Shown: one piece after another, positions 1 to 64,000 of the stretch
How positions within the stretch are numbered: position 1 is the first letter of the stretch
How the letters are laid out: every line of letters starts with the position of its first letter
Source of the DNA: Sorex araneus
Lineage: Eukaryota > Chordata > Mammalia > Eulipotyphla > Soricidae
Length of the DNA stretch: 64,000 nucleotides
NCBI RefSeq assembly: GCF_027595985.1
Contig: NC_073313.1
Coordinates: 111,532,552-111,596,551 of the forward strand
Direction: 5' to 3'
Program-made: the position numbers and the translations under genes
Notes under the pieces: generated by a model
Told to the model about the DNA's origin: nothing
Database searches by the model: none
Seen by the model: the letters and a program-made list of their open reading frames with translations, nothing else

Positions 1-431
1 CTAGTTCTAACAAGGCTTCTTATGCATAGAATAAACATTTTTTCCTATTGTTGTTCAATATAAATTATATACACAACTTTTTCATCCCATGATGAAATGC
101 CATTATGATTTGAAAGTTAGATAAGAATTAGAGTCAAGGAGCCAGAACCAAAGCTATAGTGCCAGAACCAAAGTGTCATTCTCTTTAACTTAAAGCCATT
201 CTCTTTGACTTTAGACTTTTGGCTTTAGGCCAAAGAGAATGTATGAGAAATAGAAAGTTTAGATGAGAGTTTGAAAAGTAGTTTCAGGGATTTTGCTTTA
301 CCCACCTCTGGCTTCAATAGCTTAACAGTCTGGTCCATATTTTGGGCTCCCTGCGACATCATTATATACATCATTATACTCTAAATATTTGATAGATTTT
401 TCTTTTCTTTTCCTTTAACGGGTACTTTCAA
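1..431. other. no recognised element
   Basis: AT-rich sequence with no ORF of interest. A short phrase (GCCAGAACCAAAG) occurs twice near 140-175, and CATTCTCTTT occurs twice near 177-205. I recognise no repeat family here. Confidence 0.4.
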
Positions 432-483
432 GTCTCTAGGGTTCTTTTTTTTTTATTTTGGGACCGCACCCAGTGGTACACCG

Positions 484-1483
484 TGTGTTCAAAAAAGTGT
501 GGGTGCACTCCAAGTGTTAGTCATAATCCGTCTCTCCACCACAGCCCGCTGCTGCCAATGGACGCATGAAGGAGGAAACAGGGGCCAGGCTGGTTGGTGA
601 TCAGTGGCCATTTATTCCAATCTCTATCTCCATATCAAGCTCACACCCCTCTCATCCAAGTCTCACACACCCTATCAAGTTTCACTCTTTCCATCCAGTT
701 TCAGTCTCTGCCCCATTCTTAATCTCCCGCATTCCTGTCTCCCAGCATTAGTTAAGAGCAAAAAACATCAAAGGGTAGCAATTACACATAGTTGAGGTAG
801 CACAGTCAACATATGTAAATCCCTTCCTTCTGGGGAAGCTCTTCTAAGACAGAATATCACCCTGCAGGAGATCCGCTCAAGGGAATAATTTCATCTAAGG
901 GCATATTTCTCCTTTCTTTGGTCCAAGTCCATTTAAATGGTCATCTTAAATTTACTTCTTAATAATATTTCCAGTCATTTTGTATGGACCCAGTAAGAGA
1001 TATATTAAGTTTATACGGTGGCAGTCCTGGGGACATCTCTCTATAGATACCAGGCTACAGTCCTCAGGCCAGGATAGTCATTCCTAACCCCAGCAGGGTC
1101 CTTATCCAGCTACCTCTGTTTGAGTCATGGAAATCTGTCCATGATCATGCTCTTAACTTATTATAAGTTTTATGGCTCTTGATCTGTATCTCTTTGATGC
1201 CAGGATAGCTTACCCCTTGTCCTGGGTTCATCGAATCCCTTCAGTTGGGTCCTCCTTATGTGGTGCTAGGAACTAAGTGCAACCAAAGCTTAAGTAGAGT
1301 AAATAAGACATATGCCCAGGAGTAAATATTATTCAGTCAATTAACTCTCAAGTTACAAGATTAACTGTCTTCCTGTGTATATACAAAAAGGACACTACTC
1401 TAAAGTAAACTGCAAAAGACAAAAAGGAAAGAGAAAAGCAATATTTCACGTACGGATACAAAATCCAGAGATCGCTGAAGTGA
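484..1483 (-). mobile_element. ERV LTR, copy A (5'-truncated)
   Basis: This is one of four homologous long LTR-like copies in the window (others at 12268, 30542 and 36422). Read on the minus strand it shares with them the block around CACAGGAAGACAGTTAAT, the TAGTTCCTAGCACC block, the GACCCTGCTGGGGTTAGGAA block and an AATAAA polyadenylation signal near 614. The sense 3' end falls near 484, where the plus strand starts TGTGTTC. The sense 5' end (TGTAGGATAACA in other copies) is missing because L1 sequence abuts at about 1484. It is non-coding. The assignment as an ERV LTR rests on the shared termini, the poly(A) signal and the 6-bp duplication seen at copy D. Confidence 0.7.
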
Positions 1484-2733
1484 CAGATTTATACATTTTT
1501 GTGCTCATGTTTCCCCCATACAAAGTTCAAGAAACCATCCCTTCACCAGTGCCCTTTCTCTACCACCAGTAAACCCAGCATCTCTCCCACCCTCCCCAAT
1601 CCCGTCTCCCCCCACCCCACACTGCCACTATGGCAGGGTATTTATTCCCTTTTGTTCTCTCTCTCTGATTAGGTGTTGTGGTTTGCAATAAAGGTGTTGA
1701 GTGGCCATTGTGTTCAGTCTCTAGTCTGTATTCGGCCCGCATCACCCTTCCCCCACATGACCAACAACCACATTTTACTTGGTGGTTCCTTCCCTGAGTT
1801 ACCCAGAATGAGAGACCAGCCTCCAAGCCATGGAGACAACCTCCTGGTACTTATTTCTACTATTCTTGGGCGTTAGTCTTATAGTCTATTATTCTATATT
1901 CCACAGATGAGTGCAATCTTTCTATGTCTGTCTCTCTCTTTCTGACTCATTTCACTTAGTATGATACTTTCCATGTTGATCCACTTATATGCAAACTTCA
2001 TGACCTCATTTTTTCTAACAGCTGCATAGTATTCCATTGTATAGATGTACAAAAGTTTCTTCAACCAGTCATCTGTTCTAGGGCACTCGTTTTTTTTCCA
2101 AATTCTGGCTATTGTAAACAGTGCTGCGATGAACATATAAGTGCAGATGTCATTTCCACTATACTTTTTGGCTTCTCCGGGGTATATTCCCAGCAGTGGT
2201 ATTGCTGGGTCAAATGGGAGCTCAACCTCTAAGTTTTTGATAATCGTCCATATTGTGTTCCAAAAGGGCTGAACTAGTTGGCATTCCCACCAATAGTGTA
2301 GAAGGGTCCCTTTCTTCCCACATCCTCTCCAACAGTGGTTGCTTTTGTTCTTTTGGATGTGTGCCATTCTCTGTCGTGTGAGGTGGTATCTCGTGGTTGT
2401 TTTGATCTGCATCTCTCTGATGATTAGTGATGTAGAGCACTTTTTCATGTGCCTTTTGGCCATTCGTATCTCTTCCTTGGTAAAGTTTCTGTTCATTTCT
2501 TCGCCCCATTTTCTGATGGGGTTGGATGTTTTCTTCTTGTAGAGTTCAACCAGTGCTTTATATACCATTGATATCAACCCCTTATATGATGGGTATTGTG
2601 TAAATATCCTTTCCCATTCTGTGGATAGTCTTTGTATTCTGGTCACTGAATCTTTTGCGGTGCAGAAGCTTTTTAGTTTAATGTAGTCCCATTTGTTGAT
2701 CTCTGTTTTTACTAGATTGCTTAGTTCTGACGA
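1484..2733 (-). mobile_element. L1 LINE 3' portion (5'-truncated, antisense)
   Basis: On the minus strand this carries the C-terminal part of L1 ORF2 followed by the L1 3'UTR, whose final segment (CACTGGTGAAGGG phrase) is shared with the other L1 tails in the window. The terminal tail is missing; the join to LTR copy A lies near 1484. The upstream end abuts a SINE fragment at 2734. Confidence 0.9.
1894..2733 (-). pseudogene. L1 ORF2 C-terminal fragment, open reading frame intact
   Basis: About 280 codons of the ORF2p C-terminal region are open to the normal stop. They include the cysteine-rich motif C-x3-C-x7-H-x4-C ([18 protein letters not shown]) and the usual ending ICGI. In full-length L1 this domain binds RNA and helps reverse transcription; here endonuclease and RT domains are absent, so no activity is expected. 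The open frame runs on into the adjacent SINE fragment, which supplies a chance ATG at 2760, so the predicted protein start (MADPGKLP) is SINE-derived. I treat it as a dead L1 remnant. Confidence 0.85.
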
Positions 2734-2805
2734 CACGGGTAGCTTGCCAGGGTCTGCCATGCAGGTGGGATACTCTCGGTAGCTTGCCTGGCTCTCTGAG
2801 AGGGA
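2734..2805 (-). mobile_element. Type-2 SINE fragment
   Basis: An antisense body piece of the non-A-tailed SINE family: CACGGGTAGCTTGCC, then TACTCTCGGTAGCTTGCC, the tandem phrase diagnostic of that family (compare 33360-33415). Head and tail are missing. Confidence 0.75.
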
Positions 2806-2811
2806 TTTTTA

Positions 2812-3034
2812 ATATTGTAACCAGAAAAGTTGACCAACTTCAAGAAGCAGAAAGGAACCTACTTGAACCTGGATCCACTCACGTTGGAATTAATGCTGCT
2901 CTCAGTAGCCTAAGAGCAAATAATTTTTCTGGGCCACAGATACGTTTTTCTCATGAAACTCAAGTAGAAGGGAAGAAAAATAACAACCCTTTGTTAAATT
3001 TCTTACAAAAGATTTATCTTATCCTACCTTAAGT
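2812..3034 (+). other. coding-like segment of unknown origin
   Basis: An open frame of about 70 codons, not derived from any repeat I recognise. It reads NIVTRKVDQLQEAERNLLEP... and has the composition of a soluble, partly helical protein rather than of L1 or SINE sequence. A CAG at about 2822-2824 could be a splice acceptor. The frame ends at TAA near 3030, inside or beside the 5' TSD of the next SINE. It could be an exon, a 5'-truncated retropseudogene fragment or chance; I could not name the protein. Confidence 0.3.
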
Positions 3035-3037
3035 TGA

Positions 3038-3247
3038 CTAGTGACAGCACAGCCTGTAGGGCGTATGCCTTGCACGCGACGCACCCGGGTTTGATCTTCC
3101 GTATCTCACAGAGAGCCTGGCAAGCTACCCGTGACATATTCGATATGCCAAAAACAGTAACAAGAAGTCTCACAATGGAGACGTTACTGGTGCCTGCTCG
3201 AGCAAATGGATGAGCAACGGGATGACAGCGCTACAGTGCCACAGTGG
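3038..3247 (+). mobile_element. Type-2 SINE (non-A tail)
   Basis: tRNA-like head with box A-like TAGGGCGTATGCC and box B-like CCGGGTTTGATC, then the type-2 body (AGCCTGGCAAGCTACCCG, ATTCGATATGCC, AAAACAGTAACAA, CAATGGAGACGTTACTGG). The end is in CAGTG repeats instead of poly(A). Flanking TSD: TACCTTAAGTTGA at 3025-3037 and TACCTTGAGTGGA at 3248-3260, two mismatches. A weak older SINE-like trace follows near 3306-3347. Confidence 0.85.
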
Positions 3248-3625
3248 TACCTTGAGTGGAATGTGAATTTCTATTAAAATGTTAGCAATATATAATGGTA
3301 TATTGACTAAGACGCTTTGCATGCAGACTGATACTGGTTTGATTTCTGGCACATTTATACTTTTATAAGCACTGTCACAAGTAATCTCTGAACAAACAGA
3401 AATAAGATCTGAGCATTTCTAGATGTGGCCTGAGAAATCTCCTGAGTTTATTAATTGTTAATAAGCCACTTAAGAATACTTGTATTTTATTATATTTTAT
3501 TAGCAACCTTTCAGTGTGCTATGCTTCAAAATACAATCAACCCATTTGCCCTATGTATACAGATATTAACAAAAATGTGTTTATCAGGTCTAATATTTGA
3601 GGGCAGAAAATCTGGAAATGAATAC

Positions 3626-3791
3626 ATTTTTTTGGGTTACACCCGGCGATGCACAATGGTTATTCCTGGCTCTGCACTCAGGAATTACTCTTGGTGGTGC
3701 TCACAAGACCATATGGGATGCTGGGATTCGAATCGGGGTTGGCAGTGTGCAAGGCAAATGCCCTACCTGCTGTGCTATCGCTTTAGCCCCA
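3626..3791 (-). mobile_element. Type-1 SINE (A-tailed, SOR-like)
   Basis: Antisense copy: T-rich tail, GGTTACACCCGGCGATGC, ACCATATGGGATGCTGGG, then the inverted tRNA-like head ending TAGCCCC. A perfect 12-bp TSD GGAAATGAATAC lies at 3614-3625 and 3792-3803. Confidence 0.92.
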
Positions 3792-3938
3792 GGAAATGAA
3801 TACTTCTTAAAATTTCTCAGTTATTACTAATGACCTTATATCTTATTTTTATATGTAGTATAGGGAATAAGCCACATTCTTCATTTTTCCCAGCATGAAT
3901 ATTCCCATTTAGTAACTATCACCTCAATATACACTACT

Positions 3939-4106
3939 CTTTTTTTTCTTTTTGGGTCACACAGGCGATGCACAGGGGTTACTCCTGGCTCTGCACTCAG
4001 GAATTACTCCTGAGTGCTCAAGGGACTATATGGGATGCTGGGATTCGAATCCGGGTCGGCTGCATGCAAGACAAATGCCCTACATACTGTGCAATCACTC
4101 CAGCCC
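3939..4106 (-). mobile_element. Type-1 SINE (A-tailed, SOR-like)
   Basis: Antisense copy with T-rich tail at the low end and head ending CCAGCCC. A perfect 10-bp TSD ATACACTACT lies at 3929-3938 and 4107-4116. Confidence 0.92.
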
Positions 4107-4129
4107 ATACACTACTTATTTTTATCCCT

Positions 4130-5379
4130 AAACCTAATCTTCATTGCCCCATTTTCTGATGGGGTTGGATGTTTTCTTCTTGTAGAGTTCATCCAGTGTC
4201 TTATATCAACCTTGATATCAACCCCTGATCTGATGGTTATTGGGTGACTATCCTTTCCCATTATGTAGACTGTCTTTGTATTCTGATCACTGTATCTTTT
4301 GCGGTGCAGAAGCTTCTTGGCCAAAAGGCACATGAAAAAGTACTCTACATCACTAATCATCAGGGAGATGCAAATCAAAACAACCATGAGATACCACCTC
4401 ACACGACAGAGAATGGCACACATCCAAAAGAACAAAAGCAACCGCTGTTGGAGAGGATGTGGGGAGAAAGGGACCCTTCTACACTGCTGGTGGGAATGCC
4501 AACTGGTTCAGCCCTTCTGGAAAACAATATGGACGCTTCTCAAAAAATTAGAAATTGAGCGCCCATTTGACCCAGCAATATCACTACTTGGAATATACCC
4601 CGGAGAGGCAAAAAAGTATAGTCAGAATGACATCTGCACTTATATGTTCATCACAGCACTGTTTACAATAGCCAGAATCTGGAAAAAAAAAACTGAGTGC
4701 CTGAGAACAGATGACTGGTTAAAGAAACTCTGGTACATCTATACAATGGAATACTATGCAGGTGTTAGAAAAAATGAGGTCATGAAGTTTGCATATAAGT
4801 GGATCAGCATGGAAAATATCATGCTAAGTGAAATGAGTCAGAAAGAGAGAGACAGACATAGAAAGTTTGCACTCATCTGTGGAATATAAAATAACAGAGT
4901 ATGAGACTAATATCCAAGAATAGTAGAAATAAGTACCAGTAGGTTGGCTCCATGGCATGGAAGCTGATCTCACATTCTGGGGAAAAAGGCAGCTCAGATA
5001 GAGAAGGGAAGACCAAATAAAATGTGGTTGGAGATCCCATGTGGGAAGGGAGATGTGTGCTGAAAGTAGACTAGAGACTGAACACAATGGCCACTCAATA
5101 CTCCTATTGCAAGCCACAACGCCCAATTGGAGATAGAGAGATCAAAAGGGAATACCCTGCTACAGAGGCAGGGTGGGGTGGGGGGAAGATGGGATTGGGG
5201 GGTGAGAGGGTTGCTGGGTTTATTGGTGGTGGAGAATGGGCACTGGTGGAGGAATGTGTTTGCAAACATTGTATGAGGGAAAAACAAGCTCGAAAATGTG
5301 TGAATCTATATCTGTACCCTCATGGCGATTCACTAATTAAAGAATAAAATAAATTTTAAAAAAACCTTATCTTTATTGC
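4130..5379 (+). mobile_element. L1 insertion with 5' inversion (twin priming)
   Basis: About 4148-4318 is L1 ORF2 sequence in antisense. From about 4319 onward the L1 is in sense, through ORF2 C-terminus ([18 protein letters not shown], ending ICGI at about 4889) and 3'UTR to an A-rich tail near 5361. The two parts are adjacent in the parent L1, apart from a gap of roughly 40 bp at the junction, as expected from twin priming. TSD of 18 bp with two mismatches: AAACCTAATCTTCATTGC (4130-4147) and AAACCTTATCTTTATTGC (5362-5379). Confidence 0.9.
4319..4889 (+). pseudogene. L1 ORF2 C-terminal fragment
   Basis: Open for about 190 codons, with the Cys-rich motif C-x3-C-x7-H-x4-C and the ORF2p terminus ICGI. 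It lacks endonuclease and RT and was inactivated on arrival by the 5' inversion. Confidence 0.85.
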
Positions 5380-5889
5380 AATACTGCTAATTCACATTTC
5401 TCTTAATAAGATTTATAGTCACTTGAATTTTAAAATCTTTAAGGATTTCATATCCTTACTGATTTCAGTCAGCTTCTCCATACTTTTTTGACACATTTGT
5501 CTGGTCTGTTTCATAAATATCACATGTCATATTTGCATGACTATGACATAGCTTCAAAATGGGACTGGTACTGCCTAGAAATAAGACTGTTATCACTATA
5601 ACCAGCTAAATATGTTACTTGATCATTTCTACAAAACATGGATTGTAAGAAATAATGAAAAAAAACTTCTGTTGAATGAAAAGAATCTCCAGCAAAATGC
5701 AAGACAACACTGAGTACATAAGTTATAGGAAAGGAGACTAATAATGTAGACTCTTAGAATGAACATGGGATTAATTTACTTTTAATTTCTAATAGGCTAC
5801 AACCTTAGAGTCTTACTTGTAAGACTTAAGCTAAAATTAAAATAAGAATGCCTTCTTATTAGAATAAGAAACATGCTGGAAAAGCAGAA
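5380..5889. other. no recognised element
   Basis: AT-rich, non-coding sequence. I recognise no repeat or gene. Confidence 0.4.
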
Positions 5890-6147
5890 TATAATCCAAC
5901 TATCACATAAAAGGTAGATCTTAAAAAAGATGCATAGAAAAATGGTAGTAGATATTTTATACCAATAACAACCCTAAATGTCAATGGATTTAGCTCACCA
6001 ATCAAAAGACAAAAGAGTGGTTGGTTGATTCAGAGGGAAAATTCTAAATTACTGCTATTTATAGCAAAATTAACTTGTGATTCACTGATGATCAGAGTCG
6101 AATGAAAAGGCTGATAGATAATTGTACAACAAAATAATAACCTAAAA

Positions 6148-6316
6148 ATGGCCAGAGAGATAGTACAATGGTAAGGTGTTTGCCTTGCATGCGGCTGATC
6201 CACGTTCTATGCCCAGCACACCATAAGGTTCTTTTAGCACTGCCAGGAGTTATTTCTGAGTGCAGAGCCCAGAGTAACCCTTTGAGCACTGCCAAGTGTG
6301 ACCAAAAACTAAAAAA
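6148..6316 (+). mobile_element. Type-1 SINE, diverged
   Basis: Sense copy: GATAGTACAATGGTAAGGTG head, TTGCCTTGCATGCGG, then CACTGCCAGGAGTTATTTCTG and AGTGTGACCAAAAACTAAAA tail. Confidence 0.85.
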
Positions 6317-6479
6317 TATAAATGGAGGTTATGGGCATATTTATATTCAGTATATAATTGGTAAAATAAGCTTAAAAATTAAAATGAAAGAGGTAATAAA
6401 AATATTTCATAATGATCAAACAAATCTTTCAAGATACTTAATGTTTATTATTATAGATGCATCAAATAAAGAGCAATGT

Positions 6480-6640
6480 GGGTTAAAGTGATAGTACAGT
6501 GTGTAAGGGTAGGTAGGGTACTTACCCTGCATGTGACTAACCCAGGTTAGATAACCTAGCACTACGTAGGGAATACTGAGCCTCATCAGGAGTGTTCCCT
6601 GAATTCCTGAGTGCAACCTATTGTGGCCCCATAACACACA
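6480..6640 (+). mobile_element. Type-1 SINE, diverged
   Basis: Sense copy with a degenerate head (AAAGTGATAGTACAGTGTGT), CTGCATGTGACTAACCCAGG, then AGGAGTGTTCCCTGA. The A-tail is replaced by CA-rich sequence. Confidence 0.75.
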
Positions 6641-7596
6641 TATACATACATATAATATCTAATAACAGGCTTGATAGGAATACTATAAGTGAAACAATAT
6701 AAATAGGAGACTCCAACACTCCACTGTCATCAATGTTCAGATTAGTCAGAAAAATTAACCAGGAGACTACATACTTAAATGAGTTATTAGACCAGATGGA
6801 CTTAGTAGATAATCGACAGTGTATTTTAGTCCATAAAAGTCTAGTATCTATTCTCCTCAAGTGCAAACAGAATGCTCTTGAGAATATGTCATATTTCAAA
6901 CACAAATCATGCATTAGTAGTTTAATGGAGGATAAAATCATATAAAATATTATATGGTCATAAATCTTTAAAAATAAAGGTAAAACTAGAATTGAACCAT
7001 GTAAAGAAAGTTGGAGAAAAATGCACAAAGATATGGAAGCTACACAGCAAGATACTAAACAACTACTTATTAATTAATACATTAAGTGATAAATTGAAAG
7101 TAACTGAAAACTCATGAAAATGAAAACATAATCTATCAGAACCTATGGAATTTAAGAGTATGTTGATAGCAGCACAGTCTTACACCAAAAAACAGGAAAA
7201 GTCTCATTGAAAAAATGGAATTAAACCTAAAACAATTTGACAAAATTTTAGCAAATCTCAGCAAGAAAATAAAAAGGACAGAAAGCCTACTTAAAAGAAT
7301 CAGTTTTGAAGGAAGTGACTTTGCTAAAGATAATGAATAAATGCAAAAGACTATAAAGATTATTGTTATATTTATGACAATAAACTAAAATATCTAAAAG
7401 ATATTGAAAAACTCTTAGAATTATACAATCATTCTATCTTAAATCAGGAAGAAATAGAAAACCTAAAATATTGAAATGGTGATTAAGCATCTTCAAAATA
7501 TAAAAACCCCAGGACCAGTTTTATGAATGAAAACTATGAAGTCTTCATAATATTTATTTGTCTCAAAATATTCCTCCACATTTAAGAATGGGTGTG

Positions 7597-7921
7597 CTTC
7601 TTTTCTTTCCTTTCCTTTCCTTTCCTTTCCTTTCCTTTCCTTTCCTTTCCTTTCCTTTCCTTTCCTTTCCTTTCCTTTCCTTTCCTTTCCTTTCCTTTCC
7701 TTTTCTTTTCTTTCTTTTCTTTTCTTTTCTTTCCTTTTCCTTTTCTTTTTTTTTTTGCTTTTTGTGTGACACTCAGTAATGCTCAGGGGCTACTCCTGGA
7801 TCTGCACTCAGGAATTACTCCTGGCAATGCTTGGGGGACCATATGGGATGCTGTGAATCAAACCCAGGTCGGCCACATGCAAGGCAAATGTCCTACTCGC
7901 TGTACTATCACTTTAGCCCAC
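7597..7921 (-). mobile_element. Type-1 SINE with an expanded (AAAGG)n tail
   Basis: The antisense SINE body lies at about 7752-7921 and its A-tail has become a ~150-bp pentanucleotide array (TTTCC on the plus strand). The TSD lies outside the array: AAGAATGGGTGTG (7584-7596) and AAGAATGGTTGTG (7922-7934), one mismatch. This shows that the array grew from the SINE tail. Confidence 0.92.
7600..7750. repeat. (TTTCC)n microsatellite
   Basis: A near-perfect TTTCC array of about 20 units, degrading into TTTTC-rich sequence next to the SINE. The open frames of Phe/Leu/Ser/Pro or Lys/Arg/Glu repeats across it are artefacts of the array. Confidence 0.97.
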
Positions 7922-8458
7922 AAGAATGGTTGTGTTTCTAAACACATTTCATGAAACCAACTTTATTCTGATACCAAAGCAAAATGGATATAATAGTAAA
8001 AAATAAACTACAAATTAATATTCTGATGAACATAGATGTAAAAGTGCTCATCAAAATCTTAGCAAACTGAATTCAACAATACATTAAAAGGTTCACACTT
8101 TATGAATACAAAGGATTAATTCAGAGATTGCAAGAATATTTCTACGTATTTAAATTGATAAAATACACATCAATAAATGTAAAAATCCTTATTATTATAT
8201 TAATAGAAACTAATAAAGCTTTTTGATATATTCAAAATCCATTTATGATAAAAATACTCAATAACTTGGAACAGAAAGAAGACCTTTAAACATAACACAG
8301 CCCATTTATAACGAACTGACAGCTAACTTTATACTCAATGGCAAAAGTCAAAGTTTTTCTTCTAACAACAGTTACAATGCAAGGTTTCTCACTCTTACTA
8401 ACATTGTTAAGCATAATGTTGAAATTAAATGAGGAAAAATTCATTTTCAGTTGATATG

Positions 8459-8631
8459 TTTTTTTTTTCTTTTTGGGTCACATCCGGCGATGCACAGGGG
8501 TTACTCCTGGCTCATGCACTCAGGAATCGCTCCTGGCGTTGCTCAGGGGACCATATGGGATTCTGGGAATTGAACCCGGGTGGGCCGCGTGCAAGGCAAA
8601 CGCCCTACCCGCTGTCCTATTGCTCCAGCCC
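8459..8631 (-). mobile_element. Type-1 SINE (A-tailed, SOR-like)
   Basis: Antisense, little diverged. It has the variant GGCTCATGCACTCAGG, also seen in the copy at 60140. Perfect 11-bp TSD CAGTTGATATG at 8448-8458 and 8632-8642. Confidence 0.93.
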
Positions 8632-9185
8632 CAGTTGATATGGTTTTATTTAGATAAAAAAAACCTGAAGACTCCAATAAAAAACAAACAAACAAAAAAC
8701 CGAAAAGGAAACATAGAACCATATAGTAAAGTGACAGACTACAAAATTGGTGCATAAAAGTTGTTGAATTTCTAAAAACATTTCTATATGCAAACACTAA
8801 ATTAAGAAAAATGTTACATTTACACTTTCATTAACTAAATTCTATATCTAGAAATAATCTCAATAATATAAAGCATATAGAATCAAAGACATTACAATGA
8901 AAACTATATGATATTGTAAAAAAAAACAAGACAAAATGGAAATATATCTTGTGCTCATGGATTGGGAAATTAATATTATTAAAATAATCATCCTACCGAA
9001 GGTAATTTACTGACTCAATGAAATTTCTATCCAAATTCCAAGTGAAATAGCACAAAGAAAATAGCACAAAATTCTAGAATTTTTCTGGAACCATGAAAAA
9101 CCCCAAATAGACAAAGCAATCTTGAAAATAACGAAGATAGGATGCGTCATATAACTTGACTTCAAACTTTTAAGTTGGAAGTGTT

Positions 9186-9677
9186 GGGGAGGAAAGGGGT
9201 ACCAGGTAATCTAATAAATTTAATTGTTCCCTTCAAATATTGCCTGCCTCGAAGGTAGCCAATCAAAGTAGATAATGAAATGAGTGGGGAAGGGAAATAG
9301 TAGGATAATTAGAATTCAGTTTGAAAAAAGGACAACATTGGTCAGGTAACTTCTCTTTGACTCCATGCTCACCCTTGTATAAACAGAAGCTCTTCTTTGA
9401 CTCCTCACCTGTGCCTAGATGGATGAAGAAAATCAGCAGTACTTTCAATGTGGCCTGAGAACAAAGAAAAGCCAAAGGGATCTTTGGCTTGCTGCTCCAT
9501 ACTTCTGGGTGAGATTACTCTTCAGCTGACATCATTGGCCCTACTTGGACAGGAAGCAGATCCCCTCCCTTTTGGCTAGGTCATGGCAACCTCCATAGTG
9601 GATCTCCCAACTATTAATAAGCCCATACCACATCTACCAAAGCATACAGCCATGAAAACTGCCTGGAGACAGACCTA
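9186..9677. other. no recognised element
   Basis: Non-coding sequence of mixed composition between the old L1 and the tubulin pseudogene. No repeat family is recognised. Confidence 0.4.
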
Positions 9678-9692
9678 CCCAGCCAATTTTAT
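9678..9692. repeat. target-site duplication of tubulin retropseudogene
   Basis: CCCAGCCAATTTTAT, identical to 11339-11353. This is the 3' side of the insertion relative to the transcript. Confidence 0.95.
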
Positions 9693-11338
9693 TTTATTTT
9701 ATTTTATTTTATTTTAATTTTCAAACATATAACGCATTTATTGAGACATGATACAAATAAAATCTTACAGGTACACAAAGACAAGACATGATTCAGTTAA
9801 AAACAAGGACAATCTAATCAGAAAGCTTTAATGTCTGTCAACTAAAGTTTGAGTTGAGCTTTTAAGGAAGACATGCTTCTGCACTGAAAGTAATTAGTAT
9901 TCTTCCCCATCTCCCTCCCCCTCTCCCTCAATGGAATCCATACCAACTTCTTCATTATCCTTCTCCAGGGTGGCCATGTCCTCACGGGCCTCAGAGAATT
10001 CTCACTCCTCCATGACCTCACATACCGGTGAACAAAGGCACGCTTGGCATACAGCAGATCAAACTTGTGGTCCAGGAGGGCCCAGGACTCAGCAATGGCC
10101 ATGGTGTTGCTCAGCATGCACATAGCACGCTGGACCTTGGACAAGTCCCCACCAGGAACCATAGTGGGAAGCTGGCAATTAATACCAACTTTGAAGCCAA
10201 TGGGACACCAATCCACAAACTGGATGCTGTGCTTGGTCTTGATGGTAGCAATGGCAGCATTGACATATTTGAGAACCACATCACCATGTTATAACAGTCA
10301 GCAAGCCGTGTATTTACCATGGCGAGGGTTGCACTTCATCATCTGGTTGGCTGGCTCAAAGCACGCATTGGTGATCTCTGTGACAGAAAGCTGTTCTTAG
10401 CAGGCTTTCTCAGCAGTCATGGCAGGGATATATGTGGCCAGAGGGAAGTGGATTTGGGGGTAGAGTACGAGATTGGTCTGGAATTCGGTCAGATGAACAT
10501 TCAGGGCCCCATCAAATCGTAAGGAAGCAGTGATAGAGGACACAATCTGGTTAATAAGGCAGTTCAGATTAGTGTAGTTTGGGTGCTCAATATCAAGGTT
10601 TCTACGAAAGATATCATAGATGGCTTCATTGTCCACCATGAAGGTGCAATCCGAGTGCTCCAGGGTGGTGTGGGTGGTGAGGATAGGGTTGTAGGGCTCA
10701 ACCACAGCAGTGGACACCTTGGGGGCTGGGTAAATGGAGAACTCCAGCTTGGACTTCTTGCCATAGACGACAGAGAAACGTTCCATCAGCAGGGAGGTGA
10801 ACCCAGATCAGTTCCTCCACCAAAGCTTTGGAACACCAAGAAGCCCTGAAGTCTGGTGCACTGGTCAACTAGTTTCCGAATTCTGTCCAAGACTAGGTCA
10901 ATGATCTCCTTGCCAATGGTGTAGTGGCCACAGGCATAGTTATTGACAGCATCTTCCTTGCCTGTGATGAGCTGCTCAGAATGGAAGAGCTGGCAGTAGG
11001 TGCCAGGGCAAGCTTCATCAATGACTATGGGCTCCAAGTCTGCAAACACTGCCCTGGGCACATGCTTGCCAGCGCCTGTTTCACTGAAGAAGGTGTTGAA
11101 GGAATCATCTCCTTCCCCAATGGTCTTGTTACTGGGCATCTGGCCATTGGCTGGATGCCGAGTTCTAGGCAGTAGAGTTCCCAGCAGGCATTGCCAACCT
11201 GGATACCAGCCTGGCCAATGTGAATGGAGATGCACTCAAGCATGGTGAATAGGGTTAGCAAGCAGACGTGAGAATTGCAGCACAAAAACAAGTTACCATC
11301 CTCAACAAGCTAAGGGTCAAGGTAAATAACGCTATGAG
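9693..11338 (-). pseudogene. TUBA1 (pseudogene): alpha-tubulin (TUBA1-type) processed pseudogene
   Basis: Reverse-strand, intronless copy of an alpha-tubulin mRNA. The coding-like part runs from ATG at 11243 to a stop at 9894-9896, 1350 bp against about 1356 in the functional family. Recognisable are the N-terminus ([21 protein letters not shown]2 changed to L), the GTP-binding signature region now read FGGGTDLG in place of FGGGTGSG, and the acidic tail ending GDGEEY. Frameshifts break it near codon 30 and around codon 145, and again late (the C-terminus reads in another frame). About 95 bp of 5'UTR and 150 bp of 3'UTR are retained, with AATAAA at 9737-9742 (minus strand) followed by an A-rich (AAAAT)n tail. 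A perfect 15-bp TSD CCCAGCCAATTTTAT at 9678-9692 and 11339-11353 proves L1-mediated retroposition. The acidic tail resembles TUBA1A/B more than TUBA1C. No function is expected. Confidence 0.96.
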
Positions 11339-11597
11339 CCCAGCCAATTTTATACTGTTCACAGTTACAATTTCTGTCAGTGTATGAAGACAGAAGAATA
11401 AGAGAAAATTTCAGTTTAATCCCTCAGAGACTCTCAGAATGTCTAACTACAAAGATTTACTCTCAGCACATCTGAAACAATGGAAAACAGATGGAGAAGA
11501 TACTTAGGAGAGTATTATGTTCAATATGTGAAAACAATAATACTGAAGGTTCAACCATCACCAAGAAGCTCTGTAAATACTCAAAAGTTGACAGATG

Positions 11598-11775
11598 GGC
11601 CAGAAGGATAGTATAGCTGGTAGGGCACTTGCCGCACAAGCAAGCAGCCAACCCGGGTTCAATCCTTGACACCCCCATATAGTTCAGCTCCACTGAGAGT
11701 GATCCTATGAGCACAAAGCCAGGAGTAAGACTGGAGCACTGCTGGGTGTGGCCCCTCCTCTGCAAAAAAGAAAAA
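11598..11775 (+). mobile_element. Type-1 SINE, older subtype
   Basis: Sense copy: GGCCAGAAGGATAGTATAGC head, CAACCCGGGTTCAATCC box B, GCACTGCTGGGTGTGGCCCC end and short A-rich tail. The middle differs from the younger copies (CACTGAGAGTGATCC). Confidence 0.88.
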
Positions 11776-12180
11776 TGAATTGATTTTAGTAACATCCTTC
11801 TTTAATGAACTCAAATAATGATGGCACAAGTAGTTAGCAAAGCAGAAGAAAACAGGAACACTAGATGAGAAAACTAGAAGCAGAAATAATAGAAATGAGG
11901 AACATGGTGGGTGATATTTAAAAAAGAAAACTCATTAGAATCTCTGACCAACAGAAAAACACCAGCTGACAAAAGTTCAAGAATTTCCACGATGAGACAA
12001 AAAACACACTTAGAAACCAACAAAATATGGGAAATAGTCGGAAAATCATTAAACATTGCATCAGAGCACTCACTATGGGATGGATTCGAGAATAACAGTA
12101 TAAGAATCATCAGACTCTCTGAGATAAAGGGAGGTGAATTTTATGAAAACCATTTGATTCCCCAAATACATCTGTAAAGT
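11776..12180 (+). mobile_element. old L1 ORF1-like fragment
   Basis: An open stretch of about 88 codons contains NSIRIIRLSEIKGG, similar to the L1 ORF1p RRM start (compare RNNIRIIGVPEAQG in the L1 at 21 kb), preceded by a polar, helix-rich segment. It is diverged and partial. Confidence 0.5.
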
Positions 12181-12267
12181 TGTTGTCAAGGAATGTTGCC
12201 TTTGTTTTCTGTAATCTTTAAGGGCTTGGGTATTACAGCCAAGTCTTTAATGTACTTTATTCTTTGC

Positions 12268-13395
12268 TGTAGGATAACACTGGATTTGTTCTTTTAGCCT
12301 TGCCTCAGAGAACTTAGTTTACCTTAAAGCAATGCCATTTCTGTATGGGCACAGGAAGAGAGTTAATATTATCTTTTGTAAATTGGGAGCTGATTGACTC
12401 CAATAATATTTACTCCTGGGCATCTCCTTTCTCAATTCAGTTGTCCTTAGTTCCTAGCACCCCAAAAGCAGTATCCCGACGAGGGACTGAATGGACCCAG
12501 GGCAAGCTGTGAGCTACCCCGGCATTGAAATGGGCCAGGCCGAAGCACCAAAATACTCAACTATAAGTTGAGAACATGGTCATAGACAAATGCTGTCATG
12601 ATCCAAAAGTAAGGATGATGAGACTGGAACCCTGCTGGGGTTAGGAAGACTAACCTGGCCTGAGGACTGTGCTCTGAAATATATAGTGAATGTCTCAGGA
12701 AGAACTTAAAGTTTGATGTATCTCTTACTGTGCTCATAGAGAATGACATTGCTAGAAATATTAGAAATAAATTTACTATAGCTATTTAAGTGGAATACCA
12801 TCTGAGGAAAGAAGAAAGTGACATACCCTGGATGAGATCCTGCCCTTAAGCAAATCTCCTAGTAATCTGGAGTAATCTCCTTAGATGAGATTTTGTTAAT
12901 CTCCTGAATATGTGGTTTTACCCCTCTTGGCTGATTTGTTAATGTTCAACCCACCTTTGTGTCACCACCCCGTGTGATTGCTATATAAACTAAGACTGTA
13001 AGAAAAGTAGGGGGAGAAGACACAGAAGCAGAGCACAAGGCGAAAGAAAATCAGGGAGTCATTGGAGCCACAAGCAGGGGAAAGAAAGAGCACAAAGCGA
13101 GTGAGAGTCAGAGTCAGAGTCAGAATCAGAAGTGAGAGCGAGTGAGAATCCAAAGACTGAAGCAGAAAGGCTCCAGAGAGAGAGATTGGAAGAAGAGAGA
13201 TAGGAAGAGGCCAGAGGAGAGACGACAGAGACAGAAAGAGGTCGAAAGAGACCAGAGCAGAGGCTACAGTGACAGAGTCAGAGTTAGAGAGACAGACAGA
13301 AAAAAGCACAGCATCACACAAAGAAGCAGAGCACAGAGGAGCCATCCTGATCTGGTTCATACACAGCAGCTCGAGAGCACCAAATGCGAGTGGAG

Positions 13396-13478
<83 letters not shown>

Positions 13479-13537
13479 CTCGGACAACAAACACAGCACA
13501 TCACCCCTTCTGCACATGCACATTTGTATTTTTTACA
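12268..13537 (+). mobile_element. ERV LTR, copy C
   Basis: Starts TGTAGGATAACA and ends TTTTTTACA (TG...CA form), about 1270 bp. It shares with copies A, B and D the blocks GGGCACAGGAAG, CTCCTGGGCATCTC, TAGTTCCTAGCACC, GGACCCAGGGCAAGC and CCCTGCTGGGGTTAGGAAG. A TATA-like GCTATATAAAC occurs at about 12980. The second half is purine-rich and includes a (GA)38 microsatellite. I see no matching TSD (CTTTGC and GACCTG flank it), so one edge may be altered. It is non-coding. Confidence 0.75.
13400..13476. repeat. (GA)n microsatellite
   Basis: About 38 uninterrupted GA units inside LTR copy C. It causes the spurious Arg-Glu and Ser-Leu repeat ORFs. Confidence 0.97.
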
Positions 13538-14129
13538 GACCTGGTTTTAGAGGATAGACTAAGATGGAACCAATTCCTGACCTAACTAAGAGGGGGAAAC
13601 AATGCCACATGTCAGAAGGATGGGGTCCCAAGGCTTTCCAGTTTGTGACTGCAACAGGTTTCTGCTAAGAGGCTTCATACATTATCAATGACAAATTAGT
13701 GTCTCATTTATATTGAATGACCTATGTTTGATATGGGGTCTTTTTTACATTTATATATGGTTTATTATAATATATATATTTATTAATGCAAACACTTAAA
13801 AAGTATATAAAATATAATATTTTCTAATATAACTCCAATATTCCCTTTTTTTAGAATAAAGTACATTGTGTAACATTATAGGCCTATTCAAATTTTCCAC
13901 ATTAAGTTTTCAAAGTTCTCTTCACCTTACAAAAATTCACATTTGTAGAACCTATATATTGCGAGTAACCTCTACAACTTATTAACACAGAATAATTCAT
14001 AAAATTAATTCTGTAAACTTATATGCCTCTAAAAAGATTTAGTTTTTGAAACAATTTATCAACCTCTCATTGATTCACAATTCTGTGGAATTTCATGTTA
14101 GCTCTATTTATCTGTATGTGTAGGTGTCA
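13538..14129. other. no recognised element
   Basis: AT-rich non-coding sequence with short TATA runs near 13750-13830. No gene or repeat family is recognised. Confidence 0.4.
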
Positions 14130-14394
14130 CACACAAAACCTCTCCCATAAATGGGGAGAAAAAGAAGAAATATAGTAAGAGAACAAGAAATGATCAACAT
14201 CATTGGAACTGAACATTCTGTTACTGAAACTGAGCTTACAGGGTAGGAATAATTGAGAGGGTTCCTCCACTGATGGAGGAAAGAGGCTCTATGGTGATGG
14301 GTCTGCTGTTGAAATGATGTATGCATGAAAGTATAATTAACAGTGATGTAAATACCAGTAACTCAGTAAAATTGTTTTAAAAATGAAATAAGAG
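14130..14394 (+). mobile_element. possible old L1-type 3' tail
   Basis: Shares the order of phrases found in the L1 3' ends of this window: CTGATGGAGG, GGGTCTGCTGTTGAAATGATG, CATGAAAGTATAATTAACAG, then an A-rich end. It is strongly diverged. Confidence 0.3.
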
Positions 14395-15771
14395 GGGTGG
14401 TATGATGCTGCCAACAGGTCTACCTGTACCTGCACGGCAAGTGCATCAGCAACTTGATGGTGCCTTCAGGCTTCCTGATACTCCAAAATTGCCACTGTGT
14501 TTTTGGCTGGACCCCAACAACTTGGGACCAAGTTTACCAAGCAATTAAATAACCAAAAGTTAGGTATATGAAACCATACCCACAAACCACCTCTGCTCAG
14601 CTATACACTCATTTATTGGCCTTATTTCAGAGACCCATAGATAAATCTCAAAAGAGATCAAAAGCCAAAGTTAATATTGGGCCTGCCCATGGCTGAACAG
14701 ACTGGGGTAAATCGGAGGGAGTCAGGTTGTTCTGTGCCTGCCCAAGCAGAGCCCCCAGCAGCCACTTGCTTCCACAATCCAAAATCGCTGCCATAACCGC
14801 AGCCTGACTTCACTGTCTCAGGACGGACCTCACCAAGACATAATCTGCTGAAAATTCAGGAATGCGTGTTTTATGATTGAAATCTCCAGGCTTTCAAGGA
14901 GTTGGAGTGGGCTACCTTCTTCCACTTCCCAATGCACATGATAGCACTGGCAGTGACCCCCACAAACCAACTCCAGCACCACCCCGTAAACTCTATTACT
15001 GGCCTGGCTTCAGAGACCCATTAATAAATCTTGAAAGAGATAAAAATCCAGAGACATAGCAGCAAGTCACAAAAGAAATTACCAAGCCGGAGATCTCTCT
15101 GGGCCCCATACGGAGCCAATTTCATTGGGGCACCCCAGATGGAGCAGGTAGGGTCTCCCTGCCTACTCCAGATGGAATCCTGGCAAACAAGAGCTTCCAC
15201 AAGCAAGGCCCCAGCATGCGGGTTCCAGGACTAAATCTCCATGCCACATGGAGGCAGAGGCACCAGACTGTCCCTCCCCGGCTCCAGCCTGCTCATCAAC
15301 CGGGATGTCAGCCCCACAATGTGCCTCCATGTGCCATTTTAGCACACCAAATCGCTAGTCCAGAAACATCCAACTGAATCCAAAAATGGGATCATTGCCC
15401 CATAGAAATGTCTCTGGAACACAATCATTTACAATCTAGGATTGCAGAAGCGCATGGCCATGGCACCCACAATATTCAAAATGAGCAATGACCTAGCATC
15501 TGTCCCTGGCAGGCAGGCTTGAATGGTGGTTGGAAAATTTGAGCAAAACATAATGCCCAAAAGTAGAGAGAGAGTATTGGGGAAATCACCTGTCATGGAG
15601 GCAGGGTGAAGACTGGGAATGGAGAGGTATACTGGGGACACTTGTGGTGGAAAGTGTGCACTGGTGGAGGGATGGGAGTTTGATCATTGTACCGCTGAAT
15701 CTTGAACATAAAAGCTTTGTAATTGTATCTCACGGTGATTCAATTAAAAAAAAGAAAAAAAGAAAAAATAT
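14395..15771 (+). mobile_element. composite non-coding element with L1-like 3' tail
   Basis: About 1.38 kb of moderately GC-rich, non-coding sequence unlike L1 coding regions. It ends in the standard L1 3' end of this genome (GCACTGGTGGAGGGATGGG, TTTGATCATTGTACCGCTG, CACGGTGATTCAATTAAAA, then an A/G-rich tail). It contains an internal direct repeat: 14578-14665 and 14956-15050 share ACAAACCA...CTGGCCT...TTCAGAGACCCAT..ATAAATCT..AAAGAGAT. No splice-like exons or long ORF. I found no clear TSD. It could be an L1-mobilised non-autonomous family, or an L1 tail abutting unrelated sequence. Confidence 0.5.
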
Positions 15772-16379
15772 TGTGGAGTTTGTGTCCAAGTCAATCAACT
15801 TAATCAATGGCTGAATAAATAGCAGAACCTCTACAAAAAAATTAAAAGGAAAGAAAAAATGACGGAATAAGTGGCAGTTTGCAGAGTCTCAGCAGCAGAC
15901 TACAGAGCAGAAAGCACCATCCAGGGGACACAGATTATATAGTTCCAACCTCAGATCTTCTACTTGGAAGCTATCCAGTAGGTCAGCATAGTAAGATATA
16001 AGACAAGGTTACCATACACTGGATCCAGAACAGCAAAATCACAGAACAAGTGATGTCATGCTTGGGTAAAACGTTACACCTGGAAACTGGGAAGAGATAC
16101 AAGAACAACTACTTAAGCTCTGCAATAAGTTTGATCTACATAAGCATCTGGAGTTGTATATGCAGATCTTTGATTCAATAATAAAGGACCCATGTATTTA
16201 GGGATAAAATAATTTTTACTGATACAACTTTGATAAAACAAAGTTACAATGATAAAAAACAGTATGATATTGGAACATACAGATATATAGGCCAAATAAA
16301 ACAACAGAAAGCTTTGAAAGCAATACTATCTTAAAAATTAAAAAAACATCTGGGGGAAAATAAGAAATTTGTAGATTTT
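15772..16379. other. no confident element
   Basis: Non-coding sequence. The last part (about 16310-16380) may already be degenerate L1 ORF2, but the signal is too weak to fix a start. Confidence 0.35.
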
Positions 16380-17006
16380 GTGGAACAACAGTACTCACTT
16401 TTTGGGATTCAAATAGAGCAGCTGCTGCTAAGTTACACTTTATCTTTCTTATAACCTGGGAAATATACCATAGGGACCCAAAAACACAGTGCAGAAAAGC
16501 CATATGCTTCTGTGTTCATTCACAAGAGTCAGAATCTGGAAACATCCCAAGTTTCTGAGAACAGATGAATACAGATAAAAAAAAATTATAATACATACAC
16601 ACAGTGGAATACTATGCAGCCAACAGTAAAAATTCAGTCATGATATTTATTTGTAAATGGTTGGACATGGGGGATATCATGATAAGTGAAATGAGTCTGA
16701 ATAAGAGGGATAGACACAGAATGATTGCACTCATTTGTGGGATATAAAAACCAAAGTATGAGACTAATGCTCAAGAGAGTGGAAATAAAGGATAGGAGAT
16801 GTAGTCCCTCATGCGGCATGAAGATTTAGTGCTGGAACCCGCATAGCTGGGCCTTGCTTGTGGAAGCTTGTGGAAGGTGAAAGAAGAGACCACTATGACA
16901 ATAATAACTGGAAATTACCACTCTGGACAAGAACTGAGTGCTGAAAGGAGAAGAGGAACATACATGGTAACCTTTTACCATAATGCCCAAAAGAAAAGAG
17001 AGAAAG

Positions 17007-17050
<44 letters not shown>

Positions 17051-17060
17051 TGTGTGTGCA

Positions 17061-17103
<43 letters not shown>

Positions 17104-17290
17104 GTGTTTACTATAGAGGCAGTCTGGGGTGGTGGCAGAAGCGAAACTGGAGATACTGGTGGTGGGAAATGTACACGAGTGTAGTGATGGGTGTTGGAAT
17201 ATTGAATGAGTGAAACCCAATCATAAACAAATTTGTAACTGTGTATTCTGTTTAAAATAGTGATTCAGTTTTAGAATAAATTAAATAAAT
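16380..17290 (+). mobile_element. L1 3' portion (sense)
   Basis: Diverged ORF2 C-terminus: HTVEYYAA-like at about 16600 and MSLNKRDRHRMIALICGI ending near 16745, followed by a 3'UTR with TAATGCCCAAAAG, a TG/GA microsatellite, GATGGGTGTTGGAATATTG, AATCATAAACAAATTTGTAA and an A-rich tail. Confidence 0.82.
17010..17098. repeat. (TG)n(GA)n microsatellite
   Basis: About 60 bp of TG repeats with two interruptions, followed by about 13 GA units, inside an L1 3'UTR where a GA-rich tract is usual. Confidence 0.96.
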
Positions 17291-17483
17291 TTAAAAATAA
17301 GTCACTTAAGCTGGAAATCAAGTTTAGTACTCCATAGTATTCAAATAAAAACACCATTAATAGGAGTACCTTAGAAATTTCTTTTTATAATTGCTATGAA
17401 ATACTTGGCACAAACTGCTACCTTCTATAATTAGTCAACAATTTTTATTGTGTACCCTGTGTTTGAATCCCACAGAATAGTAA

Positions 17484-17662
17484 CTACCTGTGGTTAGGGG
17501 CATACCTAGTGGTGTCTAGGGGATATTCCTGAAACTGTGCTCAGAAATGACTCCCTGGTGGTGCTCAGGGACCATATGTGGTTATAAGAACTTGAACCAA
17601 AGTATTTGTAGCCTCAGTCACATGCAAGGTAAGTGTCTTACCTTCTGTACTTTACCTCCATC
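17484..17662 (-). mobile_element. Type-1 SINE, old
   Basis: Antisense copy: GGGCATACCTAGTGGTGTC, GTGGTGCTCAGGGACCATATG, CACATGCAAGGTAAGTGTC, ending with a degenerate head at CTTTACCTCC. The tail is lost. Confidence 0.75.
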
Positions 17663-18011
17663 AAGAAAAAGAGTAACTGTTATTGAAAATTGTGAATAAG
17701 TACTCAATTTTAAGTTGTAAAGATCATTTAGAAATTTTCTTCAACAAAAATTCTAGTTTTTAATTTAAAGGAAATCTTATAAATAATGCCACTCTATAAA
17801 AGAACAGATATAGAGTTATTTTGTTGAAAAGAAGACAAAAAGGAAAAACTACATAATCAGTCTTGCTTCATAAGATATTACTAAAGATAGAATACTGAAT
17901 GATGAAACGCATTGTGGTAAAAGGTGGATGTCTAGATTGCTCTTTACCCCACTGTTTAGAAGAAGGGCAGAGAAAGAAACAAATCAAGAGGGGTGGAGAA
18001 TAGAACTGGAA
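17663..18011. other. no recognised element
   Basis: AT-rich non-coding sequence. The similar stretch at 17291-17483 is also featureless. Confidence 0.4.
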
Positions 18012-18182
18012 GTAGGTGCTGTAGTAATAGTACAGTGGGTAAGGCATCCACCTTGTATGCAGCAGACCGGGGATTGATCCCCGGCACCCCATAAGGTCCT
18101 TAGAGCACAGTCAAAAGTAATTCTTGAGTACAGAGGCATGAGTAACACCTTGGCATCACCACATGTGACCCGAAAAGCCTCT
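18012..18182 (+). mobile_element. Type-1 SINE, diverged
   Basis: Sense copy: AATAGTACAGTGGGTAAGGC head, GGGGATTGATCCCCGGCACCC around box B, CATAAGGTCCTTAGAGCAC, CATGTGACCCGAAAAG end. Confidence 0.85.
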
Positions 18183-18493
18183 CTTCTTTTCCCCAATGAA
18201 CTGAAAGTAATGGGTGAACAGGCACCACGACTTTAATTACACCAGGGATATGGGTGATATGGTGCTAGGTATACATTTAAAACACAGGCAGAAAACAGTA
18301 AAACATGAGATATAAGCTGCAAAACATGAGTCTATGTAAGCTTATACCACTGAAATTTTGTAATGCTTCAATCAAATTGACAGATAAAGATAGCATTTGG
18401 GTTGAGATAAGGAGGGAAATATGGGAACGCTGGTGTAGAGAAGTCAACACTGGTTCTTGGAATTAGTGTTGAAACATTGTATGCCTAAAAATC
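18183..18493. other. probable degenerate L1-type tail
   Basis: Mostly unrecognised. The end (about 18430-18490) has TAGTGTTGAAACATTGTATGCC, the phrase common in L1 3' ends here, but without a clean tail. Confidence 0.3.
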
Positions 18494-20060
18494 AGAACAA
18501 AGTTGAATATCCTGTCACAGAGCCCCAAATACATGGCGACTTAATCTTTGACAAAGGAGCGAGAAATGCAAAGTGGAACAAGGAAAGCCTCTTTAACAAG
18601 TGGTGCTGGGAAAACTGGATAGCTACATGTAAAAAAATGAACTCTGACGTCTGTCTAATGCCAGGCACAAAAGTCAGATCAAAGTGGATTAAAGACCTCA
18701 ATATCAGACATGAATCTATAAGGTACATGGGGAAAATGTAGCCAGAACTCTCCATGACATTGAAGCTAAAAGAGTCTTTAAGGATGAAACAGCACTGACT
18801 ACGCAAGTGGAAGCAAACATAGACAAATGGGACTACATCAAACTAAGAAGCTTCTGCACTTCAAAAGAAACAGTGGCCAAAATACAGAAAGACCCCACAG
18901 AATGGGAAAGAATATTTAACCAATAACAACCTGAGAAGGGATTAATATCCAGGATATACAAGACACTGGTAGAATTGTATAAGAAAAAAACCTCCAACCC
19001 CATCAAAATATGGGGAGGAGAAATGAACAGAAGTTTCCTCAAAAAAAGAAATACAAATGGCCAGAAGACACATGAAATAATGCTTCACATTGTGAGTCAT
19101 CAGGGAGATGCAAATCAAAACACCAATGAGATATCATGTCACAGCACAGAGACCGGCACACATTCAAAAGAACAAAAGCAACCAGTGCTGGCGTGGATGT
19201 CGGGGAAAAGGGATGCTCCTTCACTGTTGGTGGGAATGCCGACTGGTCCAGCTTTTCTGGAAAAAAAAATGGATAGTCCTTCAAAAACTGGAAATTGAGC
19301 TTCCATGTGACCCTGCAATACCACTTCTGGGAATATATTCGAGGATGCAAAATAGCACAGTAGAAATGACATCTGTACCTATATATTCATTGCAGCACTG
19401 TTCACAATAGCCAAAATATGGAAACAACCCGAGTGCTCTAAAACAGATGACTAACCAGTCATAAGAAACTTTGGTACATCTACACCATGGGATACTATGC
19501 AGCTGTTAAGAGAGATGAAGTCATGAAATTTGCTTATAAATGGATAGACATGGAGTGTATCATGCTAAGTGAAATGAGTCAGAAAGAGAGGGACAGACAT
19601 ATAGTGGTTTACTCATTTGTGGAGTATAGAATAACATCACATGAGGCTGACACCCAAGGACAGTAGATACAAGGGCCAGGGGTATTGCCCCATAGCTGGA
19701 AGACTGCTTCATGAGCAGAGGGAGAAGGCAGATGGAATAGAGAAGGGATCACTAAGAAAATGATGGCTGGAGGAACCAGCTGGAATGGGAGATGCATGCC
19801 GAAATTAGATAATGGACCAAACATGATGACCTCTCAGTGTCTGTGTTGCAAGCCATAATGCCCAAAAGTAGAGAGAGTATGGGGAATATTGTCTGCCATG
19901 GAGGCAGGGGGAGGGTGGGAAACGGGGGGTATACCCTGGATATTGGTGGTGGGAAATGTGCACTGGTGGAGCGATGGGTGTTTGATCCTTGTGAGATTGT
20001 AACCCAAACATGAAAGCTTGTAACTATCACATGGTGATTCAATAAAATTTTAAAAAAAAT
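18494..20060 (+). mobile_element. L1 3' portion (sense, 5'-truncated)
   Basis: ORF2 from the late thumb region (LIFDKGARNAKWNKESLFNK) through the Cys-rich motif ([18 protein letters not shown]) to the ORF2 end near 19630, then 3'UTR (TAATGCCCAAAAGTAGAGAG, GGTGGGAAATGTGCACTGG) and tail TTCAATAAAATTTTAAAAAAAA. Several frameshifts and stops (near 18740, 18925 and 19390). I did not find a convincing TSD. Confidence 0.9.
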
Positions 20061-20745
20061 CAACTATCAATAATTTTGTAAACCACAGTTTTCAATTAAA
20101 AAGGAAGATATGTTATGACATCTTTTCAAGATGACCAAATAGAGCACTAAATATTTTCAATAGATCAAGGTTTGAGAATTATGAACTTTTGTAATCACAT
20201 ACTTAGTAAAAGAATTTAGGGTTTTCATCTATAGACAAAGTAGAATCCTGGAATAAAGTCTTGCATTTCTAGTAGCAGTTCTGATCCACTGCTGCATGGG
20301 CATAGATAATTCTTAAATGCAGTAATGTGGATGAAGGTTGGAGACATTTCACTTCACAAAACAACGTCTTTTAAATGGCTGTGCACTGATGAATTACTGA
20401 CGAAATTTTTAGCCTTTCTTTGTTTAATTGCCAAATTTTTAAATGAACACACCCATGCCAAGATTTTATGCCATGCAGAAGTCAAATTAATTTCCCCCCT
20501 CCCTCCCAGAAGTCAAATTAATTCGAAGCAGGAGTGTGGCCATAACTGAAGTACTGAAAATTTATGTGTTCTCATTTAAATGCTACAAGACCCATCAGGT
20601 GAAGTAACTGCTATAACACAGTGATTGCTTCAGTGGGATAATTTCTCTGAAAACATTCAAAGACTATTTTAAAGCAGCATGTCAGGTATCAGAAATCTTG
20701 ATTTGCATAATTATAACTCTATGCATGCTGTATAAAAATACTTGT
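20061..20745. other. no recognised element
   Basis: Non-coding, AT-rich. A tandem-like repeat of AAGTCAAATTAATT lies around 20482-20523, separated by a short C-rich tract. Confidence 0.4.
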
Positions 20746-20747
20746 TT

Positions 20748-20910
20748 GGTGTAGGAGAGATAGTACATTGCGTAAGGCACTTGACTTGCATTTGGTAGAC
20801 CTGGGTTCTATCCCTGGCACCACATATAATACTCTGAGTGCTGTCAAGTGTGATCCCTGAGTGCAGAGCAAGAATAAGCCCTGAGCACAGCCATTCCCCA
20901 TTCCAAAACC
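20748..20910 (+). mobile_element. Type-1 SINE, diverged
   Basis: Sense copy: GAGAGATAGTACATTGCGTA head, ACCTGGGTTCTATCCCTGGC box B region, CTGTCAAGTGTGATCCCTGA, ending near CCATTCCAAAACCC. Confidence 0.82.
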
Positions 20911-21066
20911 CAAATTGCTAATTGGGGATGGAAATTACTTAAATTCACTAAATTTGGTGCTCAGAAGGTCAACAGGTGTATGCAAATGAATGATAAGGTA
21001 GTTTATCCTTAAACTAAAACTGCCCTGCTTTTATTATAGTACGAAGTCACTTTAAGAAGGAAAAAT

Positions 21067-21642
21067 AAGTCTCCATCGCTGCCATACCTCCCTCCTCCAG
21101 GTAACAGGGACTGCTCTCCTGCACCACCACCGCCCCCGCCCGTGGAGAAAGATCCCTCAGGATGGCCCCCGCTGACCGGCCGAGGCTTTTGAAGCCCCCT
21201 ACCCCCGTTGCTGTCATCAGTCACCTCCATCGCCCCCGTACCTCCCTCCTCCCATCCAGGTATCTGTCCTGAGTCACCCAGGTTTCTGCCCTGCTTCTCC
21301 ACCAGGTGGGGGCGTGTCCTTACGTCAGGGGGCGTGATCTCAAGAGGGGCGTGGCTACTTTCTGAGTGCTGGCCACTAACTTGGCCACAGTTATTTCTCC
21401 CCTTCTCTGCATTGCTCATTTACATCACAATCTGTGTAACCTATCCTTTGAAGAACTCCCTGGCTATCTTTGTCACTAAATGCTAATAGTCAACAACCAT
21501 ATACTAATCTATTTTCATAAAAAGTGTCAGTGAACACAAGAAACTGCATAGAAGCTCTTTATAAGGACATCATAGCCTCAGGTCTTCAATAGGGTCCTAC
21601 ATAAGCTAGGAAAGAGCGCCTGAGATTAAGGCCCATGACAAA
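21067..21642 (+). promoter_or_regulatory. L1 5'UTR with two monomer-like repeats
   Basis: CpG-rich first half with two related units starting near 21071 and 21225 (CTCCATCG....TACCTCCCTCCTCC in each), spaced 154 bp apart. Then GC-rich sequence (GGGGGCGTGTCC, TTACGTCAGGGGGCGTG with a CRE-like TTACGTCA), then AT-rich leader to the ORF1 ATG. The repeated units resemble the tandem promoter monomers of some rodent L1s; that parallel is inference. Confidence 0.65.
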
Positions 21643-22589
21643 ATGAAGAAAGAGCGAAAATCCCCACCACCAGGAGAGAATGAAGAAATGATCACAGAAG
21701 CCTCAACAGGGACTACCCACAAATACAACCTCCTCTCAGATAAAGAATTCAGAGAGGAAATTTTGAAGATGGTTGACAAACTCAAAGCAACTATGGAACG
21801 GACACCTAATAAATTAAGGGAGGATATGAACGCAGCATTGGAACGGACCACCAAAATAATACAGGAAGATATGAGAGCAGAAATCTCAAAGCTACAAACA
21901 GAAGTCACACAATTAAAGGAATCAGTAGATGAAATTAAAAACTCAGTAGGACCCCTCAACAGTAGAATGGCTACAGCCGAAGACAGAATCAGTGAGCTTG
22001 AAGATGAGCTGCAAAAATCATGTAGGCAACAACATATAATGGCAAAAGACCAGAAAATAGCTCTATAGCGAATCAGAGTCCTAGGGGATGACAAGAGGAA
22101 CAATATAAGAATCATTGGAGTACCAGAAGCACAGGGAACTAATACAAATGAAAAAAACATAGTTAAAGACATCAATGCTAAGAAATTCCCAGAGCTAGAG
22201 AATGCAGGCATCCAGATCCAAGGAGCCCGAAGGGTGCCAGCTAGAAGAGACCACAGTAAAAAAATCTCTAAGGCATATCAGTCAGAATAATGGATGCCGT
22301 GGATAGAGACACAATACTGCAAGCAGCAAGGTCAAAGAAGTAAATCACATACAAAGGAGCACCCATTAGATTTACAGCAGACCTATCAGAGGAAACCCTC
22401 CAAGCCCGAAGACAATGGTGGAATATAGTGAAAACACTCAATGAAATGAACGCCTCACCAAGAATACTTTACCCGGCTAAACTCTCACTCAAACTTGAAG
22501 GAACCATACGCTATTTCACGGATAAACAGCAGCTCAGGAACTTCATAGACTCAAAACCAAAACTAAAAGAACAAAAGGGGTTCCTATAA
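21643..22589 (+). pseudogene. L1 ORF1 (RNA-binding chaperone), inactivated
   Basis: Begins MKKERKSPPPGENEEM and proceeds through a polar N-terminus, a coiled coil (about residues 35-130, with heptads such as MRAEISKLQTEVTQLKESVD), then the RRM domain (RNNIRIIGVPEAQG) and C-terminal domain (APIRFTADLSEETLQARRQW, SPRILYPAKLSLKLEGT). About 315 codons, slightly short of the usual ~340. An in-frame TAG follows residue 141, and a frameshift lies near 22290. In active L1s this protein forms trimers that coat L1 RNA in the cytoplasmic RNP. Confidence 0.92.
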
Positions 22590-22630
22590 GACAAGGAAAA
22601 ACCTACAAGAACAACAAACCCTACAGAAAG

Positions 22631-25600
22631 ATGACACAAAATCCTATGACAACAATCTCTCTTAATGTCAACGGTCTAAATGCACCAATCAAGAGGCACA
22701 GAGTGGCAAAATGAATTCGGAAACTAAATCCAACGTTCTTCTAACTACAAGAAAAACACCTGAACAGTCAGAGTAAACACAGGCTCAAAGCCAAAGGATG
22801 GAAAACAATCCTACAAGCAAACAACTCCCTCAAAAAAGCTGGGGTGGCCATACTAATATCTGACAACATAGATTTCAGGCTGAAAAAGGTTAGAAGGGAC
22901 AGTGAAGGTCATTTTCTATTCATCAAGGGATATATACAACAGGAAGAAATCACAGTCTTAAACATATACACACCTAATGAGCGACCAGCTAAATACTTAA
23001 AACAACTCCTAGCAGAATTTAATGGTGACATCAATAGCACCATGATAGTAGTTGGAGACTTCAACACTGCCTTATCACCTCTGGATAGATCCACAAGAAC
23101 AAAACTTAGCAAGAAAACAATGACTCTGAAAAAAGAAATGGAGGAGAGAGGGTTAATAGACCTATACAGGACTTTACACGTCAAAAAAGAAAAAAATACA
23201 CATTCTTCTCCAGTACACACGGAACATTTTTCAATGTGTTCTATTGAACACATTCTGGGTCACAAAATATCTCAATAGTATCGGAAAGATAGAAATTGTA
23301 TCAACTATCTTTTCAGACCATGATGCGCTAAAGATAGAAGTTAATCGCACACAGAGTTGGAGAACCAAATCAAACACTTGGAAATTAAACAACTCATTGT
23401 TGAACAATGAGTGGGTCACAGAGCAAATTAAGGAAGAAATCAAAAGATACCTCGAAACAAATGAGAATGAAGACACAAGCTATCGGAACCTATGGGATGC
23501 AGCTAATGCTGTGTTAAGGGGAAAACTTATAGCCCTGCAAGCATTCCTCAGGAAGGAAAAAAGGGCTTACATAGATAGCTTGACTTTGCAGCTGAAGATC
23601 TTAGAAAAGGACCAGAAAAGGAACCCAAACCAGATCTAATGAAAGAAATAACGAAAATTAGAACAGAAATTAACAACATGGAAAGCCAGAAAACAATCTG
23701 AAAGATCAATGAAACAAAGAGCTGGTTCTTCGACAAAATAAACAAGATTGATAAACAACTATCAAGACTCACAAAGAAAGAGAGAGAGAACCCTAGTAAA
23801 CTGAATCTGAAATGAAAAGGGGTACATCACAACAGAAACCAATGAAAATCAAAAGATCATCAGAGACTACTTTGAAAGTCTGTATGCCACAAAATAAGAG
23901 AACCTAAAACAATTGGATAAATTCCTGGATTCCTACAATCTCCCAAGACTGAACCAAGAAGACTTGAAATACCTGCACAAACCCATTAATATCAAGGAAA
24001 TTAAAACTGTAATCAAAAGTCTTCCCCAAAACAAAAGCCCAGGCACAGATCTTTTCGCTAGCGAATTCTTCCAAACATTTAAAGAGGACCTGTTGCCAGT
24101 TCTCCTCAAGCTTTTCCAGTAAATTAAAAAAAACAGGAACTCTCCCAAACAGTTTCTATGAAGCACATATCTCCCTAATACCAAAGCAAATAAAGACAAT
24201 GCTATCAAGGAAAACTACAGGCCAATATCCCTGATGAACACATATGCGAAGATCCTCAACAAAATACTAGCAAGTAGAATCCAACAACTCAACAAAAAGA
24301 TCATATATCATAACCAAGTCGGATTCATTCCTGGGATGCAAGGATGGATGTTTTAATATTTGGAAATCAATCAACATAATCCATCACATCAACAAAACTA
24401 AAAATTAAAACCATATGATCATTTCAATAGATGCAGGGAAAGCACTTGACAAGATCCAACATCCATTTATGATGAAAACTCTCACCAATATGGGTTTAGA
24501 AGGAACTTTCCTCAAGATAGTCAAAGCCATCTATCAAAAACCCATGGCAAGCATTATCCTCATTGGAGAAAACCTAAGGGCCTTTCCTCTAAGATCAAGG
24601 ACAAGACAAGGATGCCCACTCTCACCACTACTGTTCATCATAGTACTGGAAGTACTTGCCATAGAAATTAGGCAAGAAAAATACATTAAGTTCATCCAGA
24701 TAGGAAAGTAATAAATCAAGCTCTCGCTATTCGCAGATGACATTATTCACAGATGACATGATTCTATACCTAGAGAATCCTAAAAAATCCACTAAGAAAC
24801 TCCTAGAAACCATAGACATGTACAGTAAAGTTACAGGTTATAAAATCAATACCCCAAAATCCATGGCCTTCCTATACGCAAACAGTGAGACAGAGGAAAG
24901 TGACATAAAAAAATGCCATTCACAATTGTGCCCCAGAATATCAAGTACCTCGGAATCAGTCTAACTAAAGAGGTTAAGTATCTCTACAAATAAAACTACA
25001 AAACGCTACTTGAAATAAAAGAAGTCATGAGGAAATGGAAAGATATTCCCTGCTCATGGATAGGAAGACTTAACATTGTCAAAATGGCAATACTCACTAA
25101 AGCACTATACAAGTTCAATGCAATCCCTTTAAGGACACCCATGAAAGTCTTCAAAGAAATGGATCAAGCAATCCTGAAATTCATATAGAACAACAAATGC
25201 CCACGAATAGCTAAAGCAATTCTAGGGAAAAAGATGATGGGAGGCATCACCCTCCCCAACCTTAAGCTCTACTACAAAGAAGTAACAATTAAAACAGCAT
25301 GATACTGGAACAAAGGTAGAGTCACAGACCAATGGAACTGGGTGGAATATCCCTACACATCACCCCAATTGTATGAAGATCTAATCTTTGATGAGGGAGC
25401 AAGAAATGTGAAGTGAAGCAAGGAAAACCCCTTTAACAAATGGTGCTGCATAACTGGTCAACCACATGCAAAAAAATGGGCTTAGACCTTGACCTGACAC
25501 CATGCACAAATGTCAGATCAAAATGGATTAAAGACCTCAACTCAGACAACATTTCGTAAGGTACATTGAAGACATGGTTGAAAAAACCCTCCACGATATT

Positions 25601-26451
25601 GAAGCTAAAGGTATCTTCAAAGACACAGAGCTAAGCAATCAAGTTGAAACAGAGATAAATGGGACTACATTAAACTAAAAAGCTTCAGCAACCCAAAAGA
25701 CACAGTTACCAGAATACAAAGGCAACTTACAGAATGGGAAAGCATATTCACCCAATACCCATCTGATAAGGGGTTGATACCAAGAGTTTATAAAGCACTG
25801 GTTGAAATCTACAAGAAGAAAACATCCAGTCCCATCAGAAAATGTGACTAAGAAATGAACAGAAACTTTCTCAAGGAAGAAATACAAATGGCCAAAAAGC
25901 ACATGAAAAAATGCTCATCACTAATCATCAGGGAGATGCAGATCAAAACAACTATGAGTATCACCTCACACTACAGAGAATGGCACACATCCAAAAGAAC
26001 ATAAGCAACCGATGTTGGCATGGATGTGGGGAGAAAGGGACCCTCCTGCACTGCTGGTGGGAATGCCAACTGGTTCAACCCTCCTGGAAAACAATATGGT
26101 CGTTCCTCAAAAAATTAGAAATTGTGCTCCCATTTGACCCAGCAATACCACTACTGGGAATATATTCTGGAGAGGAAAAAAGGTATAGTCGAAATGACAT
26201 CTGCACTTGTATGTTCATCGCAGCACTGTTTACAATAGCCCAAATCTGGAAAAAACCTGAGTGCCCGAGAACAGATGACTGGCTAAAGAAACTTTGGTAC
26301 ATCTACACAATGGAATACTATGCAGCTGTCAGAAAAGGTGAAGTCATGAACTTTGCATAGAGATGGATCAATATGGAAAGCATCATGTTAAGTGAAATGA
26401 ACCAGAAAGAGAGACAGACATAGAAGAATTGCAATCATCTGTGGAATATAA
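22631..26451 (+). pseudogene. L1 ORF2 (endonuclease-reverse transcriptase), inactivated
   Basis: About 1273 codons, the normal L1 ORF2 length. ATG at 22631 is chosen because the APE-type endonuclease starts at once (SLNVNGLNAPIKRHR). The endonuclease motifs LQEKH, VVGDFNTALSPLDR and SDHD are visible, then RT motifs including [11 protein letters not shown] at about 24605 and the catalytic FADD/FTDD region at 24728-24760. The C-terminal Cys motif reads [18 protein letters not shown] near 26010, and the protein ends ICGI. Several stops (codons near 22710 and 22740) and frameshifts make it non-functional. The RT active-site region holds a 16-bp tandem duplication that shifts the frame. Confidence 0.93.
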
Positions 26452-26944
26452 AACAACAGAATGGGAGACTAACACCCAAGAATAGCAGAAATAAGTACCA
26501 TATTTGCTCCATGGCTTGGAAGCCGGCCTCACATGCTGGGGGAAAAGGCAGCTCAGATAGAGAAGTTAACACCAAGTAAAAATGTGCTGGGAGTATTTTC
26601 TCGGGATGGGAGAGGCGTGCTTAAAGCAGACTATAGACCAAACATGATGGCCACCCAATACCTCCATTTCTAACCACAATACTTAAAAGGAGAGAAAGAG
26701 CAAAAGGGAATGCCCTGCCACAGAGGCGGGGTGGGTGGGATGCGGTGGGAGGGGTTGGAGGGATGATGGGGCTATCAGGGGAGAATGGGCACTGGTGAAG
26801 GGATGGATACTTAAGCTGTGTATGACTGAAATACAAGCACGATAATGCATAAATCTGTATATGTACCCCTATGGTGATTCATTAAATAAAAAAAGAATAA
26901 ATAAAAAAGAAGGAAAAATTAAAAAGTAAATTAAACTGCACTCT

Positions 26945-27180
26945 GAGAGGCAGTCCAGTTTAGTTGCCAAGTGCATGGCTCCTGCAGATTGATGAAATGT
27001 TTGAATCCTTGTTCTGCAACTTAATTAGTTGTGTCAACTTAGTAAATAATTGCCTATTTGTCTCATTTTCCTTTTCTGCAAAATTGTTTAGATAGCAATA
27101 GTTATCTCAAAGACTTAGTGATGATTCAATTCATGTGTAGTTTCTAAAATAAATGGTAGCAACTTTTATGGTATTAATTT
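26945..27180 (+). mobile_element. MIR SINE (ancient)
   Basis: Order of MIR phrases in sense: AGGCAGTCCAGTTTAGTTGCC, ATGTTTGAATCCTTGTTCTG, CAACTTAATTAGTTGTGTCA, TTTGTCTCATTTTCC, then TGATTCAATTCATGTG. The mammalian-wide MIR core (ACTTACTAGCTGTGTGACCT) is degenerate but clear. Confidence 0.8.
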
Positions 27181-27199
27181 GCTTCAATAATACTTATTA

Positions 27200-27420
27200 A
27201 CCTGTACACTTCAACTCTTACTATGTTAGGCACTGTGTTGAAAATATATGTACATACTAATTTTTTCTCATTATTACTATGGAGTGGTGTTATTCATCTC
27301 TTCTTTAATTAGATGAGAATATACACCACAAAATGATGAATACTTATCTATGATGTGGTGGAGAGAAGGGTAAGATCAGATTCACTTTGTTCCATAGACT
27401 ATGTATATAACCACTATACT
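27200..27420 (+). mobile_element. possible MIR/L2-type ancient repeat
   Basis: Phrases such as TTACTATGTTAGGCACTGTG and a TTCATCTCTTCTTTAATTAGATGAG stretch resemble the MIR/L2 3' region (lowest-common-feature match). Strongly decayed. Confidence 0.35.
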
Positions 27421-28019
27421 CTCACGCAATGGAAATGACTCATGGAAGTTGAAGCTATCTTTTCCCAAAGACCTAAATTGTGTTTAATTTATTGCATTTT
27501 AATTTCTATAAAATACATACTAATAGATGAGTTATGCATGCGAATATCAAAGTAGCAATGATATATTTGTCGCTTCTATTGCAAGAACTCCCTGCTTTCC
27601 TGTGAGGCCAAAGAAAAGCACACAAGAAAATAAAAGAATATACAAAGAAATCTGCAGGTCAACACACAACCCTAACAAACTTGGTAGTAGACCTATGTTC
27701 CCTGCTCTTGCTTAATTGCTTGTACCTTACCCGGAATCTCTTTAATTGCCATGTTTTGCTCTTGCAGGATTTTCTGCCCCACTCGAACCAGGAACTTACT
27801 ACCTTGAGTAAGCACAGGAACTCGCTTGTGTAAGTGACCTTACCCCATTTGACTGTAACCTCATTCTGGAGTCATTGTTTTAGTGTGTGCCCATTTGACT
27901 TGTATTCATCATTTGTAACTACATGAGGTCATACTATGGCTATGATTAGCCACCAATTGTGGTTTGGTTAGAGCGTGGATTTTGACTCTTCCCCCAACAG
28001 TCATAAGGAACCATCACAA
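27421..28019. other. no recognised element
   Basis: Non-coding sequence with slightly higher complexity. I see no repeat family, ORF or splice structure that I can support. Confidence 0.4.
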
Positions 28020-29000
28020 AACATCAGTGGTTGACAAAATTAAATAGAGTCAGAAGCTCTATCCGTATACTGTAAACTGGAGCACAATTCACTGCATGGA
28101 ACACTTGGAATTCTGAACACCAGCCTTGGCACCCACGAAGAAGGAGAAATAATGAAAAAGAAAGTATTTCAGTTGTCTCTCCAGACAGGTACAGAAGTCT
28201 AGGTAAATTCTCAAGTGCATGAGATGTTCTAATAATGTTCACGGATAAATTCAGAACAATCCACTCAATGTTCACTAATTTGAAGAAACTGTTGCAAGAG
28301 ATGTTTAATAATCTCAAAGAAAAATGATGGAGAAAATAAAGAATTCATTAAAATAGAAATGAATAATTAAATAATAGGGTAGCATCTCTAAGAAGCAGAC
28401 TAAAAGATCTTAAAAATAAAATCAGTTACCTTAAGACAAAATGCACAAAATCAAGAGGAAACTAAAGCTAAATTTTTAAATGCAGAAAACATAATATGCT
28501 TTGATGGACAATACAAAGAACAACCTCTATTATAGAAATTCTATAAGAATAGGAAAGAGAGGAAGGGGAATAATAACTAGTAGAAAAGATCACAGCTATA
28601 AATTTTCTCAGTATAAGGATAGAGACTTGTATGCTGATCCAGGAGGCCCACAGTTAAAAACAAGACAAACACAAATGGAACTGTAGTAAAAATGACAAGA
28701 TCCAAAAAAAAGAAATATTAGATTACTCAAAAACCAAGAGGGAAACAAAACCCAAAATAAAAGGAAATAACATAACTTTCTCATCATATTTCTCAAAAGA
28801 AACTATAAGAATGAAATAGAAGATAAAAGTACTGAATGATGAACACAGGATGATCTCACTTATTTATGGTATATAGAATAACTGAATTAGGGGTGCCTTT
28901 ATCAGCCATGACCCTAGACTACAGCAAGGAGAAGGACATATAAAGAAACAAATTAAGAAAGGAAGGAAAAATATGAGAAAGGGATGTAAAGGGAACCAGA
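28020..29000 (+). mobile_element. old L1/HAL1-like fragment
   Basis: Purine-rich sequence with ORF1-like coding traces (KFSQYKDRDLYADPGGP followed by TRQTQ, open around 28501-28686). Near 28840 it has an L1 3' phrase (GAACACAGGATGATCTCACTTATTTATGGTATA). The HAL1-like reading is inferred from ORF1 being followed directly by a 3' region with no RT. Confidence 0.4.
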
Positions 29001-29149
29001 GGTCAGGAGCCTCAGATATACCTGTGATTTATGAGTGTTACAGGTATATATCAAGCACTATATATAAAACACTATATATTTGTATATATCTATACTATAT
29101 GAATATATATATATATAATGTGCAAAGTTACTCCATGACTTTAAGATCA

Positions 29150-29470
29150 TGTCCCTTTCTTAAGGGCATAGTACTTTTCCATTGTATTTATATATTATAA
29201 CTTCTTTATTCATCTATCATTGGGAATTTTTTTTTCTTTTTGAGTCACACCTAGCGATGCACAGGGGTTACTCCTGGCTCTGCACTCAGGAATTACCCCT
29301 GGCGGTGCTCAGGGGACCATATGGGATGCTGGGATTGGAACCCGGATTGGCAGCGTGCAAGGCAAACGCCCTACCCACTGTGCTATCACTCCAGCCCCTA
29401 TCATTGGGAATTTGGGTTGTTTCCATAATTTGTTTATTTTAATCATTGTTTCCATGACCATAGACTTGCC
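29150..29470 (-). mobile_element. old L1 fragment (antisense) split by a SINE
   Basis: Antisense ORF2 C-terminus: GGCATAGTACTTTTCCATTG...TCATCTATCATTGGGAATTTGGG TTGTTTCC, the usual L1 'TAGTATTCCATTGTGTA' region. The SINE at 29230-29398 is inserted in it. Confidence 0.7.
29230..29398 (-). mobile_element. Type-1 SINE (A-tailed, SOR-like)
   Basis: Antisense, little diverged. Perfect TSD TATCATTGGGAATTT at 29215-29229 and 29399-29413, in L1 sequence. Confidence 0.94.
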
Positions 29471-29489
29471 AGTATCTCAGGTTAAAATA

Positions 29490-29950
29490 AAAAATCACCC
29501 CACTGAATAGGAGAAAATGTTTGCACACAGTACATCAGTAAGGTGTTAATATCCAAAATATATAAAGCATTCACATAGCTCAATAAGATAAAACCAATGG
29601 CCCTAATAAAAAATGGAAACATGGATGACTAGACAAGGTCATACAGATAGCTAATAGACATTTGTAAAAGAATTAATCTACTCTTATTATAAGGGAAATT
29701 CAAATAAAAACAATGATGCTACCATCTCATGATAGTTACAATGGCACTTATCAAATAGACTAAAAACAACCAGTATTGGTGGGGATGTGGTGATAAATGA
29801 ACTATCGTCTGCCATTTGTGGAATATGATCTACTTCAGCCTCTTACAGAAAACAATAAGGATAATTTTCAGAAAATTAAGATGAAAACTTCCATATAACC
29901 TGGTAATTCCACTTCTTTGCATCTATCTGAAGAACACAAAAACATTGATT
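29490..29950 (+). mobile_element. old L1 ORF2 C-terminal fragment (sense)
   Basis: GGTGTTAATATCCAAAATATATAAAGC, then AAATGGAAACATGGATGACTAG-like helper sequence, and CAGTATTGGTGGGGATGTGG (Cys-rich motif region). Multiple stops. It ends at an (AT)n run near 29957-29972. Confidence 0.7.
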
Positions 29951-29984
29951 TAAATATATATATATATATATGTTTTTGTATTTT

Positions 29985-30541
29985 CACAATTATGAGTCTG
30001 ACCCAAAGAATATTCCAATTGCACTGGGGAAGAATATTTATTAAGCTTTCTTTATAGTTGAAAGTTTTGAGTATTTCTGCTAATTCCAACTCTTCCAATA
30101 CCTCACTTAGGGCTCTTGTTTCCTTACTATTGTCCTATGTGACTGACCTATCCAGTATAAAAAGTCTCCAACTACAATAAAGTTACCACTCTGAGTCTGT
30201 TTAGCATGAGAAATATGGTGTGTTTTCCAGACAGCAGAATACTGGACTTTGTTTCTTAATCCAGCCAGCTACTCTGTGCATTTTTATAGGAGCATTCAGT
30301 TCATTTAGTTCTTCTAAATATAAGATTAAAAAATGTTTGAACCACTGTGATTTACAAACCTGATAATGGTAGGAGTTCATTCATACAACATTTCAACACC
30401 ACATTTTCCACCAAAGTGCTTCCTTCCACCCTTAGCTCAGTGAACCCACCACAACCAACCTGCCATTCCTTTTGTGTTATGCTCAGCTTTGTTGGTTAAT
30501 TCTTATTTTCAGTTATCTGTGATCATTTGTTACTTCCTTAC
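29985..30541 (-). mobile_element. old L1 fragments (antisense)
   Basis: 29985-30345 is antisense ORF2 endonuclease/early-ORF2 sequence (GGGCTCTTGTTTCCTTACTATTG; AAAAAGTCTCCAACTACAATAAAGTT). 30346-30541 is an L1-type 3' end in antisense (ACATTTCAACACCACATTTTCC). LTR copy B interrupts the L1 sequence here; it resumes at 31741. Confidence 0.6.
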
Positions 30542-31740
30542 TATGTATTCAATAAATAAATGTGCATACGCTCTCTTGCCACGTGTGTTTGGTGTCCATG
30601 AGCCACTTCCCCACCCCAACCTGCAGCCACTGCTAGCAGACACATGAAGAAGGGAATAGGGCCACCAGGCTGGTTGATGATCAGTCGCCATTTATTCCAA
30701 TCTTGGTCCTGCAGTTTATTCCATTCTTCCCATGTGCCTGTTCCAGTCTCACTGAGCATCCTATTCCCCTCATTCATGTCTCCTCCTGTCACTCATGCTA
30801 TTCTCCCTGTGCCAAACCTCCAAGCCTTTGTCTAGAGCCCAGTCTCCAAGGGTTGGTAGTAGCAGCTACACTCATGTCAGATAGCACAATCCCTTCCGGG
30901 GAAGCTCTTCTAAGACAAAGATCTCCTCCTGCTAGGAGATCCACTCAATGGTGGAATTTCATCTAAGAACATACTTGTCTTTTCGTTAGTCCAAAAAGTC
31001 ATCTTATATTTACTTCACAATAATCTTTCTAGTCATTTTGTTTGGACACAATAAGAGATATATTAATCTTATAGGGTGGCTCTACTGGGAACATCTCGCT
31101 ATAGACCCCAGACCACAGTTCTCAGTCCAAATTTGTCCTTCCTAGCCCTAGCGGGGTCCTTGTTCAGTCACTTTTCTTTGGTTCATGACAGAATTCGTCC
31201 ACGAATTATATATACTATTGAATTATAACTTTTAAGGCACTTGGCCTTTTCCATTTCAATGCCAAGGGTAGCTTAGAGCTTGCCCTGGGTCCATCCAGTC
31301 CCTTCGTTGGGATCCTGCTTTTGGGATGCTAGGAACTAAGGGAAATTGAGGCTTAAGTTGAGTAAATATGACAGATGCCCAAGAGTAAATATTATTTGTA
31401 GTCAGTTAGCTCCCAAAACAAATTACCAAAGCGTAGCATTAACTGTTTTCCAGTGTCTATACAAAAAGGACATTACTCTAAAATAAACTATGGAAAGGAC
31501 ATAAGGGGAAGAGAAAAACAGCATTTCATTTACAAATATAAAACCCAGAGTCCTTAGAAGGATCTGACCTTACAAGTTACATGGTCTGATTAGGGGATAT
31601 AGGTGATTAACAGATAGGAGAAGCAGAGCACAGAGGAGAAGTTAAAGATAGAGACAGAGGAGCATTGTGATGGGTATAACCCAATAAACCTAAGTTCCCT
31701 GCGGCAAGGGAGAGAGGAAAAAAAACAATGTTATCCTACA
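30542..31740 (-). mobile_element. ERV solo LTR, copy B
   Basis: About 1.2 kb. On the minus strand it starts TGTAGGATAACATTG (high-coordinate end 31740) and ends ...TTATTTATTGAATACA (about 30544). It holds a polyadenylation signal AATAAA near 30693, followed by a U5-like stretch, and matches copies A, C and D throughout. Host L1 sequence continues on both sides. The flanks CCTTAC (30536-30541) and CCTTAT (31741-31746) fit a 6-bp TSD with one transition, though two bases at the U5 end are then unexplained. Confidence 0.8.
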
Positions 31741-32330
31741 CCTTATTATGTTTCCTTATATCCCACATATGAATAAGATTGTTCTATAACTGACCCTTTG
31801 GACATATTTTTTGTTTTCTTGCTATTTTCCTTATACACCACATATAATCGATCATTCTATAAATGACCCTCTGTCACTGTCACTGTTATTCCACTGCTCA
31901 TCGATTTGTTGGAGCGGGCACCAGTAATGTCTCTCATTCTGAGACTTATTGTTACTGTGTTTGGCATATCCAACGCGCCACGGGTAGCTTGCCTGGCTCT
32001 GCCATGTGGGCTCAATACTCTCAGTAGCTTGCCAGGCTCTCCGAGAGGGGCGGAGGAATCGAAGACGGGTCGTCCTCATGAAACGCGAACGCCATACCGC
32101 TCTGCTATCGCTCCAGCCCAAATGACCCTCTACTTTGAACAAACCTCACTCAGCATAATAATTATAAAACCATCCACACGAAGGCTAGTTGCATTACTTA
32201 GGTTTTTGTTATAGCAGAACAGTATTCCATTGTTTAAATGTTACATGGTCTCTCTTTGTTGACATATTTCTGAGGATTTTGGTAATTGCTACTGTCAGAC
32301 ATTTGTGATTTATAGTAAATCTTTTCTATT
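31741..32330 (-). mobile_element. old L1 fragment (antisense), interrupted by a SINE
   Basis: Antisense ORF2 C-terminus and 3'UTR start: TATCCCACATATGAATAAG, AACCTCACTCAGCATAATA, AACAGTATTCCATTG. Continuous with the L1 at 30346-30541 before LTR copy B inserted. Confidence 0.72.
31873..32119 (-). mobile_element. Type-2 SINE (non-A tail)
   Basis: Antisense: GTCACTGTCACTGTTATTCC tail, then GTGTTTGGCATATCC, CACGGGTAGCTTGCC, ending with the inverted head GCTATCGCTCCAGCCC. Perfect 12-bp TSD AAATGACCCTCT at 31861-31872 and 32120-32131. No poly(T) at its tail end. Confidence 0.93.
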
Positions 32331-32454
32331 CCTTTAAAATCTCTCTAGGGTGAAACAAACTCTTTTAGTTCTTGTTTAAGAAAGTATTTATATCCCTCTT
32401 GCAAATCTTCGTTTCAGCCTACAGGGAAGAGGACTTCAGATTTTTTTTCATTCT

Positions 32455-32720
32455 TTACTTTAAAAAGGTTTACTTAATTAAAGAACTATAATTAACAAAA
32501 TTATTGAAAATTATTGAGAATTGGGTTTCATGCATACAATATTTAAACATCAATCCAACAACCAGTATGAGCTTCTCTCCATCAGTGTTCCCATGCTCCC
32601 TGCTGCATGCTTCCCATGCCTGACCCCTTGACAGGTACATTTTAAAGTTCTGTGGGTGCAGTTTAGATCTCATATTTTCGGTGTTGTTGAGTCAGTGCTT
32701 TATACATAGCTTGATGTATA
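32455..32720 (-). mobile_element. L1-type 3' end (antisense, old)
   Basis: T-rich start, TTGGGTTTCATGCATACAATATTT, then CCCCTTGACAGGTACATTTTAAAG and AGATCTCATATTTTCGGTGTT. The same block order recurs at 61670-62200, defining one tail subfamily. Confidence 0.6.
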
Positions 32721-32839
32721 AATTATATATATAGTGCTGTATAAGTATGCATCCATAAGAGAAGATAAAACCATGGAGTTTTCTGTAACTTTGATGGAGT
32801 TGTATGTTAAATGAAGTAAATCAAGGAAGAAGTAAGTCA

Positions 32840-33255
32840 TCTGTGAGGTACCTCATCTGTCATACTGATTAATATCAACTTAGTGATATGTTGAGAGGTA
32901 ATACAAGGAAATGGAACATTTCAAATGATGAAAAATGGTTGGCTCCATATTATGTACTGAGAGTGCCAAGTAAGGCAGGAGTGGTTGGGAATGATGAGAT
33001 GGCCTGACTCTGACATTAGGTAATTGGTTGAAGATCTTAGGCATTTTGCAAGGGGTGAGGTGAGGTAAATGTGTACATAAATCATAAACTTACACACCAT
33101 TATAAACATTTGAAATTAATTGTAATTAAATTTTTAAAAACTAGTTTACCATGGAAATGAAGTAAGATGTTCAAGGGAATCTTTAGATACTTATGAAGGG
33201 ATTCTGACACTGGTGGTAGGTATGGAGTTGGAACATTTTTGCCTAAAATTCATGA
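32840..33255 (+). mobile_element. old L1-type 3' tails (sense)
   Basis: 32840-33140 ends TAAACTTACACACCATTATAAACATTTG and an A/T-rich tail, similar to 54100-54240. 33205-33250 has CACTGGTGGTAGGTATGGAGTTGGAACATTT, another L1 3' phrase. Both are decayed. Confidence 0.4.
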
Positions 33256-33493
33256 TAGCACTGTAGCACTGTTGTCCCGTTGTTCATTGATTTGCTTGAG
33301 TGGGCACCAGTAATGTCTCCATTGTGAAACTTGTTACTGTTTTTGGCATATCAAATATGCCACGGGTAGCTTGCCAGGCTCTGTCGTGTGGGCAGGATAC
33401 TCTCGGTAGCTTGCCTAAGAGGGACAGAGGAATCAAACCCGGGTCAGCCACATGCAAGGCAAATGCCCTACCCACTGTGTTATTGCTCCAGCA
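33256..33493 (-). mobile_element. Type-2 SINE (non-A tail)
   Basis: Antisense: TAGCACTGTAGCACTGTTG tail, TTGGCATATCAAATATGCC, CACGGGTAGCTTGCCAGG, CCCGGGTCAGCCACATGC, ending TATTGCTCCAGC. I see no clear TSD. Confidence 0.88.
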
Positions 33494-33657
33494 TTGGGGA
33501 AAATATACAAAGAAATGCTTTTGGAAAAATTTACAATTAAATTTTAATTTTTATTCCACAAAGTTACAAGATATCATCTTAGATACTAAGTGCCTTTTTA
33601 TTTTGGTACTTTGTTTTGAGTTAACAGTGACAATTCCCCCCTTTTTTTCTCTCTCTC

Positions 33658-33775
33658 TCTTTTAATCAAATCACCATGAGATATACAGTTATGAAGCTCC
33701 TCATGTTTGAGTTTCAGTCATAAGTTCCATCACCCATCCCTCCACCAGTGTATGTTTCCCAACACCTTTTGGTAA
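33658..33775 (-). mobile_element. short L1 3'-end insertion (antisense)
   Basis: AATCACCATGAGATATACAG, GAGTTTCAGTCATAAGTTCC, CCATCCCTCCACCAGTG: the terminal ~115 bp of an L1. Confidence 0.7.
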
Positions 33776-34399
33776 GTTTTGAAAGAAAGATAAAAAACTA
33801 GTAGGAGAAACCTGGCTTTGTAGTCTGTATACAGATTTATTTTCCTAGTGCTTCTACTAAATTTTAAGTTTGAACTGACTGAAAAAACTTTTAGATGTGA
33901 ATTCTGTGCAAAAATACATACTTTGTGAAATATGGGAAACTGAAAATGCTAGCCATTATAATTATTACCTTAAGTTAACAGTAATAATGACTAAGACTTG
34001 TAAACTGTATTTAGTGAATTGATTTTTTTTCTCATAGTTCTTCACCCTTCTCCTCTTCGTGGCTAATATGTTTCTACTTAAAGTGAATATTTCTAGCACT
34101 CATCTTTTATTATATTGTTAGCAACTAAATCCTTTATATTTGCTTAAAAATGCATAGTAAAATGTAAAAATTATCCCTTGTCATTTAAACCCCATTGACA
34201 TTTCCGGTAAGCATTAATATAGCTTTGGTTAGTACTCTCCCAAGTCATTTTACTATGAATTTCTATATAGAATACATAAAACATTCACTTTATAACATTT
34301 TATTATAGTATTTAAAAACAATGTCTAAATCAACAGTCTTGTTTTATTCTGAACATATTCTTATATATTTGTACACATATTCCCATGTTATTTTATTAA
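33776..34399. other. no recognised element
   Basis: AT-rich non-coding DNA. Nothing recognised. Confidence 0.4.
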
Positions 34400-34797
34400 A
34401 TAATGTAATATTAAAAATAATCTGAATGTCCATTCATCATATAGTTACTGTGCAAATGATTACACTCATTTGCACGACATAAGGAAGCGTATGTGAATAA
34501 TGCCCAATGACAATAGAAATGAGGGCCAGGACTGCTAGTCTACGGTAGGAAGCTTGCCACAAGTGTGTGGGAAGTGCAGTTTGGACAAAGGAGGGACCAC
34601 TATGACAATACTGAATGCTGAAAGGAGGTAAAGTGATATATGTGCTAACTTTTCAGTAACATTATTATAAAATATGGTTCATAAAAGAAAAGAAGCAGAG
34701 AGAGAGAGAGGAAGAGTGTCTACCATAGAGGCATGCTTGGGGTGGGTGGGAGGGAAACCGGGAACTTAGGTGGCTAGAAATATACACTGGTGAAAGT
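34400..34797 (+). mobile_element. L1 3'UTR fragment (sense)
   Basis: GATTACACTCATTTGCACGAC (normal TTGCACTCATTTGTGG), ATGCCCAATGAC, GTCTACCATAGAGGCATG, ATACACTGGTGAAAG. Ends abruptly before the tail, where sequence switches to antisense L1. Confidence 0.72.
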
Positions 34798-36305
34798 TTC
34801 AAGGAATCTTTTTTTCTTCCTTGAGTTTCTCTTTGATCCAATTATTTATTAAAAGTATCTTGCTCATCTTCAAAGTGCTGGGAATTTTCCACATCTTCTT
34901 CCTCTGATTTATTTCTGTTTTCATGGATTGCTTTCTGAGAAGGTAATTTGTACAACTTCTATGTTTATAAATTTATGTATGTTTGAGTTGTGACCTAATA
35001 TGTGATCTATAGTGTGCCATATGCATTAGGGAAGAATGTGTATTATTTTTTTAATGGAAGTAGAGCCCTGTATATGTCAAATAATCCCAGGTCTTTCAGC
35101 TCCTCTTTTAGGGTTCTTGTCTCTTTACTAATATTCTGTGTAGTTGATATGTATAGTTGTAAAAGTAGTGTGTTGAGTCTGCTACTGTTACTGTGTTTCT
35201 GCCCATCTGTTTGTTTGGTTTGTTAGAAGAAGCTTTATGAGCATTACTGAACCTTTGTTTGGTACATAGATGTTGAAGAATCATAGATGTTTCTTCACCC
35301 ATTGTTTCCTTGACAATAAATAGTATGCACCATTCTGTAATTACTTTCTTCATTTTAAATAGAATCTGGTCTGATATATGTATGGCTGTTCCCCAGTGTC
35401 TTTTTTATTTTCCATTGTCTTGTAGGATTGTTTTTCAAACTTTCACTCTAAGTCTGTTCAGGTTTCCTATCGACATAAAATGGATGAGTTTTCTTTCCTC
35501 ATCCACCTACTCTCTCATTTTTATATGGGATACTAGTCAATTGATATTCAGAGAGATTATTAACATAAAGAGCTGTGTTTTAATTTCTCTCTCACTCTCT
35601 CTTTCACTCTCTCTTCTGTGTGTTTAACCCTGTTGATTTTGTAAGAAAGTATTCTTAAGTGGTCTTTAATTAATTCTTAATTGGATTGATTTACCTGTCG
35701 CAAATGCTGCTAGCTCTTGTTTGTCTTAAAAGGTTGTTATCCATCTTTCAAGTCTAAATGATAGTTTTGCAGGTTAGTGAACTCTAGGTTGGATATTTTT
35801 TTCAGTCAATGCTTTGAATGTTATTGCACTCCTTCTTGCCGTGGAAGAAGTCATATGTTAGGTCTCTTGAATTTTTTTTATTGTTTTCATTATATTACAA
35901 TATTTTCTTCTCTTTTCCTGCTTTAGTCTGTCTTTGTCTTTTGATTTTATCATTTTGATTACTATGCATATTGGTATTCTTTTATTTAAGTCTATTTTGT
36001 TTGGAATTCTTTGGGGCTTTTTGAATCTGTGCAGGAACCTCTCAAGATATCAGGTAGGTCCACATTTATTTTTGTTTTGACCAGCTGTTCTTTTCCTTTA
36101 ATTTTCTTCTCTCCTGGTATTCTTATAATTGGAAGATTATCTATATCACTATCTAATATTAAACAATAGTATTTAATTTTTCTCCATTCATTAACTTTTC
36201 TCTACTTTTAAATTTTGTCATTGTTGATGGGTATTATTTTGTCTTCAATATCACTGATACAGTCCTTTGCATGTTGAATCTGTTGCTGTGACTTGCTATT
36301 GCATT
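34798..36305 (-). mobile_element. old L1 fragment (antisense)
   Basis: Antisense early ORF2 and ORF1 traces: GAGTTTCTCTTTGATCCAATT, TTGAGTTGTGACCTAATATGTG, AGGTTGGATATTTTTTTCAG. T-rich throughout with no long frames. Confidence 0.65.
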
Positions 36306-36421
36306 TTTTTATTGAGTAACTGAGACATTTATAGTTCCAAAATTGTTAATGGCTGGGTTTCAGTCATACAATGTTCCAACACTGGTCCCTTAACCAATGT
36401 ACATTTCTGATAACCAATATC
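36306..36421 (-). mobile_element. L1 3' end (antisense), left of LTR copy D
   Basis: TTATTGAGTAACTGAGACATTTATAG, GGTTTCAGTCATACAATGTTCC, ACCAATGTACATTTCTGATAACC: L1 terminal sequence. It resumes at 38041 (AATGTCTCCAGTTTTCC) after the LTR. Confidence 0.8.
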
Positions 36422-38040
36422 TGTAGGATAACATAGGCTCAGGTAGTTTAGGTTTATTGGGAACTTTCCTCTTGTTAGGGCACTGTTCTGCATCTCTGAC
36501 TGCTGACAAGGACCACGCAGGAATGCAATCAGCAAGTGGGTAATTTATTAAGCTGGCTAGCCAGGGTCATGCACATGCGCACAGCGACACACAGGTCCCA
36601 CGTGCGAGTGCGAGGCAAGGCCCCAACCCAGGGTGCAGGGGTTACTTATTTAGGCCCATGTCGGCCTCTACAGCCGAAGTGTAAAAGCCCGTGCATTCCC
36701 TAGCCAATAAATTCATAATTCGACATGCCTCTCCCTCCAATCCCATTAGGCCCATCTACTTGCTCAGACTATAGATTTACAGGTCACAATTGCATAAGCT
36801 CCTGCATGAGTCCTAGGGTTGAGCCCGGCCCCGGAGGCTATCTGTCTGGATTATACCCTTATATGGTCATAGTTTAGGAGCCCCCACATTCCTCTTGGAG
36901 CAAGCAGATAGCAGAGGCCTAAGCGGAGAATATATGGTTTTCATTGTTTTTGGCCCCGCCCAGGGCAGTCCTGCCCTAACACTCTGTGTTTATTTGTAAC
37001 TTCTTTCTTTGTGTTCTGTTGACTTGTAAATATTGTTTTTCTTTTCTCCTTGGGTCCTTTGCATAGTTTATTCAGAGCCATGTCCTTTTGTATGGGCACA
37101 GGAAGACTGTAGCAAATGCTATATTTTGTAACCTGGGAGTCATTTGACTCTACATGTTATTTTCATCCTGGGCAACTCTTCTCTCCCCACCTAAGCCTCA
37201 GCTGCTCTTACTTCCTAGCACCCCCAAAAGCAGGGTTTCAATGAGGGATGGGATGGACCTAGGGCAAGCGGTGAGCTATGTGCTACCCTGGCATTAAGAT
37301 GGGCCTGGCCAAAGTGCCTAATGCTTAACTATAAGTTAAGAGCTTGATCATGGACAAATGTCATGATCCAAACAGTGATAACTAGATTTGGACCCTGCTA
37401 GGGTTAGGAATGATTAATCTGGCCTGAGTGCTGTAGTCTGAGTCTGCAAGATGTTCCCAGGAGAGCTGCCCTGTAAGCCTCAATGTATCCATACAAAAAT
37501 AACTAGTATTGAGATGTTGATGAAGTATTTGGACTGAAGAAAGGAGAAAAACACCTTAAGAGGTATTTTGCATGCTGGCAGTCAGGAAGGGCTTTGGAAT
37601 GCCCCTAGGTGATGTTTCCTTTGAAACTGGTGGGCCCTCAGGAAGGGCTTTCTTATGTTGATTTTGCGACTAGTCTGTGTGTAGCACAGAGGGCAAGGTG
37701 GAGAGAGACAAGTAGGGGGGAGAGACTAGTGAAGAGGAGTAGAATCCAGAGAGCAGGAATGGAGGACTGAGGAGCTAGGAAGGAAGAGTGCTGAGGGAGA
37801 GAGAAGAGAGATGACAAACGGGAAGCTCAAGGAGACTGGAACAGGCACATGGAGAGAATGGAATAAACAGCAACTGATCAATTAACTGGCATGGCCCTCA
37901 TTTCCTCCTCCATCTTCCCCATGGCCCAGGCCACTCTGGCTGGGCAAGTGGCCTGGGTCCGACCCCCCAAAGCCGGGGGACAGCGTAGGGGAGAGCCACC
38001 AGGGGTCTCCCCTGTCGCCCCCTGACAGATGTTTTTTACA
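36422..38040 (+). mobile_element. ERV solo LTR, copy D, with a nested solo LTR
   Basis: Starts TGTAGGATAACA and ends TTTTTTACA. It is flanked by AATATC (36416-36421) and AATGTC (38041-38046), a 6-bp TSD with one transition, in an antisense L1 3'UTR whose sequence is continuous across the insertion. Without the nested 509 bp it is 1110 bp. It has AATAAA near 37863 followed by a U5-like region. A 6-bp TSD fits class II (ERVK-like) integration; the class is inference. Confidence 0.83.
36473..36981 (-). mobile_element. nested ERV solo LTR with 10-bp inverted ends
   Basis: A 509-bp unit whose ends are TGTTAGGGCA and TGCCCTAACA, perfect 10-bp terminal inverted repeats of TG...CA type. Flanking 4-bp duplication CTCT at 36469-36472 and 36982-36985. 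On the minus strand it has a TATA-like CCTAAATAAGTAA near 36650, then AATAAA near 36550 and a short U5. A 4-bp TSD fits a class I (gamma-type) ERV. It is non-coding and inserted in LTR copy D. Confidence 0.88.
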
Positions 38041-41000
38041 AATGTCTCCAGTTTTCCTTCTGTCACCACCTTGCACCCCTCCAGCCTGTCTCTATGGCAA
38101 ACACTTTCCTTCTCTTTCTCTCCATCTTTCCTTTTGGGCAATATGATTTGCAATACAAGCAATGAAAGGTTTTCATACATATCTCTTAATCTTCTATGGT
38201 AATTTTTGTACAGATTCTGTGATACTGTGGATCAGTTCATTTTTAAGCAGGTATAATTTTCTCCCCATGATTGCATAAGTTCCATTGCTATTGTACAAGC
38301 ATTAAATAAATTGTGTACCTCATCCATGAGGCTTGAGGGTTTATTTGAGTTCCATGATTCTGGTTTTGGGTGAATGAAAAGTCCTGTATACATCTACTCG
38401 TCCTCTCCCACTTTTTCCTTCAAAGCCAGTACTTCTTTGGTGAATTTTAGTCATGTTTATCTGTCAGAGGTGATAGGATGGTGTTGAAGTCTCCCACTTG
38501 TTTTAAGTATTTTGCTGTCCCCTCATTGGGTGCATATATGTTTAGGAGTGTGATTGATTTCTTCCTGATGTACACATTCCTTGATTACTAAAAAATGGCC
38601 TCTGCTGTCCCTTCTAATATTTTTTCAGCCTGAAATCTATGTTTTTGGACACTAGTATGGCCACTCCAGCCTTTTTTGAGGGAGTTGTTCACTTGAATAA
38701 TTGTTTTCCATCCTTGGACTTTGAGTCTGTGTTTGCTCTGACTGTTCTGATGTGTTTCTTGTAGGCAGCAGAATGTTGGGTTCAGTTTTTACTCCACTTT
38801 GCCACTCTGTGTTTCTTAATTAGTGCATTTAGACCATTGACTTTGAGAGAGATTATTGTCATGGAGGTTTGTGCCATCTTTCTGTAGAGTTTTGTTGTGC
38901 TTCTAGGGGTTTTCTTGTCTTAGAGTAGCCTCTTCAGTCCTTCTTTTAAGGTTGGTTTTGAGTCTATGAAATTCCCGAGCTGTTTTTATCCATTAAATAT
39001 TATATTGTTCCTTCAAGTTTGAATGAGAGTGCAACTGGATAAAGTAATTTTGTTGAAGTGTTCATTTCATTGATTTTTTTTTACTATATCTTACCATTGT
39101 CTTTGGGCTCAGACTGTTTCCTCTGATAAGTCTGCTGTAAATCTAAGGCATCCTCCTTTGTATGTGATTTCCTTCTTTGACCTTGCTGCTAGCAGTATTG
39201 TGTCTCTATCTGTGGTATTCATCATTCTGATTATGATATGTCTTGGAGTTTTTTTCTTATTAGAGATCTTTAATTACGGTCTCTTTCAGCTGGCTTCTTG
39301 GATCTGGATGCCTGAATTCTCCAGCTCTGGGAAGGTCTCAGCAATAATATATTTAACTGTTTTTACTTCATTGGTGTTAGCTCCCTCTCCTTCTTGGTAC
39401 TCTGTTGATTTTTGTGTTGTTTCTCTTGAATTCATACCCTAGGTTTCTTATTCGCCAATGCGATATTTTGAGGTCTTTTTTCCGTTATATCTTGTTTTAT
39501 CTATACTGTCTGTAGCTCATCTTCAACCTCACTGACTCTATCTTCAGCTGTTGTCATTTTACTGTTGAGGGTGCCCACTGAGTTTTTAATTTCATCTGCT
39601 GAATCCTTTATTAGTGACACTTCTGTTTGTAGCTTTCTTATTCCTGCTCTCATAACCCTGTATTTTGTCAGATGTCCATTCCACTGTTTCGTTCATGTCT
39701 TCCTTTAGTTTACTACATGCCTGCTCCACCGTTAGTTTGAGTTTATTGGACATCCTCAACACTTCATCTCTGAATTCTTTATCGAAAAGATTGTATTTGT
39801 GGGTATTCCCTGTTGAGTCTTCAGGGCTCTTTTCTTTATCCAGTCCTTGTAGTAGGAATCTGCACCTTTTCTTCATGTTACTGTGGTAGTATGGATGTGG
39901 GTCCCTCTAATTTGCTATCAGTGATCCCCTCTTGCTGCAAGGGAGGATTCTAGATGAGCTTGGTTGATGGTGGTCTCCTTTTTCCCCTTTAAGAATACTA
40001 CCTCTTTCTGCTCCTCTGTGACTTATGTGAGGCCACTAGTGCAGCTTCAGGGGATGTGTTCTTTTATGTTAAGCTTGTTCAGATTCTTGTGTTCACCATT
40101 GTTTTGGTGAGACATGGGAGCATTTTGATTGTAATAGGCTAGTGTATTATTGGCCTAATGTGCTTGGGATACCAGGCTGATTTCTTCAGAAATAGGAAAT
40201 GGAAACTGAGTTGTGAGTCCAAAGTGCTGGGAAAGAGAAAAATAACTGGGCACTTGAGCAGCTTCTGTTCATGCCCACCGCACCTCTGTACCTGTTGGGG
40301 GAGGAGCTGCTTCTGTGCCTGTGCAGGACTTGCAGTTCACTTCTGATGTACTCCTAAGATTTGTGGGGGTCCCCTTTGGCCAGGTGCTCAGGGGCCACCT
40401 CGGCCAAGAATGGGACTTTTCAGGTTCCCAGGGTCTGGTAGCTGGGTAGCCCCAGAGGCCTGAGTTCCATGATTTGCCAAAACTTCTGACCTGTCTTCCA
40501 TAGCAGTCGAAATCTTTTATTTTAATATTGTTCCTAAAGATTTGTATGTGCTATGGTTTGAGTTTAAGATGCTGGTATCTTCGGTCTGATCGAATTGGTT
40601 AATTTTTTTATCTATCAGCACCCTTTATTAGTCTAATAATGTCTGTACTCTTAGGCTGTTACTTCAATTACTTCAATGGTCATGCAGTTCAGTGTCTCTG
40701 TGTTTATATGGAAAATAAAATAGACATATTTGAGAAAATTTACAACATCCAAGATCCCTTGAAGGTGGTGGGGTTAAGAGGTGATGTTCTTTTGTGGACC
40801 TAATGTGTCCTTGATAATTTGGGTTCAAGAGTGCTGTGGGAGGAGGTTTCTTGGTCTGAGGGACCCAGAAACAGGTCTCAGATGGTGCAAAGTCATGGAA
40901 GAGTGTGAGTTCTGGTGCCCTTGACACACCCAAATGATCAAAGAGGCCAGTATCAGTTTCTGGGTCCTCGTGGGATGTGTTCAGAGTTCTACAGGGTTAT

Positions 41001-41100
41001 GGGAGGGGTTTCCTCCATTCAGGGAACACTGAAAGGGGTCTCATATGGTGCAGAAGTCATGGAAGAGGATCACAAATTTTTTTTACTGAAGTATTTTTTG
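38041..41100 (-). mobile_element. antisense L1 with 3'UTR, ORF2 5' part, ORF1 and 5'UTR; RT region absent
   Basis: On the minus strand, reading down from 41100: a 5'UTR with two related units (40826-40905 and 40983-41067), a leader, ORF1 from 39876, then the ORF2 endonuclease (FNTILSPL region near 38495), then directly L1 3'UTR-like sequence (about 38200-38041) that continues at 36421-36306. The RT and C-terminal parts of ORF2 are missing. This is either one internally deleted L1 or two abutting fragments. Confidence 0.65.
38960..39876 (-). pseudogene. L1 ORF1, inactivated
   Basis: Starts with MKKRCRFLLQGLDKEK and then NTHKYNLFDKEFRDEVLRMS, aligning with the ORF1 at 21643. It continues into coiled-coil sequence, then loses frame. 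The C-terminal part near 38965-39010 still shows the AKLSLKLEGT-like region in antisense. Confidence 0.8.
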
Positions 41101-41160
41101 CTCATTCCATTAACCATTTAGTGTTAACAAACAATATAAAATAAATTATAACATCCAAGA

Positions 41161-41351
41161 TGTATTTTGGTGTCCATGTATTTGCTATGAGGAGTGGTTC
41201 GGAAAATGGAGACTCTGGTGGAGGGAAGATCATTGTGGTGATATATGAAATTAATTGATTTTCATATGTTGAAACATCTTTGATATCATTGTAATAAATC
41301 TTACTTTGATCTTTTATATGTTACTGATTTTGGCTCACAAAGATGTTGTTG
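41161..41351. other. possible old L1-type tail
   Basis: GACTCTGGTGGAGGGAAGATC, CATATGTTGAAACATCTTTG and AATAAAT suggest a decayed L1 3' end in sense. Not certain. Confidence 0.3.
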
Positions 41352-41552
41352 AGGGGTTGGAGCGATAGCATAGCGGGTAGGGTGTTTTCCTTGCACGCGA
41401 CCAACCCGGGTTCAATTCCTTGCATCCCATATAGTCCCCTGAGCACCACCAGGAGTAATTCCTGAGTGCCTCCAGGGGTAATTCTTAAGTGCAGAACCAG
41501 AAATAACCGCCATGCATGGTGGGTATAAACCAAAGAGCAAAAAAAAAAGTTG
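41352..41552 (+). mobile_element. Type-1 SINE (A-tailed, SOR-like)
   Basis: Sense: GGGTTGGAGCGATAGCATAGC head, AACCCGGGTTCAATTCC box B, and A10 tail. The middle contains a local duplication (AGGAGTAATTCCTGAGTGC then AGGGGTAATTCTTAAGTGC). Possible short TSD GTTGAG. Confidence 0.9.
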
Positions 41553-41681
41553 AGTTTTTTTATGTCATTATAATATGTTGATCTATTATTTTATTTTTTG
41601 TAATATACCTGTCTTGCCTTGGTATAATAATATTAGCATCATAGTTGTTTGGAAAAATTTGTTTACTCAATTTTGGTTTGG

Positions 41682-41934
41682 ACTGGAGTGATAGCACAGC
41701 AGGTAGGGTGTTTGCCTTGCACACAGCCGACCCGGGTTCAATTCCTCCATCCCTCTCGGAGGGCCTAGTAAGCTACCAAGAGTATCCTGTCCGCACGGCA
41801 GAGCCTGGCAAGCTATCTGTGGCATATTAGATATGCCAAAAACAGTAACAACAAGTCTCACAATGGAGATGTTACTGGTGACCACGCGAGCAAATTAGTG
41901 AACAATGCGATGACAGTGCTACTGTGCTACAGTG
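41682..41934 (+). mobile_element. Type-2 SINE (non-A tail), complete
   Basis: Head ACTGGAGTGATAGCACAGC, box B CCCGGGTTCAATTCC, body with two AGCCTGGCAAGCTA/GCCTAGTAAGCTACC units, ATTAGATATGCC, AAAACAGTAACAACAAG, and tail GACAGTGCTACTGTGCTACAGTG. Perfect 14-bp TSD CAATTTTGGTTTGG at 41668-41681 and 41935-41948. The best reference copy of this family in the window. Confidence 0.95.
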
Positions 41935-41939
41935 CAATT

Positions 41940-42090
41940 TTGGTTTGGTAGCCACACCCAACAGTGCTCAGGGTTTACTCCAGGATCTATGCTTAGGGAT
42001 ATATATTGGCAGGGTGAGGGACCATATAAAGTGTTGGTGATCAAATCCAGGTCATGCTGTGCAAGATAAGCACTTTATGTCATCAATTTT
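41940..42090 (-). mobile_element. Type-1 SINE, old
   Basis: Antisense: GTAGCCACACCCAACAGTGC, GGGTTTACTCCAGGATC, GGGACCATATAAAGTG, ATCAAATCCAGGTCATG. Overlaps the TSD of the preceding SINE, which therefore inserted into its tail. Confidence 0.75.
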
Positions 42091-42261
42091 TTTTTCATGA
42101 GTTTTAGAACTATGGTAATAGGTCACAGTTGAACATTTGGTCAGTATTTCACAAATGCACAAATAAGCTCAAATAAATCTGTACTTTTGTTTTTGAACAG
42201 GCTTCTGATTTCTGTTTCAAATTTTCTACTTGTAACTGGCCTGCTTGAGTTTTCTAAATTT

Positions 42262-42425
42262 TTCTTTGTTTTGTTTTGGACCAACTCAAATCTCTGAGAG
42301 ATGCTCAAGAATTACTACTTGGTCTGAGCACAGATATCACACCAGGTGCCAAAAGGGACCATACTGGGTATTGGGGTTTGAACCCAAGTGGGCTCCTGCT
42401 TGCTGTAATATGTCTCAGTGCCCTG
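42262..42425 (-). mobile_element. Type-1 SINE, old
   Basis: Antisense: TTGTTTTGGACCAACTC, TCAAGAATTACTACTTGG, GGGACCATACTGGGTATTGGGG, TTTGAACCCAAGTGGGC. Confidence 0.75.
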
Positions 42426-42499
42426 AGTTTTCTATTTTATCTTGATTCAATCTTGGGAGTATGTATGATTTATAAAAAAATGTTTCCTCTGTTATGAAA

Positions 42500-43439
42500 A
42501 TTGAGTAGCAAGAAGCTATTTATGGTAGTATCCATTGATTCTTTGTATGTCTGTGACATCTGTCATAATTTCTGCCTTTCCATTTCTGACCCTACATTTT
42601 AAGCCTTCTCATTTCTTTGGGTGACTAGTTAAGGGTTTTCTAATATTGTTTCTCCTTTCAAAAACTGGCTTTGATTTTATTAGTCTTTTGTGAAGTCTTT
42701 TTAATTTACATTGCATCATATTGCTATTTTAAATACAAAATAGCATTTTAACAGGTCTTGAAATGTACTGTTTTATTTTCCCATTTCTTCAATCATATGA
42801 TGTTATAAGATTCTACAATTTTTCTGTTTCTTTTAAGTTTTGCAATTTAGTGGTATCTAGTTTTGTATAATAGTCTCTTGTAGTTTTTTTGTTGTTGTAA
42901 CTATTTTTCATTTCTGATCCTATTAGAATTTCTTAATATTATTCTTGAGTCAAGAGATATCAATATTCTCTAATTTTTCAAAGAACTTGCCTTGGTTTCA
43001 TTCATCTTTTGTATTAGCTTTTAATTTCAATTTTAGTTTATTTTTCCTTGATTTCCTCATTGGCCCAATAATTTTTTAGTAGCATGTTGTTTTATCCAGA
43101 TGAATATGTTCTTTTTTAAAATTTATTTTATTCTTTAATTAGTGAATCACCATGAGGGTACGGATACAGATTCACACATGTTAGAACTTGTTTTTCCCTT
43201 ATACAATGTCAGATGAATATGTTCTTTAGCTGAATCTTTTCCCTTTGGATTTTCCACATCCCTTTCTATTATCTTTTGAAGTTTTTTTTCATTTTTTCCC
43301 CAATTTAAGTGACCTTCTTTGATATCACTTGGTCCTGAAATCTCTGATTTGCTTGATTTACTTCCTCAGCTTTTGATCGAGTCCATTCTTTCAGATGAAT
43401 TTTATTTTATCTTCATTATTTGTTGTGTAATTAAATATA
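42500..43439 (-). mobile_element. old L1 fragment (antisense)
   Basis: T-rich antisense ORF2/ORF1 region: AAAACTGGCTTTGATTTTATTAG, AAGAACTTGCCTTGGTTTCATTC (an imperfect repeat of the same L1 site, suggesting two fragments), CCTTGATTTCCTCATTGGCCC. A 95-bp younger L1 tail sits inside at 43115-43209. Confidence 0.65.
43115..43209 (-). mobile_element. 95-bp L1 3'-end insertion
   Basis: Only the last ~95 bp of an L1 (antisense: TTTAATTAGTGAATCACCATG, AGGGTACGGATACAGATTC). Perfect 18-bp TSD CAGATGAATATGTTCTTT at 43097-43114 and 43210-43227. Confidence 0.93.
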
Positions 43440-43885
43440 TGAGGTGAGAGCTTATGTTCATGTCTGGTAAACATTATAAGAGTTATGGGAAATTGTCCCC
43501 AAAATAATAACTACAAGGTCAGGATAGAGCCAGAGTAAAATAATTTCACTTGTGACACTAAGGGCAGCAAACAGGCCCCCAGGCAAGAACAGAATTAATA
43601 ATTCCTATGACTTTAATATTATACATTAAAATGCTTGCTAATTACACATCACCCTATGGCCACATGTATAAATAATCACAGCCTTTGCTCTGAATGTACC
43701 TGCTAATGGTTTTTAATGTACTTGTAAACAGGAGTAATGTCTCGCTATCTGAATCCAGGGAGTGATAGTTGGGGTACAGAAGTCCTATTCAATAAATACT
43801 AGTTTATCCTTTGGTTTGGGATGTCAAATTTAGCTCGAAATCTGGACTAGCTACAGTCTGTCTCATCCTTTCAAGATTGAAGGTA
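43440..43885 (+). mobile_element. candidate solo LTR
   Basis: Higher-complexity segment unlike its L1 neighbours. It has a promoter-like GTATAAATAATCACAG near 43668, a polyadenylation signal AATAAA near 43790, and a U5-like end. I see no certain TSD, and the boundaries are guesses. Confidence 0.35.
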
Positions 43886-43982
43886 CCAATTCAATTGATT
43901 TTATTTTGGTAAAAAGTTCCAGACAATGAGAGTGACTGAGTTTGTGTTGATCTAGGTAACCATTGAAAGTTTGTAATTGATC

Positions 43983-45722
43983 AAATACTCCTGAAATTCA
44001 TAAGGAACAACAACCCCCCACAAATAGCTAATGAAATTTTTGGGAAAAAAAGGAAGCATCTCCTTCCCCAATCTCAAACTCTACTACAAAGTGGTAATAA
44101 TTAAAACAGCAATAATAAATAAAATCAGTAATAACAAAAGCAGAGCTGCAGACCAATGGAACAGGGTTGAATATCCTTAGACACACCCTCATCTAATCAT
44201 CTAATCTTTGAAAAGGGAGCAAAAAATGTGAAGTGGAGCAAGGAAAGCCTCTTTAAGAAATGGTGCTGAAAAAATTGGACAGCTACATGCAAAACAATGG
44301 ACTCAGGCCTATACCTAATACCATGCACAATAGTCAGACCAAAACGCATTAAAGACCTCGACATCAGACCAGAATCCATCAGGTACATTGAAGAAAAGGT
44401 CAGCAAAACCCTCCATGATATTGAAGCTAATGGTATCTTCAAAGATGGAACACCACTGACCAAACAAGAAGAAATAGAGATAAACAAATGGGACTGTCAA
44501 ATGCAACAGAACTAAAAAGCTTCTGCACCTCAAAAGAAACAGTGACCGGAATATAAAGACAATCTACAGAATGAAAAAGGATATTCACCCAAACGCATCT
44601 GATAGGAGGTTGATATCAAGGATATACAAGGTAATGGTTGAAGAAAACACCCAACCTCATCAGAAAATGGGGCGATGAAATGAACAGAAACTTTCTTAAA
44701 GAAGCAATCCAAATGGCCAAAAGACACATGAAAAAATGCTCTTCATCAGTAATCATCAGGGAGATGCAGATCAAAGCAACAATGAGATATCATCTCACAC
44801 CACAAAGACTGGTCTACATCCAAAAGAACAAAAACAATCGGTGCTGGTATGGATGTGGGGAGAAAGGGACTACCCTTCACTTCTGGTATGAATGCTGAGT
44901 GGTTCAGCCCTTTTGGAATATAGTGTGGACGCTTCTCAAAAAATTAGAAATTGAGCTCCCATTTGACCCAGCAATAACACTTCTGGGAACATATCTAGGA
45001 GATGAAAAAAAGTATAGTAGAAATGACATCTGCACTTGTATATTCATTGTGGTACTATTTACAATAGCCAGAATCTGGAAAAAAAAAACAAGTGTCTGAG
45101 AACAGATGACTGGTTAAAAAAACTTTGGCACATCTACACAATGGAATACTATGCAGCTTTCAGAAAAGATGAAGTCATGAAATTTGTATATAAGAGGATG
45201 AACATGGAAAGTATCATGCTAAGTGATATGGGTCAGAAAGATAGGAACAGGCATAGAAGGATTGCACTCATTTGTGGAATATAAATTGACAGAGTGGGAG
45301 ACTGATACCCAAGGATAGTAGAGATAAGGACCAAGAGGATTGCTCCACAGTTTAGTAGCTGGCCTCATATGCTGGGGGAAAAGGCAGTTCAAATAGAGAA
45401 GGAACTATCAAGTAAAGGATGCCTGGAGATCCCGCTCATGACGGGAGATGTAGATTGAAAGTAGACTGTAGACCAAACACGGCCACTTAATACCTTTATT
45501 GCAAACCACAATACCCCAAAGGAGGGAGAGAGAGCAAAAGGGAATATGCCTGTCACAGAGGCGGGGGGGGGATGAGATGGGAGTGGTGGAAGGGATACTT
45601 GGAATATTGGTGGTGCAGAACGGGCACTGGTGGAGGATGGGTACTCAATCATTGTATGACTGAAATGTAAGCACAAAGGTTTGTAAGTCTGTAACTGTAC
45701 CTCCTGGTAATACATTAAAAAA
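43983..45722 (+). mobile_element. L1 3' portion (sense)
   Basis: ORF2 from the thumb region (LLKFIRNNNPPQIANEI) to the Cys motif ([18 protein letters not shown]), and the ORF2 end at about 45284 (RRIALICGI). Then 3'UTR (TACCCAAGGATAGTAGAG, GGGCACTGGTGGAGG) and a short A-rich tail. Stops and frameshifts include TGA right after the Cys motif. A short (CAT)n run follows at 45733-45748. Confidence 0.88.
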
Positions 45723-45769
45723 TAAGGTGTATTCATCATCATCATCATAAAGTGGGGTTTAGTTTAGCC

Positions 45770-46260
45770 ATTTCAACATCCTCTCAAAACATGGTTAGTA
45801 ATTACCTGTGTGTTCTGTATATCTGAGTTAATATTGCCTTATGTATTTTATTTATCAACTATATATGAGTGAAATCACATACTCTATAGGGTCACCCATC
45901 ACCCATCTTATAATTTAATAAAACATTTTATCATGCATTTTATTGATACATGTACCCATGTTGCAATTTAATACTTATTTTATTGATAAAAGCATTCATT
46001 GTTTATAAATATATGTATAAATCATATATGTATACATATATATTTTTAAAATAAGTGTTTGTATATTCTTTGGGTAAATACACAGAAGTAATACCATGGA
46101 ATTTTAATTACCACATAACTCCATAGTGTTATGACATCAAGCTCCTCTTCATTGTGATTTTTCAAAAACAAATGAAATTAAAATTGGATGGATCTTTTTC
46201 TTTGTAATTATCTTATCATGTTAGGTTTTCTATTGAAATTAGTCACAAATTAATTGCTGT
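45770..46260 (-). mobile_element. old L1 fragment (antisense)
   Basis: ATATATGAGTGAAATCACATAC and CTTTGGGTAAATACACAGAAG match the antisense ORF2 C-terminal region. Decayed and AT-rich. Confidence 0.5.
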
Positions 46261-46533
46261 TTATGTCAGCTTAAAATATAACCGATGCAGAAGTCTAGGA
46301 GCAGATATAGGTAAGTTCCACCTGTAGTGGCCATAACAAAAATTCATGGAAAATTTGAAATATAAAGTGAAGGATTACTACTGCATTAGTGAATGGAGAT
46401 GCAATAGCGTGTATAATAAATAGTAGAAGTAATCTTGTAATAATATGTAGAACTTTTTATAATGAATGGTCATTGGAATTTTCTGTGACAGAAGGAAAAA
46501 AATAGTTAATTATCACATGAAAGTAAAAACATA

Positions 46534-46672
46534 TAGGCGGAAAAATTGCTCAAGAGCTGAACGTATGCTTTGTACGCAGGAGGTGCTGGTTTAATTCTCA
46601 GTACTGCATGGTTCCTCGAGCACAGAGCTGGGAATAGTACTTGAGCATAGCTGTGTGTGGTCCTTCAAAAAA
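46534..46672 (+). mobile_element. Type-1 SINE, old
   Basis: Sense: ACGTATGCTTTGTACGCAGG, TGCTGGTTTAATTCTCAG, GAGCACAGAGCTGGGAATAG, GTGTGTGGTCCTTCAAAAAAA. Confidence 0.72.
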
Positions 46673-46826
46673 AGTAACAAATATATCAAGCAAAATACTC
46701 AGCAGAGCAGTTGATGTGAAAAGAAGTGTCCTCTCAACAATCAAGAAAAATTATTTGGAAATATACAAAAGGACTTATAAATTATTTTAACAAAATATAA
46801 AGTTATAATTCTTACCAGATACAAAA

Positions 46827-47074
46827 GGCTAGAGCGATAGCACAGCAGGCAGAGTCTTTACCTTGCACGCAGCTGATCTGGGATTGATTCCTGTGCCCCT
46901 CTAGGAGAGCCCAGCAAGCTACTGAGAGTTTCTCACCCGCATAGCAGAACTTGGCAAGCTTCCCGTGGCATATTCGATATGCCAAAAACAGTAACAAGTC
47001 TCACAATGGAGACCCTACTAGTGCCCGTTCGAGCAAATCGATGAGCAACGAGATGATAGTGATACAGTGATACT
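46827..47074 (+). mobile_element. Type-2 SINE (non-A tail)
   Basis: Head GCTAGAGCGATAGCACAGC; body with CCAGCAAGCTACTGAGAG, TTGGCAAGCTTCCCGTGG, ATTCGATATGCC; tail GATGATAGTGATACAGTGATAC. Perfect 10-bp TSD AGATACAAAA at 46817-46826 and 47075-47084. Confidence 0.93.
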
Positions 47075-47139
47075 AGATACAAAAAGTTTTTGATTTTGCA
47101 GCTCAGTTCGGGAGAGTATGTATATCATACTGTACTCTG

Positions 47140-47300
47140 CTGAAGGATTACTCATTTCTGTATGCTCCAGTCTCACTCCAGTGAGGTGATTCTCAGGGAA
47201 CCATATACAGTGGTTAAAACAGATGTAATAGTGATTAAAACAGTTTCAGCAGCATGCAATATGAAAGGGCCTTGCTCTCTGTGCTAGTTCTTGGGCCCAA
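47140..47300 (-). mobile_element. Type-1 SINE, old
   Basis: Antisense: GAAGGATTACTCATTTCTG, CAGGGAACCATATACAGTGG, CAGCAGCATGCAATATG, TTCTTGGGCCC head. Contains a small internal duplication. Confidence 0.68.
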
Positions 47301-47759
47301 TAATTAATGTATTCAATAAAAATGAAGACCATATATAGATTATAAATAATAAAATAAATTATTGTATTTATAGATTGTTAGAAATGTATCAAGATGATAT
47401 AAAAGTCATTTTTATAAAAAGTTAATGACACTTAATGAGCTACTTCCATAGAATAAGAGCCTCTGGACAATAATCAATTGATTGAAAATATAAAAACAAC
47501 AAGTATTTTTAAAAAATATATAGAAATTATATGATGTAAATAGTACTGTGAAAAGAATGCTTTTAATATGTATTATCTGTTAGCACTCAAATTTAGGAAG
47601 AAATGTTGCCAATTCTCTGCTTAAAAAATAAAAATCATAGTGCACGTTGTTTTCATTCATCATAAAAATTTCATCTGTGTATAAAATTGTCTTATAAAAA
47701 ATTACTGTAATTCTGTTTGGTTGAAAATAAAGCTTTATTAGAAACTGAATATTTAAGAT
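47301..47759. other. no recognised element
   Basis: AT-rich and non-coding. Confidence 0.4.
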
Positions 47760-47770
47760 TAATATTTTAT

Positions 47771-48025
47771 TTTTATTATTGGCTGGAGCGATAGTGCAGC
47801 GGGTAGGGCGTTCACCTTTCACGTGGTCGACCTGAGTTCGATTTCTTTGCTCCTCTTGAAGAACCTGGCAAGCTACCGAGAGTATCTCGCCCGCAAGGCA
47901 TTACCTGGCAAGCTATGCGTGGCATATTCGATATGCCAAAAACAGTAACAACAAATCTCACAATGGAGACGTTACTGGTTCCCGCTAGAGCAAATCGATG
48001 AGCAACGGGATGACAGTGCCAGTGA
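47771..48025 (+). mobile_element. Type-2 SINE (non-A tail)
   Basis: GGCTGGAGCGATAGTGCAGC head at 47781, CTGAGTTCGATTTC box B, two CCTGGCAAGCTA units, ATTCGATATGCC, CAATGGAGACGTTACTGG, tail GATGACAGTGCCAGTGA. TSD TAATATTTTAT at 47760-47770 and 48026-48036, with a short T-rich insert before the head. Confidence 0.92.
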
Positions 48026-48036
48026 TAATATTTTAT

Positions 48037-48525
48037 CATTGCTTTGCAAAAATAAGTGGCAAATACTGAAAATGGTTGTGTTCAATTTTATGATGCATGC
48101 TCATAAAAAGTGTTATGTACTTAGTTTGCTGTAATTGTGTTGTACAAAATTGTGCCTTAGACACTTGTATCTGTAAGTTTTATCTGCATTGTGAAATTGT
48201 TAAGAAGAAATAAAAAAAATAATTTTCCCTTTAAGCACATAAACACATGTACACTAATGTTATCTCAATAAGACTAAATGCTCATGTTTAGTAAAAATTG
48301 AAAAGAAAATGTTTAATGATTAATTTAATCATAACGTGTTGCCATTCTATTCATTCAGGACTGGGAGAGTTTTTAAAATAAATTGTAGTGCTAAATAAAA
48401 TTTAAGGTGCTCTTATAACAAAAAACAAGATAGCCAAATATTTAATTACCAAAGACAAAAAGGACAGTAAAATCGTTTTTATCACTAATTATTATACAAC
48501 TTGAATACGTTTAATTTGAAGATTT
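48037..48525. other. no recognised element
   Basis: AT-rich and non-coding. Confidence 0.4.
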
Positions 48526-48536
48526 TCAGAACATAA

Positions 48537-48810
48537 TTTTTTTAATTATTTATTTTTAATTAGTGAATCAACGTGAGGGTACAGTTACAGTTTTATACAT
48601 TTTTGTGCTCGTGTTTTCCCCATACAAAGTTCAAGAACCCATCCCTTCACCAGTGCCCATTCCCTACCACCTGTAAACCCAGCATCTCTCCCGCCCTCCC
48701 CAGTCCCGTCTCCCCCCACCCCACACTGCCACTATGGCAGGGTATTCCCTTTTGATCTCTCTCTCTGATTACATGTTGTGGTTTGCAATAAAGGTGTTCA
48801 GTGGCCATTG
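48537..48810 (-). mobile_element. 274-bp L1 3'-end insertion
   Basis: Antisense L1 tail from AATTAGTGAATCAACGTGAG to GGTTTGCAATAAAGGTG. Nearly identical in its middle to 1484-1700, so a young subfamily. Perfect 11-bp TSD TCAGAACATAA at 48526-48536 and 48811-48821. Confidence 0.94.
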
Positions 48811-48939
48811 TCAGAACATAAAAATTTATTTGTACCTAGTTAATTGAACATGACAATTTGTGTTTAAGTTAAATTTTTGCAACTCAATAATAATTCTCTT
48901 AATCCTATGATCGAGCAATAGTGCTACTAAGAAAATTGG

Positions 48940-49230
48940 ATATATATATATGTGAAATGAAAGATATAATTTGACCCTTATCCTACAACACACAGGAAAG
49001 GTAACTCAATATGGAATAGGAACTTAATTAAACATAACACCAAATACCATGAAATACTTAGTAGAAAGCTTCAACAAATTATTTTGATAATGATTCGGTG
49101 AATATAATGTCAAAGCAAAGGAAACAAAGGAAATAAATAAGTCTATAAAAATAAACTAAAATCACTTTCAATGGTAAACAATCTGTGGGATTAAAAAACC
49201 AATTTATAGAATTAAAATATTTACAAACTT
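48940..49230 (+). mobile_element. old L1 ORF2 fragment (sense)
   Basis: TATAATTTGACCCTTATCCTAC and AATAGGAACTTAATTAAACATAAC with TAGTAGAAAGCTTC follow the usual ORF2 order upstream of the C-terminal domain. Decayed. Confidence 0.5.
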
Positions 49231-49640
49231 ATAGGGGTTAATATTGAAACTGCATTTTCCAATTTGTTCAAGGACAAAGAAATTTTAACTCCAGAAATAG
49301 GATAGAAATCATGTATATAAATCATTCTGCTTAAGTTTTGCTCAATTTGTTTCATCCTAGAATAAAAAACAATCCATAAGAAAAATTAAAATCAAGTATC
49401 AGTTATAACAATTCTGCCACCAAAGTTATATATGTTTAATTCTTTTTATTTGGCCAATGGAGAAATTTTGTGTTTAATTCAATAAGGATATTTACAAATG
49501 CTGTTAACTCATTGGGGAGGTAAATATGTGCCTTACTTTTTTCAAAAGGCAACATCAAATTCATTCTTAATTATAAAAAAGACACATTGAGAGGAGAGGG
49601 ATAACTATAGTAAAATTTGTTGCACAACCTTTTGAATAAC
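49231..49640. other. no recognised element
   Basis: AT-rich, possibly more of the same old L1, but not supportable. Confidence 0.35.
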
Positions 49641-49811
49641 TTTTTTTTTTTTTTTGCGGGGTCACATCCAGCGATGGTCAGGAGTTACTCCTGGCTCTGC
49701 ACTCAAGAATTACTCCTGGAGGTGCTCGGGTATATGGAATGTTGGGAATCAAACCCGGTTCAGCTGCGTGCAAGGCAAACACCCTACCCACTATGCTATT
49801 TCTCCAGCCCC
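49641..49811 (-). mobile_element. Type-1 SINE (A-tailed, SOR-like)
   Basis: Antisense: T15, GGGGTCACATCCAGCGATGG, GAATTACTCCTGGAGGTGC, CCCGGTTCAGCTGCGTGC, ending CTCCAGCCCC. TSD not evident. Confidence 0.9.
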
Positions 49812-50464
49812 TTCAAAAAAATTTTAATCTAAAATTATTTCAAAGCAGAAAACTTTCCACAACAGAAAATAACGAAACAGTAGGGGAGTGCTCAGATGTG
49901 ACTGAAGATGCAAGGCAATCCCTTTGAATCTCAGTGCCAGTCATCATTGTCAAATTTTCTCCACAAGACTATGTCCCAGGGTAGTTGTTCTGCTTCAAAA
50001 AAGGTGAAAAATTGTAGGTACCTGAATCTCTTTTGCTGCATTAGTTTTCAATCTGGGATAGTTTTTCATATGGGTAGAGCTTTTTTCATTGGGCTGAATC
50101 TCCTGAGGCCAATGTCCCTGACCCAGTGATCCCAGAGATGGGAACGACTTAGTTTCAAGAGTTGATTTTCTGGGAGGTTTTCAGACAGAGAACTCTGGGG
50201 TCTTCTTGGAATGAGGACAAAATTCCTACATTGTATACATACTGGATGGCTTAATCACCATATTATAGCTAGAAAGAACTAGTTCAAAGAGAAGTAAAAA
50301 TCCTAGAGCCCTGATTATGTTATTGAATTTATGTTAATTCACTCACCTTGCTGTGATGGGTACTTCTCGAGTTTACAAAAATCATAATGTTGAGAAACTG
50401 AACTGAGTGAAATGAGCTGTCCTGGAAGAACTTAGAAGAGTGATATCCCTAGGGTACATTACAT
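49812..50464. other. non-repetitive sequence, no gene recognised
   Basis: Higher complexity than most of the window, with no repeat family recognised and only short frames. With 50591-51099 it is among the longest apparently unique blocks here. Confidence 0.4.
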
Positions 50465-50590
50465 TGAGGGGTTTGTGACTCAGCTATGACATTAAGGAAA
50501 TCTCATTGCTTTTGTTCCCTCATCTGTAAAATGAGGAGGGAATTGGCTGACCTGAAATACATTTTATGGGAATTAATTCATTAATTTAGG
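50465..50590 (+). mobile_element. MIR SINE fragment (ancient)
   Basis: GTGACTCAGCTATGACATTAAG, then TTGTTCCCTCATCTGTAAAATGAGGA, the signature MIR core end, in sense. Confidence 0.75.
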
Positions 50591-51099
50591 TGACTAAAAA
50601 AGAAAGAATTACACAGAAACTAAATTTAGCAGTGAAAATGAGAATATTAACAATGGTCCATAACCAGGCCTGTTTATATGAATTACAAGCTGAAAAATTG
50701 CTGTAAGATTTGATTTGTTATTTTCTTAATCACTAGAACATAACAAAGGTCCTGGTGATATTTTAAATTGCATTGCTGTTTGATATGGTGTTAAGGTACA
50801 GAAAGAAAGAGAAACATGTTTGTTTCTTTACATGTATCAGGGATATTGATTCTGCAAAATTGAAGCTGTGAGGATTCAGTAAAGTATTTTATACAGAGTG
50901 ACAAGTTTTGAGCTTGGCATAGATTGATTACTGCAAATTTTTTCTCTATAAAATGAAAGTGATATTTCTGACAGAACCAACCTAAAGGGATCACATTCTT
51001 CCTAACTGGAAAGCATTCCATTATCACATCACTTCCATAAGCACTGTGCATCTTTTTATGTGTAATTAAACTCATCTTTATATAATTTCCCATAGTCTC

Positions 51100-51215
51100 C
51101 TTTTACCTGCAGAAATAACAGTGAATAGAAATTAAGTGACTTGTCCAAAGTCATACAGTCAGTGGTGATTATCACATTATCAGCTATATTCCCAGTAATG
51201 TGCCAGAATTTGATT
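51100..51215 (+). mobile_element. MIR/L2-type ancient repeat fragment
   Basis: AAGTGACTTGTCCAAAGTCATACAGTCAGTGG matches the conserved MIR/L2 phrase (TTGCCCAAGGTCACACAG). Confidence 0.6.
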
Positions 51216-51245
51216 ATATGGTGGTAAGAAACATTGATGTAGTTT

Positions 51246-51440
51246 TTTTTTATTTAAATTTTATTGAATCACCATGTGGAGGGTTACATAGTTCTCAGGA
51301 TTATGTCAGTTATACAATACTCAAACACCCTTCCCTTCACCAGTGCCCATATTCCATCACCAACCACCCCATTATACCTCCCGCCCCCTCCCGGCCCCCC
51401 AGTCCCCGCCCTTGTAAGTGATAAGTTTCACTTCGTTTAC
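51246..51440 (-). mobile_element. L1-like 3' module of the composite element
   Basis: Antisense T-run, TTTTATTGAATCACCATGTGG, CAGTTATACAATACTCAAAC, CCCTTCCCTTCACCAGTGCCC: the L1 3' end used in this genome. It supplies the tail that L1 reverse transcriptase presumably recognises. Confidence 0.85.
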
Positions 51441-52071
51441 ACTTTATCATGGTTACATTCCATGTTTCAACACATAACTCACTATTGTTGCTAGGGTTTC
51501 CCCCCAAAAAAGAAAAGACAGTCCTACTGTCAAGGAAGCATTTGATAGCTCTCCATTGCTGAGAATGTAGAGATATTAAGTCTTGCTGTTTGTTACATAA
51601 CTTTTCTATTTTTCCCCCCTCGTCCCGCACCACCGAGTTCACGCTTGTTTAGTAATCACCACGCTGCCTGACAAAGGGAAAAGAAAAACGAAAAAGATGG
51701 TTATTTCCCGTCATCAGCCGGCGTGGGGCTCTGGCTTAGTTGATAGTCTGGTAGAATGTCTGCAAGCAGTTTCTGGAACCAAAAGTAATACGCTGGTATC
51801 GGCCCCGGCTCGAGATTCCACCAGCGTCCCGCTGTTCCAAGTACATAATAATTTATTCCCTTGTATCCGATTCCCACGCCACCAGGTCCGTGTCAGCTTA
51901 ATGGACGTCATACTATGGTTAACGCCACGCCGCGTTTCTTCCCGAGAAAGAAGGATATTTCTACTCAGCCGGCGTGGGGATATGGCTTAGTTCAGTCTAT
52001 AGAGATGGCTACCACTTTGATTGCCTTCAATATTTCAGCAAAAGACTTACTATTCTTGTTAGGATGTCCCA

Positions 52072-52742
52072 CCAAAGTCCAACCGTTAAAAAGGAACCAT
52101 TTCATATTGGTGATGATTAAATAACATTAGGTCGCGCGGCCATGTCAGCGGCCTCGCGGCTTTGAATTTCTGTATAAAGTCCAGGGAAAGTACAGCCAGA
52201 AATTACACGTCACTACAAACTTTAACCCTATTATCTTACCCCCAAAGTCCAACCCGTTACAAAGGAACCATTTCTTATTGGTGATGATTAAATGACATTA
52301 GGTTGCACAGCCATGGCAGCGGCCTCGCATCTTTGAATTTCTGTATAAAGTCCAGGGAAAGTACAGCTAGAAATTACACGTCACTACAAACTTTAACCCT
52401 ATTATGGTCCCCCCAAAGTCCAACCCGTTACAAAGGAACCATTTCATATTGCTGATGATTAGATGACGTTAGGTCGCGCGGCCGCAGCAGCGGCTGCGCA
52501 GTTTTGGCTTTCTATATAAAGTACAGGGAAAATTCTGCCTAAAATTCTATCGCTACAATCTTTTACCCTTCAACAAAAAACTCAGTACTATTGTTTGGAG
52601 TTTCCCCCCACGGTAAGCCCTGCTAAAAAGGAACATTTACACGTTGCTGACAATCAAGAGATATTAGGCTGCAATAGCAGCCGCGCGGTTTTGGATTTCT
52701 ATATGAAGTCCAGGGAAAATTCTTTTGGTAATTGCATCACTC
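52072..52742 (-). repeat. tandem array of ~170-bp units (VNTR-like)
   Basis: Units begin (plus strand) at 52072, 52242, 52413 and, more diverged, 52609. Each has CCAAAGTCCAACC, AAAGGAACCATTTC, TGATGATTA, ATTAGGT CGCGCGGCC, and TATAAAGTCCAGGGAAA. Units 1-3 are highly similar over their whole length; the fourth is clearly related. A fifth, more decayed relative lies at about 51480-51590. Confidence 0.9.
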
Positions 52743-52860
52743 GCTGGCGGCGCCTGGGCCAGTAGCTCTGAGCACACAGTTTGGAGGCATTTTGGGGGCG
52801 CTGCTCGTGTCCAAAGTGGTTCAGTTGCCTCCGGGGTCGATCTCGTGTGGCCGCAGAAAA
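52743..52860 (-). repeat. GC-rich module, inner copy
   Basis: 118 bp beginning GCTGGCGGCGCCTGGGCC on the plus strand, nearly identical to 53017-53133. In sense it lies between the outer module and the VNTR. Confidence 0.92.
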
Positions 52861-53016
52861 GAGCGTACACACATGGCTCTGTGCTTAAATATCGGCACAG
52901 GGCGGATCGGGAAGTCCCACCTCATCGGCTTTCCCAGGCTTCCTGCATAGTCTAAAAACTGGCTGTTGCCTTGCTGCGTTCAAAAGAAAGAGTTGAGAGA
53001 GAAAAGACTATACCCT

Positions 53017-53133
53017 GCTGGCGGCGCCTGGGCCAGTAGCTCCGAGCACACAGTTTGGAGGCATTTTGGGGGCGCTGCTTGTGTCCAAAGTGGTTCAGTT
53101 GCCTCCGGGGTCGATCTCGCGCAGCGGCAGAAA
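53017..53133 (-). repeat. GC-rich module, outer (5'-terminal) copy
   Basis: 117 bp, with only a few substitutions from 52743-52860. It forms the 5' end of the insertion on the minus strand, directly at the TSD. As the 5'-terminal CpG-rich block it is a plausible internal promoter, but this is inference. Confidence 0.9.
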
Positions 53134-53150
53134 AAACATTGATGTAGTTT

Positions 53151-53879
53151 TAAACTTTAGGAAACTTGCATCCTAAATGTGCAAAGGAGGAGTAATCTAA
53201 CCATCAAATACACACATATACAAATACACATCAAACATCAATTCAAATGCCTGGTAATGTAGTGAAGGAAAGGTATATTCAATATGAGGTTATAGATATT
53301 AGGGGTAATTGACTGTTTGAGGGGTCATAGATGCGTCTCTTAGGGAAGTCTTTTTGAAATTAAAAAATACCAAGTTGTTAATAATGGAAAGAGTAGTACA
53401 GAATATTAATTTTGTCAGTGAAATAACCACAAAATTCTTATTGAAGAGATAAGCACAGATGATGCATGCACATACATATGAATATAATGACTGAACCAGA
53501 GAAATGAAGAGTAACTTAGGAAAAAGATACTGAAAAGGTAGGCACTAATGAGCCCAAACAATGCATGGAGATTATATTAAGAAACGTTCTTTTTATGTTA
53601 TAATAATAAAAAGTAACTGAAGAAATTCATTATGGCATGAGTTGAGGTGGTAGACTGAAGATATGGTTTTAAACAGTGAATTGCAGAAATGTGAAAATAG
53701 ATAGGATGGACATGAAAGTAGAACAGAATTATGTTGAAATAAAACTCAAGCCCTACTTTAGCCAATCTTTATGGTACTGTTTTGATATAAATGGAAGCCT
53801 CAGTGAATTAAATGACACAAATGTTCTGATGATTAAGAATCTACTGCTTTCACATACATTTTACTGTTTCAGTTACTGA
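53151..53879. other. no recognised element
   Basis: AT-rich non-coding DNA. Confidence 0.4.
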
Positions 53880-54645
53880 GAAAAAGTAACAACAAAGTTG
53901 TTGAATATAGCAAACAAGAGAAACTGTTTCTCTGTATAGAGGGACACAAGCACTGAGTGATTTCACTAATTTCTGGTGTGTAGGGATACAGAACATGTGA
54001 ATAAATGTTTAGGGAAACAACATGTGAATAGATATTGATTTGAGGACAAACTTTTAATAATGGAGTAAAAAGTGAACTCTAGATTAGGGGTCAAGTAAGT
54101 GGAGAGGATGTGATAAAGCAGCAGGAGTGGATGTGGCGGGATCTTGGGAAATTGAGTGGTGGTGGTATGAGGTAGCTGTGAGTACCAAGATCATGAATTT
54201 AAGCACCATCATAAACATATTAACAAAATAAATTTAAGAGGAAAATAAAATGATTTATCATCTGGCACCTGTGAGAATGACTGGCATCATCACTGTTGTT
54301 GGTGATGTGGTACAATGGTATCCCTTTTTCACTGTTGGTGGGAATGGTCTGGTTCAGTCTCTAGGGAAAATATTATGGAAATTTCTCAAAAACTGAGATC
54401 CTCCATCCTGTCTAGTGATTCTACTCCTTGGCACCCAAATTGAGAACATAGTAACACTAATTCAATAAAGGACATGCCCACCAATGATCATGGCAGCACT
54501 AGGTACTATAATCCACTAAGTACTATAATCACTATATGAAAAGAATCTCAGAATTCATGAATAAATAAAATAAGTAAATAAAAATGTTGTGGTATATATA
54601 CACAGCAGAGTATTATGAGGCTATATGAAAAGATGAAATCTTGCA
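53880..54645 (+). mobile_element. old L1 3' tail followed by old L1 ORF2 fragment (sense)
   Basis: 53880-54240 ends in TTAAGCACCATCATAAACATATTAAC, as in the tail at 32840-33140. 54240-54645 is ORF2 C-terminus (TTTTCACTGTTGGTGGGAATGG, GTATATATACACAGCAGAG). Confidence 0.6.
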
Positions 54646-55427
54646 GCTTGCCAGAAAGTGTGTAATTGGTATAGGAGTACTGCTAGTATTCATGGTCTAT
54701 CCTTTACTCAATGAATAAGAAAAAGAACAAGGTAAGGTGAATACTATTTATTAAAAGATAGGCATCAGGCAGGGCATCTGCCTGTGGATGGAAGGCAGGT
54801 AAGGAAAGGTAAGCAATAGACTATATGTGGGGTGTCGGGTGAGGATTCTTAGAGATAGTACTGTGTCTGCAGGAGGGACTGGAATTGATTTACAGCATAA
54901 ATAAAAGTATCCATTGGCTCTGTCCTTTAGTTGTTGTCCTCACAGATGGGCAGCTGTGCTGCACAGGCCAGGACAGGAAACTTATGATTCAGCGAAAAGT
55001 TCCCCAGATCCTTGCGATTTATTTCTTTGAAGTGGCCTGCTTCCATATCTGTCCCTGCCTACCTGTTCGTGCTTTCAGTTGGATAAAACTGCAAGGCGTT
55101 GCCTCAATTGAAATAAGTGGAGGGAAGATCATCAAATACTGGATTATCTCACATATCTGGTATACAGAGAAACCAGATAATGATCAACATTGATAAATTA
55201 CAGACAGAGGGCTTTTCAGGTAGCCAGTACAGGGAAAACAAAGACAAGGACTACAATTGACATAAAGACTGTGGTAGAGGGTCTTGGTTGCTTTGCAGGT
55301 GATAAAACTATAGTAATTTTGTATAAAAATAATAAATTCATTGCTGTTCTAACCATGTTTCCTGAGCTACAACTTAAAAAAGTGGTCAATGGAAGATGAG
55401 TAGCAAAAGTCATGATGTATAGAAAAA
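54646..55427. other. unidentified insertion between two L1 fragments
   Basis: About 780 bp of higher complexity with no L1 similarity. A TTTATTAAAAG near 54750 would be a polyadenylation signal on the minus strand. It may be an old LTR, but I see no matching copy, TSD or inverted ends. Two short frames (102 and 69 codons) have no recognisable domain. Confidence 0.3.
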
Positions 55428-55640
55428 TTTAATATTATGCAACTATAAGAAAAGATGTATTCTTGCTTTTTGTTACAACATGGATGAATTTGGAGGGTGT
55501 AATGGTAAATAAAATGTCAGAAAAAAAGAAGGCAAATACTGAATCAGCTCACTTATATGTGGTATCTAAAGAAACCAAAAAGTGACACTTTACAATAAAA
55601 ACAAATCCTGATACTATAATAACTGAATTGATCTTACTGT
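55428..55640 (+). mobile_element. old L1 3' fragment (sense)
   Basis: ATATTATGCAACTATAAGAAAAGATG, TTGTTACAACATGGATGAATTTGGAGG, then TCACTTATATGTGGTATC: ORF2 end and start of 3'UTR of an old L1 family. Confidence 0.7.
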
Positions 55641-56005
55641 AGGAAAGAAAAATGGATCAAAAGGGTCTTATGAACTTTTTAAAATAATGGCACTTTGATT
55701 TTGGGATAGTGTAATAACATTGTAACTCTAGAATATATAAATATATATACTCATAAAGAAATATTACATTGACAATTAAAAGTATGAATTTATTTTTTAA
55801 ATTTTTAAGGGAAAAACAAAGAAATAATAAAACAAATATGCTATCATGAAATGGAACTGCAGATGATAAGTGAAACATTTAGGTCTAACCAGAACCAAGA
55901 TAATTTCATGATGTAACTAACAGAGAAATGATATTAGAAGTTAATATCAAAATTCTATTGCATCAAATTTTTTAGGTATAAAACTATACGTGAAAGAAAT
56001 ATACA

Positions 56006-56180
56006 GGGGAAAGAGCAATAGTACACCTGGTAAGGTGTTTGTCTTGCACTTGACCAACCCAGGTTCGAGCCCTGGCATTCCATGTGGTCCCCTGAGCACT
56101 GTCAGGAGTGATCCCTGAGTGCAGAGACAGGAGTCAGCTCTGAGCATTTCCAGGTATGACCCCAAAAAAGAAAAGAAAAT
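56006..56180 (+). mobile_element. Type-1 SINE, moderately diverged
   Basis: Sense: GAGCAATAGTACACCTGG head, AACCCAGGTTCGAGCCC box B, TGTGGTCCCCTGAGCACTG, AGGTATGACCCC and an A-rich tail. Confidence 0.88.
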
Positions 56181-57052
56181 AGAAATGTCCAATGGATTCT
56201 AAATATAATGCATAATGTTAATTTAACTACTAGCATCCAATTGTTCTGTGACATTCAGTACAATGTGTGATTAGGATGTCTTTATTATGAAGTCCTCTAT
56301 AATAAGTTTCCATACCTTTTATCCCGGTGACACTACTGGGGGAGATTAAGACTGGCATCATGTAAGTAGTGAAATTAACTCCAATGATGCTAAGAGTCAT
56401 GCCTTCCTCAGTAAAAGGCACTATTGGCACTCACTAAGGATAAAAAGATAATGCCAGGTATTGAACTTATAGATTCATGCCATGGCAAGTGATATTACTA
56501 TCCAAATTATCAAAGTTACTGTCACCATGAAGATGAATGAAGAAATCTGAGTGAATTTAGAAGACTAAATCCACAAAATGGTGACCTATTTTAGGTGACC
56601 TATTTTAGGATACAACAAATGGTATCTTATTTGTTGTAGGATAATGCAAAAAAAGAGAGAAGTTAAAAAAGGCACTGAAGTTTATAGCTTTAAAGTCAGG
56701 GTGAATAATAAGTTGTTCCTCTAACTCAAAGAAAACTATCAAGGGAAAACCCATGAGATGCAGAGGAATTTAAAGAAATTATTACTAGTATTCTGAGATG
56801 TAGGTATCAGTGGGAAAGCCAGTATCATTTATGCTACTCTTGTGACAATGTCAGACTTGTATTGTGAGTCTTATCCCTTCAAGAAAGGATCAGTATACGA
56901 AAAGTTGTGTGCTACAAGTATATTCCTGAGGTTTGTTAAAATTTAAGGGGATGGTGAAAGAGAAAAATTTTATTTAGGATCTATAATCATTATACAAATA
57001 TATAATCTACTTTTCTCCTTTTATTATGCTAGAATACACATGTTTTATTTAT
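56181..57052. other. non-repetitive sequence, no gene recognised
   Basis: Apart from a short tandem duplication and a palindrome (56580-56640), I recognise no element. Frames are short. Confidence 0.4.
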
Positions 57053-57219
57053 TTGTCTGGGTTTTTTTTTACCATATCCAGCTGTGCTCAAGATTTACCC
57101 CTGACTCTGTGCTCAGGGATAAATCCTGATGAGCTTGGGGGACCATATGAAGCGCTGGGGATCAAAATCGGGTCAGTCATGTGCAAGATTTTAACCTCGG
57201 AACTATCCTTCTGGCCCAT
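57053..57219 (-). mobile_element. Type-1 SINE, old
   Basis: Antisense: CATATCCAGCTGTGCTCAAG, GGGGGACCATATGAAGCGC, GGTCAGTCATGTGCAAG, ending TCTGGCCC. Confidence 0.8.
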
Positions 57220-57304
57220 GAAATAAAGAAGTTTTAGTGACAGTATACCGTGTGATCAGAAAGTCCACAGATTAAACTTAAAATCAAGTAATTTTTCACA
57301 TCCT

Positions 57305-58700
57305 CCATTATTGCATTTATTTATTACTTTATTTGAGGCATGTGGTTTACAATACTGTTAATGACAGTGCCTTGCATACAACATCTTGATGCCACACTGC
57401 CCATCACAGTCTGCCCCTCTTCATCATTATCTCAGTGTCCCCAACCCCCAACCTTATGTACCACCACAAAGATAGCTCAGTTCAGTCAACCAGTTCCCAT
57501 ATTTTGCTGTCTTTAGACCAGTTTCCATATTCTGCTGTCTTTGACCATTTATTACTCCCCGATGTTTCTCTATATAAGACATGTAAGAAACGATTTTGTA
57601 ACTGTTCCTCCTTTCATCTCCAGTCAGTATCAGACTTTCAGATCCATCTACATAGTAACAAATTGCATGATTTCATATTTATATAGCAGAGTATTTCCAC
57701 TGTACATATATGCCACAGCTTCTTTGTGCCTTTGTGTATTCATCTGTTCTTGAACACTTGACATGTTTCCACATTTTGGCTGTTGTGACACATACTACAG
57801 TGAACATAGGAGCACATAGTCTTTTTTGGAGTAGAGTTTTTGGATCCTTGGGGTGTATGCCAAGAAAAGAGTTACTGAGGTGAATGCAGGTTGGAAGCAT
57901 TAATATTGAAAAATTATAATCCTACCCAAATCATGATATAAATTAAATGCAGTCCATATAAAATTAGTCATGACAGTTTTAGAGACATAAACTAACACTG
58001 CTCAGATTTATTTGAAATAATGATATGCCCCAAATTGCCAAAGAATCCTTGGGAATAAAAGATAATGGGAAGGTTTTATTTCCCCAGCTGTAAATTATAT
58101 TATTAAGCTTTTTAAATTAAGGCAGTGTGACAATGGAATAAAAACAGGCTCTCAGACCAATGGAATAGAATTGAGGGCTTAGAAACAGATCCTTGAGTAT
58201 GTGGACAGAAACCTTTGACAAAGGAGCAGAGTATAAGATGAAAGAGAGAAAAATCTCTTCAATAAATGGTGGTGGGAAAACCTGTCCATTATGTTGACAA
58301 ATTGAACTCAGACTCCTGTATAACATCGTGCATAAAATAACATCTAAATTGATTAAAGAACTTTATGTCATACCTGAATGAAAAACTTGCAGTGAAAAAG
58401 ATGTAGTCTGAATCCTTCATAAAATTGAATCTAGTGATATTTTCAATAATTCAGTGTCATTGGATAAGATGTGGGAATTCATCTCCCTAAGAAAAATCTC
58501 AAAGGATGGGATATGCCCCTACTAAGACAGTTTAGGTATTAGATGGAAAAGGATTTTCAAAAATGCACCCAGGAAAGAATAACATAGTAGGAAAGAAAAA
58601 ATAAACATTGACAACAAATATCTGCTGGCTGCAAAAATGCACTAGGCAAGTATGTAAGAAGACTGTTTAAGGTCTTTTATGTGTAGAAACTACATGTGCA
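57305..58700 (-). mobile_element. old L1 with 5' inversion (twin priming)
   Basis: 57305-57895 is L1 3'UTR and ORF2 C-terminus in antisense (CACAGCTTCTTTGTGCC..TTCATCTGTTCTTGAACAC). 57896-58700 is the upstream ORF2 region in sense (AGACCAATGGAATAGAATTG; ACCTTTGACAAAGGAGC). Two adjoining ORF2 regions in opposite orientation fit twin priming of a minus-strand element. Confidence 0.65.
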
Positions 58701-58734
58701 AAAATAGAATAGGAAATTGTCATGACTTTATACT

Positions 58735-59530
58735 TTTCCCCACTTTATTTAAATACTGTGGTCTATAAAGTTGTTCAAGATGCATTTGTAACAGGCATTC
58801 ACTATTTCTACACCAATCCCACAACCACTGCTGCCTTCCTTACACCATTATCTCCATTTTCCAAACAACCCCACAAGCTGCTCAAGTAGAAAGCCCATGA
58901 TAATTTATTTTATATTTTTTGTTATCATTAAATGGCTAAGGACAAGATCAAAATGCACTTCAGTTTGTGAAAATTGTTATATGTCACTATGGGGACATTA
59001 AGTCGTGGTCTGGGAGTTTATTAAGCTGTTGTTGCTAGTTGAGCCTTCTGTGTTAATGGGTTTGTTAGTCCAGCAGAGTTGTCTTCTATGTTGCATTCTC
59101 ATCCAAATTGGTGTGCCATTATTAGGCTGTTAGTTTTGTAGAGTTTGGAGATGTCACTCCAGAAAATCTAAAATATTTAACTGGCCAGGGAGCTTAGCTG
59201 GTATATTTAACATGACAGTGAGGATCATTGGATGGGGCTGCCAACATGTTCAGAGGTACAAGGAGGTGGGGGGGGTTCAGTCCAAATATGACAAGGCCTG
59301 AAATTGCCAATGAAAAAATACCACAGTGCATCTGACATCTTCGGTACTTTATCATATCTCTGGACCTCAATCATAAGGCAGTGCAGTCCCACTGTAGGCA
59401 TGGCGGCAGCTGTTGGCAGGTGAGTGTGGCTTTCAGGTTTGGGTAAGGCAAGAACTCGGTCCACCCCTTCCCAAGACTTCCCCAGAGGTTGCAACCAAGG
59501 ACCTGTGTTTTTGAGGAATTTTTGCGGCTA
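58735..59530 (-). mobile_element. L1-tailed element with unknown 5' body
   Basis: Antisense tail (TCTACACCAATCCCACAACC, ATTATCTCCATTTTCC), then blocks shared in order with 60825-61245 (AAGCTG..GTTG.T.GTTGA.CCTTCTGT; GTAGAGTTTGGAGATG..CTCC). 59225-59530 is more GC-rich with no second copy here. Its 89-codon frame has no recognised domain. Confidence 0.45.
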
Positions 59531-59534
59531 GTTG

Positions 59535-59884
59535 ATCTCTTTTGATGTTTAATTATGTGTCTCTCAACTTTATACCTTTAAGAATGACTGCTGGTTCAAT
59601 ATGGGGAGTACTCCAAACTCTGATCTTCATGTAATTGTTGAATGGTGATGTGCTGACTAACTGCTCTTAATATTCCTATCGACAATGCCTCATCTTTTGG
59701 GAGACCCTTGAGATGGGGAAGTGATACTGTATTTATTAAATTACCAGACTGTGAGACCACTCAGGGGTGTCTAGGCAACCTAAAGCTTGAAGAGTAAATG
59801 TATGTTTATCCTTATATGCACGTTTGTCTCTTTCACTGCAATAAACCCCTGCTGGATGGAGGTCTAAAGTGGCAATCTTACTGA
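59535..59884 (+). mobile_element. candidate LTR-derived fragment
   Basis: Ends with CTTTCACTGCAATAAACCCCTGC, a polyadenylation-signal context typical of LTR R/U5 borders. No terminal repeats or TSD are visible, so this is tentative. Confidence 0.3.
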
Positions 59885-60660
59885 CTTTAGAAAATGTCAT
59901 ACCTGAATCAATAAATTATATCGAGGGAAACATAAGTCAAACCCTTCATAACATTGACTCTAGGAGGGAATCTTCAATGATTCAATGACATTGGTTCAGC
60001 AAACAGAAGCAAAGATGAATGGGACTACATCAAATTAACTACATCAAGTTTCTGCACCACAAAGAAATGATCAGAATTAAAAAGGACAAACTGGGAGAAA
60101 AACTTGATCACCATTTGTCTCTGAAAAGGTTAATATCAGGGGCTGGAGCGATAGCACAGCGGGTAGGGAGTTTGCCTTGCACGCGGCCGACCTGGGTTCG
60201 AATCCCAGCATCCCATATGGTCCCCTGAGCACCGCCAGGGGTGATTCCTGAGTGCATGAGCCAGGAGTGACCCCTGTGCATCGCCGGGTGTGACCCAAAA
60301 AGCAAAAAAAAAAATAGAAAAGAAAAAAAAGGTTAATATCAGAAATACACAAAGCACTTGTAAAACTCGATAACAGGAAAACAAAATCCCATCAAAAAAT
60401 GGGGAGAAGAGTTGAAAAGTTCATCAGAGAAGAGATATGGGTATATAGGCCAACAGTTTAGTTAAAAATGCTTTCTATCACTCTTCTTCAGGGAAATGCA
60501 AATCAAAACAGCAATTGGATAACACCACACAGGAATGAGATTGACATACACATATAAAAGTACAAGAAAAACAAGTGTTGGCGTGTTGTATGGCTCAATC
60601 TGTTTGGAAAATAATGTGGTTAACTTGCCTAAAAAAACTGAGAATATTAGGATTTTAAAT
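59885..60660 (+). mobile_element. old L1 ORF2 fragment (sense) split by a SINE
   Basis: AGATGAATGGGACTACATCAAATTAAC (D.WDYIKL), then after the SINE CATCAAAAAATGGGGAGAAG and GGGAAATGCAAATCAAAACAGC. Ends near 60660 with decayed C-terminal sequence. Confidence 0.78.
60140..60326 (+). mobile_element. Type-1 SINE, young reference copy
   Basis: Nearly undamaged: GGGCTGGAGCGATAGCACAGC head with tRNA-like box A (TAGCACAGCGGGTAGGG) and box B (GGGTTCGAATCCC), CCATATGGTCCCCTGAGCACC, GTGCATCGCCGGGTGTGACCC, A-rich tail. Perfect 16-bp TSD AAAAGGTTAATATCAG at 60124-60139 and 60327-60342. The inferred RNA polymerase III promoter is internal. Confidence 0.96.
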
Positions 60661-60824
60661 TATAAATTAAACTACGGAAAACATTAGATTTCTTTAAGCA
60701 TACCAGGAATACATTTGAACATCAAGTTTGCTCTAAAGATATAGTTTTATTCATTATTATAAATATTAGTCTGGAAGATTTCTTAGTCTGTGTGTGAATT
60801 TGTTTATTTTATTTAAACACTGTG

Positions 60825-61245
60825 TTTAACAAAATTTTTTGTAATACTGTTGCTTCCTGTATTCAATGTTCCAACACCAATCTTACCACCACTGTGATCT
60901 TCCCTCCACCAATGTCCCCAGTTTCCCTTCAAACCCACAAGCCAGCACATATAATAAGACCAAACAAATTTATGTCATGTTGCTAGTTACAATAAAATGG
61001 CAAAGTGAATTATCAGAAAATAGAATAATGCAAGTTAATTTGTGATAATTTTTATATCTAGTGTTACTAGAGTGATTGTTGGAAGATTTATAAGCTGTGT
61101 GGTGTTGGTTGAACCTTCTGTTATTGTTTCTGGTCATTTTGCTTGGTAGACTTCTACTCTATTTTCCTCATCAAATTCCTATTTTTTCCTATTGAACTGT
61201 TAGTACTGTGAAATTTGGAGGAGATACCCCAGAGCTATGGAAATG
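60825..61245 (-). mobile_element. L1-tailed element, second copy
   Basis: Antisense tail (TTCAATGTTCCAACACCAATC, CTCCACCAATGTCCCC) followed by blocks shared with 58735-59180. Truncated where the 166-bp duplication begins at 61246. Confidence 0.5.
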
Positions 61246-61411
61246 GATCAGCAAACAGAAGCAAAGATGAATGGGACTACATCAAATTAACTACATCAAG
61301 TTTCTGCACCACAAAGAAATGATCAGAATTAAGATGGACAAACTGGGAGAAAAACTTGATCACCATTTGTCTCTAAAAATGTTAATATCAGGGGCTGGAG
61401 CGATAGCACAG
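61246..61411 (+). repeat. local duplication of 59994-60159
   Basis: About 97% identical over 166 bp. It contains L1 ORF2 sequence, the 5' TSD region and only the first 20 bp of the SINE (to GATAGCACAG), after which sequence diverges. The source is therefore the locus after SINE insertion. Confidence 0.9.
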
Positions 61412-61669
61412 TCAGAGGATGTTGGGTGTGGTGGCTCCTGGGCCTAGCTGGAAGAAGGGGAATCAGCCAAGAAAGACGCCGTTTTCAGCCAGGAGATCCA
61501 TCTACCTGGGACTATTTGGCGGCATAGCAGCTTGTCTGCAAGTGGTCTTTTAAGAAAAGGATCATGGTTCTATTTTAAGTTCATCTGTCATTTTTTCCTT
61601 TAATTTTATTATTGTATGTAATAAAGAAAACATTACCCTCTCTCAAATCTTTGTCTCTTAAAAATTAAA
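61412..61669. other. no recognised element
   Basis: A GC-richer first 130 bp (GGTGTGGTGGCTCCTGGGCC) and an AT-rich second half with AATAAAG near 61620. It may be the 5' body of an L1-tailed element or an LTR end; not resolved. Confidence 0.3.
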
Positions 61670-62200
61670 AATTTGAAGAACTGTGATTTACAAAGTAATT
61701 GATAGCTGAGTTATAGACATATATTATTTCAACACCAATCCCAGCACCAATATCAACGTCCCTCCATCAGTGTTCCCATATTCCTTCCCCAGCCCTAGCC
61801 CTTGCCCCATCCCTGTCCTTTCAACTTGACAGGCACATTACAAAGTTCCCGTGGTTGCAGCTCAGATCTCATGTTTTCAGTGTTTTTGAGACTGTGTTTC
61901 AGATGTATGGCTACATCACTCACCCATATCAGCGGTATAGCAGAAGCCCTGATCCTTGTTCACCCATTACTTCCCATCCTCTTCTCCTCTTGATTTCTTT
62001 CCTTCTCTGTTCTTCTCCTCTCTACAATTTCGGGTAAACAGTAATCTAGGCATCTCTTCTTTTCTAGTAAATCTTTGTGAATGTATTCTATATGTTACTG
62101 TATATATTTTCCTTTACAGCATATAAAAATCAGTGATATGCAGTAAAACATTGGTGTTTTTATCCAACCATAATTATCTACTGCTTTCATCAATTCTCAG
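61670..62200 (-). mobile_element. L1-type 3' end (antisense)
   Basis: CTCCATCAGTGTTCCCATATTCC, TTGACAGGCACATTACAAAG, CAGATCTCATGTTTTCAGTG: the same subfamily as 32455-32720. Confidence 0.6.
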
Positions 62201-62299
62201 TCCATAACATACATATAGTAAACACCATACACGATGAACCACTCTTTTGCTGTTCTTGCTATGCTTTTATTGAACTTCTATTTCTTTGTACTTTTGTTT

Positions 62300-62447
62300 T
62301 AAGTTTTTGGGGCACATTTGGCAATTCTTCTGGCTCTGCACTAAGGAATTTTCCTGGTGGTGCTCAGGGGACCATAGAGGCTGCCACAGATAGAGTCATG
62401 GTCTGACGTGTGCAAGCACTACTTGCTGTACTATCTATTCAGACCTT
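62300..62447 (-). mobile_element. Type-1 SINE, old
   Basis: Antisense: GTTTTTGGGGCACATTTGGC, GGCTCTGCACTAAGGAATTT, GTGGTGCTCAGGGGACCATA, ending TCTATTCAGACC. Confidence 0.82.
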
Positions 62448-63309
62448 CTTTGTAGTTTTATTATCCACTATTTCTTGTTGCTAGTATTCCTGCTAAATTC
62501 TCCATAAAGACATAACTGTTCTGCTTTCTGGGGTTGATTTCTGAGTGATTCTGTGTTGTTTTTATGAGAACAGATTGGATTTTTTTGTATATAGTTGTAA
62601 GAATCATAACTTTTCAAGTGGAAAATTGATATTTGTACACACAAATACTCCCACCTAAACACACATAACTTATGGTATGACAACTTTATTAAATCCTCAT
62701 GTTTTAAACACTCCTACCCTAGAAAAAATCACATCAGCGTGTTTTGTATTTTTACCTTGTACTGACTCTTGCATATGTGTCAGGTAGTGCATATATAATG
62801 ACTAAATATACAAATAGACAAAGAAAATTTAAAATATGGAATTAATTTACTTTAAATAATGAGATGAATGGTTTTATGTAGGAAATATGAAAGAGAAGAG
62901 AGATGTTGAAAGAAAGAGATGAGATAGGGAAACAGGAAATAAAAAAATCAGTAATGAGCTAAGATACAAAACTACAGACTAGAGTGCATAAAATAAGGCT
63001 AGAATTTAAATATAAGTATAATAATTTTTATGATGAAATTCAGAATAAAACTCTCTACATGATTCAGAATAATCAATGGCATCTCATATATTTTAAAATA
63101 TGAATAAAGCCTTTAAAAGTGAAACTAGAATGTTGAAAACTTAAAAAGAGATATAAGTATAAAATGCAAATTTCCCATTAAGCAGTCAGAATATTGCTTG
63201 TTCTTTGCAAGAGTTAATAATTTCAGTCATCGTATTTTAGTTACTCTGATATCCATGTATTATTAAATTTGATAGGCTCTTATTTAGAAAAGAATATAAT
63301 GCTGTCATA
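62448..63309. other. no recognised element
   Basis: AT-rich non-coding DNA. Confidence 0.4.
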
Positions 63310-63885
63310 ATGGACCCTCTTCTCTCTCAGCTACCTATATACCCCAAACCCTTGTGGTACTTTCCAGCTATTGACTGTTCCTCTTGACCTAATTTCACTG
63401 GCCTTGGGTATTAATTTCATGCTTTTTTATATGCCACAAATAAATTCAGTCATTCTGTATCTGAACCTCTCTTTCTGACTCATTTCACTCAGCATGATAC
63501 TCTCTAAGTCCATCCATTTATAGGAAAATTTAACGACCTTATTTTTTCCTAACAGCAATGTAGTATTCCATTGTGTAGATGGACTGTGGCTTTCTTGATC
63601 CACTTGTCTGTTCTTGGGCACTCAGATTGTATCCAGACTCTGGCTACTGTGAATAGTGCTGCAATGCACATAAAAGTGCAGGTGTTGTTTCTGCTCTGTG
63701 TTTTTGGATACCTGGCATATATCCCCCAAAGTGGAATTTTCTGGGTCAAATGGGAGTCCAATTGCTAGCTTTTTGAGTAATGTCCATATTGTTTTCCAAA
63801 AAGACTGGACCAGCCGGCATTTCCACCAGCAATGAATGTAGGTCCCTTTCTCCCCTCATCTGTGCTAACATTTGCTTTCAAGAAA
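63310..63885 (-). mobile_element. L1 fragment (antisense)
   Basis: Antisense 3'UTR start and ORF2 C-terminus: [16 protein letters not shown] ending near 63427, LHNGILHC-like and CIAALFTVARVWIQSECPRTD. Frames are split by frameshifts. The last 75 bases of the window are unrecognised. Confidence 0.82.
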
Positions 63886-64000
63886 AATTGTACATATGGA
63901 GTTTCAGAAAACTTCTGTAGACTAGAGAATGTAAACAATTTATATGTATTCAAATTTGTTTAAGAACATATTTGAGGACCAGGGAGAGTATGGGATTAAA

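Follow-up and report, generated by a model that had tools for sequence, protein, structure and literature searches.

A recently active, SVA-like composite retrotransposon family, probably mobilised by L1, in the shrew Sorex araneus

The locus and the question

In the relevant passages of PMC4432496, the SVA, LAVA, PVA and FVA elements are defined by a 5' CT-hexamer and Alu-like region together with a VNTR of 30-50 bp GC-rich units, and these VNTR composites are called specific to hominoid primates. An earlier note on a stretch of Sorex araneus DNA of 64,000 nucleotides (contig NC_073313.1, positions 111,532,552 to 111,596,551 of the forward strand; hereafter the window) had proposed that one insertion within it represents an independent, convergent composite family of the shrew lineage. 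The question raised by this locus is whether such a family exists and, if so, how it moves. The insertion very probably belongs to a recently active shrew family of non-autonomous composite retrotransposons, transcribed by RNA polymerase II and mobilised in trans by L1. It is best read as an L1-mobilised, non-autonomous VNTR composite with an origin independent from that of hominoid SVA/LAVA: SVA-like in its working, but not SVA.

Structure of the insertion

The earlier note had described a single insertion of 1,888 bp with a perfect 17-bp target site duplication (TSD), a poly(A)-type tail, an L1-like 3' end, a tandem array of ~170 bp, two 117-bp modules at its 5' end, no ORF and a CpG content far above that of the flanks, and this description was borne out. 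The flanks are identical over 18 bases, of which base 51246 is common to the TSD and the tail, giving a TSD of 17-18 bp. An A-run (a T-run on the plus strand) closes the 3' end of the element, the sense of which is on the minus strand, so that its 5' end lies at 53133. Read along the sense strand, the layout is M(117)-Sp(157)-M(117)-V array-MID-P-T-poly(A), with the following features.

51229-51246, minus strand: 3' TSD, 18 bp identical to 53134-53151, base 51246 common to the tail
51246-53133, minus strand: whole insertion, 1,888 bp, with a TSD at both edges; the best 40 of 4,828 genome candidates (self included) match
51246-51397, minus strand: 3' module T, an L1 3'-UTR-like end plus poly(A) tail; 76% identical across 117 bp to the end of an older L1 elsewhere in the window, and matching young L1 over 35-60 bp
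51444-51572, minus strand: P, a degenerate array-unit remnant 5' of T, from alignment with the array units and the MID-less older relative L075
51573-52012, minus strand: MID module, ~440 bp; blastn match in 46 of 46 copies, no match in L075
52013-52742, minus strand: V array, four 171-bp-type units with anchors near 52719, 52532, 52361 and 52190 (TRF, repeat search and unit alignment)
52743-52859, minus strand: 5' module M, second copy, 117 bp, GC-rich; 94.9% identical to the first copy
52860-53016, minus strand: spacer Sp, 157 bp, putative promoter with a TATA-like box; kept in full by 29 of 46 copies
52884-52893, minus strand: TATA-like box GATATTTAAG, its first base 34 bp ahead of the following M
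53017-53133, minus strand: 5' module M, first copy, its start being the putative transcription start (5'-end clustering, 21 of 36 TSD-delimited copies)
53134-53151, minus strand: 5' TSD, 18 bp identical to 51229-51246

TRF reported 2.7 copies of the 171-bp unit at 52072-52531, the count of four including diverged units, and no hexamer array in the element. A 28-nt direct repeat occurs inside MID at a spacing of 251 bp, and the repeat search gave no terminal repeat pair in the element beyond the TSD. The 76% match of the terminal 117 bp is to window 19943-20059, where an older L1 ends and ORF2 sequence lies immediately upstream. The CpG observed/expected ratio of the element was 0.78, that of the remaining window 0.21. 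No stop-to-stop frame is longer than 129 aa, the length of an antisense one, and none of seven frames scanned against Pfam reached the cut-off, the best sub-threshold match being PF12073 at 14.6 bits against a cut-off of 20.3. A search of 51200-53160 against Rfam at E ≤ 1 yielded no match, and the whole window likewise yielded nothing.

Copies in the shrew genome

The source genome (2.41 Gb in 65 contigs) was searched with the element, yielding 4,828 first-look candidates; scores were obtained for the best 40, self included, and all of these matched. In whole-genome pattern counts allowing up to 3 mismatches, a 48-nt piece of the 3' end occurred 5,155 times and a 48-nt piece of MID 1,924 times, with none for the reversed control in either case. 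The excess of 3' ends over MID fits 5' truncation, and MID-less forms may contribute. The union of four best-40 lists comprised at least 122 distinct places on 12 contigs. The copies are thus dispersed, with a common 3' end, distinct TSDs and arrays of variable length, which supports the independent, convergent family that had been proposed and, with such numbers of 3' ends and MID pieces, disposes of the alternative of a single copy.

A sample of 46 copies was analysed, consisting of the 40 best matches and six of the 36 new places among 40 listed matches to the 3' end; these six also carry M, V, MID and T. Because all 46 are best matches, young and long copies are over-represented. Mean pairwise K2P distance among 45 copies was 4.2%, or 2.7% with CpG columns masked, and their tree has many short inner branches, four of 42 of them well supported, and a median end branch of 0.018. 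Donor loci of M, V and MID were not found among the best 40 candidates of the genome DNA searches, all of which are family members.

Insertion marks and relation to L1

TSDs were scored against 224 control pairs in which the flanks of different copies were mixed. A score of at least 14 was reached by 31 of 46 copies against one control pair, and of at least 10 by 39 copies against 39 control pairs; 15 of the 46 were without a TSD at score 14. The nick site was tallied in 30 copies, namely the 31 of score 14 or more minus L029 (an AT repeat), and in these the TSD measured 14-20 bp. A self-defined L1-endonuclease-like pattern (a pyrimidine followed by A or G and next by A, and a minimum of three purines in four) was present at 24 of the 30 TSDs compared with 255 of 6,000 random flank positions (4%); in L015 and L024, where the TSD begins with T, its start was shifted by one base. 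Two copies, L023 and L039, start with inverted 5' sequence. Such 5' inversion is the twin-priming sign of L1.

Copies L020 and L042 are inserted within L1 copies, 14 bp of which recur at both edges. These independent insertions lie at almost the same position of L1 ORF2 (about L1 nt 3686-3700), possibly a preferred insertion site. In L070 (sense ~343-2300) a partly inverted L1 3' end stands 5' of a family copy, both within one 15-bp TSD, and may represent an L1 3' transduction or a nested insertion; it was retained in the TSD and nick counts and is the basis for nothing else.

Young L1s are present in the genome, eight copies being 98.9-99.4% identical to L058 over ~5.7 kb. ORF1 (351 aa) and ORF2 (1,286 aa) are open in four of ten fetched L1 loci (L058, L061, L062 and L065), hence L1 is probably active. 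The 5'UTR of young L1 has no match to the element, and its 3'UTR matches over only 35-60 bp, in nine of the ten loci. The 3' end of the element, only distantly like that of young L1, has a longer match to the older L1 end in the window. A near-complete older L1, 84% identical to young L1 and with ORF1 and ORF2 remnants, occupies window 21307-26911. The insertion marks fit L1, which would be the motor of mobilisation in trans.

5' ends and putative promoter

The first 70 bases of 36 TSD-delimited copies were aligned to the monomer. These 36 are the 39 copies with a TSD score of at least 10 minus the doubtful L025, L029 and L043; six of them (L018, L020, L021, L039, L042 and L067) score only 10-13. 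The match started within -6 to +3 of the start of M in 21 of the 36, at +8 in two and at -39 to -21 in seven. The remaining six were L071 (-106), L015 (+80), L020 (captured exon), L023 and L039 (inverted) and L070. The seven at -39 to -21 (L017, L018, L024, L032, L034, L037 and L045) form a second cluster, located in the upstream spacer at its TATA region, for which a single start site does not account.

Most copies have 0-4 extra unmatched bases at the 5' end; there are 9-10 in L014, L067 and L072, where the start motif is doubled, and seven in L040 (start at +8). Seven of the 21 copies starting at M begin, as read by eye, with a G absent from the monomer at that place, which weakly suggests a copied cap. 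The 5' part looks like an RNA polymerase II promoter made of monomers, and the full spacer is kept in 29 of the 46 copies as counted from blastn match rows. Transcription from the spacer would begin at the next M, so that a copy starting at its last M would have lost its promoter.

Array, 5' modules and subfamilies

By anchor count, 34 of the 46 copies have three V units, ten have four and two have two. The unit-counted copies include L067, which has three units in an array broken and lengthened in span by a SINE, and the 5'-inverted L039. To see if array length goes with subfamily, unit number was placed on the tree; it required eight changes (bootstrap 7-9), a number as low being reached in 95 of 500 shuffles, and the strongly supported branches force only two.

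One of the two-unit copies, L026, carries a different 5' module, M', which is ~69% like M-Sp over 147 bp. A genome search with M' gave 1,807 candidates, the best 40 of which all match, the main matches besides self at 83-92%. Five M'-type loci were sampled over 381 nt each, and all five run into V: L076-L078 have one V unit and then MID, and L080 and L079, the latter interrupted by an L1-type insertion, have two. Across the family V units thus number from one to four, M'-type loci having one or two. The idea that the M' subfamily is older than M was dropped, L076-L078 being 97% identical over 381 nt, about as close as M-type copies.

An older relative, L075, is 68% identical to the 3' part of the element and ends in poly(A); its TSD, read by eye, is AAGAACCCTATTCAG. 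Because L075 joins one V-like unit directly to T, without a match to MID, MID was probably acquired by a V-T ancestor, as this one copy indicates.

A spliced-looking 5' exon in L020

In L020, M is separated from the TSD by 190 bp. Of these, the first 92 bp correspond to a repeat, LTR-like by appearance, with 1,504 first-look genome candidates and 97-99% identity among the 92-bp matches listed. In the genomic copy L074 (213-304, minus strand) the match stops right before GT, so that the junction in L020 is splice-donor-like. The following 95 bp are 99% identical to C1:197402950-197403044, a genomic site preceded by the acceptor TTTTCTCTAG. This spliced-looking structure is the expected remnant of splicing of an upstream-started RNA, with template switching as an alternative origin of the 5' sequence. 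The 601 bp fetched around C1:197403044 contain no element; the source insertion may be absent from this haplotype, as expected of presence/absence polymorphism, or have been lost.

Exon capture of this kind gave rise to chimpanzee and human SVA subfamilies (STK40-SVA and MAST2-SVA_F1), as reported in the passages of PMC6139936 on these non-canonical SVAs, with which the spliced-looking 5' exon of this one shrew copy may be compared.

Alternative origins

The family might instead be an internally deleted derivative of an extinct or unsampled L1 lineage that kept a monomeric 5'UTR and the 3'UTR and lost its ORFs. Its 3' end is indeed L1-derived, and L1s of the mouse commonly bear promoter monomers in tandem (monomer passages of PMC9022269). 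However, blastn to 18 L1 loci (ten long and eight around ORF1, with few older L1s) matched the 3' end alone, in nine of them, and gave no match to M, Sp, V or MID. Nor did any of the five sampled M'-type loci, all of which reach V within the 381 nt, show a match to ORF1, and descent by deletion is accordingly regarded as unlikely.

An ERV or other LTR element has two LTRs and a TSD of 4-6 bp. The poly(A) 3' end, TSDs of 14-20 bp and 5' inversions of the shrew family do not fit integrase, and the element has neither a terminal repeat pair nor a Pfam match above cut-off in seven frames. A retroviral fragment, for example an LTR with leader, is thus very improbable and was rejected, the marks not fitting the ERV internal region that the earlier note had named as a refuting result, even though the 5' part bears a TATA-like box, L020 is joined to an LTR-like exon and SVA itself includes an ERV piece (SVA description in PMC4432496). 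A satellite, a segmental-duplication fragment or a single processed transcript has next to no probability: the element does contain a tandem array, but thousands of pattern matches and dispersed copies with TSDs of their own led to rejection of satellite and processed transcript. The L1-mobilised VNTR composite remains the preferred reading.

Proposed mechanism

In this preferred reading, family members would comprise promoter monomers [M-Sp]n-M, one to four 171-bp units, MID, the end resembling an L1 3'UTR, and poly(A). Transcription by RNA polymerase II would start at M under the TATA box of the preceding spacer, and the polyadenylated, non-coding RNA would be taken in trans by L1 ORF2p, which would nick a TT/AAAA-type site and reverse-transcribe the RNA. 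The predicted outcome is TSDs of 14-20 bp, 5' truncations and occasional 5' inversions. New copies with a retained spacer could be transcribed anew; copies starting at the last M lost the spacer, which may favour turnover of the 5' modules.

Comparison with known retroelements

A SINE has an RNA polymerase III head derived from tRNA, 7SL or 5S, whereas the shrew element has no Rfam match and a TATA-type start. HAL1 and other L1-derived non-autonomous elements have an L1 3' end and L1-type insertion, and so does the shrew element, but no L1 ORF is left in it and everything except its 3' end is unlike the sampled L1s. It likewise differs from L1 itself in lacking ORF1 and ORF2. In mouse L1 the monomer types differ between subfamilies. 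The shrew element resembles the mouse L1 5'UTR, as outlined in PMC9022269, in its tandem 5' monomers, but these stand on a non-coding element and include a TATA-like box.

The resemblance to SVA, LAVA, PVA and FVA lies in a non-coding, non-autonomous, composite structure with a central tandem array, poly(A) and L1-type insertion marks; the 3' part of LAVA also contains an L1 (L1ME) fragment (LAVA passage of PMC4432496). Unlike that group as defined in print, the shrew family has M-Sp-M at its 5' end, with no CT-hexamer or Alu-like part seen, and a unit of 171 bp rather than 30-50 bp, in an array that is short beside that of SVA. Its 3' end is formed by MID and the L1 end, not by SINE-R.

On balance, though by a modest degree of belief, this would be the first VNTR-composite, L1-dependent family outside hominoid primates, combining an SVA-convergent layout with splice-mediated 5' exon capture, swapping of 5' modules and later gain of MID, and possibly still mobile. 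No description of such a shrew element appears in the titles and abstract openings of the literature searched, nor in the passages of PMC6542046 and PMC8608897 containing the search terms, and the portions of PMC13174262 covered contain neither 'shrew' nor 'Sorex'; the family may well already have an entry in a curated mammalian TE library. With VNTR composites called hominoid-specific, the features that matter in them are hard to tell from the others, and an independent family with a different 5' part, array and 3' end helps here. It allows one to ask whether the requirement of L1 in trans is for a polyadenylated, GC-rich, repeat-bearing RNA or for particular sequences. The history of assembly is partly visible in one genome, through a MID-less old relative, one to four units and two types of 5' module.

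Two further observations concern the window as a whole. The soricid SINE primer and probe listed in a table of PMC8608897 match it six and three times, respectively, with up to 2 mismatches, against none in shuffled sequences. A (CTTTC)n array of ~30 units lies at 7600-7748.
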